Assembly (NCBI GenBank): GCA_958295945.1
Contig: OY282386.1
Span: 310,001-374,000, forward strand
Reading direction: 5' to 3'
DNA from: Candidatus Poribacteria bacterium
GTDB lineage: Bacteria > Poribacteria > WGA-4E > WGA-3G
DNA length: 64,000 nucleotides
Under the pieces are notes generated by a model that searched no databases, was not told the origin of the DNA, and saw only the letters and a list, made by a program, of their open reading frames with translations. This document shows, piece after piece, positions 1 through 64,000 of the stretch (position 1 is its first letter; every line of letters starts with the position of its first letter). Both the position numbers and the translations under genes were made by a program.

Positions 1-1
1 G

Positions 2-475
2 GAAGAGATGATGGAACTTGCTGGGGCAAAGATTCATGTTGTGAATAAATCTGGTTTAAGACTCTCTACTGAAGAACGGATTGAGAAAGTAAACAGCATT
101 AAAGACGAAGGATTCTATTTGCAGATAAATCACTCTCCTGAGACTGACGGTCAACACATGGTGGTAGCAAAGCACAACCGTGGCAATCAGGAAACAGAGA
201 TATTTCAAAAACGTATTCTGGAACAGTTCAATCAAAATCTGTATGAAACACCAATTGTTACTGTGCAGGACAGAGAAACTCCAATAATACAACAGACTAA
301 CAAAATGGCGATGACACTTGACATACATTCATTAAATCATCAAAATTCTACGGTAATGCAGGAGGCCTCAGCCATCTTTATAGGTATATGGCTTTATTTA
401 AAGGATGAGACAGAGATTGATCCAGAAAAGTTGGAACGTTTTATGGAATATTATAGCAAAACGCGAGGTGAATAA
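2..475 (+). CDS. C-terminal part of a probable N-acetylmuramoyl-L-alanine amidase (Amidase_3-like), cut by window start
   Basis: The frame is open to the first bases of the window, so the gene starts upstream; the first in-frame ATG is at 8. The visible 155 residues read like the second half of an Amidase_3 domain: an 'ERIEKVN' segment resembling the LxxRxxxAN motif, then 'LQINHS' where the family has a zinc-ligand His in SIHAN, and a final helix 'ASAIFIGIWLYL' resembling the usual C-terminal helix. The catalytic Glu of the family would be an Asp or is unrecognised here, so the assignment is weak. The gene ends 2 nt before a dipeptide epimerase gene, which fits a role in murein peptide recycling. 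It could also be an unrelated hydrolase. Confidence 0.4.
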   Translation, partial: EEMMELAGAKIHVVNKSGLRLSTEERIEKVNSIKDEGFYLQINHSPETDGQHMVVAKHNRGNQETEIFQKRILEQFNQNLYETPIVTVQDRETPIIQQTNKMAMTLDIHSLNHQNSTVMQEASAIFIGIWLYLKDETEIDPEKLERFMEYYSKTRGE

Positions 476-477
476 AG

Positions 478-1488
478 ATGCGGATTGCGACGAAAATCAC
501 CAAATTACACTTGAAAAATCCTTTCAAGATTTCGCGTCGTGAAATTGATTCATATCGTGAGATAGTATCTGTTGAGATTGATGGTGGTGTTGGTGAAGCG
601 GCCCCAGCGAAGTTCTATGGGGAAAATAGGCAGACAGTTGTTACAGCATTAGAAAAGATAACACCATTGCTTGATAGAAATCTTGATCATATTCATGATA
701 TTATGGATGAGATTGAATCGACGATTTCTGGTAATTACGCTGCAAAATCTGCTATTGATATGGCACTTCACGACAGATTGGGTAAGAAATTAGGGGTACC
801 GCTCTACAAACTTTGGGGTTTGAACCCACAGAAAACACCATGCACATCGTTTACTATCGGACTTGATGAACCTTCAGTAATGGCGGAAAAAACATTGGAG
901 GCAGAGTCGTATTCAATTCTAAAAGTCAAACTTGGTACTCCTAACGATATAGAGATTATTAAAGAACTTCGCAAGGTTACGGACAAACCGATTTATGTTG
1001 ATGCAAACACAGCATGGACTTCAAGAGAAGCTGTTGATATAATAAATGAGTTGGCGCAATTAAGAGTAGTATTAATTGAACAACCAACGAAGGCAGATGA
1101 TATAGAAGGTTTGAAATATATCCGTGAACACACGACTTTACCGATTATCGCGGATGAAAGTGTTAAACGATCAAGTGACATTCTTAAATTGGTGGAATCT
1201 GTAGATGGAATCAACATTAAATTAGTAAAGTGTGGTGGGATTTTAGAAGCATTAAGGATGATTCATGTAGCGCGTGCCCATGGAATGCTTGTGATGCTTG
1301 GATGTATGATAGAGAGTTCACTCGGAATTACTGCGGCAGCCCATCTGACACCACTTGTTGATTATGCAGATTTAGATGGAAATTTGTTGATTTCTAATGA
1401 CCCATACTTAGGAGTTTCAATTGATAGAGGCAAGTTAGTATTACCAGAGCGTCCGGGTATTGGAATACTGACTAATGAAAGGAAATAA
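478..1488 (+). CDS. Dipeptide epimerase (L-Ala-D/L-Glu epimerase type, enolase superfamily)
   Basis: Enolase-superfamily enzyme of 336 residues, the usual length. The catalytic KxK pair is K149/K151, metal ligands are D175, E201 and D226, and the second catalytic lysine is K248 in 'NIKLVK'. The 'GCMIESSLG' segment (275-283) and the D298-L-D300 motif, which in this family holds the alpha-amino group of a dipeptide, separate it from muconate or mandelate enzymes. It probably epimerises L-Ala-D-Glu released from murein so that both amino acids can be reused. ATG at 478 follows the upstream stop by 2 nt with GAGGTG as ribosome site, so the two genes form an operon. Exact dipeptide specificity cannot be read from sequence. 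Confidence 0.85.
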   Translation: MRIATKITKLHLKNPFKISRREIDSYREIVSVEIDGGVGEAAPAKFYGENRQTVVTALEKITPLLDRNLDHIHDIMDEIESTISGNYAAKSAIDMALHDRLGKKLGVPLYKLWGLNPQKTPCTSFTIGLDEPSVMAEKTLEAESYSILKVKLGTPNDIEIIKELRKVTDKPIYVDANTAWTSREAVDIINELAQLRVVLIEQPTKADDIEGLKYIREHTTLPIIADESVKRSSDILKLVESVDGINIKLVKCGGILEALRMIHVARAHGMLVMLGCMIESSLGITAAAHLTPLVDYADLDGNLLISNDPYLGVSIDRGKLVLPERPGIGILTNERK

Positions 1489-1529
1489 AATCTATTCAAG
1501 ACTATGAGTCTATGTAAATTTAAATCACT

Positions 1530-2486
1530 ATGACACAAAATATAGAAAAGTTCACAAGTATTGGCCACTCGACACAGCGTGGACAGTATGACGCTATTTC
1601 AAAAAAATTAATACAAGAAAACCCTGAGGATTGGATTAAGTTCGGACTCGGAATGGCAGACGTAGATTTTCTTCAGATTCTTGAGACCGAACAACCCACT
1701 GTAAAATCTAATCGTGCTGATAGTTTTTTGCTTGCGAATGTTAATGAAAAAGAATCTGTAATACATTTTGAAATTCAAACACGTGATAGTACAGAGAACC
1801 CTATGCCACAACGCATGGCAGGTTATATTGGAAGATGTATTGAAAGTTTCGGATTGCCAATCTATTCACATGTTATTTATCTCCATCCTGATGCGGGACG
1901 TAATGATCCTGGACGATATATTCAAGAACTTGGGGACTATAGGATTGAAATCAGATATAAAGTAATTAGACTATGTGAATTGGATGGTCAATACATATTG
2001 GATGCTAAACTGAAAGGGTTAATACCATTTACCCCGCTTATGAAACCTACAGCAGATGTAAGTTCTGAGGACTGGTTGCGGCAATGTGTAAAAGTAGCAA
2101 GTTCTGTGACTCACAATGAACAACATCAAGCAGATTATCTTACCAATTTAGGTATTATAAGTGGTATACTATTAGAGTACGAAATTATTCGTGAAATAAT
2201 AATGGAGGAAACAATGCAAGAATCAACTGTCATCCAACACTTCATTCAACAAGGAATATCACAAGGAATATCGCAAGGAATTTCACAAGGAATTTCACAA
2301 GGAATTCGTGAAGCAACAATTGAGGCGATACTTGAAGTTCTTGAGGTGCATTTTGAGTCTGATTCTGTACAAACCTTGAAACCGATTCTTGATACCATTG
2401 AAGACATTCAACAACTAAAGTATCTACTTCGTGAGGCCGCACGAGCTAATAGCCTTGATGAATTTAAACTGATACTGCCTGAGTAG
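1530..2486 (+). CDS. Rpn-type PD-(D/E)XK nuclease-like protein (recombination-promoting nuclease/putative transposase family)
   Basis: 318-residue protein of the Rpn/YhgA-like group. An N-terminal PD-(D/E)XK core is visible as D64 ('RADSF') and E81-I-Q83 ('HFEIQT'), the E-x-Q form typical of this family. The C-terminal part is helical and carries the run Gly-Ile-Ser-Gln repeated about five times (residues 241-259), then an acidic helical tail. Such proteins are often multi-copy and associated with recombination; E. coli Rpn proteins nick DNA. Function here is inferred from the family only. Start ATG 1530 lies 41 nt after the epimerase gene, with no strong ribosome site. Confidence 0.7.
   Translation: MTQNIEKFTSIGHSTQRGQYDAISKKLIQENPEDWIKFGLGMADVDFLQILETEQPTVKSNRADSFLLANVNEKESVIHFEIQTRDSTENPMPQRMAGYIGRCIESFGLPIYSHVIYLHPDAGRNDPGRYIQELGDYRIEIRYKVIRLCELDGQYILDAKLKGLIPFTPLMKPTADVSSEDWLRQCVKVASSVTHNEQHQADYLTNLGIISGILLEYEIIREIIMEETMQESTVIQHFIQQGISQGISQGISQGISQGIREATIEAILEVLEVHFESDSVQTLKPILDTIEDIQQLKYLLREAARANSLDEFKLILPE
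2250..2306 (+). repeat. 12-bp in-frame tandem repeat (Gln-Gly-Ile-Ser codons)
   Basis: The unit CAAGGAATWTCR occurs four full times plus a final CAAGGAATT inside the Rpn-type gene. Because 12 is a multiple of three, copy-number changes by slippage would lengthen or shorten the protein without frameshift. Confidence 0.9.
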
Positions 2487-2496
2487 GAGGATAGAT

Positions 2497-3210
2497 ATGT
2501 TGAACCAGAACCGAAATGTTCTTATCACTGGTGGAACGGGGATTTTAGGTAGCGCAGTTACAAAATCCTACCTTGCAAAAGATGACAATGTTGCGGTTAC
2601 TTATCTTTTTGATGATGAAGTAGAACGTTTCAAGCAGCATAATCCAGAAATCTGTGAGGATGTCACCTTTCTTTTTGCTAATGTAACTGAGGAGGAAGCG
2701 GTACAGCAAACTATACAGACTTTCATCAATCAGTTCGGACATCTTGATATTTTGGTGAATATTGTTGGTGGATTTGTTGGAGGAATTCTAGCTGCCGAAC
2801 TTGAACAAGATAGATGGGATTTCATGATGGACCTCAATCTTAAATCTGTTTTTCTATGTTGCAAAGCGGTTGTTCCACACATGATAGAACGTGGTTTTGG
2901 GAAGATCGTAAATGTATCTGCGCGTGCAGGACTTAAAGGTGAGGCAGGTTTGAGTGCATATTGTGTTTCAAAAGGTGGTGTGCGTACCTTTACTGAATCG
3001 TTAGCTGCCGAGGTAATGGATTCTGGTATCAATGTCAACTGCATCATGCCGAGTATAATGGATACACCCATGAATCGAGATGCTATGCCTGATGAAGATC
3101 ATAGGCGTTGGGTGAAAACTGATAATGTTGCGAGAGTAATCTGCTTTCTGACATCAGATGATGCTTCCATTATCAACGGTGCTGCTATTCCTGTATATGG
3201 TCGGGTATAG
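2497..3210 (+). CDS. Short-chain dehydrogenase/reductase (SDR), FabG-like
   Basis: Classical SDR of 237 residues. Residues 11-18 form the TGxxxGxG nucleotide-binding motif, 'NIVGG' (88-92) replaces the usual NNAG, and the catalytic residues are S141, Y155 and K159 in YxxxK. 'SGINVNCIMPSIMDTPMN' (176-193) is the normal post-catalytic segment. It oxidises or reduces an alcohol/ketone with NAD(P)(H); the substrate is unknown. The start is fixed by AGGAGGA about 6 nt upstream. It lies 10 nt after the Rpn-type gene and is followed by a strong terminator at 3396, so it ends the first transcription unit. Confidence 0.9.
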   Translation: MLNQNRNVLITGGTGILGSAVTKSYLAKDDNVAVTYLFDDEVERFKQHNPEICEDVTFLFANVTEEEAVQQTIQTFINQFGHLDILVNIVGGFVGGILAAELEQDRWDFMMDLNLKSVFLCCKAVVPHMIERGFGKIVNVSARAGLKGEAGLSAYCVSKGGVRTFTESLAAEVMDSGINVNCIMPSIMDTPMNRDAMPDEDHRRWVKTDNVARVICFLTSDDASIINGAAIPVYGRV

Positions 3211-3395
3211 ACAGGTAATAGTTCTAAAGTTATTCAGATTCGTTTTTTCCTTTGAAACACATAGGTAGGTTTCCTATCAGGATGAAATGTTGGTTTCAAA
3301 CAATTTCTTACCATACATATCTCTTCACATGAGTACTTCCCATTTATTGCCAAAAAAATAAGATTATTCTGCTTAAAAAATAGGCAATAAGTATG

Positions 3396-3448
3396 AGCAG
3401 TTAGTATATTGTACCTTGAATAATATACTAACTGCTTATTTTTTATCT
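3396..3448 (+). terminator. Strong intrinsic terminator between the SDR gene and the nitrate unit
   Basis: AGCAGTTAGTATATT (3396-3410) pairs perfectly with its complement at 3422-3436 across an 11-nt loop, followed by TATTTTTTATC. A-rich sequence on the left side could make it work in both directions. Confidence 0.85.
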
Positions 3449-3458
3449 TTTCTCTGTA

Positions 3459-3478
3459 CTTGGCATTGATATTGCAAT
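3459..3478 (+). promoter_or_regulatory. Sigma-54 (RpoN) type -24/-12 promoter upstream of the nasT-like gene
   Basis: The bases TTGGCATTGATATTGCA (3460-3476) match the TGGCAY-N5-TTGCW consensus. The invariant GG (3462-3463) and GC (3474-3475) are separated by exactly 10 nt, as sigma-54 requires. The site sits just after the terminator and 76 nt before the regulator's start codon. Nitrogen-controlled transcription fits the downstream nitrate genes; an NtrC-type activator site was not identified. Confidence 0.65.
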
Positions 3479-3551
3479 ATCTGCTATGTCTGCCTAATTG
3501 CAAATCATTAATCCCGTAATATGTGGATTTAGAAAGGTTCAATTGAATAGA

Positions 3552-4157
3552 ATGGAAGCATTTGCCGAAACGCAACGTATTTTGGTCGTTGATAACAAAT
3601 TGGATAGGATAGAGCTGCTGAACAAAGTTGTGGTAAAATCCAATAGGTACAATGTAATCGCACAAGTGTCCCTAGAACAAGGTCTTATAGAACATGTGAA
3701 ACAGACGAATCCAGATATCATCCTAATATGTGTTGATGCTCCTTGTGATGAGACTTTACACAAAGTTGCGGCTATTAACAATGAACACCCATGTCCGATT
3801 GTAATGTTTGCACAGGATGAGCGTTCAGAGACGATTCAAAATGCAACATTGGCGGGAGTATCCGCGTATGCTGTTGGAGAACTAAGTAAAGAAAGGGTGG
3901 AAACGATTATTGAGGCAGCTATTGCTCGGTTCAAAAGGTTTAGGGAGTTGTTACAAGAACTTGAAAAGACTAAAACGAGTCTTGCAGAACGTAAAGTCAT
4001 TGAACGTGCCAAGGAATTCGTTGCTCAACAACGCGGTATTACGGAGGCAGAAGCCTATCAGGTATTAAGAAAGATGGCAATGGATCGCAGAAAACGTCTT
4101 GCAGAAATCGCACGAGATGTTCTATCTGTTGCTGAAGTATTGACAAAGAAAATGTAA
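3552..4157 (+). CDS. nasT: NasT-like ANTAR-domain transcription antiterminator
   Basis: About 201 residues. The N-terminal receiver-like domain begins 'RILVVDN', but where a phospho-acceptor Asp is expected it reads 'ICVDAPCDE', the degenerate D-x-P form seen in NasT-type regulators. A coiled segment 'RELLQELEKTKTSLAERKVIERAK' divides here into RELLQELEKTKT and SLAERKVIERAK and leads into the ANTAR three-helix RNA-binding domain (about residues 140-195, including 'EAEAYQVLRKMAMD'). NasT proteins bind paired hexaloop RNA hairpins and prevent termination ahead of nitrate genes; such a leader lies directly behind this gene. ATG 3552 is preceded by AGAAAGG; an earlier TTG at 3498 would add residues before the domain. 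The usual partner NasS (nitrate sensor) is not in the window. Confidence 0.85.
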   Translation: MEAFAETQRILVVDNKLDRIELLNKVVVKSNRYNVIAQVSLEQGLIEHVKQTNPDIILICVDAPCDETLHKVAAINNEHPCPIVMFAQDERSETIQNATLAGVSAYAVGELSKERVETIIEAAIARFKRFRELLQELEKTKTSLAERKVIERAKEFVAQQRGITEAEAYQVLRKMAMDRRKRLAEIARDVLSVAEVLTKKM

Positions 4158-4250
4158 GTCGTCGTTCAACGTTGAACATCACGACTGATTTTACTGATAA
4201 ATACAAAGTAGTCCAACCCATGTAGGTTTGGAAACGGACACAGGTGTCCA
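4158..4250 (+). promoter_or_regulatory. ANTAR target RNA leader (two hexaloop hairpins) ahead of nirA
   Basis: Hairpin 1 (4158-4185): GTTC-AACGTT-GAAC inside an outer GTCGT/ACGAC stem, hexaloop 4168-4173 with A at loop position 1 and G at position 4. Hairpin 2 (4236-4249): GGAC-ACAGGT-GTCC, hexaloop 4240-4245, again A1 and G4. These two loop bases are the known ANTAR recognition signature. The 3' arm of hairpin 2 (4246-4249) is also the 5' arm of the downstream terminator, so the two structures exclude each other, as in EutV/NasR/NasT control. Between them an imperfect hairpin (4212-4232) is also possible. The leader starts right at the regulator's stop codon. Confidence 0.75.
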
Positions 4251-4293
4251 TTTGGCAAAAGTATAGCTTTGCTGATGGACGCTTTTTTGTTTT
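4246..4293 (+). terminator. Regulated intrinsic terminator (attenuator) in the nirA leader
   Basis: GTCCAT (4246-4251) pairs with ATGGAC (4275-4280) and inner GCAAA (4255-4259) pairs with TTTGC (4268-4272), followed by GCTTTTTTGTTTT. It shares bases 4246-4249 with the second ANTAR hairpin. Confidence 0.85.
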
Positions 4294-4369
4294 AACAATT
4301 AAATGGAAACAAGAACAATTCTATTTACAACATTAATTGAAACTATAAATATGAAATAGGAGAAGCAAG

Positions 4370-5923
4370 ATGGATAAACTTGAAGCGAAGAAGATAAGAT
4401 TGAAAAGTGATAATAGTAGAAAAAAGAGAAAACCGAAACTTCATCCCGCTGAAGCACTCAAAAGACAGAAAAACGGTCTTGATGTGGTAGACGACATACC
4501 ATACTACGTGAGGAATGGATGGGAATCAATACCCGACACAGAACGCGACAGACTCAAGTATGTTGGTGTCTTTTATCGCAGACAGACACCCGGTGCATTT
4601 ATGATGCGTCTCCGGATGACAAGTGGTATTTCCAATTCAGATCAGTTTCGTACCATCGCATCCATAAGTGATGAACACGGTCCAGGATTTGTTGATCTTA
4701 CAACACGACAACAAATCCAACTGCGTGGTTTTACAATTGAGAACGTGCAGAACATCTGGAATCAACTTGAAGAGGTAGGATTAAACTCGTTACAAACAGG
4801 TTTTGACAATATCAGAGGTGTAACAGGTTGTCCTGTCGCTGGATTTACTCCGAATGAACTATTTAATGCTTCACCTGTAGCAAAGGAATATACAAATATT
4901 ATTGCGGGTAATAAGGAATTCACAGACCTTCCACGAAAATTCAATGTAGGAATTACAGGTTGTTTGGACAATTGCACACACGCCGCTTCACAAGATATTG
5001 CACTCATACCTGCAGTTAGGGAAGATGAAAATCTGGAATCTAAAGGATTTAATGTATTGGTCGGAGGGAAAATGGGTTCTGGAGGTTACACCCCCGCACA
5101 GGAACTTGATGTATTTGTCTTACCTGAAGATGCAGCAGCGTTATGTGCGGAAATTACGTTGATTTTCAGAGATCACGGTCCACGTACAGTTCGTAACAAA
5201 TCACGTATGGCTTTTCTCATAGCAGATTGGGGTGTGGAGAAGTTCAGGAAAGAATTAGAATCTCGTTTTCCAAAACCACTCATATCAGCAGGAAAGGACA
5301 TGCGCGGGAAGAAAAAAACAGACCACACAGGTATTTTCTCACAGAAAGAGAAAAACCATAACTATGTTGGACTTGTGGTGCCAGTAGGTAGAATCAATTC
5401 GGACCAACTACTTGAAGTCGCTCGTATTTCTGATGAATATGGTACTGGAGATATACGTTTGACTCAAGGACAAAATCTGATAGTTCCTAATGTTGCTGAC
5501 CGGAAAATCGGAGATTTAACTGCTGAACCATTACTTCAACAATTACGATATGATTCATCAGAAGTCATGCGTGGCATGGTAAGTTGTACAGGTATTGATT
5601 ACTGCCACTTCTCCCTCATAGAAACCAAAGAACGAGCCCTGGAAGCAATTAGACATTTGGAGTCTAAACTTGGAAATACACAACCACTGACAGTGCATTG
5701 GTCAGGATGTCCAAATGGGTGTGGTAACCATGCCGTTGCTGATATTGGACTGCTTGGGAAGAAAACCAAAATAGATGGTGTGGTTACGGATGCGGTTGAT
5801 GTATTTGTGAAAGGAGATTCTGGTCCAAATTCGAAAGTTGCCCCGAAATTACTGGAAAATGTTCCATGTGATGACTTACCGCAAGTTCTTGAAGGTCTCG
5901 TGCCTTATCTATCAAGAAAATAA
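4370..5923 (+). CDS. nirA: Ferredoxin-nitrite reductase
   Basis: 517-residue siroheme/[4Fe-4S] reductase, a normal NirA length, reducing nitrite to ammonium with six electrons from ferredoxin. The paired ferredoxin-like half-domains are visible, with 'TTRQQIQLRG' in the first and 'RLTQGQNL' in the second. The cluster/siroheme ligands are C406-x5-C412 and C447-x3-C451 in 'SGCPNGCGNH'. Assimilatory sulfite reductase has the same fold, but the NarK and nitrate reductase genes that follow make nitrite the likely substrate. The ribosome site is TAGGAGAAGC before ATG 4370. Expression should depend on the leader at 4158-4293. Confidence 0.9.
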   Translation: MDKLEAKKIRLKSDNSRKKRKPKLHPAEALKRQKNGLDVVDDIPYYVRNGWESIPDTERDRLKYVGVFYRRQTPGAFMMRLRMTSGISNSDQFRTIASISDEHGPGFVDLTTRQQIQLRGFTIENVQNIWNQLEEVGLNSLQTGFDNIRGVTGCPVAGFTPNELFNASPVAKEYTNIIAGNKEFTDLPRKFNVGITGCLDNCTHAASQDIALIPAVREDENLESKGFNVLVGGKMGSGGYTPAQELDVFVLPEDAAALCAEITLIFRDHGPRTVRNKSRMAFLIADWGVEKFRKELESRFPKPLISAGKDMRGKKKTDHTGIFSQKEKNHNYVGLVVPVGRINSDQLLEVARISDEYGTGDIRLTQGQNLIVPNVADRKIGDLTAEPLLQQLRYDSSEVMRGMVSCTGIDYCHFSLIETKERALEAIRHLESKLGNTQPLTVHWSGCPNGCGNHAVADIGLLGKKTKIDGVVTDAVDVFVKGDSGPNSKVAPKLLENVPCDDLPQVLEGLVPYLSRK

Positions 5924-6015
5924 TCAATAGGTCGGTTACCTGTTTCAACAATCAATGTTTGTATTCTGAAATGTTTTTTATTAATCATTAGAAAGGATAA
6001 TAAATTAGAAAAACA

Positions 6016-7371
6016 ATGGATATAAAGAATAAAGCAACACAGATCAATTTGTTTAATCTGAAATCGGTTCAGATGCGTACTTTTCATACGACATGGTTTG
6101 CATTTTTCTTAGCGTTTTTTGGATGGTTTGGAATCGCACCCCTTATGGCAATTGTGCGCGAAGACTTGATGCTAACACAGGTACAGATCGGAAACACAAT
6201 GATCGCATCCGTTGCAATAACGGTTTTGGTTCGTATCTTAATCGGTCCTTTATGTGATCGTATTGGTGCACGAAAGGCATACACTTGGCTTCTTATTCTG
6301 GGATCAATACCAGTAATGGGTATTGGACTTGCAAAGGATTACCATACCTTTCTTCTTTTCCGTTTAGCAATCGGTGCGATAGGAGCAGGATTTGTCATCA
6401 CACAGTATCACACGTCTGTGATGTTCGCGCCAAATTGTGTTGGCACTGCAAACGCGACGACTGCGGGATGGGGTAATTTAGGTGGTGGTGTTACACAGAT
6501 GGTCATGCCGCTCATTGTTACAGCAGTTCTGAGTTTTGGTGTGAATGAATTTCTCGGATGGCGGTTGGCAATGATTATTCCAGGAATTGCTTTATTTGTG
6601 ATGGGATTCGTCTATTACTTCTGCACTCAAGATGCACCAGATGGAAACTATAGAGAACTTTGTAGGCAAGGTGAGATTGAACCGGCTGAAGGAAAAGGTC
6701 TGGAATCATTCATACTTGCTATTAAAGATTATCGAGTATGGGCACTGTTTTTTATTTATGCAGCCTGTTTTGGTGTGGAACTAACGATAAACAATGTTGC
6801 AGCACTCTACTATCATGACCGCTTCCACTTAGATGATAAAACTGCAGGTTTGATTGCTGGATTGTTCGGTCTCATGAATATCTTTGCGCGTACAGTCGGT
6901 GGTTTTTTCTCGGATTTCTTTGCAAAAAAGATGGGACTGAGAGGTCGTGTCGTATTCCTCTTTGTTGTTCTTTTGGGTGAAGGTATCATGCTTATGGTAT
7001 TCTCACAAATGTCAGTTCTGATTGTGGCAGTTGGAACGATGATTGTGTTCAGTCTCTTTGTTCAGATGTCAGAAGGTGCAACTTTTAGCATTGTCCCATT
7101 TATCAATAGAAAAGCACTAGGTGCGGTTGCAGGAATTGTTGGGGCAGGCGGAAACGCAGGTGCAGTCGCTGCAGGTTTCCTTTTCCGTGCGGAAAGTATA
7201 TCTACTCAACAAGCATTACTCTTTCTTGGTGTTATGGCAGTTATTGCTTCATTTGCGACTTTGTTGGTAAGGTTCTCACCTGCAGTAGAAGATGCGGAGA
7301 AAAAAGCGTTTGCTGCGGCACTTGCAGAAAAGCAACATCTCAATGCAGATACAGGGAATGTAACAGTCTAA
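6016..7371 (+). CDS. narK: NarK/NrtP-type nitrate/nitrite transporter (MFS)
   Basis: 451 residues with about twelve hydrophobic segments, a major-facilitator transporter of the nitrate/nitrite porter family. Signatures are 'DRIGARK' in the loop after the second helix and the glycine-rich 'GWGNLGGGVTQMVMPLI' nitrate motif; a second such stretch, 'GIVGAGGNAGA', is near the C terminus. It brings nitrate into the cytoplasm for the reductases encoded on both sides. AAAGGATAATAAATTAG lies upstream of ATG 6016. The gene is 92 nt after nirA and 69 nt before nasA, with no terminator seen between them. Confidence 0.92.
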   Translation: MDIKNKATQINLFNLKSVQMRTFHTTWFAFFLAFFGWFGIAPLMAIVREDLMLTQVQIGNTMIASVAITVLVRILIGPLCDRIGARKAYTWLLILGSIPVMGIGLAKDYHTFLLFRLAIGAIGAGFVITQYHTSVMFAPNCVGTANATTAGWGNLGGGVTQMVMPLIVTAVLSFGVNEFLGWRLAMIIPGIALFVMGFVYYFCTQDAPDGNYRELCRQGEIEPAEGKGLESFILAIKDYRVWALFFIYAACFGVELTINNVAALYYHDRFHLDDKTAGLIAGLFGLMNIFARTVGGFFSDFFAKKMGLRGRVVFLFVVLLGEGIMLMVFSQMSVLIVAVGTMIVFSLFVQMSEGATFSIVPFINRKALGAVAGIVGAGGNAGAVAAGFLFRAESISTQQALLFLGVMAVIASFATLLVRFSPAVEDAEKKAFAAALAEKQHLNADTGNVTV

Positions 7372-7440
7372 CAATCTTATGTTTTCTCAATTATTGTCGC
7401 AACACAACACTATAACAGAGGCTTACTATATTTTCAAATT

Positions 7441-9567
7441 ATGGAGAAATCAGTGAAAAGTTCAACAGGAAAAGCCGTTTGTCCTTATTGTGGTGTCGGC
7501 TGTGTTATCCGTGCCAGTGTTGAGGATAACAAAATTACGAGAATTTCAGCCGACGATAGTGATGAACCGAATTTCGGAATGCTTTGTCCGAAAGGTGCAC
7601 ATCTCAAACAGGTGTTTCAGAATCATGATGGTAGGCTGGCATACCCAATGATCCGAGAGAATAAGGATGAAGACCTACGTCAAGTTTCTTGGGAACAAGC
7701 TATTGCATTTACAGCGAATCGTATGCAAGCTATTAGGTTGGAACACGGAAAAGATGCGCTTGCACTCTACGGTTCCGGTCAATTGGATACAGAAACTTCT
7801 TACGTTTTTAATAAATTGTTTAAGGGTTTTCTACGGACAAATAATATAGATACAAATAGTAGACTCTGTATGTCATCTGCAGTTGTGGGTTATATTCAGG
7901 CTTTCGGTTCAGATGGTCCACCGACATGTTATGACGACATTCAACATGCGGATGTATTTCTGATTATCGGTGCGAATATGGCAGTTAACCATCCTGTTCT
8001 ATTTCAGATGATACGAAAACGGCGTGCATCAGAACCTAACACCCGCATTATTGCAGTAGACCCGCGACGGACCAAAACTGCAGAGTTTTCTGATGTTCAT
8101 GTGCCGCTTGCACCTGGAAGTGATGTGGCTTTTTTACAACTGATAGCCAAACGTCTTCTTGAGAACGGACGGTCTGACAAGCGTTTTATTCAAAGAAACA
8201 CAGAAAACTATAGTGCATATAAACATCAACTTGAATGTCTTGACGAAGGGACATTGCTTTCTATCTGTGATATTCATCCAGGTCGTATAGATGAAATAGT
8301 TGAATTTCTATCAAAACCAAGCAGTCGGTTACTTAGTTTTTACTGTCAAGGCACAAATCAGAGTACAAGTGGCGTAGAAAAGAATAACGCTCTTATCAAT
8401 TTACATCTTCAGTTAGGTGAGGTAGGTAAAAGTGGTTCAGGTCCATTTTCACTAACAGGTCAACCGAATGCAATGGGTGGTAGAGAGGTAGGTTATCTAT
8501 CTCACCAGTTGCCCGGTTATCGAGTTGTAACAAACGATATGCATCGTGCTTATCTTGAAGGTGCGTGGCGAATTCCACCGGGAAGCATTGATCCGGAACC
8601 GGGGTTGACTGCAGTTCCGATGTTTGAAGCCGCCGCTGCAGGTGATGTACGTGCTCTCTGGATTGTATGTACGAATCCTGCTGTGAGTATGCCCGATACA
8701 AAGGTTTCTCAAGCAGGGTTAAAATGTGCTGACTTAGTGATTGTTCAAGACTGTTATTATCCGACTGAAACAGCAGAATATGCTGATGTTCTCCTTCCCG
8801 CTGCACAGTGGGGTGAAAAACGTGGGACTATGACGAATAGTGAACGTTTGGTTGTGCGAAGTGAGAAATTCCTTGAACCACCGGGGGAAGCAAAACCTGA
8901 TTGGTGGATATTCTCTCAAATTGCAAAGGTGATGGGATACAAACGAGACTTTGATTTTCATTCTCACGAAGAAATATGGGATGAATATCGATTGTTGACT
9001 GCAGGAACTCCTTGCGATCAGATGGGAATGACGAATGAACGACTTAAGACGACATCACTCCGTTGGCCCTGTCCTCATCAACGACATCCTGGAACACTTC
9101 GCAGATATACACGAAGGAAGTTCTTCACACCATCTGGTAAAGCACAATTTAAAACTCCTGTCTACAAACCACCTGATGAGACAACTGATGAAGATTATCC
9201 ATTGGGATTGACCACTGGTCGCGTTGCAAGTCAATGGCATACACGGACACGGACGGGTAAAGTTCCACAACTCACGAAAAAGGATCCAGAACCTTTTGTT
9301 GAAATGCATCCAGATGATGCTATTGAAAACAGTGTGGTTGATGGTGAGTGGATTTATATTGTAGGACGAAGAGGAAGATGTTATGCGCGTGCGCGTGTTA
9401 CTGATACTATTCGTCGTGGATTATTGTTCACTCCGTTTCATTGGGGTGATCTGTTTCACGCGGAGACAAATGCGAATTATGTGACAAATTCAGCGTTTGA
9501 TCCTGTGTCTAAACAACCGGAGTTGAAGTTCTGCGCTGTGCGGATTGAATCAAGTGATATGTCGTAG
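7441..9567 (+). CDS. nasA: Assimilatory nitrate reductase, catalytic molybdopterin subunit
   Basis: 708-residue bis-MGD oxidoreductase, the size of NasA/NarB. The N-terminal [4Fe-4S] cluster is held by C14, C17, C21 and C49. C143 in 'SRLCMSSAV' is the expected molybdenum ligand. A molydopterin-dinucleotide binding domain with 'LTTGRVASQWHTRTRTGK' split as LTTGRVASQWH and TRTRTGK lies near residue 580. No C-terminal NADH/FAD module or BFD-like [2Fe-2S] domain is seen, so ferredoxin or flavodoxin is the likely electron donor, matching NirA. It reduces nitrate to nitrite in the cytoplasm; no Tat signal is present. It closes the nirA-narK-nasA unit. Confidence 0.9.
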   Translation: MEKSVKSSTGKAVCPYCGVGCVIRASVEDNKITRISADDSDEPNFGMLCPKGAHLKQVFQNHDGRLAYPMIRENKDEDLRQVSWEQAIAFTANRMQAIRLEHGKDALALYGSGQLDTETSYVFNKLFKGFLRTNNIDTNSRLCMSSAVVGYIQAFGSDGPPTCYDDIQHADVFLIIGANMAVNHPVLFQMIRKRRASEPNTRIIAVDPRRTKTAEFSDVHVPLAPGSDVAFLQLIAKRLLENGRSDKRFIQRNTENYSAYKHQLECLDEGTLLSICDIHPGRIDEIVEFLSKPSSRLLSFYCQGTNQSTSGVEKNNALINLHLQLGEVGKSGSGPFSLTGQPNAMGGREVGYLSHQLPGYRVVTNDMHRAYLEGAWRIPPGSIDPEPGLTAVPMFEAAAAGDVRALWIVCTNPAVSMPDTKVSQAGLKCADLVIVQDCYYPTETAEYADVLLPAAQWGEKRGTMTNSERLVVRSEKFLEPPGEAKPDWWIFSQIAKVMGYKRDFDFHSHEEIWDEYRLLTAGTPCDQMGMTNERLKTTSLRWPCPHQRHPGTLRRYTRRKFFTPSGKAQFKTPVYKPPDETTDEDYPLGLTTGRVASQWHTRTRTGKVPQLTKKDPEPFVEMHPDDAIENSVVDGEWIYIVGRRGRCYARARVTDTIRRGLLFTPFHWGDLFHAETNANYVTNSAFDPVSKQPELKFCAVRIESSDMS

Positions 9568-9639
9568 AAAGGTCTGGCCCCGAATCTCAATCGCTTGTGA
9601 AGATTAGATAATATCTTTACATTTCCACAATAGACCTTT
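9568..9639. terminator. Inverted repeat between convergent nasA and GIY-YIG genes
   Basis: AAAGGTCT (9568-9575) pairs with AGACCTTT (9632-9639) across about 56 nt. It sits exactly between two convergent stop codons. Without a U-tract its action as a bidirectional terminator is only a guess. Confidence 0.35.
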
Positions 9640-10534
9640 ATCCCTTCGGATTAGCAAAGACGGTCATATCAACATTAAGCCGAGAGGCAATGTCATCTAA
9701 AATTTTTTTCTTTCTTTTCTGATCGGTCCCAGACACTATCCAATATGTTTCTTTCTCTATCTCAACTTCTCTTTGGGCTTTATCGTCATAGGTACGATCG
9801 GCAATTAGAGGGATCTCATTAACAGACAAATTGAGTTTTTTAACTTCCTCAATTCCTATTGCCTCAATTACTTTAATGAAGGTGTCTATTCCAGTATTTT
9901 CGGAAATAAAATTTTCACCCTGCATTTTAACAGATATAGGGTTATCAGGTATTGTTTCTGTGGTATAATCCGAAAAATCACCGAATAAAGCAGTCAATGC
10001 CTTACGTAAGTTCTGACCAGGCATACCCTGGCCACCTTCAATGTAACGGATGTATCCAGCAGCACAACCTACGATCTTAGCCACGTCATCCGGGGTCATG
10101 TTATTCTGCTTCCGGCACTCCTTAAGCCAATTTCCGAATGCAACCGCTTCTTTACTTTTGGTAGGTATTATATCAGTTTCTATAACCTCTTTATCTGAGG
10201 TCAATGGCATATCTTCTATAAACCTTTCAGTGTATTGCACTGCATAATCCTCAATATATTCGATGAGCCGAGGGGTTGCATAAAACCATTCTCCGCGTGC
10301 CCGAAACCCTCCAAAGTGCTCGTGGATCCGTTTTTCTTCGCGGCGTGCTGCATCTTCTTCATCAAACGGGAGGACCCCCATTGCCCATATTTCGGATTCA
10401 CTGCCGGTTTGGAGGGCTGCTTTCCGTAGTGAAAGTTCTGTACCTGTATAACCTATTTTGATAAAATCCGGCTGCTCATCACCAAACGTGCTTTTGGCGA
10501 AAAAATATACCAAAGGTTGATTTTCATTTAGCAT
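9638..10534 (-). CDS. GIY-YIG (T5orf172/MUG113-like) domain protein with XRE-type HTH
   Basis: 298 residues. The first 95 resemble the T5orf172/MUG113 branch of GIY-YIG nucleases: 'VYFF' (9-12), 'IKIGYT' (25-30), a basic residue R37 and 'GEWFY' (81-85). Residues about 133-185 form an XRE-like helix-turn-helix ('MTPDDVAKIVGCAAGYIRYIEGG' seen as MTPDDVAKIVG and CAAGYIRYIEGG). The remaining 110 residues are not recognised. A DNA-binding, possibly DNA-cleaving, regulator is a reasonable guess; MUG113 domains occur in phage and defence contexts. AAAAGGAGTAAC precedes the ATG. The next upstream gene on this strand encodes an ATPase-nuclease fusion. Confidence 0.7.
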   Translation of the reverse strand: MLNENQPLVYFFAKSTFGDEQPDFIKIGYTGTELSLRKAALQTGSESEIWAMGVLPFDEEDAARREEKRIHEHFGGFRARGEWFYATPRLIEYIEDYAVQYTERFIEDMPLTSDKEVIETDIIPTKSKEAVAFGNWLKECRKQNNMTPDDVAKIVGCAAGYIRYIEGGQGMPGQNLRKALTALFGDFSDYTTETIPDNPISVKMQGENFISENTGIDTFIKVIEAIGIEEVKKLNLSVNEIPLIADRTYDDKAQREVEIEKETYWIVSGTDQKRKKKILDDIASRLNVDMTVFANPKG

Positions 10535-10673
10535 TGTTACTCCTTTTAAAAAAGTACATAATCGTTTTATAAGGGGGTGACATTTAGATAATTGTTATGA
10601 GTCTGGTATTCAACAAAACCGAGATAAGTTAACCATATTTCATTGAGGCAGGGATAATCAAGTAAATCTAAAC

Positions 10674-12284
10674 CTAATGCTCAATGGTGCTGGAAGGACG
10701 TTCTTGCACCACAGGGATAACGTAACTCCGAATCATCAATTCATTTATCGTTTCTGTCTCTGTGCGCTGTTCAGGTGTCTCGCGATGATCGAACACTACG
10801 TAGTAGCCCTCCGCTACACCTTCTGTTGATAGATACGCGGCGAGTTGATTCTTGCCATCGGCATAGTGCCGTTCACTTCGCCATATCTTTGTCTCAATAA
10901 CATATTTACTCTGATTGTGAAAAATTATCAGATCCATCCTACCGCGACCTGTTGGGACCTCCATATACATTGCCCCATTTACACTTGAAACAAACTGGTC
11001 CAGATAAGCAAAGAGCAAGTGCTGTCCGATGAATTCTTGAGGGGTTTCGGGGACTTGCAGGATCCTGAATCCAACGCGGGCAATAAAGTCTCGGAAGTTA
11101 TCCAAAAGCCGATCCATAAGTATCTGTCCAGAGTCGGTGAGGTACTGAAACCCATCGGTATCTTCGGGGAAGTAATCGCGCTCCAATCCGTTGACTATCG
11201 GTTTGAATGCTTGTAGCGTGCAATACAAATAAATTGGATTGGCAATCTTACACATCCTGTCAGTGCCTCTCGTAAGGATACCGTACGTAGCGAGTTCATT
11301 AACAAGTTCATTGCGTAGATTGAAGGGGACACCTTCATCGTACAACATGATTCGCATCAAAAAGTTTTCAAAGCGAGGGTTTCGGCGGATGTTGGTGGTC
11401 AAATGTGTTAGGTTGGTATTGTTTTCGTCTACAAGTTGGACGTGTGCGGCTGAAAAGTGTGCCAACGTAATCGTTTCAGTTTTTGGAATATCCAGTTCCT
11501 CGGTAAGTATTTGTGCGAATCGGTTGACAAGGAAGGGTTGTCCTCCCGTTTGTTTGTGAATGGATTCAATTACTTCTGGGTCGAAAGCCTGTCCTACCTC
11601 GTCTGTATATTGCCCGAACAACTCTTCCACCTGGGCAAGCGTAAAATTGGATAAAGCAAAATCGTCCTGGATGTTGAACGGAGATACGGAACGATCATAG
11701 TCCAGTTGTGTGATACTTTTGACACCGACAATGCCAAGGCTGTGGGGACATTGAAGTGTAGCGTGAGTGATATAAGTATGTCGAAACGCGTGTAGAAATC
11801 CCTGAAGGGCAGATGTGGGAATGCCATCAAACTCGTCAATTATGAGGATAACTTTCTGCCAATTATCCTCGTACTTCAGGAAACGTTGAAGTTGCTCAAA
11901 GAACTCCATCATTGACAAATGATTAGTTATTTGGGCATTGTCAAGAAAGTGTCTTAATGCTTCGTCAGGTTTCTCCCCGCGACTTTGGAAAACACGGTCA
12001 ATTTCCTTGCAAATCTGTTTAGTGAGGAATTCGTAAAATTCGGAACGGTCACAATCTACATATATTTCAAAATTCAGTTGAATGGGAAAATAACTTAGGT
12101 CATCAGCGTTAAGTGTCGCAACGGCGCGTTGAAAGAAAGTCGTCTTGCCAGTTTGCCGGGGTGCAAAAATGACGATATAACGTCCCTCTTTGACGCGCTT
12201 AATGAACTCCTTGAGTTCATCAGTCCGAGCGACAATATAATGTTGTTCAGGGTTCACGGGTCCCAGTGTTCCAAAACGTCTCAC
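10674..12284 (-). CDS. AAA-like ATPase fused to a PD-(D/E)XK nuclease-like domain
   Basis: 536 residues. Walker A is 'APRQTGKTT' (41-49, with K47) and Walker B 'VILIIDEFDG' (145-154, D150/E151). An STAND/archaeal-type ATPase helical region follows ('HKQTGGQPFLVNRFAQIL' split as HKQTGGQPF and LVNRFAQIL). The C terminus carries a PD-(D/E)XK-like motif: D451 in 'GRMDLII' and E464-T-K466. This AAA-like plus DUF1703-type arrangement is common as paralogous families in some bacteria, and its role is unknown; DNA processing or defence are possibilities. Start is GTG 12284 with AGAGG 8 nt upstream, giving 'MRRFGTLGPVN', the family's usual N terminus. Confidence 0.8.
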   Translation of the reverse strand: MRRFGTLGPVNPEQHYIVARTDELKEFIKRVKEGRYIVIFAPRQTGKTTFFQRAVATLNADDLSYFPIQLNFEIYVDCDRSEFYEFLTKQICKEIDRVFQSRGEKPDEALRHFLDNAQITNHLSMMEFFEQLQRFLKYEDNWQKVILIIDEFDGIPTSALQGFLHAFRHTYITHATLQCPHSLGIVGVKSITQLDYDRSVSPFNIQDDFALSNFTLAQVEELFGQYTDEVGQAFDPEVIESIHKQTGGQPFLVNRFAQILTEELDIPKTETITLAHFSAAHVQLVDENNTNLTHLTTNIRRNPRFENFLMRIMLYDEGVPFNLRNELVNELATYGILTRGTDRMCKIANPIYLYCTLQAFKPIVNGLERDYFPEDTDGFQYLTDSGQILMDRLLDNFRDFIARVGFRILQVPETPQEFIGQHLLFAYLDQFVSSVNGAMYMEVPTGRGRMDLIIFHNQSKYVIETKIWRSERHYADGKNQLAAYLSTEGVAEGYYVVFDHRETPEQRTETETINELMIRSYVIPVVQERPSSTIEH

Positions 12285-12343
12285 TCTTTTTTCCTCTCAG
12301 ACATTATTGACGATACCGATATAACCGTTATATACAACCATAG

Positions 12344-13291
12344 CTAAAAACCGAGATGCTTATCCACGACATTCTTCAAGTCTTCACCGTTGAGATACCG
12401 TTGAAGGTTATCCAAGAAAAACTCTGTGATACGTGTCATGCGGTGTTGCGAACCGCCTGCCGCGTGTGGTGTAATGATAACGTTGTCCATATCCCACAAA
12501 GGACTCTCTGATTGTAAGGGTTCGACCTCTGTAACATCTAAACCTGCTCCTGCAATTTTACCAGCTTGCAAGATTTCAATTAGATCATCCTCTTTGACAA
12601 TTGGACCGCGGGCTACGTTAATTAGATATGCTGTCGGCTGCATTGCAGACAAGTTTTCAGCGTTTATCAATCCATGCGTTTCTTCAGTCAATGGACAGGC
12701 AATCATTACAACATCCACACGACCCATCGTTTCTGTGAGTTTACTCATTGGAACAAGTTCGTCAACCTTATCAGGTTTTTCGGTGCGATATGCATCAACA
12801 CCTATGATATACATATCAAACCCACTCGCACGTTTTGCCATCTGCATGCCAATTCCACCTAAACCGACAATCCCAATTTTGAAACCGTCAATCTCAATCA
12901 TCGGGGATTTGCTACCACCCCATTTACGGTTGTCTTGGTTCCGTGTGAAATGATGTATACCGCGTGTTAAACCGAGTAAGAGTGCGAATGCTTGGTCTGC
13001 AACATGTGTTCCATATAGTCCAGCAGCGTTTGTCAATATTACGTTGCTTTCACGCATTGCAGGATACATATGTTTGTCCATACCTGCACTGGATGCTTGG
13101 ATCCACTTTATATTTGGTACGAGCGGGAAAATATCCTCACTACAAAATCCGAAGAAAATGTCCGTATCTTTACCTTCTTCTGCTATTTCCTCGCGTGAAC
13201 TCGGCATGACATAAGTATGGTCAGATCCGATAATACTTTCTAATCGTTCTAACTGTTCACCTTGAACTCTATGTTGTAATAATATTTTCAT
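12344..13291 (-). CDS. D-2-hydroxyacid dehydrogenase (phosphoglycerate dehydrogenase-like)
   Basis: 315 residues, NAD-dependent. The Rossmann motif is GLGGIG (143-148), and the catalytic residues are R228 ('NVARGP'), E257 ('EVEPL') and H276 ('TPHAAG'). It interconverts a 2-oxoacid and a D-2-hydroxyacid; substrate unknown. There is no ACT domain, so it is unlikely to be the biosynthetic SerA. AAGGACATAT precedes ATG 13291. Monocistronic by spacing, but on the same strand as the HAD and gnd genes upstream. Confidence 0.88.
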   Translation of the reverse strand: MKILLQHRVQGEQLERLESIIGSDHTYVMPSSREEIAEEGKDTDIFFGFCSEDIFPLVPNIKWIQASSAGMDKHMYPAMRESNVILTNAAGLYGTHVADQAFALLLGLTRGIHHFTRNQDNRKWGGSKSPMIEIDGFKIGIVGLGGIGMQMAKRASGFDMYIIGVDAYRTEKPDKVDELVPMSKLTETMGRVDVVMIACPLTEETHGLINAENLSAMQPTAYLINVARGPIVKEDDLIEILQAGKIAGAGLDVTEVEPLQSESPLWDMDNVIITPHAAGGSQHRMTRITEFFLDNLQRYLNGEDLKNVVDKHLGF

Positions 13292-13449
13292 ATATGTCCT
13301 TTCTTAGTAATGCTGGACCTACAAATAGTCATTATTCTCTTCTAATTCTGGTAAGAATAGTATTATATTCAGTAGAATTCTGAAATTCCAGCGCGCTTAC
13401 AAAGTGCGCCTACAGTTTGTGTAAGTCCTTTACTTTATATGTTTGATGT

Positions 13450-14343
13450 CTACCAAGGTGGTGTGTCGGGTAGCAATTCTTGATATTGACTTAGCAAAGT
13501 GTCCTCATACTCACCTGCATATTGTCCTTCAAAAAATCTGTCTATTCCTTCTTCAAGGAAGTGTGCCCATGATATGTCTTCAGCTCCTGGATTGACAGGA
13601 AAAAACAGAGCATCAACACTGCGACCGGCTTTCAAATCACCTGGTGAATCACCTATCATCAGGACTTGGTTTTCAGGATATTTGTCTTTTGTTGTGATGG
13701 TGAGATGTTCCGTTTTTGTTCCCATCTCTTGTCCTGCGATAAGCGCAACATATTGGTCTATATTATGTTCATCCCATTCACGTTTGAGTGCTTCATCAGG
13801 TGTGGCAGAAACGACAATCACATCTGCTTTGTCTTGAAGTCTCTGTAATGCTTCTCGGACACCGGGAAATGGAGGAAGGTTATAGACAATTTCTGCAACG
13901 CTTTCGTTCACAGCAAGACTCCATTCCATGACATGACTGAACTCATCCTTTCTTTCACCAGTAGCAGTATCAATTGCGTCCTGTAGTGCTGGATTTCCAA
14001 GTTTTGTTTCAGTTTCCGTCCATTCTCGCAAGTGAGGTAGTTGTGGTATGTCTAATCCCATTTTTTTTACAAGAGACATTTCGCGTAAATAATCAAAGAC
14101 GAGAATGACGGCTTTAAAGCGGTTTGTGCCACGCATAGTGGAATATAGATTTACAAAATCCCATGCTTGATGAACTTGACGTGAAATGGATGCTAAACCG
14201 AAATGTTTCACAACGTTTACGCTGAAGCAATCGTTGTGTTTTACCTCCATACTATTGAAAACACATCCATCTGAATCAATGCCGACAAAAAAGTCGTGTT
14301 TGGGTTCAAAATCGTATAATTCTTGTTGTGGTTTTTGATCCAT
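13450..14343 (-). CDS. HAD-superfamily hydrolase
   Basis: 297 residues. Motif I is 'GIDSDGCVF' with nucleophile D23 and D25; motif IV is 'MIGDSPGDLKAG' near residue 225. A large helical cap lies between them (about 40-160). A phosphatase or phosphonatase acting on a small metabolite is likely, substrate unknown. Start ATG 14343 has GAGGAGAATAT before it. Upstream, separated by a 54-nt gap holding a palindromic repeat half, is 6-phosphogluconate dehydrogenase. Confidence 0.8.
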   Translation of the reverse strand: MDQKPQQELYDFEPKHDFFVGIDSDGCVFNSMEVKHNDCFSVNVVKHFGLASISRQVHQAWDFVNLYSTMRGTNRFKAVILVFDYLREMSLVKKMGLDIPQLPHLREWTETETKLGNPALQDAIDTATGERKDEFSHVMEWSLAVNESVAEIVYNLPPFPGVREALQRLQDKADVIVVSATPDEALKREWDEHNIDQYVALIAGQEMGTKTEHLTITTKDKYPENQVLMIGDSPGDLKAGRSVDALFFPVNPGAEDISWAHFLEEGIDRFFEGQYAGEYEDTLLSQYQELLPDTPPW

Positions 14344-14369
14344 ATATTCTCCTCAAAAATTGTCTTAGA

Positions 14370-14396
14370 CTACGGCACACGGAGTATGCCTGCTAC
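14370..14396. repeat. Half-copy of dispersed palindromic repeat
   Basis: ACGGCACACGGAGTATGCCT with flanking CTAC is one arm of the repeat whose paired copy lies at 16030-16098. Confidence 0.7.
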
Positions 14397-14397
14397 T

Positions 14398-15858
14398 TTA
14401 TTCAACAATAACTTCAGGACGGTTTTCCAGCATCCATTCTGTATGAAAGACTGTTGGTTCTCCATCTTCTCCGACTATTGTGTTTCCATCAGGATCCAAT
14501 TTATGATATGTATGTGCTCCGAAATAATCGCGCATTGCTTGAATAAGGTTTGCAGAAAGTCTGTTACTGCGGTAACTATCAAAATAGGCTAATGCAGAAC
14601 TGAACGCAGGAATAGGAACACCGAGTTGCGTTGCTGTGCTTATTACATTCCGCCAATGTGGTTGTGCATCTTCAATGACCCCACGGAAATAGGAGTCAAG
14701 CAGTAGATTAGACAGATCTGGATTGCGTTCATACGCCTCTGCAATGCGATGTAGGAATTTTGCACGGATGATACATCCACCACGCCACCCTAAAGCGATT
14801 TTACCGAGGTGCAAATTCCAATTATATTCAGTACTTGCTTCACGCATGAGTGCGAAACCTTGTGCGTAAGAGCATATTTTTGCAGCATATAGTGCGTCGT
14901 GGATAGCTTGAAGTGCTGCTTCTCTGTCTCCGTCGTAAATCCCTGATGGACCGTCAATAACATCAGATGCATTCACGCGTTCATCTTTTATTGCAGAGAT
15001 ACATCGTGCGAAAACAGCTTCAGCGATAGTCGGTGCGGATATACCAAGGTCTAATGCAGAAATGCTTGTCCATTTACCAGTGCCTTTTTGTCCTGCTTTG
15101 TCCAGAACAACATCTACAAATGGCGTGCCGTTGTCATCGCGTTGTGTAAAGATGTCGGCAGTAATTTCAATGAGATAGGAATTAAGTTCTCCTTGATTCC
15201 ATTTGTCAAACACTTCATGCATTTCTTCTGCATTCATTCCTAATATGTTTTTCATTAGTGAGTATGCTTCACAAATCAACTGCATATCACCATATTCAAT
15301 CCCGTTATGCACCATTTTGACATAATGGCCAGCACCGTTCGGTCCTATATATGAACAGCAAGGTGTTCCCTCAACCTGTGCGGCGATCTTTGTAAAGATA
15401 GGTTCAACAAGTGTATATGCCTTGGAAGAGCCACCTGGCATCATTGCTGGTCCTTTTAAAGCACCTTCTTCACCACCAGAAATACCTGTTCCGATAAACA
15501 GTATATCCTGTTCATCCAATTCTGCATGTCGTCGGATAGTGTCGTTGAAATTGGAGTTACCACCATCAATTATGAGGTCACCTCTTGAAAGGTGAGGAAC
15601 AAGTAACTCAATGAACGCATCAACCGGTTCGCCTGCTTTCACCATCAATATGATCTTACGTGGTGTTTCTAATTGTTTTATAAATTCTGGGATTGAGTGA
15701 GTTCCTACGATGTTTTTCTCTTTTGCTGAACCTGCAATGAAATCATCAACTCGTGAAACGGTTCTGTTAAATACCGCAACTTTAAAGCCTTTGCTTTCCA
15801 TATTCAATGCAAGGTTTTCTCCCATCACCGCTAATCCGATGAGTCCTATGTCTGCCAT
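14398..15858 (-). CDS. gnd: 6-phosphogluconate dehydrogenase, decarboxylating
   Basis: 486 residues, the length of the long NADP-dependent form. 'IGLIGLAVMGENLALN' is the N-terminal NADP-binding motif; 'GTGISGGEEGA' and 'KMVHNGIEYGDMQLI' are the substrate-binding and catalytic segments (Lys and His-Asn). It converts 6-phosphogluconate to ribulose 5-phosphate, CO2 and NADPH in the oxidative pentose phosphate pathway. ATG 15858 is preferred; a TTG one codon before it lies closer to AGGAGG. No zwf or pgl neighbour is in the window. Confidence 0.96.
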   Translation of the reverse strand: MADIGLIGLAVMGENLALNMESKGFKVAVFNRTVSRVDDFIAGSAKEKNIVGTHSIPEFIKQLETPRKIILMVKAGEPVDAFIELLVPHLSRGDLIIDGGNSNFNDTIRRHAELDEQDILFIGTGISGGEEGALKGPAMMPGGSSKAYTLVEPIFTKIAAQVEGTPCCSYIGPNGAGHYVKMVHNGIEYGDMQLICEAYSLMKNILGMNAEEMHEVFDKWNQGELNSYLIEITADIFTQRDDNGTPFVDVVLDKAGQKGTGKWTSISALDLGISAPTIAEAVFARCISAIKDERVNASDVIDGPSGIYDGDREAALQAIHDALYAAKICSYAQGFALMREASTEYNWNLHLGKIALGWRGGCIIRAKFLHRIAEAYERNPDLSNLLLDSYFRGVIEDAQPHWRNVISTATQLGVPIPAFSSALAYFDSYRSNRLSANLIQAMRDYFGAHTYHKLDPDGNTIVGEDGEPTVFHTEWMLENRPEVIVE

Positions 15859-16029
15859 CAAATCAGTATCCTCCTGTTATGATATGTGCTTTGAATATCT
15901 TACACTGAAATAGGTAATGATGTCAACAGCAATTTAGAGGGCAAGGGTTATTTAGTTTTAGGACGTTCTGCTGTCATTCATTACAACGTTAATTGACTTG
16001 AGATACGATTTCGCTTGTGAGTACGACAT

Positions 16030-16098
16030 GGTAGTAGGCACGCTCCGTGTGCCGTCCAAACGTGAACGGGTTACGGCACACGGAATGTGCCTACTACC
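16030..16098. repeat. Dispersed palindromic (REP-like) element, full copy
   Basis: GGTAGTAGGCACGCTCCGTG, continuing through TGCCGT, pairs with a near-perfect complement ending GTGCCTACTACC, separated by about 17 nt. Related arms are at 14370, 16115 and 55657. Confidence 0.85.
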
Positions 16099-16114
16099 TT
16101 AGAGTGCAAGATTG

Positions 16115-16140
16115 ACGGCACATGGAGTGTGCCTACTACT
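16115..16140. repeat. Additional arm of the REP-like element
   Basis: GACGGCACATGGAGTGTGCC followed by TACTAC, the same arm as 16073-16098 with a few changes. Confidence 0.7.
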
Positions 16141-16318
16141 ATGCATCACTACGACATAGACATAATTCTTAGTAAAACTTATCAACTGTCAAAAACTCAA
16201 CCTACAGTAATCCCAATTCATCGGGGTTGAAAACCCCTCCTACAATGTATATGTGCAAATTGGGGTTCGGAACCTGTCCTTAAGTGCGTATACATGTATG
16301 GTAATTATATTCGCTATT

Positions 16319-16783
16319 CTAACTCAAAGAGTCACTCTTATTCATAATATATCCGATATTGGTAAAGACTAATTTTGAACAAGTGACTTCATATTTTGCG
16401 TTTTCACATAGGAAATAAAAATCCCAGAAGATATCTTGCTCATACGGTTCGGGAGCAGACATTGTAAGTGCATTGCCAATACCCCAATCTGGTCCTCCAA
16501 ATCTACGTTCATCTCGTTCATGAATGATTTCAAAAGATTTAACATCTATGAATTCAACTTGGACCAATTGATTGTGATTCTTTCCATAGGGGTAAGCATT
16601 GACAGTGAGAATAATTGTCATATCAGCTTTACGAATCCCACTTGCTTCACCATTTTCATTGAATCCTTTGTAGTTTTCAAACTTAATGTCGATTCCCTCA
16701 ACATACCCATCGTGAAAACTACTAAAATATTTTAATGCCTTTTCAACTTCCTCATGAGTCTGTGGTTCAAATCTTTCGTTCAT
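16319..16783 (-). CDS. Hypothetical protein
   Basis: 154 residues, not recognised. No signal peptide or membrane segment. The start is well supported by GGAGGTGAATT before ATG. It contains 'YFSSFHDGYVEGI' near residue 20, reminiscent of small immunity or 'SMI1-like' cytosolic proteins, but that is not enough for a call. The gene stands alone between palindromic repeats and an IS4-family element whose end lies 45 bp upstream of its start, so its promoter region may be IS-derived. Confidence 0.6.
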   Translation of the reverse strand: MNERFEPQTHEEVEKALKYFSSFHDGYVEGIDIKFENYKGFNENGEASGIRKADMTIILTVNAYPYGKNHNQLVQVEFIDVKSFEIIHERDERRFGGPDWGIGNALTMSAPEPYEQDIFWDFYFLCENAKYEVTCSKLVFTNIGYIMNKSDSLS

Positions 16784-16828
16784 AATTCACCTCCAAAGTA
16801 AATCCTATTTTAATATCTACATATATAT

Positions 16829-18284
16829 CAATACCTTCGCCAATTATCCTGGGCTTAGATCGGTTTGCGTCCAATGAATAGCACCGATTGAACCCAGATG
16901 TTCAGTGATTTTCTCAATAACAATTGGTTCAGGTTTTTGCGGAAGCATTTTTAATATTTCGTCTTTATATTTCAACCCCCTATAGTGTGATTTCAGATCT
17001 ATAACACTATAGAGTGTCCTCTCACCACGGAATGTTTTGATGAGTTTCGCACTGACATTTACCATAAACATTGATAGATTTGCTGCAGTGTTCACGGGTA
17101 TTTCGTTGACATTCATAGCATCTTGCAATCCCCAATATTGTTTTGCATCCCGGAAGTTGAACTCGATTTGGAAACGAAGGGAATAATAGTCAATCATCTT
17201 TTCTGCGTCTAATGCTAAATCAGAGCTAAACAATAGGATGTGTGATTGCCGTTTTGTTTTCAAGTTTGTCTTGAGGAGGCAAACGATGTTTAGAAGTTCT
17301 GGGAACTTTCGGTTTCGCATGTGTCCTTGATAGATTTCGGTTCTGATATTTCCATCGGTTTGGATAGAGATGCGGTATTTCGGATCAATCTGTTGTGGGT
17401 TGAACCTTTCCCCGTAGAGCTGTGGGCGTCCGGGGCCTTCTTTTTCGTCTGTCGGTTGCCAAAACAGTGCGGCATCCGAGCGAAGTTTTGAGATGAGATG
17501 GAGATCACATTGTCTTGTCATTTGTAGTGCGTTATTATGTCCAAAATATCCATCAAGCACTAAATACCGGAGTTGGATCGAACCTCCGACTTTTGCCAGT
17601 AGTCCTTTGATCATCGTTTGAAGTTGTTTCAAAACACCGATAATCACGACATCGGTTTTATCTCGGTTTTTGCTCCCTTTTGGGCGTCCGCGCGGGCGTT
17701 TCAAGGGTTCCTTTGGGGTAGCATCTTGTTTGGAAGCTGAAGCCGATGATGTGTCATCTCGGACGATTTGTTCTATAGCCATTGGATAAGAACGCCGTTC
17801 ATTGACACTCACTAAGGACACGGCTAAGAATGACAAACTTGGGATCGCTTTGCCGTGTGTTGAAGAAAAGAAACGGTCTAAACCAAAAGTCTTCAAACCA
17901 GTTTTTGGCTTGATTGTTTCGTCTCCTGCGATGATAAACTCGCTTTCACGATCAAGGAGGTGTGTGCGAAAAAACACCCAGAAGAGGGTCGGCCAAGGCA
18001 GCACCGTGTTGAAAAAGCGTTGAAGTGTGCGGTAGCTACCGCCTTTTGATGTCCAACGAGAGATATTTAACATGGTGACCCGTCCTGTCATCGCAAGCAC
18101 TGCGAATACAATACGCGATAATTGGCGTCCTGTCGTTGTAGATAAATGTGGTATAAAAACTGCAAAAAGTGCTATAATTTCTTGCATGGGCGATTGTCCT
18201 TTCAAAGTTATTTCTTAATATAATATTTGTATAACTTTAGGACATTTGCCCAATTTATTCAACTATTTTTTGGCGAAGGTATTG
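16829..18284 (-). mobile_element. IS4-family insertion sequence, copy A (complete)
   Basis: 1456 bp bounded by terminal inverted repeats CAATACCTTCGCCAA (16829) and TTGGCGAAGGTATTG (ending 18284). ATATAT is present at both outer sides (before 16829 and from 18285), a possible target duplication in an AT repeat. It contains one transposase gene and shares ends with copies at 30881 and 41644. Confidence 0.92.
16844..18187 (-). CDS. IS4-family transposase, copy A
   Basis: DDE transposase of about 447 residues. Visible are 'GDETIKP' (first Asp), 'LVLDGYFGHNN' (second Asp) and the IS4 hallmark Y-(2)-R-(3)-E-(6)-K in 'YSLRFQIEFNFRDAK'. ATG 18187 follows AAAGGACA; a TTG 18 nt earlier would also be in frame. 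The reading frame is intact, so it may still be active. The C-terminal segment (around 'IKTFRGERTLYSVIDL') differs sharply from copies B and C. Confidence 0.9.
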   Translation of the reverse strand: MQEIIALFAVFIPHLSTTTGRQLSRIVFAVLAMTGRVTMLNISRWTSKGGSYRTLQRFFNTVLPWPTLFWVFFRTHLLDRESEFIIAGDETIKPKTGLKTFGLDRFFSSTHGKAIPSLSFLAVSLVSVNERRSYPMAIEQIVRDDTSSASASKQDATPKEPLKRPRGRPKGSKNRDKTDVVIIGVLKQLQTMIKGLLAKVGGSIQLRYLVLDGYFGHNNALQMTRQCDLHLISKLRSDAALFWQPTDEKEGPGRPQLYGERFNPQQIDPKYRISIQTDGNIRTEIYQGHMRNRKFPELLNIVCLLKTNLKTKRQSHILLFSSDLALDAEKMIDYYSLRFQIEFNFRDAKQYWGLQDAMNVNEIPVNTAANLSMFMVNVSAKLIKTFRGERTLYSVIDLKSHYRGLKYKDEILKMLPQKPEPIVIEKITEHLGSIGAIHWTQTDLSPG

Positions 18285-18458
18285 ATATATACGTTGCTTT
18301 GGATGCACTTTTTGATATATGACATCATGATTTATGAGCAAATACATAATGTGGGTTTGCCATCTGGATTAAACACCGAACATAAATACACGTCATAATA
18401 TAGTATCAAATCTAACAACTCTCCGAATGAAAATTTAATCGCGGAAAGGATTCTTACC

Positions 18459-20225
18459 ATTCGTAGTCTACTTGGTCTAAAAAAATACGTCAAACGCTAT
18501 CGTTATCAGATTCTGTTTAGTTTCATTCTTGTGCTGATAACCAATGGACTCTTGTTGATTAGTCCTAAGATTTTGCAAGTCTTTATTGATGAGATGAACG
18601 AAGCGAAAAATGACACCAACTTGTCAGTCATTAAAGGCCGGACTTTGTTTTTTGCTATGCTTATATTCGGTGTTGCACTTGTTGGTGGTGTTTTGCGATT
18701 TGCACAACGACGTATCATACAAGGTGTGGCACGGCACACAGAATTCCAACTGCGTGCTGACTTTTTTTCCCATCTTCAAAAACTCTCCGCAACTTATTAC
18801 GATAATGTCAGAACAGGTGATTTGATGACTCGTGCAACGAGTGATCTGAACGCTATTAGAATGGTGCTGAGCAGTGCAATTATGTATACTGCTGATGCAA
18901 TTGTATTCTTTGGTTTAGCATTGTTCATCATGTTACGGATTGATCCAACGCTGACACTTATTGCTTTGATACCTTATCCTATTCTCGCAATAATTATACG
19001 TTTACTTGGAAAGCATATTTATACCTTATATGAAAAAATCCAAGAAGGTTTTTCAACGATGAATACTAAGGTACAAGAGAATTTGTCTGGTGTTCGTGTT
19101 GTCAAAGCATATACACTTGAAGCAAGTGAGATAGAACATTTCAATGAACTAAACCAAGATTTTGTCAATCGTAATCACAAACGAATTAGATTTATGTCAT
19201 TCTTCTTTCCACTTTTCAATTTTTTGCCTGGTATCAGTGGTGTAGTGCTTTTATGGCTTGGTGGCATACATGTAATTGAAGGTGTAATCAGTCTGGGTGA
19301 ATTTGTAGCATTCTTGGCATATCTAATGATGCTTAGACGACCGATAATCACACTCGGTTTTATAGTTAACACATTTGAACGTGGCGCAGCATCAATGGAT
19401 CGTATCAACGAAATCCTCAGTGAAAAACCTGAAATCTATGATGATGACGATCATGTCAAATGGAATGTGAAAAGCATCAATGGAGAAATAGAAATAAAAG
19501 ACCTAAATTTTGCCTATTCAGATGGAGTCGATGTGTTAAGAAACGTAAATTTGACGATAGAACAAGGTAAAACACTTGCTATTGTTGGCGGTACAGGTTC
19601 AGGAAAGTCTACACTTGTTAGTCTTATTCCACGAATTCGTCAAGCTGACCGTGGCTCGATCTTTATTGATGGCGTTGATATCCAAGATATACCATTAAAC
19701 GTTCTCCGTTCAAATATTGGTTTTGTTGAACAGGAACCTTTTCTGTTCTCAGATTACTTACGGAATAATATCGCCTATGGCGTTGCAGATCCGAATGATG
19801 AAGAAATCAGACAAGCAGCACACAATGCTGATCTACTATCTCAAATTGAGGAATTCCCTGATGGATTGCGGACGTTTCTCGGAGAACGCGGAATTACCAT
19901 TTCAGGTGGTCAACGGCAAAGAAGTGCACTTGCTCGTGCTATTATCATAAAACCGAAAATACTTATACTTGATGATGCATTTGCAAATGTAGATACACAA
20001 ACTGAAGATACAATACTTGAAAGACTTGATGATATTATGAAAGACAAGACGACCATTATTATTTCTCACCGAATATCCACGGTTAAAGCAGCGGATCATA
20101 TTATCGTGTTGAACGATGGGAGTATTGTCGAATCGGGAACACATGATCAATTGCTCAATCAGAATGGCATTTATGCAGGAATCTATGAAACACAACTCCT
20201 ACAAGATGAACTTGAAGAACTTTAG
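18459..20225 (+). CDS. ABC exporter half-transporter, subunit 1 (degenerate-site NBD), apparent ATT start
   Basis: Six-helix membrane domain followed by an ATPase domain: Walker A 'GGTGSGKST', signature 'ISGGQRQR', and Walker B 'ILILDDAFANVD', in which the catalytic Glu is Asp. The latter is typical of the degenerate half of heterodimeric exporters such as TM287/288. No ATG, GTG or TTG is in frame between the upstream stop (18396) and GTG 18531, yet translation from ATT 18459 gives 'RSLLGLKKYVKRYRYQILF', the expected start of the first helix, with GGAAAGGA 8 nt before it. Starting at GTG 18531 would remove part of helix 1. It is followed after 14 nt by its partner. Substrate unknown (drug, lipid or peptide). 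Confidence 0.8.
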   Translation: MRSLLGLKKYVKRYRYQILFSFILVLITNGLLLISPKILQVFIDEMNEAKNDTNLSVIKGRTLFFAMLIFGVALVGGVLRFAQRRIIQGVARHTEFQLRADFFSHLQKLSATYYDNVRTGDLMTRATSDLNAIRMVLSSAIMYTADAIVFFGLALFIMLRIDPTLTLIALIPYPILAIIIRLLGKHIYTLYEKIQEGFSTMNTKVQENLSGVRVVKAYTLEASEIEHFNELNQDFVNRNHKRIRFMSFFFPLFNFLPGISGVVLLWLGGIHVIEGVISLGEFVAFLAYLMMLRRPIITLGFIVNTFERGAASMDRINEILSEKPEIYDDDDHVKWNVKSINGEIEIKDLNFAYSDGVDVLRNVNLTIEQGKTLAIVGGTGSGKSTLVSLIPRIRQADRGSIFIDGVDIQDIPLNVLRSNIGFVEQEPFLFSDYLRNNIAYGVADPNDEEIRQAAHNADLLSQIEEFPDGLRTFLGERGITISGGQRQRSALARAIIIKPKILILDDAFANVDTQTEDTILERLDDIMKDKTTIIISHRISTVKAADHIIVLNDGSIVESGTHDQLLNQNGIYAGIYETQLLQDELEEL

Positions 20226-20239
20226 AGAGGGACACAGAT

Positions 20240-22045
20240 ATGTTTGGTATGGGTAGCAACCTATATGAATATAGCGATGAAGAGGATGATCTTGGTAAGG
20301 TATATGACCGAGTATTGATGAAACGTCTCATCTCTTATCTCAAACCTTACAAGTTTCAGTTGACAGTTATTGTCGTTCTTATGATAGGTACGACCCTATC
20401 GCGTCTTGTTGGACCTATTCTCCTACAGATAGGAATTGATGATTATATTACCCCAGGTAAATTGGATGGTTTGAGACTCATTGCTGGTTTTCTTGTCCTA
20501 AGTTTGTTTGGGGAGTTTGTATTTTCATATTTTGAAGAATATCGTTTACTGATAATTGGACAAAATGTGATGCACGATCTTAGGAAGAATCTCTTTTCAC
20601 ACTTGCAACGTTTAGATGTTCAGTATTTTGACAAGAATCCAGTGGGAAGACTGATGACACGTGTGATGGGGGATGTGCAAGTTCTGGACGAACTCTTTAC
20701 AGCGGGGGTCATCACAGTCTTTGGCAATCTGTTGAGTATACTGGGTATAGTGGTGGTGATGTTAGCCTACAACTGGAAAGTCGCACTTGTTACGTTCACA
20801 GTGATTCCAATTATCTTTATTGCAACACTTGTCTACCAAATTTATTCACGACGTGCTTTTCGTGAGCAGCGCAAACAACTTGCACGTATCAATGCGTTTT
20901 TACAGGAAAATATTGTTGGCATGACAACGATGAAGTTGTTCGCACAAGAAACGCGAAGTTACCATCGGTTTAATGAACGAAACCGGAGATATCTCGCAGC
21001 TAATCTAAAAAGTATCTTCTACTTTTCTATTTTCCATCCGTTGATTGAGGTGACAGCATCCCTTGCCACCGCAGTGATAATCTGGTATGGTGGTGAGCAG
21101 CTTGTTCAGGATGCATTAGACTTTGGTGAGTTAGTTCTATTTATACGTTTAGCGGAACGTTTGTTTTGGCCAATTCGTGAGTTGAGCGAGAAATATACTA
21201 TCTTTCAAAATGCAATGGCATCATCAGAACGAATATTCCATTTGCTTGACACCGAACCTTCTATTGAATCCACTGTTGACAAAAGTGGTAAAGAGACTTT
21301 GAAAGGTGAGATTGAATTTCGGAATGTATGGTTTGCATACAATGATGAGGATTATGTTCTGAAAGATGTGTCATTCAAGGTTGCACCTGGAGAAAAGGTT
21401 GCACTTGTAGGTCATACTGGGGCAGGAAAAACATCTATCATCAATCTTCTCTGTAGATTTTATGATATCAACAAAGGAGAGATACTTATTGATGGTGTGG
21501 ACATTAGAAAAATGAACATTGAAGAATTGCGCAAGGCAATTAGCATCGTACAACAGAATATCTTTCTTTTTTCCGATTCAATTGAACATAATATTAGTCT
21601 CAGAAATGAATCTATCTCTTCTCAACAGATTAAGCAATCATCTAAAGATGTTCATTTAGACCGATTTGTCCAAAAAATGCCGGACAACTATGATACAGAA
21701 CTGAAAGAGGATGGTGTAGGTTTATCAGTAGGACAAAAGCAGTTAGTTGCTTTTGCACGTGCATTGGCATCTGATCCGAGTGTACTCATCCTTGACGAAG
21801 CGACCTCAAGTGTAGATACGGAAACTGAAATCTTGATTGAAGATGCACTCAGTCGTTTGATGGAAGATAGGACCTCTGTGGTAATTGCACATCGCCTGTC
21901 TACGATCCAAAATGCGGATAAGATTATTGTATTGCATCGAGGTGAAATACGAGAATCAGGGACGCACAACCAATTGCTGCAGAAAAACGGCATCTATTAT
22001 CGTTTATATCAATTGCAATATAAGGGTCAAGAAGGTAGAAAGTAA
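20240..22045 (+). CDS. ABC exporter half-transporter, subunit 2 (catalytic-site NBD)
   Basis: 601 residues: a cytoplasmic N-terminal extension rich in Asp/Glu, six membrane helices, then an ATPase domain with Walker A 'GHTGAGKTS', canonical Walker B 'ILILDEATSSVD' split by residue type from 'VLILDEATSSVD', and a non-canonical signature 'LSVGQKQL' (the family has LSGGQ). Together with subunit 1 this gives one good and one degenerate ATP site, the pattern of heterodimeric exporters. Start ATG 20240 has AGAGAGGG upstream. An IS1595 element begins 46 nt after the stop codon. Confidence 0.9.
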   Translation: MFGMGSNLYEYSDEEDDLGKVYDRVLMKRLISYLKPYKFQLTVIVVLMIGTTLSRLVGPILLQIGIDDYITPGKLDGLRLIAGFLVLSLFGEFVFSYFEEYRLLIIGQNVMHDLRKNLFSHLQRLDVQYFDKNPVGRLMTRVMGDVQVLDELFTAGVITVFGNLLSILGIVVVMLAYNWKVALVTFTVIPIIFIATLVYQIYSRRAFREQRKQLARINAFLQENIVGMTTMKLFAQETRSYHRFNERNRRYLAANLKSIFYFSIFHPLIEVTASLATAVIIWYGGEQLVQDALDFGELVLFIRLAERLFWPIRELSEKYTIFQNAMASSERIFHLLDTEPSIESTVDKSGKETLKGEIEFRNVWFAYNDEDYVLKDVSFKVAPGEKVALVGHTGAGKTSIINLLCRFYDINKGEILIDGVDIRKMNIEELRKAISIVQQNIFLFSDSIEHNISLRNESISSQQIKQSSKDVHLDRFVQKMPDNYDTELKEDGVGLSVGQKQLVAFARALASDPSVLILDEATSSVDTETEILIEDALSRLMEDRTSVVIAHRLSTIQNADKIIVLHRGEIRESGTHNQLLQKNGIYYRLYQLQYKGQEGRK

Positions 22046-22137
22046 CTGTGAGTTTGTTCATATTGATTTTCGCAATTCTCTCATCATTTTCTTTCGGAAT
22101 AAGTCGTTTTGGACTTGAGAAGATTTATAAATTGACC

Positions 22138-23013
22138 TTATTCCATACTCTCTGTCCGAAACTTGTCAAAGATGTTCGTTCCTCTGTAGTTGTCCTTGTA
22201 GCACGCTTCTGCGAGGGACAGTGGCGTGTAACCTGTTGAATAATGATGATGTGAGCCATACCATGCACGTTTAACGAAAGACCAGAAACCTTCTATCGTA
22301 TTGGTATGTACCCCATCAGCTTCCCACTTCTCACTCCGATTGATTGTTTCATGTTCCATCTCTTTACCGATGTCGTTGTCCCCTTTAAACTGGTCGGTAT
22401 AGAGTTTAGCATCTTCGGTGTTGACACCCCTCTTTATGAAGTCAGCGATTGTCTCACCAGTCATATCTGAAACAAGTTCTGCTACGACTTTCCCACCGCG
22501 CGCAACAGCACCAATAACAGCATCCTTCGCTGTGCCACGCCCACGCTTACGGGGGACACCTTTTTCTTTGTCGTAGTCTTTCCTGCGTTTACCACCGATA
22601 TAGGTTTCGTCTGCCTCAATGATACCTTGTCCAAGGACATTATCCTTTCCCATTTCAGCACGTATACGCATCATTGGACGCCAAGCTGCCTTCTGTTTCA
22701 TTCCTAAATCCCGTGCGAGTTGACAACTTGACAGACTTTTCTTTGCGTTTGTCATCAACGAGATCGCAAGAAACCCTTTCTGAAGTGCGATCTTCGTTCC
22801 TTGAAAGATTGTGCCAGATGTCCTCTTGAAGGTGCTATGGCAATCGTGGCAATTCCAGCGTCCAATACGCCCCATAGCGTTTTCGTTACGTCTTTTGACA
22901 GATGTAGACTCACAATGTGGACATTGTGGTGATCCTTTCCATCTAAGACGCTCTAAATGTGCGATACACGCCTCTTGATCAGGAAACATTTCCATGACCT
23001 GTATTAGATCCAT
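22138..23013 (-). CDS. IS1595-family (ISXO2-like) transposase
   Basis: 291 residues. An N-terminal zinc ribbon is formed by CPHC (31-34) and CHDC (54-57). The catalytic domain has 'IEADETYIGGKRRK' (first Asp), 'LYTDQFKGDND' and 'HTNTIEGFWSFVKR', the N/H-E variant typical of ISXO2/IS1595. AAGGAGTATTCTG precedes ATG 23013. The frame is intact. A long hairpin lies directly upstream in the untranslated leader. Confidence 0.92.
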   Translation of the reverse strand: MDLIQVMEMFPDQEACIAHLERLRWKGSPQCPHCESTSVKRRNENAMGRIGRWNCHDCHSTFKRTSGTIFQGTKIALQKGFLAISLMTNAKKSLSSCQLARDLGMKQKAAWRPMMRIRAEMGKDNVLGQGIIEADETYIGGKRRKDYDKEKGVPRKRGRGTAKDAVIGAVARGGKVVAELVSDMTGETIADFIKRGVNTEDAKLYTDQFKGDNDIGKEMEHETINRSEKWEADGVHTNTIEGFWSFVKRAWYGSHHHYSTGYTPLSLAEACYKDNYRGTNIFDKFRTESME

Positions 23014-23031
23014 CAGAATACTCCTTATTTG

Positions 23032-23106
23032 GAGTTGCTTTTTCTGATGGATTCTGATACGATAATTAGATAAGCAAGAACATCAGAAAAGCAACTCGCT
23101 TTTTTG
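23032..23106. promoter_or_regulatory. Long hairpin in the leader of the IS1595 transposase gene
   Basis: GAGTTGCTTTTTCTGATG (23032-23049) pairs with CATCAGAAAAGCAACTC (23081-23097), one bulged base, loop about 31 nt. On the plus strand it is followed by GCTTTTTTG and forms a rho-independent terminator; on the minus strand it lies just before the transposase ribosome site. Confidence 0.7.
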
Positions 23107-23111
23107 TGTTC

Positions 23112-23137
23112 AGTTAGGGGGTAAATACCCCCTAACT
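23112..23137. terminator. Perfect 12-bp stem hairpin inside the IS1595 element
   Basis: AGTTAGGGGGTA pairs with TACCCCCTAACT across a two-base AA loop. No U-tract follows. It may block transcription entering the element or simply be structural. Confidence 0.6.
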
Positions 23138-23258
23138 TCTTATCTATATTATACTATATAAACTCTGTCTACACAAGGGTTTATTACACTCTTTTAAACA
23201 TTTTTATTCAAGTCCAAAACGACTAATTCCGAAATATTATAAGTATCAAATTAGGGGA

Positions 23259-23350
23259 GGGTACTAAAAAAGTGACCATCGGCAAATTTGACTGAATTGT
23301 GTAGGCATAGGAGTCATCGGCTGTTTGCGTTTTTCAGAATTTTAGTACCC
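23259..23350. repeat. Inverted repeat in a 470-bp gene-free stretch
   Basis: GGGTACTAAAA (23259-23269) pairs with TTTTAGTACCC (23340-23350), with about 70 nt between. The gene-free stretch 23235-23705 shows nothing else that I can support; the repeat could be a small non-autonomous element. Confidence 0.5.
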
Positions 23351-23705
23351 ACCCTATAGTGAGAAACAGAGAAATGGATACAGAAATGAATGACCGAAAA
23401 TCCGCACAATTTCAAATAATGTTGCCAATATTAAGATAAAACGCAATAATATCTCATTTTATGCACCCTTTTACCCCTAAAACTGTGTCATTAGTTATAC
23501 AGGGTATAAAACTTTTTCGTGAATCCAAAACGAAAATTGTAAGAACCTTTAATATTGTTTTCGCTTGTGTTTATTTCGCATGCTGCTACCGCATGTATCT
23601 TATGCGAATTATACAGATGACAGAATTAACCTAATTGTAGCATGAAATGAGGTGTTTTGTGTAGCATTTAAGTTTGCACCTTACACACAAAAAGAAGATT
23701 TTAAA

Positions 23706-24530
23706 GTGAAATTTCAAGTTTTTCTAATTGCAACCGCAATAACTTTCCTGACTTTACTCAGTTTTGCCGGTAAAAGCCCTGCCCTTGAAATAGAGGAAGT
23801 GCGTCCCTTTTATTGGGGTTATGACCTTTATGAATATGGTGGTAGTAATGGTGTATCCCACTACGCTTACGCTAAAACCGACAAACCATATTATGTCGTT
23901 CAATGGTATGTTAACGGAGTTTACGTTGGGTATTCACCTGGGGCTAATGAAGGCGAGGAAAACGGTCCGACAGAAGCCTCTTGTTATTTTGAAGTAGGAA
24001 CAGGGACCATTTCAGGCACAACTTATACGATCACTGCAATAGCAACGGATCAAGAGAATCATAATGATGACCTCTCGGACACCGATTCTTATGAGGTGAC
24101 GGTCTATAAACCCATCACTAAAACGGATCCAACCCCTAAAATGCTTGATGACGTGTACGGACGCGCAGAACTTTCAAGGCACTATAGAAACGGCAACGAT
24201 GTCATTATGGACTACTATGTCACTGTATATTATCACGGGGATGAAGAAGTAGAATATCGCGTGACCACCGAAAACAAAAACACTGTTGACACACCGAACG
24301 GTCTCATAACCGTACACGGTCCTGACCCATCAGGAGAAATAGGATATGACGAGGATGACCCCGATCTTCAACGGGGGTTTCCTGATTCGGGCTCCATCAC
24401 AAATTCTTCCCTTGGAACTGGGAATTTTGGTATAGAATATAGATGTGAGGCATACGTCCGGATCACAGTGGGTGCGACTCCAAAGAGAGATTGGCATTTT
24501 ATAAATAATCTATGGTTGTATCGTGAGTAA
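23706..24530 (+). CDS. Exported protein of unknown function
   Basis: 274 residues from GTG 23706, which puts a signal peptide at the N terminus ('KFQVFLIATAITFLTLL', cleavage near 'KSPALE'). The mature part is rich in Tyr, Asp and beta-forming stretches; residues about 45-140 ('WYVNGVYVGYSPG', 'TYTITAIATDQENHND') look like an Ig-like or fibronectin-like sandwich. No catalytic motif is seen. Upstream TTG/ATG-like starts would place charged residues before the signal. It is followed by a hairpin and a second exported gene. Confidence 0.65.
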   Translation: MKFQVFLIATAITFLTLLSFAGKSPALEIEEVRPFYWGYDLYEYGGSNGVSHYAYAKTDKPYYVVQWYVNGVYVGYSPGANEGEENGPTEASCYFEVGTGTISGTTYTITAIATDQENHNDDLSDTDSYEVTVYKPITKTDPTPKMLDDVYGRAELSRHYRNGNDVIMDYYVTVYYHGDEEVEYRVTTENKNTVDTPNGLITVHGPDPSGEIGYDEDDPDLQRGFPDSGSITNSSLGTGNFGIEYRCEAYVRITVGATPKRDWHFINNLWLYRE

Positions 24531-24548
24531 AATCCATAAAGTTTTTTG

Positions 24549-24570
24549 GGAAGGGGAATGTTCCCCTTCC
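24549..24570. repeat. Stable hairpin between two exported-protein genes
   Basis: GGAAGGGGAA pairs perfectly with TTCCCCTTCC across a TG loop. No U-tract follows on either strand, so it may be an RNA-processing or stabilising element rather than a terminator. Confidence 0.6.
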
Positions 24571-24602
24571 AAGAAACTCACTAACAAGAGAAGGAGATTA
24601 TA

Positions 24603-25658
24603 ATGCGTTTTTGGATGTCTATAAGTTTGTGCTTTGTGCTACTTCTATTTTCCACGGCGGCCTCTGCAAAAATCGCTTTTTATTCCAAGCGTGATGGCAT
24701 TGGTGGTATTTATGTCATGGACGACGATGGCAGTAATATCAAGTTACTCACCGATACACTAAACCCAAGGAGCCCGCGCTGGTCTCCAAATGGAAAACAG
24801 ATCGTGTTTAGTAGACTTAAGGATCCAAAAAATACAGAGCAATGGTATATTTTTCTGATGAATGCAGATGGTAGCAATGTCCGACAACTCACCGCGAACG
24901 CAGATACCTATCGAGATGCTCACCCCTCATTTTCACCAGATGGAAAGTCTATCATATTTAAACGACTTAAAAGAAAGGAGAATGAATACATACCCAGCGT
25001 CTGCGTGATGAACCTTGCGAATAGTAGAATTAAAAAGATCTCAGATCTCGGTGTGAACCACCCCGAATGGTCTCCGGATGGTAAAAAGATTGCGTTTTCA
25101 AACGTTTCTACTATTGGCAAAAGTGCGGCTAATCTTTGGATAATGGCGGCTGATGGTGGTAACCCACGCGAACTGCTACCACCAGAACCACCCCCACCTA
25201 TTGGGCAGTTGATTATTGATAGATTTAAACCGAAATGGTCAATGGACGGTAAAAAGATATTATATACAGAATACCGACAGAAACCCGCAGAAATAGACGG
25301 TGTCGTCCGTCTTCTCCCGCAAGGTTATTACTATTACATTTACGATTTCACCCGCAGACAATCGCGACGGCTAAATATACCAAAAGATTATAGAAGTGCA
25401 GGCATTAACTGGATGGACAACGACAAATCTATTGTTTTCAGTGCGGCTAAAACAAAGTTAAATGAACCAATACAAGGACCATCGCCACCTTTCAATACCT
25501 ATAAATATCATATCGCTACCACTAAAATAACGCGTTTGACGGAACATCCGGGTGTGGATTACGCGTTTGATTGGATCAGTGATGATGTGTTATCCGTGAC
25601 ACCACACGGCAAAAAAAAAGTAACGTGGGGGATACTGAAACAATCGGGCAGTAAGTAA
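24603..25658 (+). CDS. Exported TolB-like beta-propeller (PD40 repeats)
   Basis: 351 residues with a signal peptide ending 'STAASA|KIAF'. WD40-like PD40 blades repeat the pattern 'PRWSPNGKQIVFSR', 'PSFSPDGKSIIFKR', 'PEWSPDGKKIAFSN' and 'PKWSMDGKKILYTE', about six blades. It is shorter than true TolB and lacks its N-terminal domain; no tol/pal genes are nearby. A periplasmic scaffold or binding role is likely. AGAAGGAGATTATA precedes the ATG. The 3' flank is a mobile-element remnant. Confidence 0.85.
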   Translation: MRFWMSISLCFVLLLFSTAASAKIAFYSKRDGIGGIYVMDDDGSNIKLLTDTLNPRSPRWSPNGKQIVFSRLKDPKNTEQWYIFLMNADGSNVRQLTANADTYRDAHPSFSPDGKSIIFKRLKRKENEYIPSVCVMNLANSRIKKISDLGVNHPEWSPDGKKIAFSNVSTIGKSAANLWIMAADGGNPRELLPPEPPPPIGQLIIDRFKPKWSMDGKKILYTEYRQKPAEIDGVVRLLPQGYYYYIYDFTRRQSRRLNIPKDYRSAGINWMDNDKSIVFSAAKTKLNEPIQGPSPPFNTYKYHIATTKITRLTEHPGVDYAFDWISDDVLSVTPHGKKKVTWGILKQSGSK

Positions 25659-25692
25659 TAATACCATTTCTAATTAAGAACATACCATAAAG

Positions 25693-25935
25693 AAACGGAA
25701 TTAGTCGTTTTGGACTTGAATAAAAATGTTTAAAAAAGTGTAATAAACCCTTGTATAGACAGAGTTTATATGGTATAATATATATAATCAACCAGATACA
25801 CGCCACTGTATCTCGCAGAGGCATGCTATAAGGACAACTACAGAGGGACGAATATCTTCGACAAGTTTCTTACAGAGAGTATGGAATAAGATCAATTTAT
25901 AAATCTTCTCAAGTCCAAAACGACTAATTTCGTTT
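25693..25935. mobile_element. MITE-like, internally deleted derivative of the IS1595 element
   Basis: 243 bp with both ends matching the IS1595 copy at 22092-23234, in opposite orientation. It keeps the right end of the full element on its left side, then jumps to the last 30 codons of the transposase ('YTPLYLAEACYKDNYRG' is readable on the plus strand to a stop near 25889) and the other inverted repeat. It cannot encode a transposase and could only move in trans. Confidence 0.85.
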
Positions 25936-26273
25936 TCTTTTCATCTTTATCAAAATACTTGATTGCATTCTCATGACTTTCTCTTGAAAAATATTGACGG
26001 TATTCCTCAATAAAATCTATTACGATTTGTTTGTCCACTTTAGATATTTCCCTTAATATCCATCCCACTGCAGTTTTCGCAAATCTTTCATCGCGTCTTA
26101 TCAGTATTTCAGATGATTCTAATATTTGAGAAGTGAATCTATTATCTTTTGTTAGTGTAGTAAATGACACAAGAGAACACCTTGCTTGCCAAACATTCTC
26201 TGCTGAATTCCATTTTGTTATTGCATCTGCACACTTATTACCGTTTTTCTTTATCATCTGTCGTAACACTCTT
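25892..26273 (-). pseudogene. AlkD-like DNA alkylation repair gene, C-terminal fragment
   Basis: About 126 residues resembling the HEAT-like C-terminal half of AlkD glycosylases: 'WNSAENVWQARCSLVSF', 'DERFAKTAVGWILREI' and 'SHENAIKYF'. Both ends are damaged. The 5' side stops at the IS701-like element (26274) and continues for 14 nt on its other side as 'FCTRV' before meeting the IS3 element. The last dozen codons ('LVVLDLRRFIN') are encoded by the inverted repeat of the IS1595-derived element, so the native C terminus is replaced. The N-terminal half is not in the window. Confidence 0.75.
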
Positions 26274-27363
26274 CAGAACTTACGCATTTTTAAAAATTAT
26301 TGAAGGATTAGAGAGTTGAAATCGCATATAATCATCCAATAAACTTTGTTTTAGTTCATAAATTGTTTTACCATGTTTGCGCGCAACACGTTTCAAACAG
26401 ACCCATACTTGAAAACAACAAGCAATATGATTTCTTTGGGCACGCAACTTGCGGCATTGACATTTACCAATACCGGTGACTTGTTTGATCTCACGATGAA
26501 GTTGTTCAATCTTCCAACGCACGCGACATTCTTGGCGTGTCGCATCCGCATCCGATTGAGATAAATCGTTTGTCGCAATATATTCCGTGCGTCCGTTAGA
26601 GGAGACTAACCGGAACAACTTCACTTGATGCCCTTTTGGAAACTTCTTGATGTGCACGTGCTTTCCGTGTTGCGTTTCTGTCTGTGTCCAAGATAACTTT
26701 TGGACTTGTTGGTGTGGTTCAACGCCGTCCGTATCGTTTACAAGACGATTGCGTTTCAGTGGCACATAATAAATCTTAGAAAGTTTTTCAATCGCTTTCA
26801 TGACTTGCATGGATGCATACCAACTATCCATTAGCACCGTCCGAAACGGGAGTTGTTTTTTGAAGACCGCGTTTTGCAGCATGTCTAATAAATGGTCTAT
26901 TTTGGTTTTTCCATCATGGTCTTTGTCGTAAATGCGATAATCAATGATCCAATACTCTTGCGTCTTTGGGTTGACATAGAGACACGTTACAATACCGATG
27001 CCATCAACGACTTTTTTGTCGCTACCACTCCACTGAGGACGGAGAGCTTCAATCTTTTTCGCATGCGGTTTAGGTAGCACAACATCATCAAAAGCAATGT
27101 GCCCTTGATCATCAAACTCAATGTCATCCTGGACAGACTGCCAGAGTTCGCTTGATGGAATGTTCTCATTTCTCAAAAAACGATTGAGTTGATCATGGCT
27201 CCATTTCTCAGACTGATCACCAAAGTACGTTTGCGTCCAGTTCGTAAAACTTGATAACAAAAATTGACAATAATCGGAAAATAGGTTTACCTTCTTTTTA
27301 GATTGTGTCCATGTAGTCATAATAGAATAGTATACACCATTTTATAAAAATGCGTAAGTCCTG
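26274..27363 (-). mobile_element. IS701-like insertion sequence, copy 1 (complete, 1090 bp)
   Basis: Ends are CAGAACTTACGCATTTTTA (26274) and the complement TAAAAATGCGTAAGTCCTG (ending 27363). ACTCTT flanks both sides (26268-26273 and 27364-27369), a target duplication. Nearly identical copies lie at 32418 and 38406. Confidence 0.93.
26280..27320 (-). CDS. IS701-like DDE transposase, copy 1
   Basis: 346 residues of the IS4/IS701 DDE group: first Asp in 'DGIGIVTC' or 'FDDVVLP', second in 'VLMDSWYAS', and the catalytic Glu in 'WKIEQLHREIKQ' followed by 'CQCRKLRAQRNHI'. Intact. It differs from copy 3 by V/E at residue 12 and from copy 2 by N/H at residue 192. Confidence 0.85.
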   Translation of the reverse strand: MTTWTQSKKKVNLFSDYCQFLLSSFTNWTQTYFGDQSEKWSHDQLNRFLRNENIPSSELWQSVQDDIEFDDQGHIAFDDVVLPKPHAKKIEALRPQWSGSDKKVVDGIGIVTCLYVNPKTQEYWIIDYRIYDKDHDGKTKIDHLLDMLQNAVFKKQLPFRTVLMDSWYASMQVMKAIEKLSKIYYVPLKRNRLVNDTDGVEPHQQVQKLSWTQTETQHGKHVHIKKFPKGHQVKLFRLVSSNGRTEYIATNDLSQSDADATRQECRVRWKIEQLHREIKQVTGIGKCQCRKLRAQRNHIACCFQVWVCLKRVARKHGKTIYELKQSLLDDYMRFQLSNPSIIFKNA

Positions 27364-27457
27364 ACTCTTGTACAAAATGTACTGCCATCGGAAATTTAGA
27401 CCACTACCTTAGACAAGATTGTGATATAATTACAATCTAACTGAAAGGAGAAATCCG

Positions 27458-27748
27458 GTGGAGACCAAACGAAGAAGATTCACCCCAGAATTTAAAGCTG
27501 AAGTTGTCCTTGAGGCACTGTGTGGTGAAAGTTCACAAGCGGAACTATGTCGAAAACATAACATCAGCGATGTTCAACTCTCAAAGTGGAAACGCCAACT
27601 TCTTGAAAATGCGGAAACCACCCTCTTTGAAACTAATGATAAACAGACCCAAGCGTCTCAACAACGGATCACTCAACTTGAACAACTTGTTGGTAGATTG
27701 ACCTTGGAATTGGATATCCAAAAAAAAGTCTCAACCTTGCTGAGTTGA
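27458..27748 (+). CDS. IS3-family transposase OrfA
   Basis: 96 residues with an HTH_Tnp_1 domain ('RRRFTPEFKAEVVLEAL') and a C-terminal leucine-zipper-like helix. GTG start with GAAAGGAG upstream. An A8G run (27720-27728) just before its end is a classical slippery site; a -1 shift there would fuse it in frame to OrfB, and no stop intervenes. Confidence 0.9.
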   Translation: METKRRRFTPEFKAEVVLEALCGESSQAELCRKHNISDVQLSKWKRQLLENAETTLFETNDKQTQASQQRITQLEQLVGRLTLELDIQKKVSTLLS

Positions 27749-28584
27749 CCCTTGCTGAAAAACGAAGGATTGTCCAAACTTTGCGAACCGATTACTCAAT
27801 GCGACAGATTTGCGGGACACTCGGTTTCAATAGAAGTAGTCTCTATTATGAACCCAAAAAGGATCCTTGCGAAGCACAACTCCAACAGGAGATAGAAATG
27901 TTATCTACCCGTTATCCAAGATATGGTTATAGACGTATCACAGAGGAACTGTTACGTATGGGATACACCGTTGGATACCGACGCGTCGCACGATTGATGA
28001 AATCAGTTAATCTGTTGGTCTCTTTCAAACGCTCTTGTCAAACCACGAAATCCGTTGATGGTAAATGTCAATGGGTCAATAGACTTGATAACCTTGACAT
28101 TTGTCGGCGCAATCAGGTCTGGGTTGCGGATGTCACCTATGTTCGGTTCAAAGGAAACTTTGTCTATGTTTCAGTGCTCCTTGATGTGTTTACTCGAATA
28201 ATAAGAGGGTGGCAACTGAGTCGGCATTTGACACAACCTCTAACATTGAGACCCTTACAGCAAGCAGGACGAGAAAACGTTCCAGAGATCCATCATAGTG
28301 ATCAGGGAGTTCAGTATTTATCAGAAGCCTATATTTCTACTCTCACTGATCATGGGATTGGGATTTCGTTAGCTCATAGAGGCCGACCTTGGGAGAACGG
28401 TTATGTGGAACGGTTTATCCGAACTCTCAAAGAGGCAGAAATCTACTTGAATGACTATGATGATATTGCAGATGCTAATGCTTGCATTGGACATTTTATT
28501 GAACAAGTGTCCAACCAGAAACGACCTCATTCGGCATTAGGTTATTTAACTCCTATTGAATTTGAACAAAAAAACTTGTCTTAA
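27745..28584 (+). CDS. IS3-family transposase OrfB (DDE integrase domain)
   Basis: 279 residues. An HTH_21 segment ('RYPRYGYRRITEELLR') precedes an rve integrase core: D in 'VWVADVTYV', D in 'IHHSDQGVQY' and E in 'NGYVERFIRTLKEAEI'. Its TTG start overlaps OrfA by 4 nt, but production of an OrfAB fusion by -1 frameshifting at the A8G run is more likely. Confidence 0.9.
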   Translation: MTLAEKRRIVQTLRTDYSMRQICGTLGFNRSSLYYEPKKDPCEAQLQQEIEMLSTRYPRYGYRRITEELLRMGYTVGYRRVARLMKSVNLLVSFKRSCQTTKSVDGKCQWVNRLDNLDICRRNQVWVADVTYVRFKGNFVYVSVLLDVFTRIIRGWQLSRHLTQPLTLRPLQQAGRENVPEIHHSDQGVQYLSEAYISTLTDHGIGISLAHRGRPWENGYVERFIRTLKEAEIYLNDYDDIADANACIGHFIEQVSNQKRPHSALGYLTPIEFEQKNLS

Positions 28585-28620
28585 CTTTACGAAATTATGG
28601 TCTAAAAAATCGATGGCACT

Positions 28621-28917
28621 TCATGCTGTAATGGGTAAGTTGCGATGCACCTGCAAATTGTATTTATTTTCGACGAAGTTAATGCTCTGTGACATTTTGT
28701 ATTCTTCAAATACTTCGTAAATACCACATGTAAAGAATGAAAGAAAAATCCATCGCCAAAAATAGTATTCTTTCCGACCCAACCAAGCATTCAGTGTTTG
28801 CATCTGCTTGTATTGCCAATACAGCAAATAAATTCCCAAAGTAATCAGAGAAAGAATAATACTGACAACAATGTTCTGCGTAGTGCTATATGTTTGATAT
28901 GGGTCTTGAATTTGCAT
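28621..28917 (-). pseudogene. DUF4234-like membrane protein, 3'-truncated by the IS3 element
   Basis: 98 residues: two hydrophobic helices around 'LITLGIYLLYWQYKQMQTLNAW' (LITLGIYLLYW and YKQMQTLNAW) and a second near 'WIFLSFFTCGIYEVFEEYKM'. It aligns end to end with the intact paralogue at 29341 until 'NLPI', after which the paralogue continues for about 34 residues with another membrane helix. The stop codon here (28621-28623) is the terminal TCA of the IS3 inverted repeat read on the minus strand, so the C terminus was lost by insertion. Confidence 0.85.
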
Positions 28918-28964
28918 CTATAGGTTATTTGCTTTACTCTTTTGAAGAAACTTTACCTATAAGG

Positions 28965-29354
28965 TTACCATATAATTGACTTTAACTTTATTAACCACAC
29001 TGAGAGACAGAAAACAATACCACAGATTGAAATTGAATTGCGTTTTCTTGTGGATAGTCGGTTCCAAACATCTGTCATCCGAGATGGAAAGAGTGCGATA
29101 CCGATTGCTATACCGATAATGAGAAAAGAGAAAGGATGGTAATGCCACGCATCAGTGAAATGTCCGTGCGTAATGGAAAGACAAGCGCGTGTCATACCAC
29201 ATCCTGGACACGGAACATCAGTCACAGTCTGAAACACACATGGTAGCAACGAGACTTCGTCAGGTGCTTTTGCGGTGACTGCTGTAAAGATCCCAATTAC
29301 AGCCAATCCTATAAGAAAAATACGAGCAATAAGAATGTGATTAACCATCAGCAT
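28965..29354 (-). CDS. DUF2752 membrane protein
   Basis: About 129 residues with three hydrophobic segments. The family signature 'CPGCGMTRAC' is at about residues 51-60, between helices 1 and 2. DUF2752 proteins are small inner-membrane proteins of unknown function, often beside DUF4234 or TM2-type proteins, as here. Start ATG 29354 overlaps the end of the upstream DUF4234 gene by 14 nt, which implies translational coupling; GTG 29360 is an alternative. Confidence 0.85.
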   Translation of the reverse strand: MLMVNHILIARIFLIGLAVIGIFTAVTAKAPDEVSLLPCVFQTVTDVPCPGCGMTRACLSITHGHFTDAWHYHPFSFLIIGIAIGIALFPSRMTDVWNRLSTRKRNSISICGIVFCLSVWLIKLKSIIW

Positions 29355-29727
29355 GGTCACCGTAGAGTTTGTTGATGTGATATTGTTGAATGGCTATTGA
29401 AGCGATACCTACACCGAACAACGCTAACAGAACACATAGAATCGGTAAATTTGTATCTACATACATGCCTTTGTTAGTCTGAATTTCATTGATACCTGTC
29501 GCCATCTTATATTCATAATATAATCCGAAAATACCACATGTGAGAAATGAAAGCAAAAGCCATAAGATGAAAGAATAATCCTCTCTTCCAAGCCAAGCGT
29601 TTAGTGTTTCCATCTGTTTGTATTGCCAGTATAGGCTATATAGACCGCAGGTTATTACTGCAAGTATGATTCCTGTTACAATATTTCGTCTTCCTTCGTA
29701 CTCTGGATATGGATACTGATCTAGCAT
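29341..29727 (-). CDS. DUF4234-like membrane protein (intact paralogue)
   Basis: 128 residues, three predicted helices. Conserved 'LYSLYWQYKQMETLNAWLG' and 'LSFLTCGIFGLYYEYKM' are shared with the truncated copy at 28621. ATG 29727 follows GGAGATAATA; a TTG 27 nt upstream is possible but less likely. With the DUF2752 gene it forms a small membrane-protein cassette that once held three genes. Confidence 0.8.
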   Translation of the reverse strand: MLDQYPYPEYEGRRNIVTGIILAVITCGLYSLYWQYKQMETLNAWLGREDYSFILWLLLSFLTCGIFGLYYEYKMATGINEIQTNKGMYVDTNLPILCVLLALFGVGIASIAIQQYHINKLYGDHADG

Positions 29728-29791
29728 TATTATCTCCAATTTTTGATCTATCAATGTTTGTTAGAATATATTTCAAAACCTTCTTGTATTT

Positions 29792-30841
29792 TTATTCACG
29801 GGGCAAAGTAATTGTGTCTGGCACGATAATTTCTCCCTTGATAATTTTCTCTTTTAACGATTCTATCTTCGTTATAATTTCGTCTGAGAGTAGTGGCATG
29901 TTGTGTTCATCAACTGCATAATAGACACCACCGTCTTCTAATCCAAAGTAACGTACTCCCGCCATGAAATTTCCATCAATGGCCTCTTGTATGATACGTT
30001 GAACAGATACAGGGATTTCCTTTGCCATACTTGTCAAGACAAGTCCAGGGGCAAGGTCGTTCCCGTTGGAATCCACCCAAATAATAAAGTTCTGTGTTTC
30101 TTGTGCTGCTTCAAGGACTCCCTGTCCTGAACCACCCGCTGCAGTGTATATGACATCAACACCACTTGCATATTGTGCTAATGCCAGCTCTTTCGCTTTC
30201 TCAGGTTGAATGAAACCTGTAGCATCTAAACTGATGTATTCAACAGTAATATCAGCCATTAGATTAATTTCATGAATACCTGCAATATATCCGGCTTCAA
30301 ATTCATGGAGTAATGGAACATCTGCACCACCGATATAACCTATTTTTCCAGTTTCAGATTTTAGTGCAGCGATTGCTCCGACTAAGAAGGATCCTTCATT
30401 TGATTTATAGTTAACTGCAGCAATGTTAGGCATATCAAGAACAACATCGAAAATAGTGAATTTCACATCTGGAAAATCTGGTGCAACACGGTTGAGTATA
30501 TCTCCCATTTGATAACCCGCTGTTATCACTAAATCAGTGTTTTGTGCTGCATCCCTCATCAACATCTCAGTTGCGTCAGGATCATTTTCATTTCCGTTCA
30601 ATTCTGTTAGTATTATTCCAAGTTCAGTGACAGCAGTTCTCACACCGATATGGAAACCATCACAGTAAGCCGCAGATCCAACGCAGTCATTGGGATAAAT
30701 CATCGTTACATTTAACGGTGTTGAATCCAACTTACTTGCATCATCGGTGTCAACCACTCTCTCAACATATTCACATCCACATACGGTTATAAGCATTAAT
30801 ACTATAATCATTGGTAAACAAGTATTCTTGATATATTTCAT
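29792..30841 (-). CDS. BMP-family ABC transporter substrate-binding lipoprotein
   Basis: About 349 residues. A lipoprotein signal ends 'ITVCG|C' with lipid-attached C23. The mature protein is a periplasmic-binding fold of the Bmp/PnrA family: 'VITAGYQMGDILNRVAPDFPD' (VITAGYQMG, APDFP), 'IGYIGGADVPL' and 'VDVIYTAAGGSGQG'. Members bind purine nucleosides. The permease and ATPase genes are absent from the window, so the transporter is encoded elsewhere or lost. GGAG precedes ATG 30841. IS4 copy B begins only 40 bp upstream and has probably replaced its promoter. Confidence 0.88.
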   Translation of the reverse strand: MKYIKNTCLPMIIVLMLITVCGCEYVERVVDTDDASKLDSTPLNVTMIYPNDCVGSAAYCDGFHIGVRTAVTELGIILTELNGNENDPDATEMLMRDAAQNTDLVITAGYQMGDILNRVAPDFPDVKFTIFDVVLDMPNIAAVNYKSNEGSFLVGAIAALKSETGKIGYIGGADVPLLHEFEAGYIAGIHEINLMADITVEYISLDATGFIQPEKAKELALAQYASGVDVIYTAAGGSGQGVLEAAQETQNFIIWVDSNGNDLAPGLVLTSMAKEIPVSVQRIIQEAIDGNFMAGVRYFGLEDGGVYYAVDEHNMPLLSDEIITKIESLKEKIIKGEIIVPDTITLPRE

Positions 30842-30880
30842 AGTCACTCCAAATCTGTGTAAATATTACGATAGTTACAA

Positions 30881-32335
30881 CAATACCTTCGCCAAAAAAA
30901 TTGTTGAATAAATTGGGCAAATGTCCTAAAGTTATGCAAATATATTAATAAAATAACTTTGAAAGGACAATTGCCCATGCAAGTAATTATAGCACTTTTT
31001 GCAGTTTTTGCACCACATATATCTGCAACGACAGGACGCCAATTATCATGTGTTGTCCTCGCAGTGCTTGCGATGACAGGACGGGTCACCATGTTAAATA
31101 TCTCTCGTTGGACATCAAAAGGCGGTAGCTACCGCACACTTCAACGCTTTTTCAACACGGTGCTGCCTTGGCCGACCCTCTTCTGGGTGTTTTTTCGCAC
31201 ACACCTGCTTGATCGTGAAAGCGAATATATCATCGTAGGAGACGAAACAATCAAGCCCAAAACGGGTTCAAAGACTTTTGGTTTAGACCGTTTCTTTTCT
31301 TCAACACATGGCAAAGCGATCCCAAGTTTGTCATTCTTAGCCGTGTCCTTAGTGAGTGTCAATGAACGGCGTTCTTATCCAATGGCTATAGAACAAATCG
31401 TCCGAGATGACACATCATCGACTTCAGCTGCCAAACAAGATGCTACCCCAAAGGACCCCTTGAAACGCCCGCGTGGACGCCCAAAAGGGAGCAAAAACCG
31501 AGATAAAACCGATGTCGTGATTATCGGTGTTTTGAAACAACTTCAAATTATGATCAAAACGCTACTGTCAAAAGTCGGAGGTGCGATCCAACTCCGGTAT
31601 TTAGTGCTTGATGGATATTTTGGACATAATAACGGAGGACAAATGACAAGACAATGTGATCTCCATCTCATCTCAAAACTTCGCTCGGATGCCGCACTGT
31701 TTTGGCAACCGACAGACGAAAAAGAAGGCCCCGGACGCCCACGGCTCTACGGGGAAAGGTTCAACCCACAACAGATTGATCCGAAATATCGCATCTCTAT
31801 CCAAACCGATGGAAATATCAGAACCGACATCTATCAAGGACACCTGCGAAACCAAAAGTTCCCAGAACTTCTAAACGTCGTTTGCCTCCTCAAGACAAAC
31901 TTGAAAACAAAAAAGCAATCACACATCCTATTGTTTAGTTCTGATTTAGCATTAGACGCAGAAAAGATGATTGACTATTATTCCCTTCGTTTCCAAATCG
32001 AGTTCAACTTCCGGGATGCGAAACAATATTGGGGATTGCAAGATGCTATGAATGTCAACAAAGAACCCGTGAACACTGCAGCAAATCTATCAATGTTTAT
32101 GATCCATGTCAGTGCGAAACTCATGGAAAAGGACAGATGTCAGAATCCCGAATATAGTGTATTAGATCTCAAATCGCGCTACCGAGGGCTGAAATATGTG
32201 CATGAAACATTAAAAATGCTTCCGCAAAAACCTGAACCAATTGTTATTCAGCAAATCACTGAACATCTGGGTTCAATCGGTGCTATTCATCACACACAAC
32301 CCAATCTTAACCCAGGATAATTGGCGAAGGTATTG
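30881..32335 (+). mobile_element. IS4-family insertion sequence, copy B (complete)
   Basis: 1455 bp with CAATACCTTCGCCAA at the left and TTGGCGAAGGTATTG at the right. The flanks (…GTTACAA and GTTCTTCAG…) share no duplication, and the right flank starts inside a broken gene, so a deletion or recombination between copies is likely. Confidence 0.92.
30977..32320 (+). CDS. IS4-family transposase, copy B
   Basis: 447 residues, same architecture as copy A including the YREK motif, intact. Most of the protein matches copy A, but from 'MEKDRCQNPEYSVLDLKS' onward it matches copy C, a mosaic pattern. ATG 30977 has AAAGGACA upstream. Confidence 0.9.
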   Translation: MQVIIALFAVFAPHISATTGRQLSCVVLAVLAMTGRVTMLNISRWTSKGGSYRTLQRFFNTVLPWPTLFWVFFRTHLLDRESEYIIVGDETIKPKTGSKTFGLDRFFSSTHGKAIPSLSFLAVSLVSVNERRSYPMAIEQIVRDDTSSTSAAKQDATPKDPLKRPRGRPKGSKNRDKTDVVIIGVLKQLQIMIKTLLSKVGGAIQLRYLVLDGYFGHNNGGQMTRQCDLHLISKLRSDAALFWQPTDEKEGPGRPRLYGERFNPQQIDPKYRISIQTDGNIRTDIYQGHLRNQKFPELLNVVCLLKTNLKTKKQSHILLFSSDLALDAEKMIDYYSLRFQIEFNFRDAKQYWGLQDAMNVNKEPVNTAANLSMFMIHVSAKLMEKDRCQNPEYSVLDLKSRYRGLKYVHETLKMLPQKPEPIVIQQITEHLGSIGAIHHTQPNLNPG

Positions 32336-32393
32336 GTTCTTCAGGAGGCAATTTATATACCTCAGTGAGTACTTTTTCAAGTAGTTGCGTCAT
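32336..32393 (-). pseudogene. 19-codon 5' stub of an antitoxin-like gene
   Basis: From ATG 32393, with AAGGAG 7 nt upstream, the minus strand reads 'MTQLLEKVLTEVYKLPPEE' and then runs into the end of IS4 copy B. This opening (MTQLLEKaxxEvxKLPexEQ) is typical of a family of small antitoxin-like proteins. Body and partner gene are missing. The IS701-like copy 2 lies 24 bp upstream. Confidence 0.7.
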
Positions 32394-32417
32394 AATTGTT
32401 CTCCTTAGTTTTACTAA

Positions 32418-33507
32418 CAGAACTTACGCATTTTTAAAAATTATTGAAGGATTAGAGAGTTGAAATCGCATATAATCATCCAATAAACTTTGTTTTAGTT
32501 CATAAATTGTTTTACCATGTTTGCGCGCAACACGTTTCAAACAGACCCATACTTGAAAACAACAAGCAATATGATTTCTTTGGGCACGCAACTTGCGGCA
32601 TTGACATTTACCAATACCGGTGACTTGTTTGATCTCACGATGAAGTTGTTCAATCTTCCAACGCACGCGACATTCTTGGCGTGTCGCATCCGCATCCGAT
32701 TGAGATAAATCGTTTGTCGCAATATATTCCGTGCGTCCGTTAGAGGAGACTAACCGGAACAACTTCACTTGATGCCCTTTTGGAAACTTCTTGATGTGCA
32801 CGTGCTTTCCGTGTTGCGTTTCTGTCTGTGTCCAAGATAACTTTTGGACTTGTTGGTGTGGTTCAACGCCGTCCGTATCGTGGACAAGACGATTGCGTTT
32901 CAGTGGCACATAATAAATCTTAGAAAGTTTTTCAATCGCTTTCATGACTTGCATGGATGCATACCAACTATCCATTAGCACCGTCCGAAACGGGAGTTGT
33001 TTTTTGAAGACCGCGTTTTGCAGCATGTCTAATAAATGGTCTATTTTGGTTTTTCCATCATGGTCTTTGTCGTAAATGCGATAATCAATGATCCAATACT
33101 CTTGCGTCTTTGGGTTGACATAGAGACACGTTACAATACCGATGCCATCAACGACTTTTTTGTCGCTACCACTCCACTGAGGACGGAGAGCTTCAATCTT
33201 TTTCGCATGCGGTTTAGGTAGCACAACATCATCAAAAGCAATGTGCCCTTGATCATCAAACTCAATGTCATCCTGGACAGACTGCCAGAGTTCGCTTGAT
33301 GGAATGTTCTCATTTCTCAAAAAACGATTGAGTTGATCATGGCTCCATTTCTCAGACTGATCACCAAAGTACGTTTGCGTCCAGTTCGTAAAACTTGATA
33401 ACAAAAATTGACAATAATCGGAAAATAGGTTTACCTTCTTTTTAGATTGTGTCCATGTAGTCATAATAGAATATTGGACACCATTTTATAAAAATGCGTA
33501 AGTCCTG
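32418..33507 (-). mobile_element. IS701-like insertion sequence, copy 2 (complete, 1090 bp)
   Basis: Same ends as copy 1. ACTAA occurs on both sides (32413-32417, 33508-33512) as a 5-bp target duplication. Confidence 0.93.
32424..33464 (-). CDS. IS701-like DDE transposase, copy 2
   Basis: 346 residues, intact. It differs from copy 1 by a single visible substitution (His for Asn in 'NRLVHDTDG'), and its left noncoding end has a few base changes. Confidence 0.85.
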   Translation of the reverse strand: MTTWTQSKKKVNLFSDYCQFLLSSFTNWTQTYFGDQSEKWSHDQLNRFLRNENIPSSELWQSVQDDIEFDDQGHIAFDDVVLPKPHAKKIEALRPQWSGSDKKVVDGIGIVTCLYVNPKTQEYWIIDYRIYDKDHDGKTKIDHLLDMLQNAVFKKQLPFRTVLMDSWYASMQVMKAIEKLSKIYYVPLKRNRLVHDTDGVEPHQQVQKLSWTQTETQHGKHVHIKKFPKGHQVKLFRLVSSNGRTEYIATNDLSQSDADATRQECRVRWKIEQLHREIKQVTGIGKCQCRKLRAQRNHIACCFQVWVCLKRVARKHGKTIYELKQSLLDDYMRFQLSNPSIIFKNA

Positions 33508-33513
33508 ACTAAC

Positions 33514-34254
33514 TTATATCACCCGCAAATCCACATTTATGTCAACATCCCGCGTCAAAGTATTCGTCACCGGAGAAGCGGCAAGGGTTTCCTCCCACAG
33601 TTTCTCCAAAACTTCGTCATCCGCATCCGATGCAACATAAATCGTTCCACGCACTTCTTTAAAACCGCTATGTCCATCCTGTTCCGTTCCGAGAAAAACA
33701 AAGATATTATCTATCTGACCACTTAATGATATTTCTAACTCATCTATCTGAATTTTCTGTTGTGAAGCACGAATTTGAAAACCCATCGCTAAACAAGCAC
33801 CGAGTGCACCAAGAACATATTCTACTGCACTGGGTGCTTCATCACGCACATCAAAACTTGCTGGCTGTCCAACCGACCATGAGTGATTTCTACAAAATAC
33901 CTTTGCCTGAAGACCACCATCCCAATGGATACGTGTCTTCCACTGATAATCTCGTGCTTGTTCGTAGGCAATATCCGCATCCTGTTCGGCTTCACCGCGT
34001 TGTACGAAATATTTGTTATGTTCAGGATCAGGTCGCCAACCGAGATATGGGTTTTCTGTCATCCGACACCATGCAGGAAGGTCCTCTTTGACACTGATTT
34101 CTGTGCTACGTATTTCTAAGACCTCTCCATCAGGAACTTTTTCCATAGATTTACGAATGAGCAGGAGTAGACCAGAACCACAGTCAAGGTTTCCACCTTC
34201 ACATATATGTGATGTCTGTAAAGAATTGGGAGCATTTAAATCTTCTTCTCGCAT
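33514..34254 (-). CDS. TusA-like/OsmC fusion protein
   Basis: 246 residues. Residues about 15-75 resemble a TusA sulfur-carrier domain, but the CPxP motif is 'CGSG' ('NLDCGSGLLLLI'), with a second Cys in 'PAWCRM'. Residues 105-246 are an OsmC/Ohr fold with 'GALGACLAMGF', where OsmC proteins carry a reactive cysteine. Fusions of this kind suggest handling of persulfides or other thiols. The gene is the last of a minus-strand group tusA-like, dsrE-like and this one, although a 321-nt structured stretch separates it from dsrE. Start ATG 34254 has AAAGGAATAT upstream. IS701-like copy 2 ends 6 bp beyond its stop codon. Confidence 0.82.
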   Translation of the reverse strand: MREEDLNAPNSLQTSHICEGGNLDCGSGLLLLIRKSMEKVPDGEVLEIRSTEISVKEDLPAWCRMTENPYLGWRPDPEHNKYFVQRGEAEQDADIAYEQARDYQWKTRIHWDGGLQAKVFCRNHSWSVGQPASFDVRDEAPSAVEYVLGALGACLAMGFQIRASQQKIQIDELEISLSGQIDNIFVFLGTEQDGHSGFKEVRGTIYVASDADDEVLEKLWEETLAASPVTNTLTRDVDINVDLRVI

Positions 34255-34410
34255 ATATTCCTTTGTGAAAGATAGATTTTATCTAATTTGTCTATAGAAA
34301 TTATTTGCAGATCTGTTTTATCGGTTATCTATTTTGTAGTATATGTTTATTTTGAAGGTGGGTAAGGTATTGTGGATTTTTTAAGAAGTATATTATTGGT
34401 CTTAATAATG

Positions 34411-34575
34411 AAACCCTCCCTATGTATTCGTTTACTCTCAGTAAGAAAGATCAAATGATCTTTAGGTAAACAATCATATTTACATTGGGAGGGAGACATG
34501 TTTGTCAGAATTGGGATTCAACCGAACCCAATAGGCGATTACTGCAGCGAACTGCAGGATCACCTTAACCCAATG
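34411..34575 (-). ncRNA. Candidate structured RNA (leader or small RNA), unknown family
   Basis: On the minus strand, four stems follow each other: GGUGAU/AUCGCC closing CUGCAG-UUCG-CUGCAG (34534-34564); AUUGGG-UUC-GGUU-GAA-CCCAAU with one bulge (34510-34532); and CCCTCCC/GGGAGGG plus five more pairs (34414-34426 with 34481-34493) enclosing GTTTAC/GTAAAC and an AAAGATC/GATCTTT hairpin (34430-34471). The G-U wobble and UUCG tetraloop make sense only for the minus strand. CATTGGG near 34570 could alternatively pair with CCCAATG (34483-34489), competing with the large stem. It lies between dsrE and tusA-osmC. I cannot assign a known family. Confidence 0.45.
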
Positions 34576-34935
34576 TCAATAGGTAATGCAAGATGCGCCA
34601 GTGGTTAAGAACTCCACAGCCTTTGCACCACCAACTATCAATGCACTTTCAACAAGGTTATTTTCATCAAGACTTCGTTTTTTGAAGCATGGAGAACATA
34701 CCCAAATTGTTCCACCGACCTCGGCAAAATCAGACATTAATTGTTTTAGGGGTGCAAAACCATCTTCATGAATATCATCAGCGTAACCACTCTGTGATAG
34801 ATGTACACCTTCAGTGCTAAGAAATATGACTGTTTCAACACCGGATGCAACCGAAGCATTCGCAACAACAAAACCGACAGTGGCTTTGTCAGTATCATCT
34901 TTTGCGTGCGTAATGCTTATCATTAACTTCGCCAT
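34576..34935 (-). CDS. DsrE-family sulfur-transfer protein
   Basis: 119 residues of the DsrE/DsrF/YchN fold. 'DDTDKATVGFVVANAS' and 'VFLSTEGVHL'-like 'IFLSTEGVHL' are typical of the N-terminal half; candidate reactive cysteines are C80 and C83 in 'WVCSPCFKKR', plus one near the C terminus. These proteins accept or pass on sulfur from TusA-type carriers, and a TusA-like gene lies 5 nt upstream. AAAAGGAG precedes the ATG. It lacks dsrF/dsrH partners. Confidence 0.85.
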   Translation of the reverse strand: MAKLMISITHAKDDTDKATVGFVVANASVASGVETVIFLSTEGVHLSQSGYADDIHEDGFAPLKQLMSDFAEVGGTIWVCSPCFKKRSLDENNLVESALIVGGAKAVEFLTTGASCITY

Positions 34936-34940
34936 TTTGT

Positions 34941-35198
34941 TTATACTCCTTTTTTAATATAAAAATAGGCATTGTCTTCTCCGCAACAATCTGCGAGAAG
35001 TTCATTGCCTATCATGTTACACCATGCCGCGATGTCTACAGGTGCTCCTGGATCCGAAGCGCGGACTCGTGCTATCTGTCCTTGCTCAAGAGTTCTCATG
35101 GATTTTAATAGTGCTATAATAAGGTCACCACATCCGAGTTCTCCTAAATCAAAAACAGCATCTGGCTTTATGTCAGGTAAAACTACTTTTTCTGCCAT
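34941..35198 (-). CDS. TusA-like sulfur carrier with variant Cys motif
   Basis: 85 residues from ATG 35198 (a TTG at 35234 is also in frame). The TusA fold is suggested by 'FDLGELGCGDLIIALLKSM' and the family's length. The conserved CPxP is here C23-G-D-L, the same loss of both prolines seen in the TusA-OsmC fusion. A second Cys pair ('CNMIGNELLADCC') lies near the C terminus. It should hand sulfur to the DsrE protein encoded immediately downstream. Confidence 0.7.
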   Translation of the reverse strand: MAEKVVLPDIKPDAVFDLGELGCGDLIIALLKSMRTLEQGQIARVRASDPGAPVDIAAWCNMIGNELLADCCGEDNAYFYIKKGV

Positions 35199-35264
35199 AT
35201 AAAATAAGATACCATATAATTTTTCAGATGTCAATCTAATTAGACCGACAATTGAGAGTTAGAC

Positions 35265-36134
35265 TTAACGTTCAAGCCATCCCGGTAATTTTATGTTTTC
35301 CGACATTTTCCATGCAGTTAGATATAGAGATGCTGTCCAACGCACACCCTCTCGTGAGCGGTCATTCGTAAAATCAATTAATTCTGTGGAAGGTTTTTTG
35401 AGTGCCTCATATTGTTCAACCAGTTCATAGATATTGTCTACCAAGTTAAAGCCTTCTTTTAACTGCTTGACAATTGCTGGAAATAACTCGCCAACCATCT
35501 CTACTTTTTGACCCATGGCAAGTTCAGATGGGTCAAGTTTTAATACCTCAATTGATGAATCTACTTTCTCATGGATTCCACTATGTAGTTTTGAACCGTC
35601 CTTCTGAACAATTCCATCAAAATGTACAGTCAAATGTAGAGGTTGGCACATGTCTTGTGCATAGTGTCCGAGAAATCCTGCGTAGACATAACATTTGTAT
35701 TGAATGATTGGATTATCAGGCCATTTGCGATATTCTGCAAAAGCGATAGCCAGTCGTTCTGTCCATTCTGCGACTGCATAGGGTAGGTAACCAACTTTCC
35801 TTGGATCCAGATTCAACTCAGCACACAATTTTATAAATGCATCGCGATTAGCAGGTACAGGATTATCTTTGATGAGTTCCAGATCAAAGTAATGTTCTCC
35901 ATATTCTGCTGCCCGAGCATGTGCCATATCACGATTTTTTGATACATCAGGATCATAAGCACAATGTGCGATCATACTTTCACCTGATGCAGACCTGAAA
36001 AATTCAGGTAATTCGTCAGGTAATGCTTTTATAGAGGCTTGTGTGAGGATGTCATGTCCACCACCCCACCATGCAAAAGCGGGAGAAGAAAGCACGAACA
36101 CCGATAGAACCAATACTTGTAATATACGTTTCAT
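35265..36134 (-). CDS. Exported zinc-dependent phospholipase C/S1-P1 nuclease-like protein
   Basis: 289 residues with a signal peptide cleaved before W22 ('PAFA|WWGGGH'); an N-terminal Trp that coordinates zinc is characteristic of this superfamily. Further ligands are visible as H27 in 'GGHDIL', H and D in 'GHYAQDMCQPLH', and 'LHSGIHEKV'. It acts outside the cytoplasm on phosphodiesters, either phospholipid or nucleic acid; the sequence does not decide. AAGGAGTATT precedes ATG. A palindromic repeat separates it from the DUF362 gene upstream. Confidence 0.82.
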   Translation of the reverse strand: MKRILQVLVLSVFVLSSPAFAWWGGGHDILTQASIKALPDELPEFFRSASGESMIAHCAYDPDVSKNRDMAHARAAEYGEHYFDLELIKDNPVPANRDAFIKLCAELNLDPRKVGYLPYAVAEWTERLAIAFAEYRKWPDNPIIQYKCYVYAGFLGHYAQDMCQPLHLTVHFDGIVQKDGSKLHSGIHEKVDSSIEVLKLDPSELAMGQKVEMVGELFPAIVKQLKEGFNLVDNIYELVEQYEALKKPSTELIDFTNDRSREGVRWTASLYLTAWKMSENIKLPGWLER

Positions 36135-36153
36135 AATACTCCTTTATACAATT

Positions 36154-36241
36154 ATACCAAATTGGCGTGTTTATTATTTTTGATTAAGTCAGCATTGCGA
36201 GGCACGGAGACCTCGCGCTACAAATCGGGTTAATTTGGTAT
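36154..36241. repeat. MITE-like palindromic element
   Basis: Ends ATACCAAATT and AATTTGGTAT enclose a GCGAGG…CCTCGC hairpin and 'GCTACAAATCGGGTT'. A relative with similar ends and a GGTAGGG/CCCTACC core lies at 41506-41610. Confidence 0.7.
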
Positions 36242-37200
36242 TAGTCAGCTGCTAGATATTCTGAAGATTCGTCTTCGTGCCATTGGAATTGAAGGTCTGT
36301 AGTTTCATGCGGTTTAAACGGTATAGCAACGGATTCTATATCAACGCCGATGATGTCTATATTGTTTAGATCTGCAGTCCCGTAACCTAATTCATTTGCA
36401 TAGTTGAATAATCCAATCTCCATTGGTTCAAATCCCATTGCTTTTGATGTGACAGCATCTGCAGCGAATACATCACCACTTACTACAGCAATTCCGAGCG
36501 GAACTGAATTAGTGCCACCTGGACCGTTCCCTTGTAATCCAACAGTTCCGTCAACAATAGCAATGTCTGGCTTAAGATATCGTGATAACCGAAGAAGGTT
36601 GATATTTAGACTTTGTGCTTCACGCGGGAGCTCACGATCTGCATGGCTATGATAACCGTGCATTTTAATACGATCCTCTTTGTGTAATGTTCCCATAATC
36701 ATGTTTTTCATTGCGAGGGTTACAACACCAGCATCATGCGTTTTGGCAATAGCAACAGATAGGGTGCAAGGACAATCAAGAACGATCTTCGGCATCCGTA
36801 CAGTATCTGACTTGCGATCTGCAAGGAACACTGTGGTTTCCATCCATTCAGTTTCTTGGTGTAGATCAACCAGTTTTATTGGGACATCATACTCCGCTTG
36901 AAGCGCATCATATCCGAAGATTTGAAATGCTTCACCAGAAAACGATTCATTTGCTCCTTCAGCAATGATAATCTCGTTTGGTGGTTGTGGAGTGCTTAAT
37001 AAAAAGTCAATAGCACCACGCATCACATCTACATGTGAAGATGCAAGTTGATTTGTACTGGATAGGAAATTCGGCTTCAACAACACTTGTTCACGCACTT
37101 TCGGTGTGATGTCATCACGGATATTATTTAGTGCTTCATAAACGTTAGAACGTCGTCTTCCAGTTTTAGCAAGACCTACTTTTGTAACATTCGTAGCCAT
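36241..37200 (-). CDS. DUF362 domain protein
   Basis: 319 residues. DUF362 hallmarks are 'QVLLKPNFLSST' near residue 45, 'KTHDAGVVTLAMKNMIMG' and 'AIVDGTVGLQGNGPGG' (IVDGTVGLQGNGP). No ferredoxin-type cluster follows the domain. The family's biochemical function is unsettled. ATG 37200 follows GGGAGAAACTAT; the upstream ATG-like start at 37230 has no ribosome site. It is co-directional with murQ, 60 nt upstream. Confidence 0.85.
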   Translation of the reverse strand: MATNVTKVGLAKTGRRRSNVYEALNNIRDDITPKVREQVLLKPNFLSSTNQLASSHVDVMRGAIDFLLSTPQPPNEIIIAEGANESFSGEAFQIFGYDALQAEYDVPIKLVDLHQETEWMETTVFLADRKSDTVRMPKIVLDCPCTLSVAIAKTHDAGVVTLAMKNMIMGTLHKEDRIKMHGYHSHADRELPREAQSLNINLLRLSRYLKPDIAIVDGTVGLQGNGPGGTNSVPLGIAVVSGDVFAADAVTSKAMGFEPMEIGLFNYANELGYGTADLNNIDIIGVDIESVAIPFKPHETTDLQFQWHEDESSEYLAAD

Positions 37201-37259
37201 ATAGTTTCTCCCTTTATTTACAAAGGACACATCATCGATTAGAATTGGATGATTGATGG

Positions 37260-38141
37260 TTATCCATCTAAAATTGGTCGTAATAATCCCCGATTTTTTT
37301 CTAATAGTATTGTTGCATCATCTTTGTTGATACCTTTTGCCAACATAACAATTGCAATTTTTGCATTACCTTCAGCTTTTTTCAAAGTCTTTTGAGCAAT
37401 TGTGGTTTCTACACCTGTAACTGTTTGAACGATTCGGATACACCGCTCAACTAATTTTGTATTTGTTGCATTCACATCTACCATAAGGTTGTTATATACT
37501 TTTCCAATTTTCACCATTGAAACGGTTGTCAGCATATTAAGAACTAGTTTTGTTGCAGTTCCCGCTTTCAACCGTGTTGACCCTGTGATAATTTCAGGTC
37601 CAACAATTGGGGTGATGAAGTGATCAACGTACTCCTTTAATTCTTCTGCAGGGTGAACGCACGACAGAAATATGGTTTTGACTCCAATTGCGTGTGCTTG
37701 GTTTAATGCACCTAAAACATAGGGAGTTCTTCCACTTGTTGCTACGCCGACGAGAATGTCTTTCTCTGTCAGTTCTTGGTCAAGAATTGCATTTGCACCG
37801 CGATCTGGTTTATCTTCTTCACCTTCTACTGCATTGCGTAAAGCCGTATCACCTCCTGCGATAATGCCTTGTACCATTTCTGGATGTGTACTAAAGGTAG
37901 GTGGACATTCAGAAGCATCCAAAACACCAAGTCTCCCGCTAGTACCAGCACCAATGTAAAACAGTCTTCCTCCATCTTGAAATGTCTTGACAATCATCTC
38001 AATTGCCAATGTGATTGAGTCTGATTCAGCTGCGACTGCATCTATTGCCTTTTGATCTTCTTCGTGAAAAATCTGAACGATTTCTGAGATTGACTTTAAA
38101 TCAATATCTGTAGAATTTAGATTTCGTTGTTCTGTTATCAC
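37260..38141 (-). CDS. murQ: N-acetylmuramic acid 6-phosphate etherase
   Basis: 293 residues, the normal MurQ length. 'GAGTSGRLGVLDASECPPTF' covers the SIS-domain sugar-phosphate site with catalytic E78, and E106/E108 in 'VEGEED' is the second catalytic region. It cleaves the lactyl ether of MurNAc-6-P to GlcNAc-6-P and D-lactate in murein recycling. GTG start (38141). The gene is 14 nt after the end of the amino-sugar kinase gene, its natural supplier of substrate, which is split by an IS. Confidence 0.95.
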   Translation of the reverse strand: MITEQRNLNSTDIDLKSISEIVQIFHEEDQKAIDAVAAESDSITLAIEMIVKTFQDGGRLFYIGAGTSGRLGVLDASECPPTFSTHPEMVQGIIAGGDTALRNAVEGEEDKPDRGANAILDQELTEKDILVGVATSGRTPYVLGALNQAHAIGVKTIFLSCVHPAEELKEYVDHFITPIVGPEIITGSTRLKAGTATKLVLNMLTTVSMVKIGKVYNNLMVDVNATNTKLVERCIRIVQTVTGVETTIAQKTLKKAEGNAKIAIVMLAKGINKDDATILLEKNRGLLRPILDG

Positions 38142-38405
38142 AATCAGGTAGTATACTATTCAATCAGTTCATTATTTTTCATAGCCAAGAGAACTGCACC
38201 ATAAGATGGTTCATGTATCGGTTCAATCACATTGCTTCCAATTATTAGCTTCTCAATCCATCTTTGAAGTTTATCCGCAAAAAGTGACTGATTTAGGAGT
38301 ATTCCTCCACTAAATACAATATCAAACTGCTGAGTGAAATCCAATTGTACCGTCACTGTCTCAACAGCACAAGCCAGTTCACTAAATGCATGATCAATTA
38401 TCTGT

Positions 38406-39495
38406 CAGAACTTACGCATTTTTAAAAATTATTGAAGGATTAGAGAGTTGAAATCGCATATAATCATCCAATAAACTTTGTTTTAGTTCATAAATTGTTT
38501 TACCATGTTTGCGCGCAACACGTTTCAAACAGACCCATACTTGAAAACAACAAGCAATATGATTTCTTTGGGCACGCAACTTGCGGCATTGACATTTACC
38601 AATACCGGTGACTTGTTTGATCTCACGATGAAGTTGTTCAATCTTCCAACGCACGCGACATTCTTGGCGTGTCGCATCCGCATCCGATTGAGATAAATCG
38701 TTTGTCGCAATATATTCCGTGCGTCCGTTAGAGGAGACTAACCGGAACAACTTCACTTGATGCCCTTTTGGAAACTTCTTGATGTGCACGTGCTTTCCGT
38801 GTTGCGTTTCTGTCTGTGTCCAAGATAACTTTTGGACTTGTTGGTGTGGTTCAACGCCGTCCGTATCGTTTACAAGACGATTGCGTTTCAGTGGCACATA
38901 ATAAATCTTAGAAAGTTTTTCAATCGCTTTCATGACTTGCATGGATGCATACCAACTATCCATTAGCACCGTCCGAAACGGGAGTTGTTTTTTGAAGACC
39001 GCGTTTTGCAGCATGTCTAATAAATGGTCTATTTTGGTTTTTCCATCATGGTCTTTGTCGTAAATGCGATAATCAATGATCCAATACTCTTGCGTCTTTG
39101 GGTTGACATAGAGACACGTTACAATACCGATGCCATCAACGACTTTTTTGTCGCTACCACTCCACTGAGGACGGAGAGCTTCAATCTTTTTCGCATGCGG
39201 TTTAGGTAGCACAACATCATCAAAAGCAATGTGCCCTTGATCATCAAACTCAATGTCATCCTGGACAGACTGCCAGAGTTCGCTTGATGGAATGTTCTCA
39301 TTTCTCAAAAAACGATTGAGTTGATCATGGCTCCATTTCTCAGACTGATCACCAAAGTACGTTTGCGTCCAGTTCGTAAAACTTGATAACAAAAATTGAC
39401 AATAATCGGAAAATAGGTTTTCCTTCTTTTTAGATTGTGTCCATGTAGTCATAATAGAATAGTATACACCATTTTATAAAAATGCGTAAGTCCTG
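38406..39495 (-). mobile_element. IS701-like insertion sequence, copy 3 (complete, 1090 bp), inside the kinase gene
   Basis: Same ends as the other copies; TCTGT at 38401-38405 and 39496-39500 is the target duplication. The host gene is otherwise undamaged, so the insertion is recent. Confidence 0.95.
38412..39452 (-). CDS. IS701-like DDE transposase, copy 3
   Basis: 346 residues, intact. It differs from copy 1 only by Glu for Val at residue 12 ('KKKENLF'). Confidence 0.85.
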   Translation of the reverse strand: MTTWTQSKKKENLFSDYCQFLLSSFTNWTQTYFGDQSEKWSHDQLNRFLRNENIPSSELWQSVQDDIEFDDQGHIAFDDVVLPKPHAKKIEALRPQWSGSDKKVVDGIGIVTCLYVNPKTQEYWIIDYRIYDKDHDGKTKIDHLLDMLQNAVFKKQLPFRTVLMDSWYASMQVMKAIEKLSKIYYVPLKRNRLVNDTDGVEPHQQVQKLSWTQTETQHGKHVHIKKFPKGHQVKLFRLVSSNGRTEYIATNDLSQSDADATRQECRVRWKIEQLHREIKQVTGIGKCQCRKLRAQRNHIACCFQVWVCLKRVARKHGKTIYELKQSLLDDYMRFQLSNPSIIFKNA

Positions 39496-40294
39496 TCTGT
39501 ATTGCTTTCTCATCACTCATTTCTGCTGCTTCAAACACCGATCCGGACAATTGAGCGATTTCATCTCTACTCGCGGCGTGTATCCACCGAATCAATTCGT
39601 TGGGAGCATTCAGCTCAAGTTTCTTTAGAATCAAGTCCGTTAAGAGTGTCGGGCGACTACGACTATCTACTGCCCGTGTTATTGCCTGTAGACCTTTCAA
39701 GGCAATATCGTATCCACTTCCTTCATCTCCAAGTAGGCACCCCCAGCCTCCTGCACGTACTTCATTACCACTTTCATTGATTCCATAGACGATAGAACCT
39801 GTCCCAGAAATTACTATCACACCTGCATGTTTTCCTGTTCCACCAACTAATGCAATATGTGCATCATGAGTAAGAATACGATTTTCATTTATCCTTATCT
39901 CATCGCAAATCTGTCCGATAACGATTCTATCTTCTTCTCGACCTAAACCTGCCATACCAATGCATACTGAAATAGACTGTAATGAGGTGTCTCCAATATG
40001 AGCGGATAGTTTCGTAATGATTTCAAGAAGAACTGATTGTGTCTGTTCAATGCCAACAACGTGATAGTTTGATGGACCTGCTTGAACTTTAGCAACAATT
40101 TCACCAGTTTCTGTTGCTAAAATACCTGTTGTTTTTGTTCCACCACCATCAATTCCGATTGTATAACCCATATAACACATCTATAGCATAATGCTCATCA
40201 GGATAACATATCCATTGACAATTTAGATTAAATCAGTTAAAGTAATATAGCACAATTCATATCAAAACACAATCAATTTATCTGGAGATCTCTT

Positions 40295-41254
40295 ATGAAA
40301 ATAATACACTGGTCTCTCTTGCTGTCATTCACATTATTAGTTCTATCGGGTTGTTCACAGGACAGTTCCAAAGTTGGGTGGAAAAAGGTAGACAGCGGAA
40401 CAGAAGCGCATCTCTATGGCATTCATTTTGGAGATGATAAACATGGTTGGACAGTCGGTACAAATGATACTATCCTGTCTACAACAGATGGTGGAAAAAC
40501 TTGGGCAGAAGCAGAAATTGAAAAAGTAACTGATACATCAACAGAAAACAATTATACACATGTAAACTTCACATCTCCTCAACACGGTTGGTTGGCAAGT
40601 ATAGGCAAGGTGTCGTATACCGGAAGTGGTGGAAATTCATGGAGTGTCCAATACCAAGAAAGAACAGTTGGTAAGAAACCGTCTGGGATATTGGACTTAT
40701 ATTTTGTCACGAAAACAGAAGGTTGGGCTGTTGGAGGACTTGGAACGATTCTCCATACACAGAACGGTGGTGGAAAATGGGAAAAGATCAATACATTTTC
40801 TGATATACATCTGTGGGGTGTGTTTTTTGTTGACACTGACCACGGATGGATTGTTGGACAAGAAGGTGAAATCTTACATACAGAAGACGGTGGTAAACAG
40901 TGGATACGTCAAGATAGTAGAGTAGAACAACCTTTATTTGCTGTCCATTTTGTGGATAGAATGAATGGGTGGATAGTAGGAACAGATGGTTTGATTTTGC
41001 ACACTGCTGATGGTGGGGAAACATGGAACCCTTATAAAAACCTTTTGAAACAGAGTCTACGAGATGTTGAATTTCGCACTGAAAAAGATGGATGGGCAGT
41101 TGGAGAAGAAGGAATGATATTACATACAATAGATGGAGGTATCACATGGAACCTTTATCCATCGCCAACCACGCACAATTTACAGGATATTTACTTCACA
41201 AAAAAGTCGGGGTGGATTGTTGGGGAGAAGGGGACAATACTGAAGATGAAGTAG
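40295..41254 (+). CDS. YCF48/HCF136-like beta-propeller lipoprotein
   Basis: 319 residues. The lipoprotein signal ends 'LLVLSG|C' with C20. The rest is a series of about six to seven repeats of the form 'GWxVGxxGxILHTxDGGxTW' ('GWAVGGLGTILHTQNGG', 'GWIVGQEGEILHTEDGG', 'GWIVGTDGLILHTADGG', 'GWAVGEEGMILHTIDGG'), the BNR/YCF48 propeller. In phototrophs such proteins help photosystem II assembly; in heterotrophs the role is unknown. GGAGATCTCTT precedes the ATG. The gene stands alone between the kinase and a palindromic repeat region. Confidence 0.88.
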   Translation: MKIIHWSLLLSFTLLVLSGCSQDSSKVGWKKVDSGTEAHLYGIHFGDDKHGWTVGTNDTILSTTDGGKTWAEAEIEKVTDTSTENNYTHVNFTSPQHGWLASIGKVSYTGSGGNSWSVQYQERTVGKKPSGILDLYFVTKTEGWAVGGLGTILHTQNGGGKWEKINTFSDIHLWGVFFVDTDHGWIVGQEGEILHTEDGGKQWIRQDSRVEQPLFAVHFVDRMNGWIVGTDGLILHTADGGETWNPYKNLLKQSLRDVEFRTEKDGWAVGEEGMILHTIDGGITWNLYPSPTTHNLQDIYFTKKSGWIVGEKGTILKMK

Positions 41255-41643
41255 TTGAACAAAATTCTCAAGCAATATAATTGTTTGCTTTGTTTGTTAT
41301 TTCTTTTTAATTCATAGAATTTTCTTTATCTGTTGTTGACCATCGTGTTACTACTGTCTGTCAAATTGCGTATAGACTATTCTTGGTTAATATCCATCTA
41401 CAAAGACTATCATTAGTTGAAATATATTAAGTCCATTCTTGTACAACATGGCAAGCATACTATGACACATAAAAATACAGGACTTATCCTTGTCTGAAAT
41501 TTCATATAATACCAAATTAGCGAGATTTGTCCTGTTTTTGATGTCAAGAACACGGCCGGGTAGGGAACCCTACCCCTACGATTAGGTTAATTTCGTATAA
41601 TACCAATTCTAACGTGAGTTTGATAAATAATATATTATGTATT
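41255..41643. other. Intergenic region with MITE-like repeat
   Basis: 389 bases without a gene. The only structure is the repeat at 41506-41610, where ATAATACCAAATTAG and a partner ending TATAATACCAATTC enclose GGGTAGGG/CCCTACCC. The remainder is AT-rich with nothing I can support. Confidence 0.6.
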
Positions 41644-43095
41644 CAATACCTTCGCCAAAAATAGTTGAATAAATAGGGCAGATGTCCTAAAGTTATAAAA
41701 AAGCAATCAATAACTTTGAAAGGACAATCGCCCATGCAAGAAATTATAGCACTTTGGACAGTTTTTAGAACACATTTATCCACAACGACACTACGCCAAC
41801 TTTCGCAAGTTGTCCTCGCACTGCTTGCGATGACGGGACAGGTAACAATGCTAAACATCTCTCGTTGGACATTACAAGGTGGTAGCTACCGCACGGGACA
41901 ACGCTTTTTTAACACGGTGCTGCCTTGGACAACCCTCCTCTGGGTGTTTTTTCACACACATCTTTTTGATCCTGAAGGTGTCTATATCATCGCCGCCGAC
42001 GAAACAATCAAATCAAAATCTGGCAAGCATACCTATGGTTTATCTCGTTTCTTTTCTTCAACACATGGCAAAGCGATCCCAAGTTTGTCATTCTTAGCCG
42101 TGTCCTTAGTGAGTGTCAATGAACGGCGTTCTTATCCAATGGCTATAGAACAAATCGTTCGGTGTGAAACAACTTCAAATCCTGGTGCTTCTCCGACTGA
42201 AAAGTCAGACAACACCCAGACAAAACAATCTAAACGCGGGCATCCAAAAGGGAGCCGAAACAAAAATAAAAGGGATGTCGTCCTCAGTGATACTTTGAAA
42301 CAACTTCAAACGATGCTCAAAGAGGTGCTACACCTCATTGATAACTTGATACCCATCCGTTATTTTGTCCTGGATGGATATTTTGGGAATAATAACGCTG
42401 GACAAATGGTCCATCAATGTGGTCTCCATCTTATTTCAAAACTACGTGCCGATGCTGCATTGTCCCTTCCCCCGACGACCTCTTACAAGCGCGGATGCCC
42501 CGCAATCTATGGAGAACGGATACATCCGCATAAGATTGATGAAAAGAACGCTGTTCGGACACAAACAGTGGACAACCTGAGAACCGATGTGTATCAAATG
42601 GAACTACGCCACAAAAAGTTCCCCGACCCATTGAATGTCGTTTGTATCAAAAAAACAAACCTATCCACGAAACAGCAGGCACACGTCTTATTGTTCAGTT
42701 CTGATTTAGCACTTGACGCAGAAAAAATGATAGACTATTATTCACTCCGTTTTCAAATCGAGTTCAACTTTCGTGATGCCAAACAACATTGGGGTCTGCA
42801 AGGTTTCATGAATGTCCACAAAACCCCTGTGAACAATGCGGCAAATCTGTCAATGTTTATGGTAAATGTCAGTGCAAAACTCATGGAAAAGGACAGATGT
42901 CAGAATCCCGAATATAGTGTATTAGATCTTAAATCGCACTACCGAGGTCTGAAATATGTGCAGGAAATATTAAAAGGACTTCCGCAGAAACCTGAACCTA
43001 TTGTTATTCAGCAAATCATTGGCCGCCTGAGTTCAATAGGTGCTATTCACAACACGCAAGCCAATCTTAATCCTGGATAATTGGCGAAGGTATTG
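41644..43095 (+). mobile_element. IS4-family insertion sequence, copy C (complete, diverged)
   Basis: 1452 bp with the same terminal repeats as copies A and B. No target duplication is evident. Confidence 0.92.
41734..43080 (+). CDS. IS4-family transposase, copy C
   Basis: 448 residues, intact, with the same DDE/YREK residues. It is clearly diverged from A and B across much of its length, but a 113-nt block (42046-42158) and a 50-nt block (42880-42929) are identical to copy B. ATG 41734 follows AAAGGACA. Confidence 0.9.
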   Translation: MQEIIALWTVFRTHLSTTTLRQLSQVVLALLAMTGQVTMLNISRWTLQGGSYRTGQRFFNTVLPWTTLLWVFFHTHLFDPEGVYIIAADETIKSKSGKHTYGLSRFFSSTHGKAIPSLSFLAVSLVSVNERRSYPMAIEQIVRCETTSNPGASPTEKSDNTQTKQSKRGHPKGSRNKNKRDVVLSDTLKQLQTMLKEVLHLIDNLIPIRYFVLDGYFGNNNAGQMVHQCGLHLISKLRADAALSLPPTTSYKRGCPAIYGERIHPHKIDEKNAVRTQTVDNLRTDVYQMELRHKKFPDPLNVVCIKKTNLSTKQQAHVLLFSSDLALDAEKMIDYYSLRFQIEFNFRDAKQHWGLQGFMNVHKTPVNNAANLSMFMVNVSAKLMEKDRCQNPEYSVLDLKSHYRGLKYVQEILKGLPQKPEPIVIQQIIGRLSSIGAIHNTQANLNPG

Positions 43096-43366
43096 TTCTA
43101 TTAGAAATGGTATTATATTCATTGTAGGTTGGACTCTTTGTCCGCGTTAGAATTTCTGCTTGTTAGACATAACAGGGTACAATGACTCCTCACGACAATG
43201 ATTTATGAGATACACACTTATTTGTCAACTATAGTTGTTATTACAACGTTAACTACATGCAACAAACCAAATTAATTTGACAATTAAGATTAAAACACAT
43301 ATAATAGAAACAGAATCAGTTAATTTTGCGTATTACTTTAAAAAACAGACAAAAGGGAGACAAACA

Positions 43367-43714
43367 ATGGCAACCACGGTTCGCTATAAAGATGGTGTTA
43401 CCATTTTGGAACCATCCGGTAAAATAATGGGTACTGGGGTAACCGAACTTCGTGAGGTAATGACTGCTGAGATTGATGCCTCCGATAAACCGAGAATTCT
43501 TATTGATTTTGAAAAGGTCAATATGATGGATAGTTCCGGTCTTGGAACACTCATGGGTGCTCATGTTACAATTACTAGACAAGGTGGCAGGGTCGGTGTG
43601 ATCAATGTTGGGAAAAACATCAAAAACTTAATTGTCAGAAGTCGACTTGCGAGTATTTTTGAACATTTCACTACTGAAGAAGAAGCTGTCTCAACTTTGG
43701 GAAGCGAGGACTAA
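43367..43714 (+). CDS. Anti-sigma factor antagonist (STAS domain) 1
   Basis: 115-residue SpoIIAA/RsbV-type protein. The phosphorylatable serine is in 'VNMMDSSGLGTLMGAH' (near residue 57). In partner switching, dephosphorylated STAS proteins sequester an RsbW-type kinase. ATG 43367 follows GGGAGACAAACA; an upstream in-frame start would precede the domain without purpose. It heads a plus-strand row of signalling genes and is 39 nt before a second STAS gene. Confidence 0.9.
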   Translation: MATTVRYKDGVTILEPSGKIMGTGVTELREVMTAEIDASDKPRILIDFEKVNMMDSSGLGTLMGAHVTITRQGGRVGVINVGKNIKNLIVRSRLASIFEHFTTEEEAVSTLGSED

Positions 43715-43753
43715 CAAACCTTTGGTTAACGCAGCAATATGGAGGCTGCATTC

Positions 43754-44119
43754 ATGGCGATCATTCAATTAGAACAAGACGGTGTACACATCTTTAAACT
43801 TGAGGGCAGAATAATGGGACCTGATATCCAAGAGTTAAAAGACACCGTAGAAAAAGCATTATCAGAGATAAGTGAAACTCCAAAGCTTGTATTTGACTTC
43901 AAAGATGTCATCGGTATGGACAGTTCAGGTCTTGGTGTTCTTATGAAAATCTATGCGGATATACACCCACTTGGTGGAACAATCGCTGTGATCAATGTCA
44001 ACAAACATGTAAAAAACCTAATTGTAATGGCGAGGCTAATTACTGTCTTTCGTAATTTTGAAACTGAAGAAGAAGCAGTTTGGTCTCTATTAAATCCTCC
44101 ATCCGAAACTACACCATAA
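43754..44119 (+). CDS. Anti-sigma factor antagonist (STAS domain) 2
   Basis: 121 residues, clearly a paralogue of the preceding gene: 'GRIMGPDIQELKDTVEKAL' (GRIMGPDIQEL) and 'VIGMDSSGLGVLMKIYAD' with the same acceptor serine, ending 'RNFETEEEAVWSL' parallel to 'EHFTTEEEAVSTL'. GGAGG 8 nt upstream chooses ATG 43754 rather than ATG 43739. Tandem duplicates may answer different phosphatases. Confidence 0.9.
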   Translation: MAIIQLEQDGVHIFKLEGRIMGPDIQELKDTVEKALSEISETPKLVFDFKDVIGMDSSGLGVLMKIYADIHPLGGTIAVINVNKHVKNLIVMARLITVFRNFETEEEAVWSLLNPPSETTP

Positions 44120-44140
44120 TTTATATTACAGGTATGTTCA

Positions 44141-44902
44141 ATGATAAAAAATATCCTCGTTTCTATAGGCGACACTGATTTTGAAAGAAATGCCTTTGAT
44201 TACGCAGGACAACTTGCAGTGCTATTAGGAACTCACCTATCTTGTGTCTTTTTCCAAGACAGTTCGCACGGTGGAAGTGCAGATGTTGCTGAGACGGTAA
44301 TCCGGCGAACAGAAAAAGAATGCGCACTTTACGATTTTCTTGACTATCATATTGAAGCAGTCGCTGGAAACCCGCGGCATATGATATGTCAACAAGCACA
44401 TTCTGCAGATTTAGTAGTGGTGGGACTTCCCGAAGATATAAAAACACGCGGTTTAAAACTCATTCAGAACCAGATAGACGATGTCCTCGCTCACATTACC
44501 AAGCCAATTATCGTTGTTCATGAGCAATGCACATTATTACGAAAAATAATGGCGGTGAATCACGGGGATATTTACTCAGATCATGTGTTATCTCTGACTG
44601 CCGAAATTGGAGAATTGACTAAAGCAAGTATTCTCGGTCTGGCACTTTCAAACACAACACAAGAAGCCACTGACATTAAACAGCAGATGGATTCATACCT
44701 GCAATACTATGATGTGGAAACCGAATTTCTGACAGCCCTCGGTTTTACAGTGACGAATATTTTGGAAAACGCCGAAGAGAACGATTGTGACTTAATTGCG
44801 CTTAGTGCTAGCCATCATGGACGGTTGTATGAAATGGTATTCCAAAGTACGACACAAACCGTGGTTAAACTTGCAAATCGTGCCGTTTTGGTAACCAAAT
44901 AA
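44141..44902 (+). CDS. Universal stress protein, tandem UspA domains
   Basis: 253 residues in two UspA-like halves: 'MIKNILVSIGDTDFERNAFDYAGQLA' (KNILVSIGDTDF, AFDYAGQLA) to about 130, then 'LLRKIMAVNHGDIYSDHVLSLTAEI' (KIMAVNHGD) to the end with 'DLIALSASHHGRLYEMVFQSTTQ'. The G-2x-G-9x-G ATP motif is not clear in either half, so it may be a non-nucleotide-binding form. It lies 21 nt after STAS 2 and 13 nt before the histidine kinase, in an operon. Confidence 0.85.
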   Translation: MIKNILVSIGDTDFERNAFDYAGQLAVLLGTHLSCVFFQDSSHGGSADVAETVIRRTEKECALYDFLDYHIEAVAGNPRHMICQQAHSADLVVVGLPEDIKTRGLKLIQNQIDDVLAHITKPIIVVHEQCTLLRKIMAVNHGDIYSDHVLSLTAEIGELTKASILGLALSNTTQEATDIKQQMDSYLQYYDVETEFLTALGFTVTNILENAEENDCDLIALSASHHGRLYEMVFQSTTQTVVKLANRAVLVTK

Positions 44903-44915
44903 TGAGGGAACCCAC

Positions 44916-47201
44916 ATGGCGTCTGCCTCTGATTCGCTTCATAACTCTCCTTTTTTGCAGCTGTCATCAGAAATGTTTGGATACATATATCTTGATGGCA
45001 CATTCCTTCCAATCAATCCTGCTTGGGAAAAAACTCTTGGAGTCACCTGTACAGAACTTCAGACTCGTTCTTGGATAGAACTCGTTCATCCTGACGACCA
45101 AGAATCTACGATTGATGAAATTACAAAATTGAAATCGGAAGATCAACGGTGCATTACTTTTGAAAATCGTCTTCAATGTAGCAATGGCGATTTCAAAAGG
45201 TTGCATTGGACGGTGCAACCAGACACCAAACAACACTCCCGTTATTATGTCACTGTTCGTGATATTACAAGACAGAAGCGGATTGAGAACAAACTTCGTG
45301 AAAGTGAGACACGATTTCAGCAACTTGCCCAAACCCATTCACAGGAAAGTGATTTCCTCCACACCCTAATGGATATTACGCCTGACCATATTTACTTCAA
45401 AGATATTGAGAGTAAATTTGTAAGAATTAATCGTTCTCTTGCCAATCGCTTTGGTCTCAAAAATCCAACTGAGGTTATTGGAAGGAGTGACTTTGATTTT
45501 TTTACGCGTGAACATGCACAACAAGCCTATCAAGATGAACGAGCAGTCATAGATTCTGGAAAACCTATTGAGGGTAAACAAGAGAAAGAGACATGGCTGG
45601 GTGGACAAGATACATGGGTTTCTACCACAAAAGTCCCAATAAGGGATAGAAGTGGTCGTATCAAAGGCACATGTGGTATCTCTCGTGACATCACGGAGTA
45701 TTTTCAGGCAGATCAAGTACTGCGGGATTCGGAAGCGAATTGGCGTTCATTAGTCGAAAGTGCCCCAGACATTATTTCAACACTTGATATGGATTATCGA
45801 TTTCAGTTTATCAACCGTATTCCCTCAGGTGTAGATATGGAACCAGATGATCTCGTTGGAAAGAGTATCTTTGATTTCTTGACTCAAGAACACCATGATG
45901 GGTTTAAAGAGGCATGTCGAAAGGTAATGGAAACAGGTGAGGTCGCTGGTTATGAAGTTCAAGGAAGAATCAGTCTAAATTGGTATTCCTCTTGGGTTGG
46001 TCCTATTTTACGTGATGCAGAAATTGTCGGTTTTGTGGTAACTTCAACAAACATAACTGACCGAAAACAAGCAGAAATGGAATTGCAGGAGAGTGAGTTA
46101 CGTTTCCGTCGTGCTGTGCTTAATGCCCCGTTACCAATTATGATACATGCAGAAGATGGTGAGGTAATTCTTATCAATCGCACTTGGACCGACTTAACCG
46201 GCTACACCTTAGAAGATATGACAACAGTATCTAAATGGTTGGCACAAGCAAACAGAGAAATGAGTCAGGAAATTCAAGAATACTTAGGACAGGCAAATCA
46301 GATTAAGGAACGGGTGGCACCAGCACAATACGAAATAATAACAAAGTCAGGCAAAAAACAGATATGGGAATTTAGTTCATCGCTACTTGGTGTTGAACCA
46401 GATGGAAAACGTATTATCATTAGCATGGCACTTGATATTACTGAACGCCTGAAAGCGCAAGAAGCGATGCAAAGTGCCAAGGAAACTGCAGAATACGCCA
46501 GCAGAGCAAAAAGTGACTTTCTTGCCAACATGAGTCACGAATTGCGAACCCCTTTGAATGCTATAATCGGATTTGCTGAAATACTTAGAGATGAACTCGT
46601 TGGTCCGATAAACGATGATCAGAGAGAATGCGTCAACGATATTCATATTAGTGGACAACATCTATTGGAGATGATCAATGACATATTAGATCTATCAAAG
46701 ATTGAAGCTGGAAAAATGTTCCTACACCTTGAGGAGTTTGCTATCGTTGACGCGGTTGAGGAAGTTAACACAATTATCAGTTCTTTGGCATTGCAAAAAG
46801 CTATACAACTCACTTTATCATGTCCACAAAACATTGTGATTGAAGCCGATCGTGTCAAAGTTAAGCAAATATTTTATAATTTGTTATCAAATGCGGTGAA
46901 ATTTACACCTGAAGGTGGGAAAGTTACAACTAATCTTGATATTACACCTACAATGCTTCAAGTTGAGGTAATAGATACAGGCATAGGAATTGCCGAGGAA
47001 GATCAAATGAAGCTGTTCGCACCTTTTACACAGATTGACACTTCAAAATCCAGGCGTTTCGGTGGAACAGGTCTCGGTCTTGCCCTTACCCAACGTTTGA
47101 TTGAGTTGCATGGTGGTGAAATATGTGTATCAAGTGAAGAAGGTATAGGGAGTACTTTCTCGTTTAGCATGCCAATAAACCAAACAAGCAATGGCGGTTA
47201 G
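44916..47201 (+). CDS. Multi-PAS hybrid-free sensor histidine kinase
   Basis: 761 residues, no membrane helices, so cytosolic. Four PAS domains lie at about 12-120, 145-262, 272-382 and 392-512, with PAC tails ('VRDITRQKR', 'SRDITEYF', 'TNITDRKQ', 'LDITERLK'). HisKA follows with H541 ('NMSHELRTPLN'), then HATPase_c with the N box around N659 ('NLLSNAVKF'), G1 D687-TGIG and G2 GGTGLGL (716-722). No receiver is attached; the next two genes encode receivers. ATG 44916 with AGGGA upstream. Sensed signals are unknown. Confidence 0.93.
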   Translation: MASASDSLHNSPFLQLSSEMFGYIYLDGTFLPINPAWEKTLGVTCTELQTRSWIELVHPDDQESTIDEITKLKSEDQRCITFENRLQCSNGDFKRLHWTVQPDTKQHSRYYVTVRDITRQKRIENKLRESETRFQQLAQTHSQESDFLHTLMDITPDHIYFKDIESKFVRINRSLANRFGLKNPTEVIGRSDFDFFTREHAQQAYQDERAVIDSGKPIEGKQEKETWLGGQDTWVSTTKVPIRDRSGRIKGTCGISRDITEYFQADQVLRDSEANWRSLVESAPDIISTLDMDYRFQFINRIPSGVDMEPDDLVGKSIFDFLTQEHHDGFKEACRKVMETGEVAGYEVQGRISLNWYSSWVGPILRDAEIVGFVVTSTNITDRKQAEMELQESELRFRRAVLNAPLPIMIHAEDGEVILINRTWTDLTGYTLEDMTTVSKWLAQANREMSQEIQEYLGQANQIKERVAPAQYEIITKSGKKQIWEFSSSLLGVEPDGKRIIISMALDITERLKAQEAMQSAKETAEYASRAKSDFLANMSHELRTPLNAIIGFAEILRDELVGPINDDQRECVNDIHISGQHLLEMINDILDLSKIEAGKMFLHLEEFAIVDAVEEVNTIISSLALQKAIQLTLSCPQNIVIEADRVKVKQIFYNLLSNAVKFTPEGGKVTTNLDITPTMLQVEVIDTGIGIAEEDQMKLFAPFTQIDTSKSRRFGGTGLGLALTQRLIELHGGEICVSSEEGIGSTFSFSMPINQTSNGG

Positions 47202-47680
47202 ATAATATATCCTACAACTATACAAAACCGAAGTTGCCACCTATCATTTGTTGGAGGGGTTTGTAACCCCGATTTATAAGAAGTGATACCAAGGTATGTA
47301 GAATTCCTTGTTTCTTCGTTTGATAAAGTAATTGATAATTAATATTCAGTAGGTAGCAACTTAGGTTATACATAACCGAAAATGACCTAAGTTCCACATA
47401 TTTAGCACAAACTGTATAAAGATTAGGAAATAAATTCGGTAGATGGCATCAGAGTCCTGCGCACTTATAGGTGTTCGGAAATATAAATTAATCCGCTAAC
47501 TAACTGTTTGTTTTCGGTATTTCGTGAATATTGAATTGATCTATATTAATTGTGGTGCCTGTATGTCTTGTATTTTGTAGGAAGCAATTTAGATTTACAT
47601 ACCTTTCACCAACAGAGTTGTATCGTTTTCTAACTGCTAATCGTGGAGTATTCAATTACTTTGTCTATAGGAGCCATGAG
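47202..47680. other. Gene-poor gap with one palindromic repeat
   Basis: 479 bases between the kinase and receiver genes. TTGTTGGAGGGGTTTGTAAC at 47248 with following CCCCG is an arm of the repeat also found at 56021-56092. No supportable gene; the receiver gene probably has its own promoter here. Confidence 0.6.
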
Positions 47681-48076
47681 TTGAGTAAGGAGAACCCCCA
47701 TCAGATCTTAGTCATAGAAGACCAAGTATTGAATAGGAAAGTCGTCCGTATTGTTCTGCAGTCTGAAGGATATGATGTGCTTGAAGCGACCAACGCCGAT
47801 GAAGCACTTATGTGTTTAGAACAAGATTTCCCGGCACTCATCCTTATGGATATTGCATTACCCGGACAGAGTGGCGAAGAATTAACCCGCCAGATTAAAG
47901 CCAATCCGACTTGGTGCGATATCCCGATTATTGCATTAACTGCTGCTGCAATGACTGGTGATCGTGAACGAATTCTCAGATCTGGTTGTGATGATTATCT
48001 CAGTAAACCAATAGATACACAAGTCCTTGCTAAACGTGTCGCATATCATCTCAAGGAAGCACGACATGACCATTGA
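47681..48076 (+). CDS. Single-domain response regulator (CheY-like)
   Basis: 131 residues from TTG 47681, preceded by AGGAG at a 7-nt distance; a longer frame upstream has no domain support. The receiver residues are E13/D14, phospho-acceptor D57 ('LILMDIALPG'), T/S at 'ALTAAAM' and K109 ('YLSKPI'). DivK-like, with no output domain. The next gene starts inside its last codons (48066), so the two are translationally coupled. Likely partner: the PAS kinase upstream. Confidence 0.9.
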   Translation: MSKENPHQILVIEDQVLNRKVVRIVLQSEGYDVLEATNADEALMCLEQDFPALILMDIALPGQSGEELTRQIKANPTWCDIPIIALTAAAMTGDRERILRSGCDDYLSKPIDTQVLAKRVAYHLKEARHDH

Positions 48077-49226
48077 TGAATCAGTGAAAATACTTGTAGT
48101 TGATGATGAACCCCGCAATGTCAAAATCCTACAAATACATCTTCAGTCACGCGGATACACTGTCCTCACTGCAGGTGATGGCGATGAAGCCTTGCAGATC
48201 GTAACGGATGAAAATCCTGACATAATCTTATTAGATATAAACATGCCAAAAGTAGATGGGTTTGAAGTTGTCGAAAGTGTTCGTGCAGATGAGAAGACCG
48301 CCTTTATTCCGATTATAATGATAACTGCATTACGTGATACACAAGAAAATAGGATTAAGGCACTTGATTCGGGGGCGGATGACTTCATTGAGAAACCATT
48401 CAATAGTTTTGAGGTATTGGCTCGGATAAAATCACTGCTTCGAATAAAAGTTTATCATGACACTCTTGAAGAGCACAATGCGCGCTTAGAGGCAGAACTT
48501 CAAATGGCACGTAGTGTTCAAGAGATTATTATTCCGCAGAACGGCACCCAAGAGATTGCAGGATGTCATATCGCCTCCTTCTGTAGTCCAACCCTGGCAG
48601 TTGGTGGAGATTTTTTTGATATATGGGAGATAGAGGATAATTGTTTAGGTGTATTAATTTCTGATGTAATGGGACATGGTGCTTCTGCTGCTCTTGTCAC
48701 TGTCTTTATCAAGACGATTTTAGCAGAGCACAGAGAACATGTTGAGAAAAATCCAGCCGACCTTTTGCATATCCTAAATATACGCTTTAACGACATAATT
48801 AGTTCTCGTTTGTATATGTTTGCGACGGCATTCTGCGGTGTTTTTGATCTATCTAAGCAACAACTTGTCTGTGCAAATGCAGGACATCCCTCTCCGTTTT
48901 TGCAGCATGGATCACAGGCCGAATGTAAACGAATTACTGATAAACACACCGGAAACGGTTTGGGGATACATAGAGATTCTGAATACCAAAATTGCTACTA
49001 CCCATTTGATACAACAAGTAAGGCATTCCTTTATACGGATGGTGCTTATGAAGTCAAAAGTACACAAGGTGAAGTATTTACTATAGAAAGGTTGGAAAAA
49101 GTAATAACGAGGAGTAAGGATGATTCACCATTGCAACTAATACAGTCGGTTTCTGATGCAATAGCGGAATTTACCGAGGGTGCACCAAATGAGGACGACT
49201 TAACACTAATTTCGATTCAGGGTTAA
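48066..49226 (+). CDS. Receiver-PP2C phosphatase (RsbU/SpoIIE type)
   Basis: 386 residues. A receiver domain (1-125, D57, K110) is joined by a coiled segment 'LEEHNARLEAELQMARSVQE' (HNARLEAELQMARSVQE) to a PP2C-type SpoIIE domain with metal-binding 'GGDFFD' (180-185) and 'SDVMGHG' (199-205). Phosphorylation of the receiver should switch on dephosphorylation of STAS antagonists, linking the two-component and partner-switching parts. The start overlaps the preceding gene by 11 nt. It ends tail-to-tail with the RsbW-like gene, overlapping 4 bp. Confidence 0.93.
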   Translation: MTIDESVKILVVDDEPRNVKILQIHLQSRGYTVLTAGDGDEALQIVTDENPDIILLDINMPKVDGFEVVESVRADEKTAFIPIIMITALRDTQENRIKALDSGADDFIEKPFNSFEVLARIKSLLRIKVYHDTLEEHNARLEAELQMARSVQEIIIPQNGTQEIAGCHIASFCSPTLAVGGDFFDIWEIEDNCLGVLISDVMGHGASAALVTVFIKTILAEHREHVEKNPADLLHILNIRFNDIISSRLYMFATAFCGVFDLSKQQLVCANAGHPSPFLQHGSQAECKRITDKHTGNGLGIHRDSEYQNCYYPFDTTSKAFLYTDGAYEVKSTQGEVFTIERLEKVITRSKDDSPLQLIQSVSDAIAEFTEGAPNEDDLTLISIQG

Positions 49227-49669
49227 CCATTTTCTTGTTGGACATCTCGGTAAAAAATAGCGGTTACATCAGTACCACCCACAGCATTTGTTTGCAGTTT
49301 ATGGACATCTGTAAGACAATCAATCAGATACAAACCATGTCCTCGTTCACTGGTCGGTGAACGATTCGCCTGTATCTCTGCTAATTTTTCAGACGTAGAC
49401 CAATCCTGGATACCTTCTCTGCCTTTATCACTGACGACAATTTCAAGAGAACTTGTGTCAACAGAAATTTGTAATTGAATTCCACTTGAAGCACAACTTG
49501 ATCCGTGATAAACAGCATTGGTACATATTTCGTCAAGAGCGAGTTGAATATCTGCAATCCGTTTCTTTGAAAATCTGAGTGTTTCGGATAACTTGCCGAT
49601 AAATACACGCACCGATTCAAGGTAAAACACATCACTTGGCACATTCAACTCAATGCGTTCTTTCTTCAT
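49223..49669 (-). CDS. RsbW-like anti-sigma factor/serine kinase
   Basis: 148 residues, HATPase_c_2 domain of the SpoIIAB/RsbW class: N box 'LALDEICTNAVYHG' and G box 'VVSDKGREGI' with 'ERGHGLYLI'. It should phosphorylate STAS antagonists and bind a sigma factor or another target. No sigma factor gene lies in the window, so the final output is encoded elsewhere or is not a sigma factor. Upstream on the same strand, 28 nt away, is a third STAS gene, its likely cognate antagonist. Confidence 0.9.
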   Translation of the reverse strand: MKKERIELNVPSDVFYLESVRVFIGKLSETLRFSKKRIADIQLALDEICTNAVYHGSSCASSGIQLQISVDTSSLEIVVSDKGREGIQDWSTSEKLAEIQANRSPTSERGHGLYLIDCLTDVHKLQTNAVGGTDVTAIFYRDVQQENG

Positions 49670-49697
49670 GGGGACTCCAGTCTCAATCTGGAATGGA

Positions 49698-50042
49698 TTA
49701 AAAAGCTGCTATTGCACTCTTCTCAGATTCATATATTTCAACGACACTGGAAGCTCCAATAAGATTAAAAGTTCGCGTGAGAGTAGAAGTTAAGTTACAA
49801 AGTTTTAAATCACCGCCATTTTGGCGCAGTCGTTTAGCAATTCCTACTAATGTGCCGACAGCTGTGCTGTTTATGTGGCCTACGTCCTCAAAATTAACAA
49901 CAACTTTATTCACTTTTTCTGTCAGTAGTTCTTCAAGCACCTTCCGTAAGTCAGAGGCAGCATAACTACTCAAATCTGCCTTTACATCAATGATTTTGAT
50001 ATCCTGATTTTCCCGTATATTCATAAATTCTGTACCAGTCAT
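49698..50042 (-). CDS. Anti-sigma factor antagonist (STAS domain) 3
   Basis: 114 residues. The STAS acceptor region is 'VGHINSTAVGTLVGIA', with Ser followed by Thr. It is more diverged than the two tandem antagonists. ATG 50042 with GGAAGGTGG upstream. It pairs with the RsbW-like kinase as rsbV-rsbW, convergent to the phosphatase gene. Confidence 0.88.
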   Translation of the reverse strand: MTGTEFMNIRENQDIKIIDVKADLSSYAASDLRKVLEELLTEKVNKVVVNFEDVGHINSTAVGTLVGIAKRLRQNGGDLKLCNLTSTLTRTFNLIGASSVVEIYESEKSAIAAF

Positions 50043-50424
50043 ATAAACCACCTTCCGTAGATAAAATCCGTACCTCCATTTTAGTCTAAATACATGTATA
50101 ATACAAGCATTTTTTGAGTATAGTAGGGAAATTTTGCTTTAGGTGTTTTCAAATTCCGTGTTTTACTCAAAATTCATCAATCCAATAAAGCGGTGTTCTC
50201 ACCTCACCGGAAGTCGCTGCATAATTGCTGAATTTATTTCTTAATCTTCATATAGTCTTCCTTGAAATCAACGGTGTGAATACCTTTATAGTGTTCTTTC
50301 ATGCTTGCGTTAAATGAATGTAATAATGGTCAACACTGAATTTTCTTGCAAATTTCCTTTATTTTCAGTAGAATAAGCGACAATAAGCATATTTTCTATC
50401 AAATCCACATTTTAGGTAAAGGAA
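50043..50424. other. Gene-free stretch between divergent genes
   Basis: 382 bases between the STAS 3 gene (minus) and the PEGA/caspase-like gene (plus). It must hold the promoters of both. I see no hairpin or repeat I can support. Confidence 0.5.
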
Positions 50425-52086
50425 ATGCCTACACAAAAGATCGTAATATTTATACTTTTTATCTGTATTTTAGTTTCAATGGTTTGGGATGTTTCCGCTG
50501 AACCCGTCGATTCAGAAACATATTGGTTGATGGTTGATACTTCTCCTGATGCTGATGCAAACACACTGTTTAAATCTTTAGACAAACTAATAAAAGAAAA
50601 AGGAAAGGTATCCAAACAAAATATTCAACATCTAAAGAATGACAATGCAACAAGAGATGAAATAGAGGATACATTTAACCAAATTAGCAATAAATCCAAT
50701 AAGATTAATACACTCATTTTTCTCTTCCATGGGGTAGTGTCTAAACAACCACGCGGAAACGCAATGCACCTTTCAACACAATCGGAAGATACTATCCAAG
50801 ATGCAGTATTAAACCAATGGTTAAAAGGAACAGGAATAGATCGTCTCCTTGTCATTATTGATGGCTACGCTTATGATGAGAGACTGACCGTCTATTATGC
50901 CAATAGAGTAACGCTCGGTACCGCTGCATTGAATGTAATTCAACCTGCAGAAACAACAGAACCAGCAGGTAAGAATTCCTTTCTGAAGGCATTAATTGAT
51001 ACCTTTTCCACAGAAACAATTGACGCAGATGATAACAGACACATCAGTATAATTGAAATATATCAGCATCTACAGAACGAATATTCTTTTGAGAATGCAA
51101 TTCTTGCACCAACTGGAGATGTAGAAGAGACTGTCATGAAACTTAGTCCTGCCATTAAAGTTACATCCTTTCCAGAGGGGGCACAGATTACTCTAAACGA
51201 CAAAGACAATGGTAAAACCCCTAAACTGTTCACAGAGGATTTAAAGCAAGGAACTTACAGTGTTTCAGTAAAGAAAGCAGGGTATCTTAGTCCTGAACCT
51301 AAAACCGAAGAACTCAAGTTGATACAAGGTGAAGTTATCAATTTCATTTCAGTTCTCAAACCGATTTCTGTATACGGTACTGTTACAGGTTCCCTTGATG
51401 TTCCCGTTTCAGGAACGAAAATATCAATTGATGGTACAGACTATATTGAAACAGTTGGGGAAGATGGTAGATATTCATTTCAAAACTGGAATGCCACTGC
51501 TATGCTAACTCCCGGAACAGATTATACGTTATACGCAAAGCAAGGAGATTTTTACCACGGTTCGGCATCTTTCACATTTGATGGGTATGAGGCGATTGAG
51601 CAACAGGTTGAATTGATCAAGAAAACGTGGTTTGAGATCGCTGACTTTGAATATAATCGGGATGCCCATCAAAAAGCCATAGAAGCCTTCCAAAACGGCA
51701 TTGAAACTACGACAGATTTTCCACAGATGTCAAAAGAATTAACAGTTCTGCTTTATACTTCATTTGCTGCTGCTATTGATGAAGCGAATGATAATGGTCA
51801 GGTGCAAGACATCAATTATATTGTCGTAACTGCAAAGTTAGCAGAAGCATATCAACAACCAGAAACCGCTAAGAAATATTGGAAACAGGTTGTTTTGCGA
51901 GCAGAAAAAGGATCTCCCGCTGCAAAATTAGCCGGACAGCGTTTGTGGCAGATGAACCCGTGGCGGATTGTGATCAATATCGGTGTAGGTTGTTTGCTGA
52001 CTATTGTCGTCGTCTCTGGTATATGGACTTTTTTCCGATATAGAAAACTGGTGCATACAGAAACTGAGACAGAAACAGATGCGTGA
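50425..52086 (+). CDS. Membrane-anchored protein with degenerate caspase-like fold and PEGA domain
   Basis: 553 residues. Signal peptide 1-25. Residues 30-235 follow a caspase-like outline: 'TLIFLFHGVV' with H102, then 'RLLVIIDGYAYDE' (140-152), where active enzymes have Asp-x-Cys; no cysteine is present, so it should be a pseudo-protease. A PEGA domain follows (243-310, 'SFPEGAQITLNDK', 'GTYSVSVKKAGY'), then a carboxypeptidase-regulatory-like sandwich (about 315-395), a helical TPR-like region (400-505) and a C-terminal membrane helix (515-537). Most of the protein would face the periplasm. It lies beside the partner-switching genes and overlaps the sulfatase gene by 8 nt. The caspase likeness is inferred by eye. 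Confidence 0.6.
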   Translation: MPTQKIVIFILFICILVSMVWDVSAEPVDSETYWLMVDTSPDADANTLFKSLDKLIKEKGKVSKQNIQHLKNDNATRDEIEDTFNQISNKSNKINTLIFLFHGVVSKQPRGNAMHLSTQSEDTIQDAVLNQWLKGTGIDRLLVIIDGYAYDERLTVYYANRVTLGTAALNVIQPAETTEPAGKNSFLKALIDTFSTETIDADDNRHISIIEIYQHLQNEYSFENAILAPTGDVEETVMKLSPAIKVTSFPEGAQITLNDKDNGKTPKLFTEDLKQGTYSVSVKKAGYLSPEPKTEELKLIQGEVINFISVLKPISVYGTVTGSLDVPVSGTKISIDGTDYIETVGEDGRYSFQNWNATAMLTPGTDYTLYAKQGDFYHGSASFTFDGYEAIEQQVELIKKTWFEIADFEYNRDAHQKAIEAFQNGIETTTDFPQMSKELTVLLYTSFAAAIDEANDNGQVQDINYIVVTAKLAEAYQQPETAKKYWKQVVLRAEKGSPAAKLAGQRLWQMNPWRIVINIGVGCLLTIVVVSGIWTFFRYRKLVHTETETETDA

Positions 52087-53527
52087 AAACCCTCCCAATA
52101 TCTTATGGATATGCAGCGACCAACAACGTTTTGATACCCTCGGTTGCTATGGAAATCCTTTTGTCCAAACACCGAATTTAGACAAGATAGCACAGGATGG
52201 TGTGCTTTTTGATCATGCCTATTCACAGAGTCCCGTTTGCACACCGAGTCGGGCAAGTTTTCTCACCGGACGATACCCGCGCACAACACGATGTCGGCAA
52301 AATGGACAGATGATTCCAGCAGATGAAGTGCTTGTGACAAAACTGCTTCAGGATGCTGGTTATGTGTGTGGGTTAGCGGGGAAACTGCACCTTGCTCCGT
52401 GCAACCCACGTGTTTGTAAGGGGACTGAACAACGGATTGATGATGGGTATGATCAGTTTTTTTGGTCGCATGATCCTGCTGATGCTTGGGCAACTCACGA
52501 TTACATTCAGTGGCTATCAGATAAGGGTATACGTCGGGATAGCAGCCCATTCGCTGATTCAAAATACGTTAGAGTGATTCCCTCAGAGGAGCATAGTCAA
52601 ACGACGTGGAGTGTTGAACGAGCAATGACATTTATCAGCAGTTCATCGCGATTTAAGCAACCTTGGTTGTTTTCTTTGAATATGTTTGACCCGCACCATG
52701 CGTTTGACCCACCTGTCGCAGCGTTAGAAAGATATAGAGACATCTTAGATGAGATTCCGTTGCCGAACTTTGTTGAGGGTGAGCTTGATAATAAACCGAT
52801 TTGGCAACAGATAGATCACGGTGGTGCTTATGGTGGGAAATCTGGATATCCTTTCAAAGAAATGAGTGAATCTGACCACCGTTGGGTGACAGCTGCATAT
52901 TGGGCAATGATTGATGTTATTGACACACAGGTCGGAAGACTACTTGATTTCTTAGAAGAAAAAGGACAGAGAGAAAACACAATCGTTATCTTTACATCAG
53001 ATCACGGAGAAATGCTTGGTGACCACGGTATCTATTTGAAAGGACCTTACTTTTTTGAACCTGCTATCCGCGTGCCACTGATTATCTCTGGACCAGGGAT
53101 GCTGAATAACGGTGCGCGTTCAGAATCCTTGGTAGAGTTGTTAGATATTGCCCCGACTCTATTGGAAGCAAGTGGAGTGGAACATTATGCCGGTATGCAA
53201 GGGAAAAGTCTTCTACCGATGCTAACAGGTGAAAAAAGCCTGGACTTACATCGGGACGATGTCTATTGTGAGTATTACAATGCAATGCCGTGGCACAGTG
53301 AACCTGCTGCAAATGCGACTATGGTGCGGAGTGAACGATATAAGTTGGTGGTTGCCCACGGTACAGGTGGAGGAGAACTCTACGACTTGGAAAACGATCC
53401 ACATGAGACATACAATCTCTGGAATAATTCAGACTACACGAATGTAAAACTTGAAATGCAAGAACGACTTATCCACCGTATGGCATGGACAGTGGATCCG
53501 CTGCCTGAACGTCAAGCACCATGGTAG
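52079..53527 (+). CDS. Cys-type sulfatase (arylsulfatase-like)
   Basis: 482 residues. The sulfatase signature 'SPVCTPSRASFLTGRYP' has C54 in CxPSR, the cysteine converted to formylglycine. Metal ligands are D14 ('CSDQQ') and the later 'SDHGEMLGDHG'. No signal peptide is seen, so it may act in the cytoplasm, as with many choline-sulfatase-like enzymes. It hydrolyses sulfate esters; substrate unknown. ATG 52079 lies inside the last codons of the preceding gene, giving translational coupling. No formylglycine-generating enzyme is encoded in the window. Confidence 0.92.
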   Translation: MRENPPNILWICSDQQRFDTLGCYGNPFVQTPNLDKIAQDGVLFDHAYSQSPVCTPSRASFLTGRYPRTTRCRQNGQMIPADEVLVTKLLQDAGYVCGLAGKLHLAPCNPRVCKGTEQRIDDGYDQFFWSHDPADAWATHDYIQWLSDKGIRRDSSPFADSKYVRVIPSEEHSQTTWSVERAMTFISSSSRFKQPWLFSLNMFDPHHAFDPPVAALERYRDILDEIPLPNFVEGELDNKPIWQQIDHGGAYGGKSGYPFKEMSESDHRWVTAAYWAMIDVIDTQVGRLLDFLEEKGQRENTIVIFTSDHGEMLGDHGIYLKGPYFFEPAIRVPLIISGPGMLNNGARSESLVELLDIAPTLLEASGVEHYAGMQGKSLLPMLTGEKSLDLHRDDVYCEYYNAMPWHSEPAANATMVRSERYKLVVAHGTGGGELYDLENDPHETYNLWNNSDYTNVKLEMQERLIHRMAWTVDPLPERQAPW

Positions 53528-53552
53528 ACAATAGCGCAAAAGGTGAGTAAAA

Positions 53553-54191
53553 TTGAGGTATATTCAACCGATACCATCTCTCCAAATATCACAATTCTTC
53601 CAGTTCCAATTAAGACAGACTCTCCTAACCTATACTTTGTTTGTTTTATGTTTTGCTGGTGGCTTAGAGGTTTACGCAGATAATTTCTTAGCACGCTGGG
53701 ATCATCAACTATTTGATCGTATTTACGATGCACCGCCACATAGCGAACCGTTGTGGACAGGGATGGAGTTAACTACAGAATTTGGACATTATCGAGCCGT
53801 TATGGGATTTTCTATTTTACTCATGGCTTATGGGAATGAAGATCGTCAAAACACAGGAAGGTTGTTGTCTTCAGCATACTTAAGCACTGGGATTCTTACT
53901 TACGGTGTAAAGCAGTTGGTTCGTAGGAAGCGACCCCTTGATGATATGCTTGGTAATCCATCTATGCCATCGGGGCATGCGTCTATTGCGTTTAGTGCTG
54001 CAACAATATTGGGTTATCGTTATCCAAGGTGGCGAATACCTTTATACATCGGCGCGGGATTGGTAGGTTTTTCGCGTGTTTATCTGGGTCGGCACTACAC
54101 TTCGGATGTGTTAGTAGGGGCAGTTATCGGAACTACTATGGGAGTGCTTGTTTGGCATAATCGTGTAACCTTGTTGGAATGGCAGTTTTAG
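53553..54191 (+). CDS. PAP2-family membrane phosphatase
   Basis: 212 residues with several hydrophobic helices. The three PAP2 motifs are present: 'KQLVRRKRP', 'PSMPSGHAS' and 'SRVYLGRHYTSDV' with the catalytic His. It may dephosphorylate undecaprenyl diphosphate or phosphatidic acid. Start is probably TTG 53553 with AAGGTGAG upstream. It follows the sulfatase by 25 nt. Confidence 0.88.
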   Translation: MRYIQPIPSLQISQFFQFQLRQTLLTYTLFVLCFAGGLEVYADNFLARWDHQLFDRIYDAPPHSEPLWTGMELTTEFGHYRAVMGFSILLMAYGNEDRQNTGRLLSSAYLSTGILTYGVKQLVRRKRPLDDMLGNPSMPSGHASIAFSAATILGYRYPRWRIPLYIGAGLVGFSRVYLGRHYTSDVLVGAVIGTTMGVLVWHNRVTLLEWQF

Positions 54192-54201
54192 AGGGTTACT
54201 T

Positions 54202-54336
54202 CTATGTGTTATTCTTGATATTGGGTTTGATATAGTCTATAAACCTTATAGGATCGGTTCCGTTTAGGTATTCTTCAATGTTTGTGTATCCATCGTTGTC
54301 TTTGTCCATTGATGTATCGAAAGCGTCATATCTTCT
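54202..54336 (-). pseudogene. Calcium-binding C-terminal tail remnant of an exported enzyme
   Basis: 45 codons open from a stop at 54337 to TAG 54202 on the minus strand: 'YDAFDTSMDKDNDGYTNI' then 'EEYLNGTDPIRF'. D-x-D-x-D-G-x-x-x-x-E is an EF-hand-like loop, and this tail is typical of pectate-lyase-like or other exported carbohydrate-active proteins of Poribacteria/Planctomycetes type. Nothing upstream continues it, so it is the end of a lost gene. Confidence 0.6.
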
Positions 54337-54425
54337 TTATCAGTACGTAGGTTGGGTAGAGCTTGCGAAACTCATAGGTGTCAACTTAAGGAAATTTCAA
54401 ATGCAGAAACTCTCTTTAGTCCCGT

Positions 54426-55656
54426 ATGAAGATTAATTTATTAATCGGGTAATAATCCCACATATCGTCCGAGCTTTCGTGAACCACCTATGAACTGTTC
54501 CATAAACGCAATTACCCGTTGTTAAAGGGTTTCCCAGTCATCAGTGAGACGATGTAAATGTCCAATAGATTGGTGCCCCCATCGCCAAAGTTTTTCAATT
54601 GGGTTCGTCCAAGGCGCATAGGTCGGTAGTTGTCCTATCTCTATTGGCAACTGAGGAAGTTTTCCTATTTTCGTAGAACCTTTCTCCCAACTCGGTGGGA
54701 GTGGCTTATTGAACGATGATCTCTGCGGCAAAAGTGCTTCCAAGAGACGCACATGGAGGTGAATAGGACGATTGTCTTGTCCCATATAAATGTGTTTAGC
54801 ATGAGGATACCGTTCACAAACTGCTGTGTCCAACGCATGTGTTGCTAACACGGTGGCACTTTCTACTTGATGGTAAACGACATCGCCAGTGTGTGTGCAG
54901 TGCACCTATCCCACAGCAGGTCAAATCCGAACCCAATCCCTGGTGGGCAAGCGGTTCTTTTGTGCCACGTTGTGTCCAATCTTTTGCTAATGTAGGGCAT
55001 CGGTGAAAAGCAAACTCGTCTTCGTCCAACGCAACATAGGTATCGGGATATTGCTTCGCTTGTTCCAACGCCTGAGCAACGCATATCATTTTTTCTTTGG
55101 ACGCAACATCAGGACTATGGATGTCCGTTCTACCACGCTTGTAGCTAATACCGAGCCGTGAGGAGAATGTCATGCACTCCCGGCACAGAGATGTTAGTCC
55201 GCCACGGCACTGATTCCTTGATCTGTTGCAGTGTCCAGCGCGTCGGATGTCCAGAGTGGGTATCTGGTGACATACCCACAATGGTTTGAAGTTCTTCCTC
55301 TGCGTCTTCTGCGGACTTCGGAGCAAACGCAGGTTTTCTGCCTCTTCCAGATTTGTGAAAGAGCCCAGGGATTCCTTGATCGCGAAACCGGCTCAACCAG
55401 CTATAGACGGTATCGGGTTTTCGTTTCTTCAACAGACTTTTCATTGCGACTTTATATGGAGACATACCTGAGCCGATCTTCAATATTGCAGCAGCACGCT
55501 CGCGCAAATAAACTGGTTTTCCATTATCTCGCAGTTTGCAAAGGGTGTTTTTTGTTCATCAGTGAGGTCAAGAGTGTGTCTTGGCATAGATTTTTTCCTC
55601 CTTGATAAACACTATAACAGATTTTTAGAATTACCCGTTTAATAAATTAATCTTCA
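54426..55656 (-). mobile_element. IS630-family insertion sequence, decayed
   Basis: 1231 bp. The ends ATGAAGATTAATTTATTAAT (54426) plus CGGGTAAT, and the complement at 55629-55656, match at 27 of 28 positions. A flanking TA duplication is not evident. The transposase gene inside is frameshifted. Confidence 0.85.
54522..55587 (-). pseudogene. IS630-family transposase with several frameshifts
   Basis: From ATG 55587 ('MPRHTLDLTDEQK') the coding sense changes frame near 55545, near 55155 and near 54905. The pieces still show an HTH ('SRFRDQGIPGLFHKSGRG'), 'ALDEDEF' (first Asp), 'MGQDNRPIHLH' (second Asp) and 'PWTNPIEKLWRWGH' (Glu). At least three shifts make it inactive. Confidence 0.85.
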
Positions 55657-55840
55657 TGAGCGTGCCTACTACCATGTCGGATCATTGAATAATATCTGAC
55701 ATGACACACATTAACATTTGTGATAAATACATCAGAAATCCCGAAAACTAAATAACACTGCACTGGAAGGAGGGTAAATTGAGGGTGTGTAAAGTTTTTG
55801 GCACTGTAGACGTCAATTCAAGTGAAAAACCTGTAACCTA

Positions 55841-55919
55841 TTGTAGGGCGGGGTCTCTGTGCCCCGCCATTCCTTGTCCTGTAAAGGCAACGGGCGGGCA
55901 CAGAGACCCGCCCCTACAA
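55841..55919. repeat. Palindromic intergenic repeat (GGGGTCTCTGTGCCCC type)
   Basis: TTGTAGGGCGGGGTCTCTGT and GCCCCGCC pair with the complementary arm GGGCGGGCACAGAGACCCGC ending CCTACAA, spacer about 21 nt. Confidence 0.85.
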
Positions 55920-56020
55920 TGGTGACTGGGATATTTTGCCAAAAACTCTACACACCACTGGAAGGGCACTAAATTGACGCATATAGTGTCAATTTAGCGA
56001 TTACACAACACAATTCCCTA

Positions 56021-56092
56021 TTGTTGGAGGGGTTTCTATCCCGATGGTTTTAGCCAACACTTGCCAAGCGGGGTTAGAAACCCCTCCAACAA
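56021..56092. repeat. Palindromic intergenic repeat (GGAGGGGTTTC type)
   Basis: TTGTTGGAGGGGTTTCTA and CCCG pair with CGGGGTTAGAAACCCCTCCA ending ACAA. Related arms occur at 16222 and 47248. Confidence 0.85.
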
Positions 56093-56268
56093 GAGAGGAT
56101 ATCCTTAAATTGAAGGATGAATCCGATAAAATTCGCATATCTGGAAATATTGAATCTGAACGATTGAAGATTTCTCCTCTTCATTCATTTTACATTGACT
56201 TTCAGAGAATAATCAGTTACACTTAATTCTTAATAAATTATACACATCTGAAAGGAATATACAGAATA

Positions 56269-56805
56269 ATGATACAATTGGGTTTGAAACCGAATCGTCT
56301 CTTAATTGGAATACTTTGTATAGTTTTTCTTTGTTTGACAATTTCACCTGTTCATGCAAAGAAACGATCAAATGGTCTTGCGATAACACTGCTAATATCT
56401 GGCATAGGTTTTCAGGTTGGTAGTACATTTTTGAATACTTCTGCAGAAAACAAGTATGAAGAATATCTTTCTGCTACAACCCAAGCTGATATCCAAAGCC
56501 TAAAAGATGAAACAGTTTTAAGAGAAAATGCAACGACAATCATGTCTCGGGTTGGGTATGGGTGTATTGGATTTGCTGTTTTATTCTCCATTATGAACCA
56601 ATTTCATAATGCAACTGTTGATACTGCCTCAACATCGGACAATCCAGGGAATGCATTCCTGAATAATCAATATCCATTGAGCATATCATCTTCACCCAAA
56701 ACAATGAATAATCAGACTTACGGTAGATCACAGTTATTTAGTGTTCAACCGAATTACGATTTTCAAACACAACGAGCAAGCCTACAATTCTTGTACCGTT
56801 TCTGA
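56269..56805 (+). CDS. Small exported/membrane protein of unknown function
   Basis: 178 residues, not recognised. Signal peptide or first helix at 11-29 ending 'VHA|KKRS', a second helix about 37-55 ('AITLLISGIGFQVGSTFL' as AITLLISGIGF), and a third about 95-110 ('VGYGCIGFAVLFSI'). The C-terminal third is Ser/Asn/Gln-rich and ends in an aromatic 'LQFLYRF', which resembles a final outer-membrane beta strand, though the rest does not look like a barrel. AAAGGAATATACAGAAT precedes ATG. First gene of a three-gene surface operon. Confidence 0.65.
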   Translation: MIQLGLKPNRLLIGILCIVFLCLTISPVHAKKRSNGLAITLLISGIGFQVGSTFLNTSAENKYEEYLSATTQADIQSLKDETVLRENATTIMSRVGYGCIGFAVLFSIMNQFHNATVDTASTSDNPGNAFLNNQYPLSISSSPKTMNNQTYGRSQLFSVQPNYDFQTQRASLQFLYRF

Positions 56806-56837
56806 TTTTACAAGAAAAATAATCTGTGGAGGATAAT

Positions 56838-57983
56838 ATGTTTTCATTGTGTTGCTTAAATAGAACTCAATCTAATCTTTCATATCGAATAAAAGGAATC
56901 CTGTTCCTATTACCTTTGTTCTTAATAATAACGATGATGGGGGCGTGCACAAATACTGGTGATTATGCAAATCCACTGGACGCAGAAAACCTGCGAACTT
57001 CTGGATCCCCAGATGGATTGAAGTTATTTCCAGGTGACAGAGAGGTGCGAATAACTTGGAATAAGATAGAATCTGAAGGTGTGAAGTCATACAAGATTTA
57101 CCGTCGTACAGATAGCAAATCAGATGAACCTTTTGAGTTAATCGGTACTGTAGATGCGACAAAAAACGAATTTGTGGATGACCAAAATATTCAAAATGAC
57201 CGTAAAGCTGCAAATGGAACAAATGTAGCTTATGAATATAGAATCTCCTATGTTGATATAAATGACGTTGAAACACCGAACCCTGAGAATCCACCAGATG
57301 TTTCTGCAGACCCAATTCGTGTATGGCCAACTGTCATTGTAACGCCAAGTATATCCCCACCGCAGCCAGTTGTAACACTCGGAGAACCTGCTGATCTCAG
57401 AGTCAATCTGTTTTGGGAGAACTACCCTTTTCCTAACGATTTTGATTCATTTCGGATATATATAGCATTTTATGAAGGTGTTGATGTTCCATTAAAATTT
57501 AAAGACGCAATTGAACTCACACGAGAACAAACCTTCTATGTTGATGGAAGTTTTCGTCACGATAATATTACCAAGGTTTACCGTATAGCAGCAGTGGATG
57601 AATTTGGCGTTGAAGGAATTACAGAAATTACTGCAACATCACCGAACCTGCCGCCTGCTCCTCCAGAAAATTTTCAAGCGCGCTATATAAGTCGTTCATT
57701 ATTTAATAATAAATATGATGTGATAATGGCATGGGATGACAACAACAAAGAGAATGACCTCATGGGATATCAGATATATTCCATAGATAAAGATGAAAAT
57801 TACGTTCCACGGCGATTGTTGAAACCGGGTGAAACAAGTGTAACTCTTTCCGGTGAAGATCCCATTGTTATTGGCGGAGACTTCTTTTTAAGAGTCTACT
57901 TCATTTCTGCATTTGACGACACCCCAACAGTTGAAGGTGAACGAGACGAAAGTATTTTAGTGGAAGCACAAGCATTCTATTGA
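56838..57983 (+). CDS. Fibronectin type III-like lipoprotein
   Basis: 381 residues. Lipoprotein signal ends 'MMGA|C' with C37; the unusually long N-region before the hydrophobic core (residues 1-20) is noteworthy. The mature part has three FN3-like modules: 'VRITWNKIESEGVKSYKIYRR', best read as RITWNKI and VKSYKIYRR (about 70-160), 'RVNLFWENYPFPNDFDSFRIY' as VNLFWENY and FDSFRIY (about 185-265), and 'VIMAWDDNNKENDLMGYQIYS' as IMAWDDNN and LMGYQIYS (about 290-375). GGAGGATAAT fixes ATG 56838. It is 32 nt after the previous gene, and its stop is 35 nt before the next gene's start. Confidence 0.82.
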   Translation: MFSLCCLNRTQSNLSYRIKGILFLLPLFLIITMMGACTNTGDYANPLDAENLRTSGSPDGLKLFPGDREVRITWNKIESEGVKSYKIYRRTDSKSDEPFELIGTVDATKNEFVDDQNIQNDRKAANGTNVAYEYRISYVDINDVETPNPENPPDVSADPIRVWPTVIVTPSISPPQPVVTLGEPADLRVNLFWENYPFPNDFDSFRIYIAFYEGVDVPLKFKDAIELTREQTFYVDGSFRHDNITKVYRIAAVDEFGVEGITEITATSPNLPPAPPENFQARYISRSLFNNKYDVIMAWDDNNKENDLMGYQIYSIDKDENYVPRRLLKPGETSVTLSGEDPIVIGGDFFLRVYFISAFDDTPTVEGERDESILVEAQAFY

Positions 57984-58018
57984 TAAACAAAATTAGAGAT
58001 GAGATTAAAGGAAATATT

Positions 58019-58960
58019 ATGTACTATATAAAACGAATCGCAATTTTAGCATTGTTACTATTCACTGCATTAAATACAGTAATCTACGCACAAACCCCGC
58101 CAGTTTCACAACTGACAACCATACATACCGCTGAACCGTTAGGTAAAGGTGGATCAATGACAACTTTCGGGTTGTTTCAGTATTCAAAAAAGACATTAGA
58201 ACCTGAAGAGCTGCAGACTGTCTTTATCGGTGGATTTGAACGACAAACACACGCTTCACTTGAAATAGAAACTTTCTTCATTCCTGTGCGTTTTACCTAT
58301 GGTTTAAGTAATCAGGTTGACCTTCATCTGGGTGCTACGCTCTCAGTAGGAAATGTCCACAAAGTGGTTGATGATTTTTACGATACGGATGAAGCAGGTG
58401 TCAATCCCAACCGTGTATATGATCAACCTTTAAATGAAGGATTAATTGGACTCAAATATAATCTAAAGCCTGAAAAAAATGATGGATTACCAAGTATCTC
58501 TATTGGGGCAGAATTCTTTGCCGGTTATACTGCGGATGATCGACTGAATAATAAAGAAGAATTTCTTGATCCTGATCCAATTGATGGATATCCATTCGCT
58601 GGTATAAACACTTATTTTGTAGCCACTCAGAGAGTTGGTGCATTTATTAAATTACACGGTGGCGCGGGAGTACTCCTTTCATCAAAATCTGTCCGCACGG
58701 CAGACTCATTTAATTTCAGCTACTTCGGTGGTGGTGAAATCGCAATTGCAGATAATATGTGGTTTGCAGCAGATTACGCTCGTGAACTGCTATATGCTGG
58801 AGTGAGTGTGTCAAACGTGATGGGTCTTGCTTTCCGATATGAAGTTTCCAGCACATTAGCATTTCAAATTGGAATAAACAACAATCCCGGTTTCCAGTTT
58901 AACCTGACACTTGGTGGCGAAAGATCTAAGGAAATGGAAGGCACTCAGTTGTTATTTTAA
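58019..58960 (+). CDS. Outer-membrane beta-barrel-like protein
   Basis: 313 residues. Signal peptide ends 'VIYA|QTPP'. The mature protein has alternating amphipathic strands with turns rich in Gly/Asn/Asp and ends 'NPGFQFNLTLGGERSK', with strand pairs such as 'SLEIETFFIPVRFTYGL' and 'VDLHLGATLSVGNVH', consistent with a 12-16-strand porin-like barrel. AAAGGAAATATT precedes ATG 58019. Together with the FN3 lipoprotein it probably forms an envelope complex. Confidence 0.75.
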   Translation: MYYIKRIAILALLLFTALNTVIYAQTPPVSQLTTIHTAEPLGKGGSMTTFGLFQYSKKTLEPEELQTVFIGGFERQTHASLEIETFFIPVRFTYGLSNQVDLHLGATLSVGNVHKVVDDFYDTDEAGVNPNRVYDQPLNEGLIGLKYNLKPEKNDGLPSISIGAEFFAGYTADDRLNNKEEFLDPDPIDGYPFAGINTYFVATQRVGAFIKLHGGAGVLLSSKSVRTADSFNFSYFGGGEIAIADNMWFAADYARELLYAGVSVSNVMGLAFRYEVSSTLAFQIGINNNPGFQFNLTLGGERSKEMEGTQLLF

Positions 58961-59011
58961 ATCGTAAGGTCTATAATTTGGAATCTTTGCTTTTACTAAC
59001 AACTATTAAAT

Positions 59012-59461
59012 ATGAGAGCAGTAATCCAGCGCGTCACATCTGCAAGTGTGAAGGTTGATGGCGAACTTGTGTCTGAAATCGGCACAGGATTGTTGATATT
59101 TCTCGGCGTTGCACATCAAGACACTGAAACTGAATTGCAATATATTGCTAACAAAGTTGCTAATTTGCGTATTTTTGAAGACGCAGATGGTAAAATGAAC
59201 CTTTCCTTGATTGATACAGGTGGTTCAGCCTTGGTCGTATCACAATTCACACTTTACGGAGATTGTCGGAAGGGGAGAAGACCCAGTTTCATTGATGCTG
59301 CCCGACCTGATGTTGCCAATGACTTATATGAACAGTTCATTTCTGTGCTAAAAGAGATGAACATACCCACACAAGGTGGGACTTTCCAAGCCATGATGGA
59401 TGTTCAACTCATAAATGACGGACCTGTTACAATTCTGTTGGATAGTAACAAACAGTTCTGA
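59012..59461 (+). CDS. dtd: D-aminoacyl-tRNA deacylase
   Basis: 149 residues, full DTD length. '[18 protein letters not shown]' opens the family; the active-site motifs are '[18 protein letters not shown]' (SQxxL with catalytic-site Thr) and '[11 protein letters not shown]' (Gly-Pro cross-subunit motif). It removes D-amino acids, and glycine from tRNA-Ala, from mischarged tRNAs in the cytoplasm. Start ATG 59012. Confidence 0.96.
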
Positions 59462-59485
59462 ACCAATTATAAATACCTATTAATC

Positions 59486-60301
59486 ATGCTATATCCAAAT
59501 TACATTGATACTATCAAATTGGGTGACTGTATAGAATTGATGTCAGAAATGCCAAAGGAGTCTGTTGACCTTATCATCACAGATCCACCTTTTGCCATTG
59601 ACTTCAAAGCAACCCGGCATAATTATAACCGTGTAGATAACCGTGTCCTACAAGGATACAATGAGATTGAAGGGAATGATTATCTTACTTTTACTCTGAA
59701 TTGGCTCACAGAAGCTACCAAAGTGTTAAAAGATACTGGAAGTATGTATATCTTCTCAGGATGGAATTATCTTAAAGAACTATTGATTGCAATAGATGAA
59801 TGTGGACTTACAACGGTTAATCATCTCATTTGGAAATATCAATTCGGAGTTGTTACTAAACGGAAATATGTGACTTCTCACTATCACTGTTTATACTTAT
59901 GTAAAAACGACAAAAAAAGGATTTTCTTTCCTTACCAACGCTTTGATAAGGACGAAAAGACAGATAGTGGAGGGTCTGCACACTACAGAGATAAAGAAGA
60001 TGTATGGGAAATCAAAAGAGAGTATTGGCAAGGTGCAATGAAGACACCAACTAAATTACCTGCTGAACTAATTGAAAAAATACTTGATTATTCAAGCCAA
60101 AAAGGAGATGTTATTTTAGATCCGTTTTTGGGTTCTGGACAAGTAGCAGTAGTTAGCAAAATGAAGGAACGACATTATGTTGGATTTGAGATTGTCCCAG
60201 ACTATTATGAATTTGCAAACAAGAGACTTGAATCAGGAAGATATCTTATTCATCATACTGATGATGAACCATCATGGGGTTTGTTTAGAGAGGAGGAATA
60301 A
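59486..60301 (+). CDS. DNA methyltransferase of a type II restriction-modification system
   Basis: 271 residues. Motif IV 'TDPPF' (32-36) comes before the SAM-binding motif I 'DPFLGSGQVA' (about 205) and motif 'YVGFEI', the beta-class order, so it makes N6-methyladenine or N4-methylcytosine. It lies 24 nt after dtd and overlaps or abuts the restriction-nuclease frame, which protects host DNA from that enzyme. Recognition sequence unknown. Confidence 0.9.
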   Translation: MLYPNYIDTIKLGDCIELMSEMPKESVDLIITDPPFAIDFKATRHNYNRVDNRVLQGYNEIEGNDYLTFTLNWLTEATKVLKDTGSMYIFSGWNYLKELLIAIDECGLTTVNHLIWKYQFGVVTKRKYVTSHYHCLYLCKNDKKRIFFPYQRFDKDEKTDSGGSAHYRDKEDVWEIKREYWQGAMKTPTKLPAELIEKILDYSSQKGDVILDPFLGSGQVAVVSKMKERHYVGFEIVPDYYEFANKRLESGRYLIHHTDDEPSWGLFREEE

Positions 60302-60342
60302 AATCTGTAATAAATCAAATTATTTTAAAAACTGTTGAAGAA

Positions 60343-60972
60343 TTGAGAACTGAATCACGAAACATACCGAAAGTTTGGGATGGAAGAGTATCTATTATCG
60401 AAATGAAAGAGTCAGGATCAAGACAGTGGAGACAAATGGAGTGGATGGGGTTTTACTTTGAATTTCTCTGTCAGAAATATTTCACTAAGATAATTCAAAT
60501 TCCTGGTAAAAAGTATGGCAGGACAGAATTTGATGCTTTTTGTGAGATCTCATGGGACTTCAAATCACATGCAGCAAATACCACAAACCATACTGTCATA
60601 ACAAATGATATGGAAGCAATAATTAACACGATAAATGAATTCGGTTATTACGGTATTATCTTAGCAATAGGTGAAGTAGAGTACAATGATGAAGAAAGAA
60701 CATTCAAGAAATGGCATGATGAACTTAAGGAAGGAATCAGCAAATATGAGGTGAACCGAATAAATCGTGGAGCGATGTCGCGTAGAAGAAAAACTGAGTT
60801 TGTTTTGTCAGAAATTCACTTTCTCTGTTTTGATAGTGATACTTTACATGAATGCAGTGGTACTTTTCAAAAAGGCTTTAGAAACGCTGATGGCAGTCCA
60901 AGACGTGAAAAAATAACTGTCAATATTCGTAAAATTCCAGATGCTGCACTTGTTGCAACCCAAATATTTTAG
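60343..60972 (+). CDS. Probable type II restriction endonuclease, start uncertain
   Basis: At least 209 residues. A PD-(D/E)XK-like core is suggested by 'GRTEFDAFCEISWDFKSHA', best seen as E-F-D…W-D-F-K. It directly follows the methyltransferase, the normal R-M arrangement. The coding sense continues upstream of TTG 60343 to at least 60298 ('KSVINQIILKTVEEL'), and the strong ribosome site AGGAGG (60291-60296) points to a start near 60304, but no ATG, GTG or TTG exists there; ATA 60310 or ATT 60319 are the nearest in-frame options. Either a rare start codon is used or the original ATG is lost. Confidence 0.7.
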   Translation: MRTESRNIPKVWDGRVSIIEMKESGSRQWRQMEWMGFYFEFLCQKYFTKIIQIPGKKYGRTEFDAFCEISWDFKSHAANTTNHTVITNDMEAIINTINEFGYYGIILAIGEVEYNDEERTFKKWHDELKEGISKYEVNRINRGAMSRRRKTEFVLSEIHFLCFDSDTLHECSGTFQKGFRNADGSPRREKITVNIRKIPDAALVATQIF

Positions 60973-60999
60973 AATGAATTCTGTGATAGCGGTGACACC

Positions 61000-62640
61000 A
61001 TGCGTAACATCCCAACATCCATCGGTGAATACCTTCTCAAAAAACTCAAAAGTTACAACATAAAACACATCTTCGGCATTCCCGGGGATTATGTCCTCCG
61101 ATTCTACAAACTCATTGAGGAAAGCGATATACAACACATCGGGATGACCCGCGAGGACGCTGCAGGTTATGCCGCAGATGCCTATGCACGCACAAAAGGT
61201 ATGGGGGCAGTCTGTATTACTTACTGTGTAGGTGGATTATCAACGGTAAACGCTATCGCTGGTGCTTATGCAGAAAAATCTCCTGTAGTTGTAATAAGCG
61301 GTGCACCGGGTATCAAAGAACGCGACAAAGATGCACTCCTTCACCATAAAGTCAGAGATTTCCATACACAGCAACGAATATTTGACGAAATAACCGTTGC
61401 AACAGCACTCCTTGATGATCCTTTTACGGCATTCAACGAGATTGACCGTGTGTTAGATGCTGTTTATCATTATAAGCGTCCAGGATACATTGAACTCCCT
61501 CGAGATATGGTAGATGTTCGTGGCACGCACTATAAAAGTCCAGCAGATGGGAACCATTTAAGTGACCCTGATACATTAGATGCTGCAATTGATGATGCAA
61601 TCACCTTTATAAATCAGAGCAAGAATCCTGTTATTCTCGCAGGCGTAGAATTACATAGATTCGGTTTTCAGGACAAATTACTCAAACTCGTTGAGGAAAA
61701 ACGAATACCTGTGGTTGCCACGTTACTTGGCAAATCAGTTATTCCAGAATCACATCCGTACTACTTAGGAATTTATGAGGGAGCAATGGGTAGAGAGGAG
61801 ATTAGGAAGTTTGTTGAAGGTTCAGATTGCGTCATCATTCTCGGTGCGTTCATGACTGATGTAAATCTTGGTATATACACGGCAAACCTTGACCGTTCAC
61901 GCTCAATCTATGCCACATCTGAAAAAATAAATATCGGATTCCATACTTATGAAAGTGTGTTGTTTGTAGATTTCATAGATGGTATCAATGCATCAAAACT
62001 CCGTCGGCGCAGAAAACCGAACTTAGATTGGGCATCAACTGAGACTACACCATTTGAAGTTAATCCAAAGGCACAATTGACAGTTGAACGTCTATTTCAA
62101 CATCTCAACGAATTCATTACTGATGAAATTACTGTGATAGCAGATGTTGGGGATAGCCTATTCGGTGCGGCTGAATTGCGAATACAACAACATACGAATT
62201 TCCTGAGTCCAGCATATTATACATCAATGGGATTTGCTGTTCCCGCATCTGTCGGCGCGCAACTTAGCACACCGAATTCCCGTCCACTTGTCATCGTAGG
62301 GGATGGTGCATTCCAAATGACAGGCACAGAACTATCAACTGTCGTTCGTTACGGATTGAACCCAATCGTTCTTTTGCTGAACAATCACGGCTATGGAACA
62401 GAAAGGCATCTGTTGGAAGGAGAATTCAACGATATTGGATGTTGGAACTATAGTAGCATTACATCACTTTTTGGTTCTGGACAAGGTTTTCATGTTCATA
62501 CCGAGGGTGAATTTGATGATGCTATGAATACTGCTTTGAGCGAAACCCAACAATTTACCTTAATAGAAATTGAACTTGAAAAATTAGACAGATCACCCGC
62601 ACTGGCAAGATTAGCTGAACGGATGTCCGAAACAGTCTAA
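61000..62640 (+). CDS. ThDP-dependent 2-oxoacid decarboxylase (pyruvate/indolepyruvate decarboxylase family)
   Basis: 546 residues, three-domain ThDP enzyme. The N-terminal domain has 'FGIPGDYVLRFY' and the catalytic E52 in 'REDAAGYAADAYAR'; the C-terminal domain has the ThDP motif 'GDGAFQMTGTELS' ending at 'LLLNNHGYGTE'. 'GDYVL' and the missing acetolactate-synthase FAD segment favour a decarboxylase over acetolactate synthase. It would convert a 2-oxoacid such as pyruvate, phenylpyruvate or indolepyruvate to the aldehyde. ATG 61000; stop 15 nt from the convergent isomerase gene. Confidence 0.88.
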   Translation: MRNIPTSIGEYLLKKLKSYNIKHIFGIPGDYVLRFYKLIEESDIQHIGMTREDAAGYAADAYARTKGMGAVCITYCVGGLSTVNAIAGAYAEKSPVVVISGAPGIKERDKDALLHHKVRDFHTQQRIFDEITVATALLDDPFTAFNEIDRVLDAVYHYKRPGYIELPRDMVDVRGTHYKSPADGNHLSDPDTLDAAIDDAITFINQSKNPVILAGVELHRFGFQDKLLKLVEEKRIPVVATLLGKSVIPESHPYYLGIYEGAMGREEIRKFVEGSDCVIILGAFMTDVNLGIYTANLDRSRSIYATSEKINIGFHTYESVLFVDFIDGINASKLRRRRKPNLDWASTETTPFEVNPKAQLTVERLFQHLNEFITDEITVIADVGDSLFGAAELRIQQHTNFLSPAYYTSMGFAVPASVGAQLSTPNSRPLVIVGDGAFQMTGTELSTVVRYGLNPIVLLLNNHGYGTERHLLEGEFNDIGCWNYSSITSLFGSGQGFHVHTEGEFDDAMNTALSETQQFTLIEIELEKLDRSPALARLAERMSETV

Positions 62641-62654
62641 TAATAGTTCACCTA

Positions 62655-63455
62655 TTACAATGTATCAATCTTCGCTTGTAAAAAGTTTACACAGAATGGA
62701 ACTTGTTCTTCAGACAAACCGTGTAACACGACAGCACCGTCATAACCAACTTCACTTAACAAACCGATATATTGATTGTAATCCAGCATACCTGTCCCTG
62801 CAGCAAGGTTTCCTGCATGACCATCTCGGTCTAAATCTTTTGCATGGGCAAGTGCAATGTCATCACCAAGTAATGCAAATGCTTCATCCAGAATCTCGCG
62901 CATCTTAGGCAATTCACCCTTATGAAATATATTCGCACCATCCATAACAACTTTTAGATACGGAGAACTCATCTCATCCAATAGACGACGTGCCTTTTGT
63001 GCGGAGTCTATCACATTGGATACCTCAGGTTCAAATGCTAATGTCACATTGAATTCTTCAGCAACTTCCAATGCCTTTTGCATGGACTCCACAAGCTCTT
63101 GCCAAGCAGACTCAGAGTTGTTGTCAGGGTGTGCACGCCACATACTGTGCGGATCTCGAGAACCTGTGCAGAGTGTTATCACAGAAGTTCCAAGTAGTTC
63201 ACATTGGGAAGCGACATAACGTAACATTTGTAATCCAGCGTCACGTTTTTGTATGTCAGGATCAATCATATTATATGTCCCCGATAGTGCCACAATGTGA
63301 ATCTGTCGTTCATCAATCTCTTGCCGTATTTCATCAACAGATATCGCAGCGTTAATATGGTATTGTAAATGGTAAATTCCATATTCAACCGTAGCATCCA
63401 ATGTTTCTTCAAGTGTGTCACGTCGAATCGTTCCTTCCATAAGACCAATGTGCAT
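62655..63455 (-). CDS. Sugar phosphate isomerase/epimerase-like TIM barrel (AP endonuclease 2 family)
   Basis: 266 residues, xylose-isomerase-like barrel. Metal ligands are probably E in 'LAFEPEVSN', D in 'VVMDGANIFH' and H in 'ALAHAKDLD'. Such proteins act on free sugars, inositols or related ketoses; the substrate is unknown. ATG 63455 with AGGAG 7 nt upstream; a GTG one codon earlier is less likely. It is convergent with the decarboxylase gene. Confidence 0.87.
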   Translation of the reverse strand: MHIGLMEGTIRRDTLEETLDATVEYGIYHLQYHINAAISVDEIRQEIDERQIHIVALSGTYNMIDPDIQKRDAGLQMLRYVASQCELLGTSVITLCTGSRDPHSMWRAHPDNNSESAWQELVESMQKALEVAEEFNVTLAFEPEVSNVIDSAQKARRLLDEMSSPYLKVVMDGANIFHKGELPKMREILDEAFALLGDDIALAHAKDLDRDGHAGNLAAGTGMLDYNQYIGLLSEVGYDGAVVLHGLSEEQVPFCVNFLQAKIDTL

Positions 63456-63742
63456 CACATGCTCCTAAATAAAATGTATCGTATGTCAATATTTAAAATT
63501 TAATCAATTTTTATACCCCACTTTCCGCACATGTCTTAATAGATTTCTATAACAACCTTAATAGACACTATAACCGAAAACTTATGGATAAAAGAAAGAT
63601 CAAAAAGAGCGGCCTCATAACATCTGGCACGCATCACCGCACCCCTGTACAGTGTTTAGGATTATGCTTTAATTCTATAGACCTTGTTCAAGTGGTGTCA
63701 ATTAGAGATCAGTTAACATTGCTACTCTCTAATTCTTGTAAA

Positions 63743-64000
63743 CTATTTTAGTCCTTTGTAGACCCATATTCCGATCCTATAGACAGCATGACCGATTCCA
63801 TATATGAGCCACACACTTACACATAGCATCATTCCGACAGATATTCCACTGATAAAACTATCATAAGTATGTGAGTTCGCAATAGCGTCACCAAATTCAG
63901 CACGGTATGCTGCACCATAATATATCAGTGCCGACACAACGTTTAGCAGAAATGCTACTACAAATAATAATATAGAGGTTGCTACCGTAAGACGTAAAAA
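63743..64000 (-). CDS. Small membrane protein, N terminus beyond the window
   Basis: The frame is open through the right edge; the visible 86 residues contain two hydrophobic helices ('VATSILLFVVAFLLNVVSALI' as ILLFVVAFLLNVVSALIYY, and 'GISVGMMLCVSVWLIYGIG') and end 'YKGLK'. Not recognised; it resembles DUF4234- or DUF4282-type small membrane proteins only in size. Confidence 0.55.
   Translation of the reverse strand, partial: FLRLTVATSILLFVVAFLLNVVSALIYYGAAYRAEFGDAIANSHTYDSFISGISVGMMLCVSVWLIYGIGHAVYRIGIWVYKGLK

Follow-up and report, generated by a model that had tools for sequence, protein, structure and literature searches.

Between the gene of an ANTAR regulator and the nitrite reductase gene nirA, a genome of Candidatus Poribacteria carries a short stretch of hairpin-rich sequence, which raises the question of whether this RNA is a target of the regulator encoded directly upstream and, if so, how it governs the nitrate genes that follow. 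The window, that is, the whole 64-kb stretch of DNA analysed (G000:C1:310001-374000), belongs to a 5.34-Mb single-contig genome in which the ANTAR gene at 3552-4157 is the only one; the leader (4158-4288) is placed between this gene and nirA. A first-pass annotation had read the leader as a site of ANTAR antitermination, and the hexaloops, the overlap of the last hairpin with the terminator and their conservation in relatives lend weight to that reading. On this sequence evidence we consider it probable, at roughly 0.8, that the element is an ANTAR-protein antitermination leader with three hexaloops controlling nirA-narK-nasA. The features of the locus, all on the forward strand, are as follows.

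3393-3439, +, intrinsic-terminator-like hairpin separating the unit from an upstream SDR gene (20-pair stem with 4 GC pairs, then a T run; weak on its own, as shuffles give 2 per region by chance)
3461-3476, +, sigma-54 (-24/-12) promoter-like site TGGCATTGATATTGCA, 91 bases 5' of the regulator start
3552-4157, +, NasT-like ANTAR regulator with a degenerate REC and an ANTAR domain (Pfam PF03861, E 9.5e-18, 64.2 bits against a cut-off of 27.3)
4158-4186, +, P0, extra upstream hairpin, hexaloop AACGTT (4168-4173) with A1 and G4 (folding, conservation in relatives, inner-stem pairing)
4213-4231, +, P1, middle hairpin, hexaloop CATGTA (4219-4224) with C1 and G4 (relatives carry AATGTA and similar; inside an RNA-model match of E 2.2e-16 in the window's own genome)
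4232-4235, +, P1-P2 linker, 4 nt (2-4 nt in relatives; leader comparison)
4236-4249, +, P2, antiterminator hairpin, hexaloop ACAGGT (4240-4245)
4242-4288, +, intrinsic terminator, in which AGGTGTCCAT (half of the P2 loop and the 3' arm) pairs with ATGGACGCTT; U tract at 4283-4288
4370-5923, +, nirA, ferredoxin-type nitrite reductase (profile match; synteny in relatives)
6016-7371, +, narK-like nitrate/nitrite MFS transporter (TIGR00886, E 8e-92; synteny)
7441-9567, +, nasA/nasC-like molybdopterin oxidoreductase (profile matches; synteny)

The order regulator-leader-nirA-narK-nasA is kept among the poribacterial relatives in the synteny comparison. The best profile match of NirA (NF007125, E 3e-164) lies under the curated cut-off of that model, and the oxidoreductase at 7441-9567 is assigned as assimilatory nitrate reductase by context, Fdh-alpha also being close. 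In one relative (L075), only the last ~67 codons of nirA remain ~590 bases past the regulator stop, with the leader intact; this remnant reflects either decay or an assembly gap. Elsewhere in the window, an ORF at 1530-2486, which we take to resemble a PD-(D/E)XK/Rpn-type protein, has a tandem GISQ repeat (SQGISQGISQGISQG) close to its C-terminus.

Hairpins and terminator of the leader

The leader folds better than 200/200 of its dinucleotide shuffles (z = -3.6). Both hairpins named by the first-pass annotation are present and carry A1/G4 hexaloops (4158-4186 and 4236-4249). The first, P0, consists of an inner hairpin, GTTC[AACGTT]GAAC (4164-4177; loops in square brackets), and an outer stem (4158-4186) that begins, as had been noted, at the regulator stop codon, directly 3' of the gene end at 4157. 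The second, P2 (GGAC[ACAGGT]GTCC, 4236-4249), does share its 3' arm with an intrinsic terminator: GTCCAT (4246-4251) serves as both the 3' arm of P2 and the 5' arm of the terminator, the core of which is GTCCAT(n23)ATGGAC (4246-4280), with GC and six T directly 3'. The 50 nt between these two hairpins had been taken for an unusually long linker. This segment in fact contains a further hairpin, P1 (CCAACC[CATGTA]GGTTTGG, 4213-4231), and the true linker, between P1 and P2, measures 4 nt. Among the 30 related genomes compared, P1 reads CCCAACC[AATGTA]GGTTTGGG and variants of this, immediately 5' of P2; the loop in the window differs from AATGTA at the first base only. This C1 in place of A1, found also in L037, probably explains why P1 was overlooked earlier, whereas G4 is present in P0, P1 and P2 of the window. 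P1 and P2, 4 nt apart, are thus the predicted canonical ANTAR dual motif and P0 is an additional third hexaloop, so that of the pair originally proposed the second member stands as P2 and the first is an extra hairpin rather than the canonical partner. An Rfam search of the window gave no match reaching the gathering threshold, and a lenient search of the leader returned ES205 alone (21.9 bits, where the cut-off is 86).

Fifty-one distinct poribacterial leaders were compared; as they are related to each other, the number of leaders with a feature does not give a number of independent events. In the P1/P2 alignment, 94.1% of cells pair; shuffled columns reach 90.1% and slid controls no more than 49%. 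The P2 end pair is G-C, A-U or G-U (20, 13 and 3, respectively), and the shared base in the P2 3' arm covaries with both of its partners, the one in P2 and the one in the terminator: it is C opposite G and G in 30 leaders, and in the remaining 21 it is T, opposite A or G. The terminator core pairs at 6/6 positions in 51/51 leaders, and P2 loop positions 4-6 also pair with the terminator 3' arm in all 51 (position 3 in 50). At the level of predicted pairing, the terminator and P2 are shown to be mutually exclusive. The P2 loop has A1 and G4 in 51/51 leaders and is nearly fixed as A-x-A-G-G-[UC], unlike the loops of P0 and P1. In ANTAR complexes a tyrosine stacks on the hexaloop G (PMC8934654); in P2 the half of the loop that holds G4 is also buried in the terminator pairing, which would account for its near-invariance. 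Six leaders (L049, L052, L057, L058, L061 and L062) have a terminator loop enlarged by a nested insert of ~25-40 nt, with the six core pairs intact.

A covariance model built from P1-P2 was scanned over 60 relatives, where all matches with E ≤5e-11 adjoin an ANTAR gene. Such matches occur in 30 ANTAR-bearing genomes, the window's own included; ANTAR-bearing genomes with a broken P1 give weak scores, and in ANTAR-less genomes the best match (6.7e-5) is at noise level. A second candidate in the window's own genome (G000:C1:1352948, E 7e-5) lies within coding sequence and was rejected as noise, the same conserved protein stretch being matched in an ANTAR-less genome; this candidate thereby defines the noise level. 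Another twelve weak matches in relatives are without the hairpin-terminator arrangement. One relative probably has a genuine second ANTAR site (L152, G024:C1:1137000-1140000, minus strand, ~1370-1605), to judge from a sigma-54 site (TGGCACATTTTTTGCT), a P1 (GTGGAGCC[AACGTT]GGTTCCGC), a P2 (ATCGAC[AGAGGT]GTCGAT) and a terminator that precede an outer-membrane-porin-like ORF of 415 aa; if the site is genuine, the regulator must act in trans there.

The third hexaloop among relatives

All three hairpins are present in 34/51 leaders; eight have P1 and P2 without P0, another eight have P0 and P2 with the 3' arm of P1 interrupted by an insertion, and one (L047) has a P0 with a five-base loop and a P1 with an insertion. 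P0 is thus conserved in 42/51 leaders, as is the combination of P1 and P2. Loops and pairing hold up in related genomes when compared upstream of nirA, the point on which the earlier reading could have failed. The P1 loop has A1 in 40/42 leaders; its G4 count is not independent, as the search required G4.

The two-hairpin alternative holds that P1 and P2 form a canonical leader by themselves and that P0, where the regulator gene ends, is a hairpin unrelated to them, such as an mRNA-stability element or an old terminator. The P1-P2 spacing of 4 nt is of a kind known to work, eight leaders manage without P0, and the distance from the regulator stop codon to P0 varies from 13 to 155 nt. However, no U tract lies 3' of P0, and its loop behaves as a hexaloop: searched with free loop letters, it keeps A1 in 37/40, A2 in 37/40 and G4 in 38/40 leaders, with positions 3 and 5 mixed. 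Moreover, an A1/G4 hexaloop (stem of at least 4) lies 5' of P1/P2 in 39/51 leaders where dinucleotide shuffles predict 5.5, and is therefore not a product of chance; and the eight leaders with a broken P1 have an intact P0. An unrelated P0 is, on balance, distinctly unlikely. Its pairing is weaker than that of P1 and P2: 86.4% of cells in the inner stem pair, both sides change at three pairs, covariation is modestly above shuffles, and the outer stem has no common register across clades. In the 34/51 three-hexaloop leaders, the third hexaloop lies ~35-140 nt upstream.

On the regulator tree, the three-hexaloop state is basal for the Poribacteria; two clades have lost P0, and others have a broken P1. 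As these changes fall in separate clades, neither P0 nor P1 is indispensable. The stronger proposition, that loss of P0 and loss of P1 exclude each other, was dropped for want of statistical support, the clade-level events being few and L047 having both altered.

P0 might instead serve autoregulation or sequestration: the regulator would bind its own mRNA at the 3' terminus, the terminated short RNA included, which would tune its free level instead of aiding antitermination. P0 would indeed lie on the terminated short transcript, and an extra hexaloop has been proposed in the EutV-sequestering small RNA EutX (PMC8934654). Autoregulation in the phylum is also made probable by one poribacterial genus (L003, L078 and L093) in which a single hexaloop, GGAC[AAAGGC]GTCC, and a terminator stand between the end of an amtB-like gene and the ANTAR gene, an arrangement that suggests direct autoregulation there. 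(In the same loci, the gene 3' of the leader resembles nirB, not nirA.) Against this, the short RNA would also carry P1 and part of P2 after termination, so that P0 is not needed for the purpose, and in the clades with a broken P1, P0 and P2 are the sole intact hexaloops, as though P0 had replaced P1. We regard this role for P0 as unlikely.

Promoter, regulator and proposed mechanism

The site TGGCATTGATATTGCA is the sole sigma-54 match in the 64-kb window, where 0.17 would be expected, and an RpoN gene is present in the genome. A sigma-54 site occurs at the matching place 5' of the regulator in 48/52 poribacterial loci, the genus of L003, L078 and L093 being without one; the background elsewhere in these loci is 3 in 89 kb. 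The 52nd locus (L048) is one in which insertion-element-like sequence (4601-5100) separates the regulator from the leader: it has lost P0 and keeps P1, P2, the terminator and nirA intact. Over the 620 bases that follow the regulator stop, none of the 52 loci has a sigma-54 site scoring at least 10/12. With a sigma-54 site 5' of the regulator and none between leader and nirA, it is likely that regulator, leader and nirA-narK-nasA form one transcript, as the first-pass annotation had supposed.

The competing arrangement, in which nirA is served by a promoter of its own and transcription of the leader is separate from that of the regulator gene, has a precedent in Betaproteobacteria, where most nasT loci carry a sigma-54 site 3' of nasT and ahead of a two-hexaloop leader. 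In the window, one weak sigma-70-like match (4292-4319) lies 3' of the terminator. Such matches are, however, no commoner than chance (7 found, 8.1 expected), P0 starts a single base past the stop codon, and the 52 poribacterial loci lack the betaproteobacterial sigma-54 site. A promoter between leader and nirA had been named earlier as grounds for abandoning the single transcript; it is not borne out for sigma-54, though a promoter of another type may lie there; separate transcription is very unlikely overall. The idea that a regulator encoded within its own target transcript is unique to Poribacteria was given up, as gammaproteobacterial loci (L079, L081, L083, L086 and L089) share the layout, with the sigma-54 site solely 5' of nasT.

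Among solved structures in the PDB, the regulator resembles EutV (6wsh), Rv1626 (1s8n) and, in its ANTAR part, NasR (4akk), and also AmiR. The RNA-contact residues of EutV, Arg142, Lys143, Lys149, Glu160, Tyr164 and Met172, correspond to R147, K148, K154, E165, Y169 and M177, which are invariant across nine relatives; Lys147 of EutV is replaced by Arg. The conserved phospho-acceptor residues of a EutV-type REC domain are absent, Asp being replaced by Cys, Thr/Ser by Phe and Lys by Gly. The phospho-Asp position is Gly, Cys or Asn in 51/51 poribacterial regulators (Gly in 48/51); the Asp is kept in 31/33 proteobacterial relatives. The nearest non-poribacterial relatives are proteobacterial nasT-like genes, with at most 44% identity, and like NasT the regulator is a REC+ANTAR protein encoded beside nitrate assimilation genes. 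The absence of NasS, reported earlier, extends to the whole 5.34-Mb genome, in which a search for NasS/NrtA-like proteins (PF13379) gave 0 matches. Strong PF13379 matches (E 5e-21 to 3e-16) are confined to three relatives that have no ANTAR gene; none was found in the ANTAR-bearing relatives.

From these sequences we infer regulator binding, transcript structure, termination efficiency, transcript ends, the role of P0 and a delay, which would combine as follows. Polymerase would start at the sigma-54 promoter 5' of the regulator and transcribe the regulator gene, then the three hairpins and the terminator. Unless active regulator is present, the terminator would form and take up the 3' arm of P2 together with the G4-bearing half of the P2 loop, and the regulator mRNA alone would be made. 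Active regulator, probably as a dimer, would grip hexaloops on the nascent RNA, with P0 and P1 serving recruitment; once it held P2, the terminator would be blocked and polymerase would read through into the nitrate genes. As the regulator would act on the mRNA that encodes it, control of initiation by nitrogen status via sigma-54 would be followed by a build-up of regulator before the enzymes are made. A bolder extension, tentative and in our estimate rather improbable, is that any two of the three hexaloops suffice, the distal P0 replacing P1 from ~100-240 nt because the intervening RNA is folded, and that the NasS-less, phospho-dead regulator has no classical sensor, the signal being either the build-up of the regulator made from the common sigma-54 transcript or a ligand that binds its degenerate REC domain; such an operon would be a circuit that times itself.

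Comparison with known systems

The leader shares with the ANTAR dual-hairpin RNAs of Enterococcus eut (EutV), Klebsiella nasF (NasR) and Pseudomonas amiE (AmiR) the A1/G4 hexaloops, a short final linker (2-4 nt here), a last hairpin overlapping an intrinsic terminator and the RNA-contact residues of the protein (PMC3369931, PMC8934654). Paired A1/G4 hexaloops in 42/51 leaders, a short linker and the predicted exclusion between P2 and terminator in 51/51 all agree with an ANTAR target. Hexaloop linkers are 5-12 nt long in eut leaders (PMC3369931) and 2-25 nt in an actinobacterial curation (PMC8164766); the eight leaders with a broken P1 are without such a short linker. The canonical element also has only two hexaloops, whereas the poribacterial leaders have three in 34/51 cases and a broken middle hexaloop in eight. 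The three-hexaloop leader is therefore a variation on known ANTAR antitermination, and the mechanism itself is not new. No description of such a leader was found in the literature searched, outside which most subscription journals lie; the nearest is the extra hexaloop of EutX (PMC8934654). In eut leaders, the spacing of the two hexaloops is critical: induction fell strongly at 14 nt (PMC3369931), antitermination was abolished by the addition of 20 nt (PMC8934654), and an ANTAR dimer has been proposed to visit the hexaloops in turn (PMC3369931, PMC8934654). Leaders with three hexaloops, or with a broken P1 and a distant P0, would offer a natural test of this hand-over model, and the locus would widen the range of a validated form of RNA control to a phylum of uncultured sponge symbionts.

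The NasT-NasS systems of Paracoccus denitrificans (nasTSABGHC) and Bradyrhizobium are alike in having a NasT-like REC+ANTAR regulator beside assimilatory nitrate genes, a leader between regulator and structural genes and a level of control by sigma-54/Ntr (PMC5424462, PMC3795266). By contrast, the poribacterial system lacks NasS, the phospho-Asp and a sigma-54 site of the leader's own; the first two of these absences raise the question of how the regulator senses nitrate. Closest in layout are four gammaproteobacterial nasT loci on MAG contigs (L079, L081, L083 and L089), in which the sigma-54 site lies solely 5' of nasT and the leader directly 3'. These leaders, too, have three hairpins within the first 150-200 bases past nasT: an A1/G4 hexaloop, a middle hairpin and a hexaloop overlapping the terminator. 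Their middle loop, however, is not of the ANTAR type, which leaves two hexaloops at least ~40 nt apart on a structured linker, and the downstream gene, judged by its start, encodes a nitrate-transporter-type binding protein instead of NirA.
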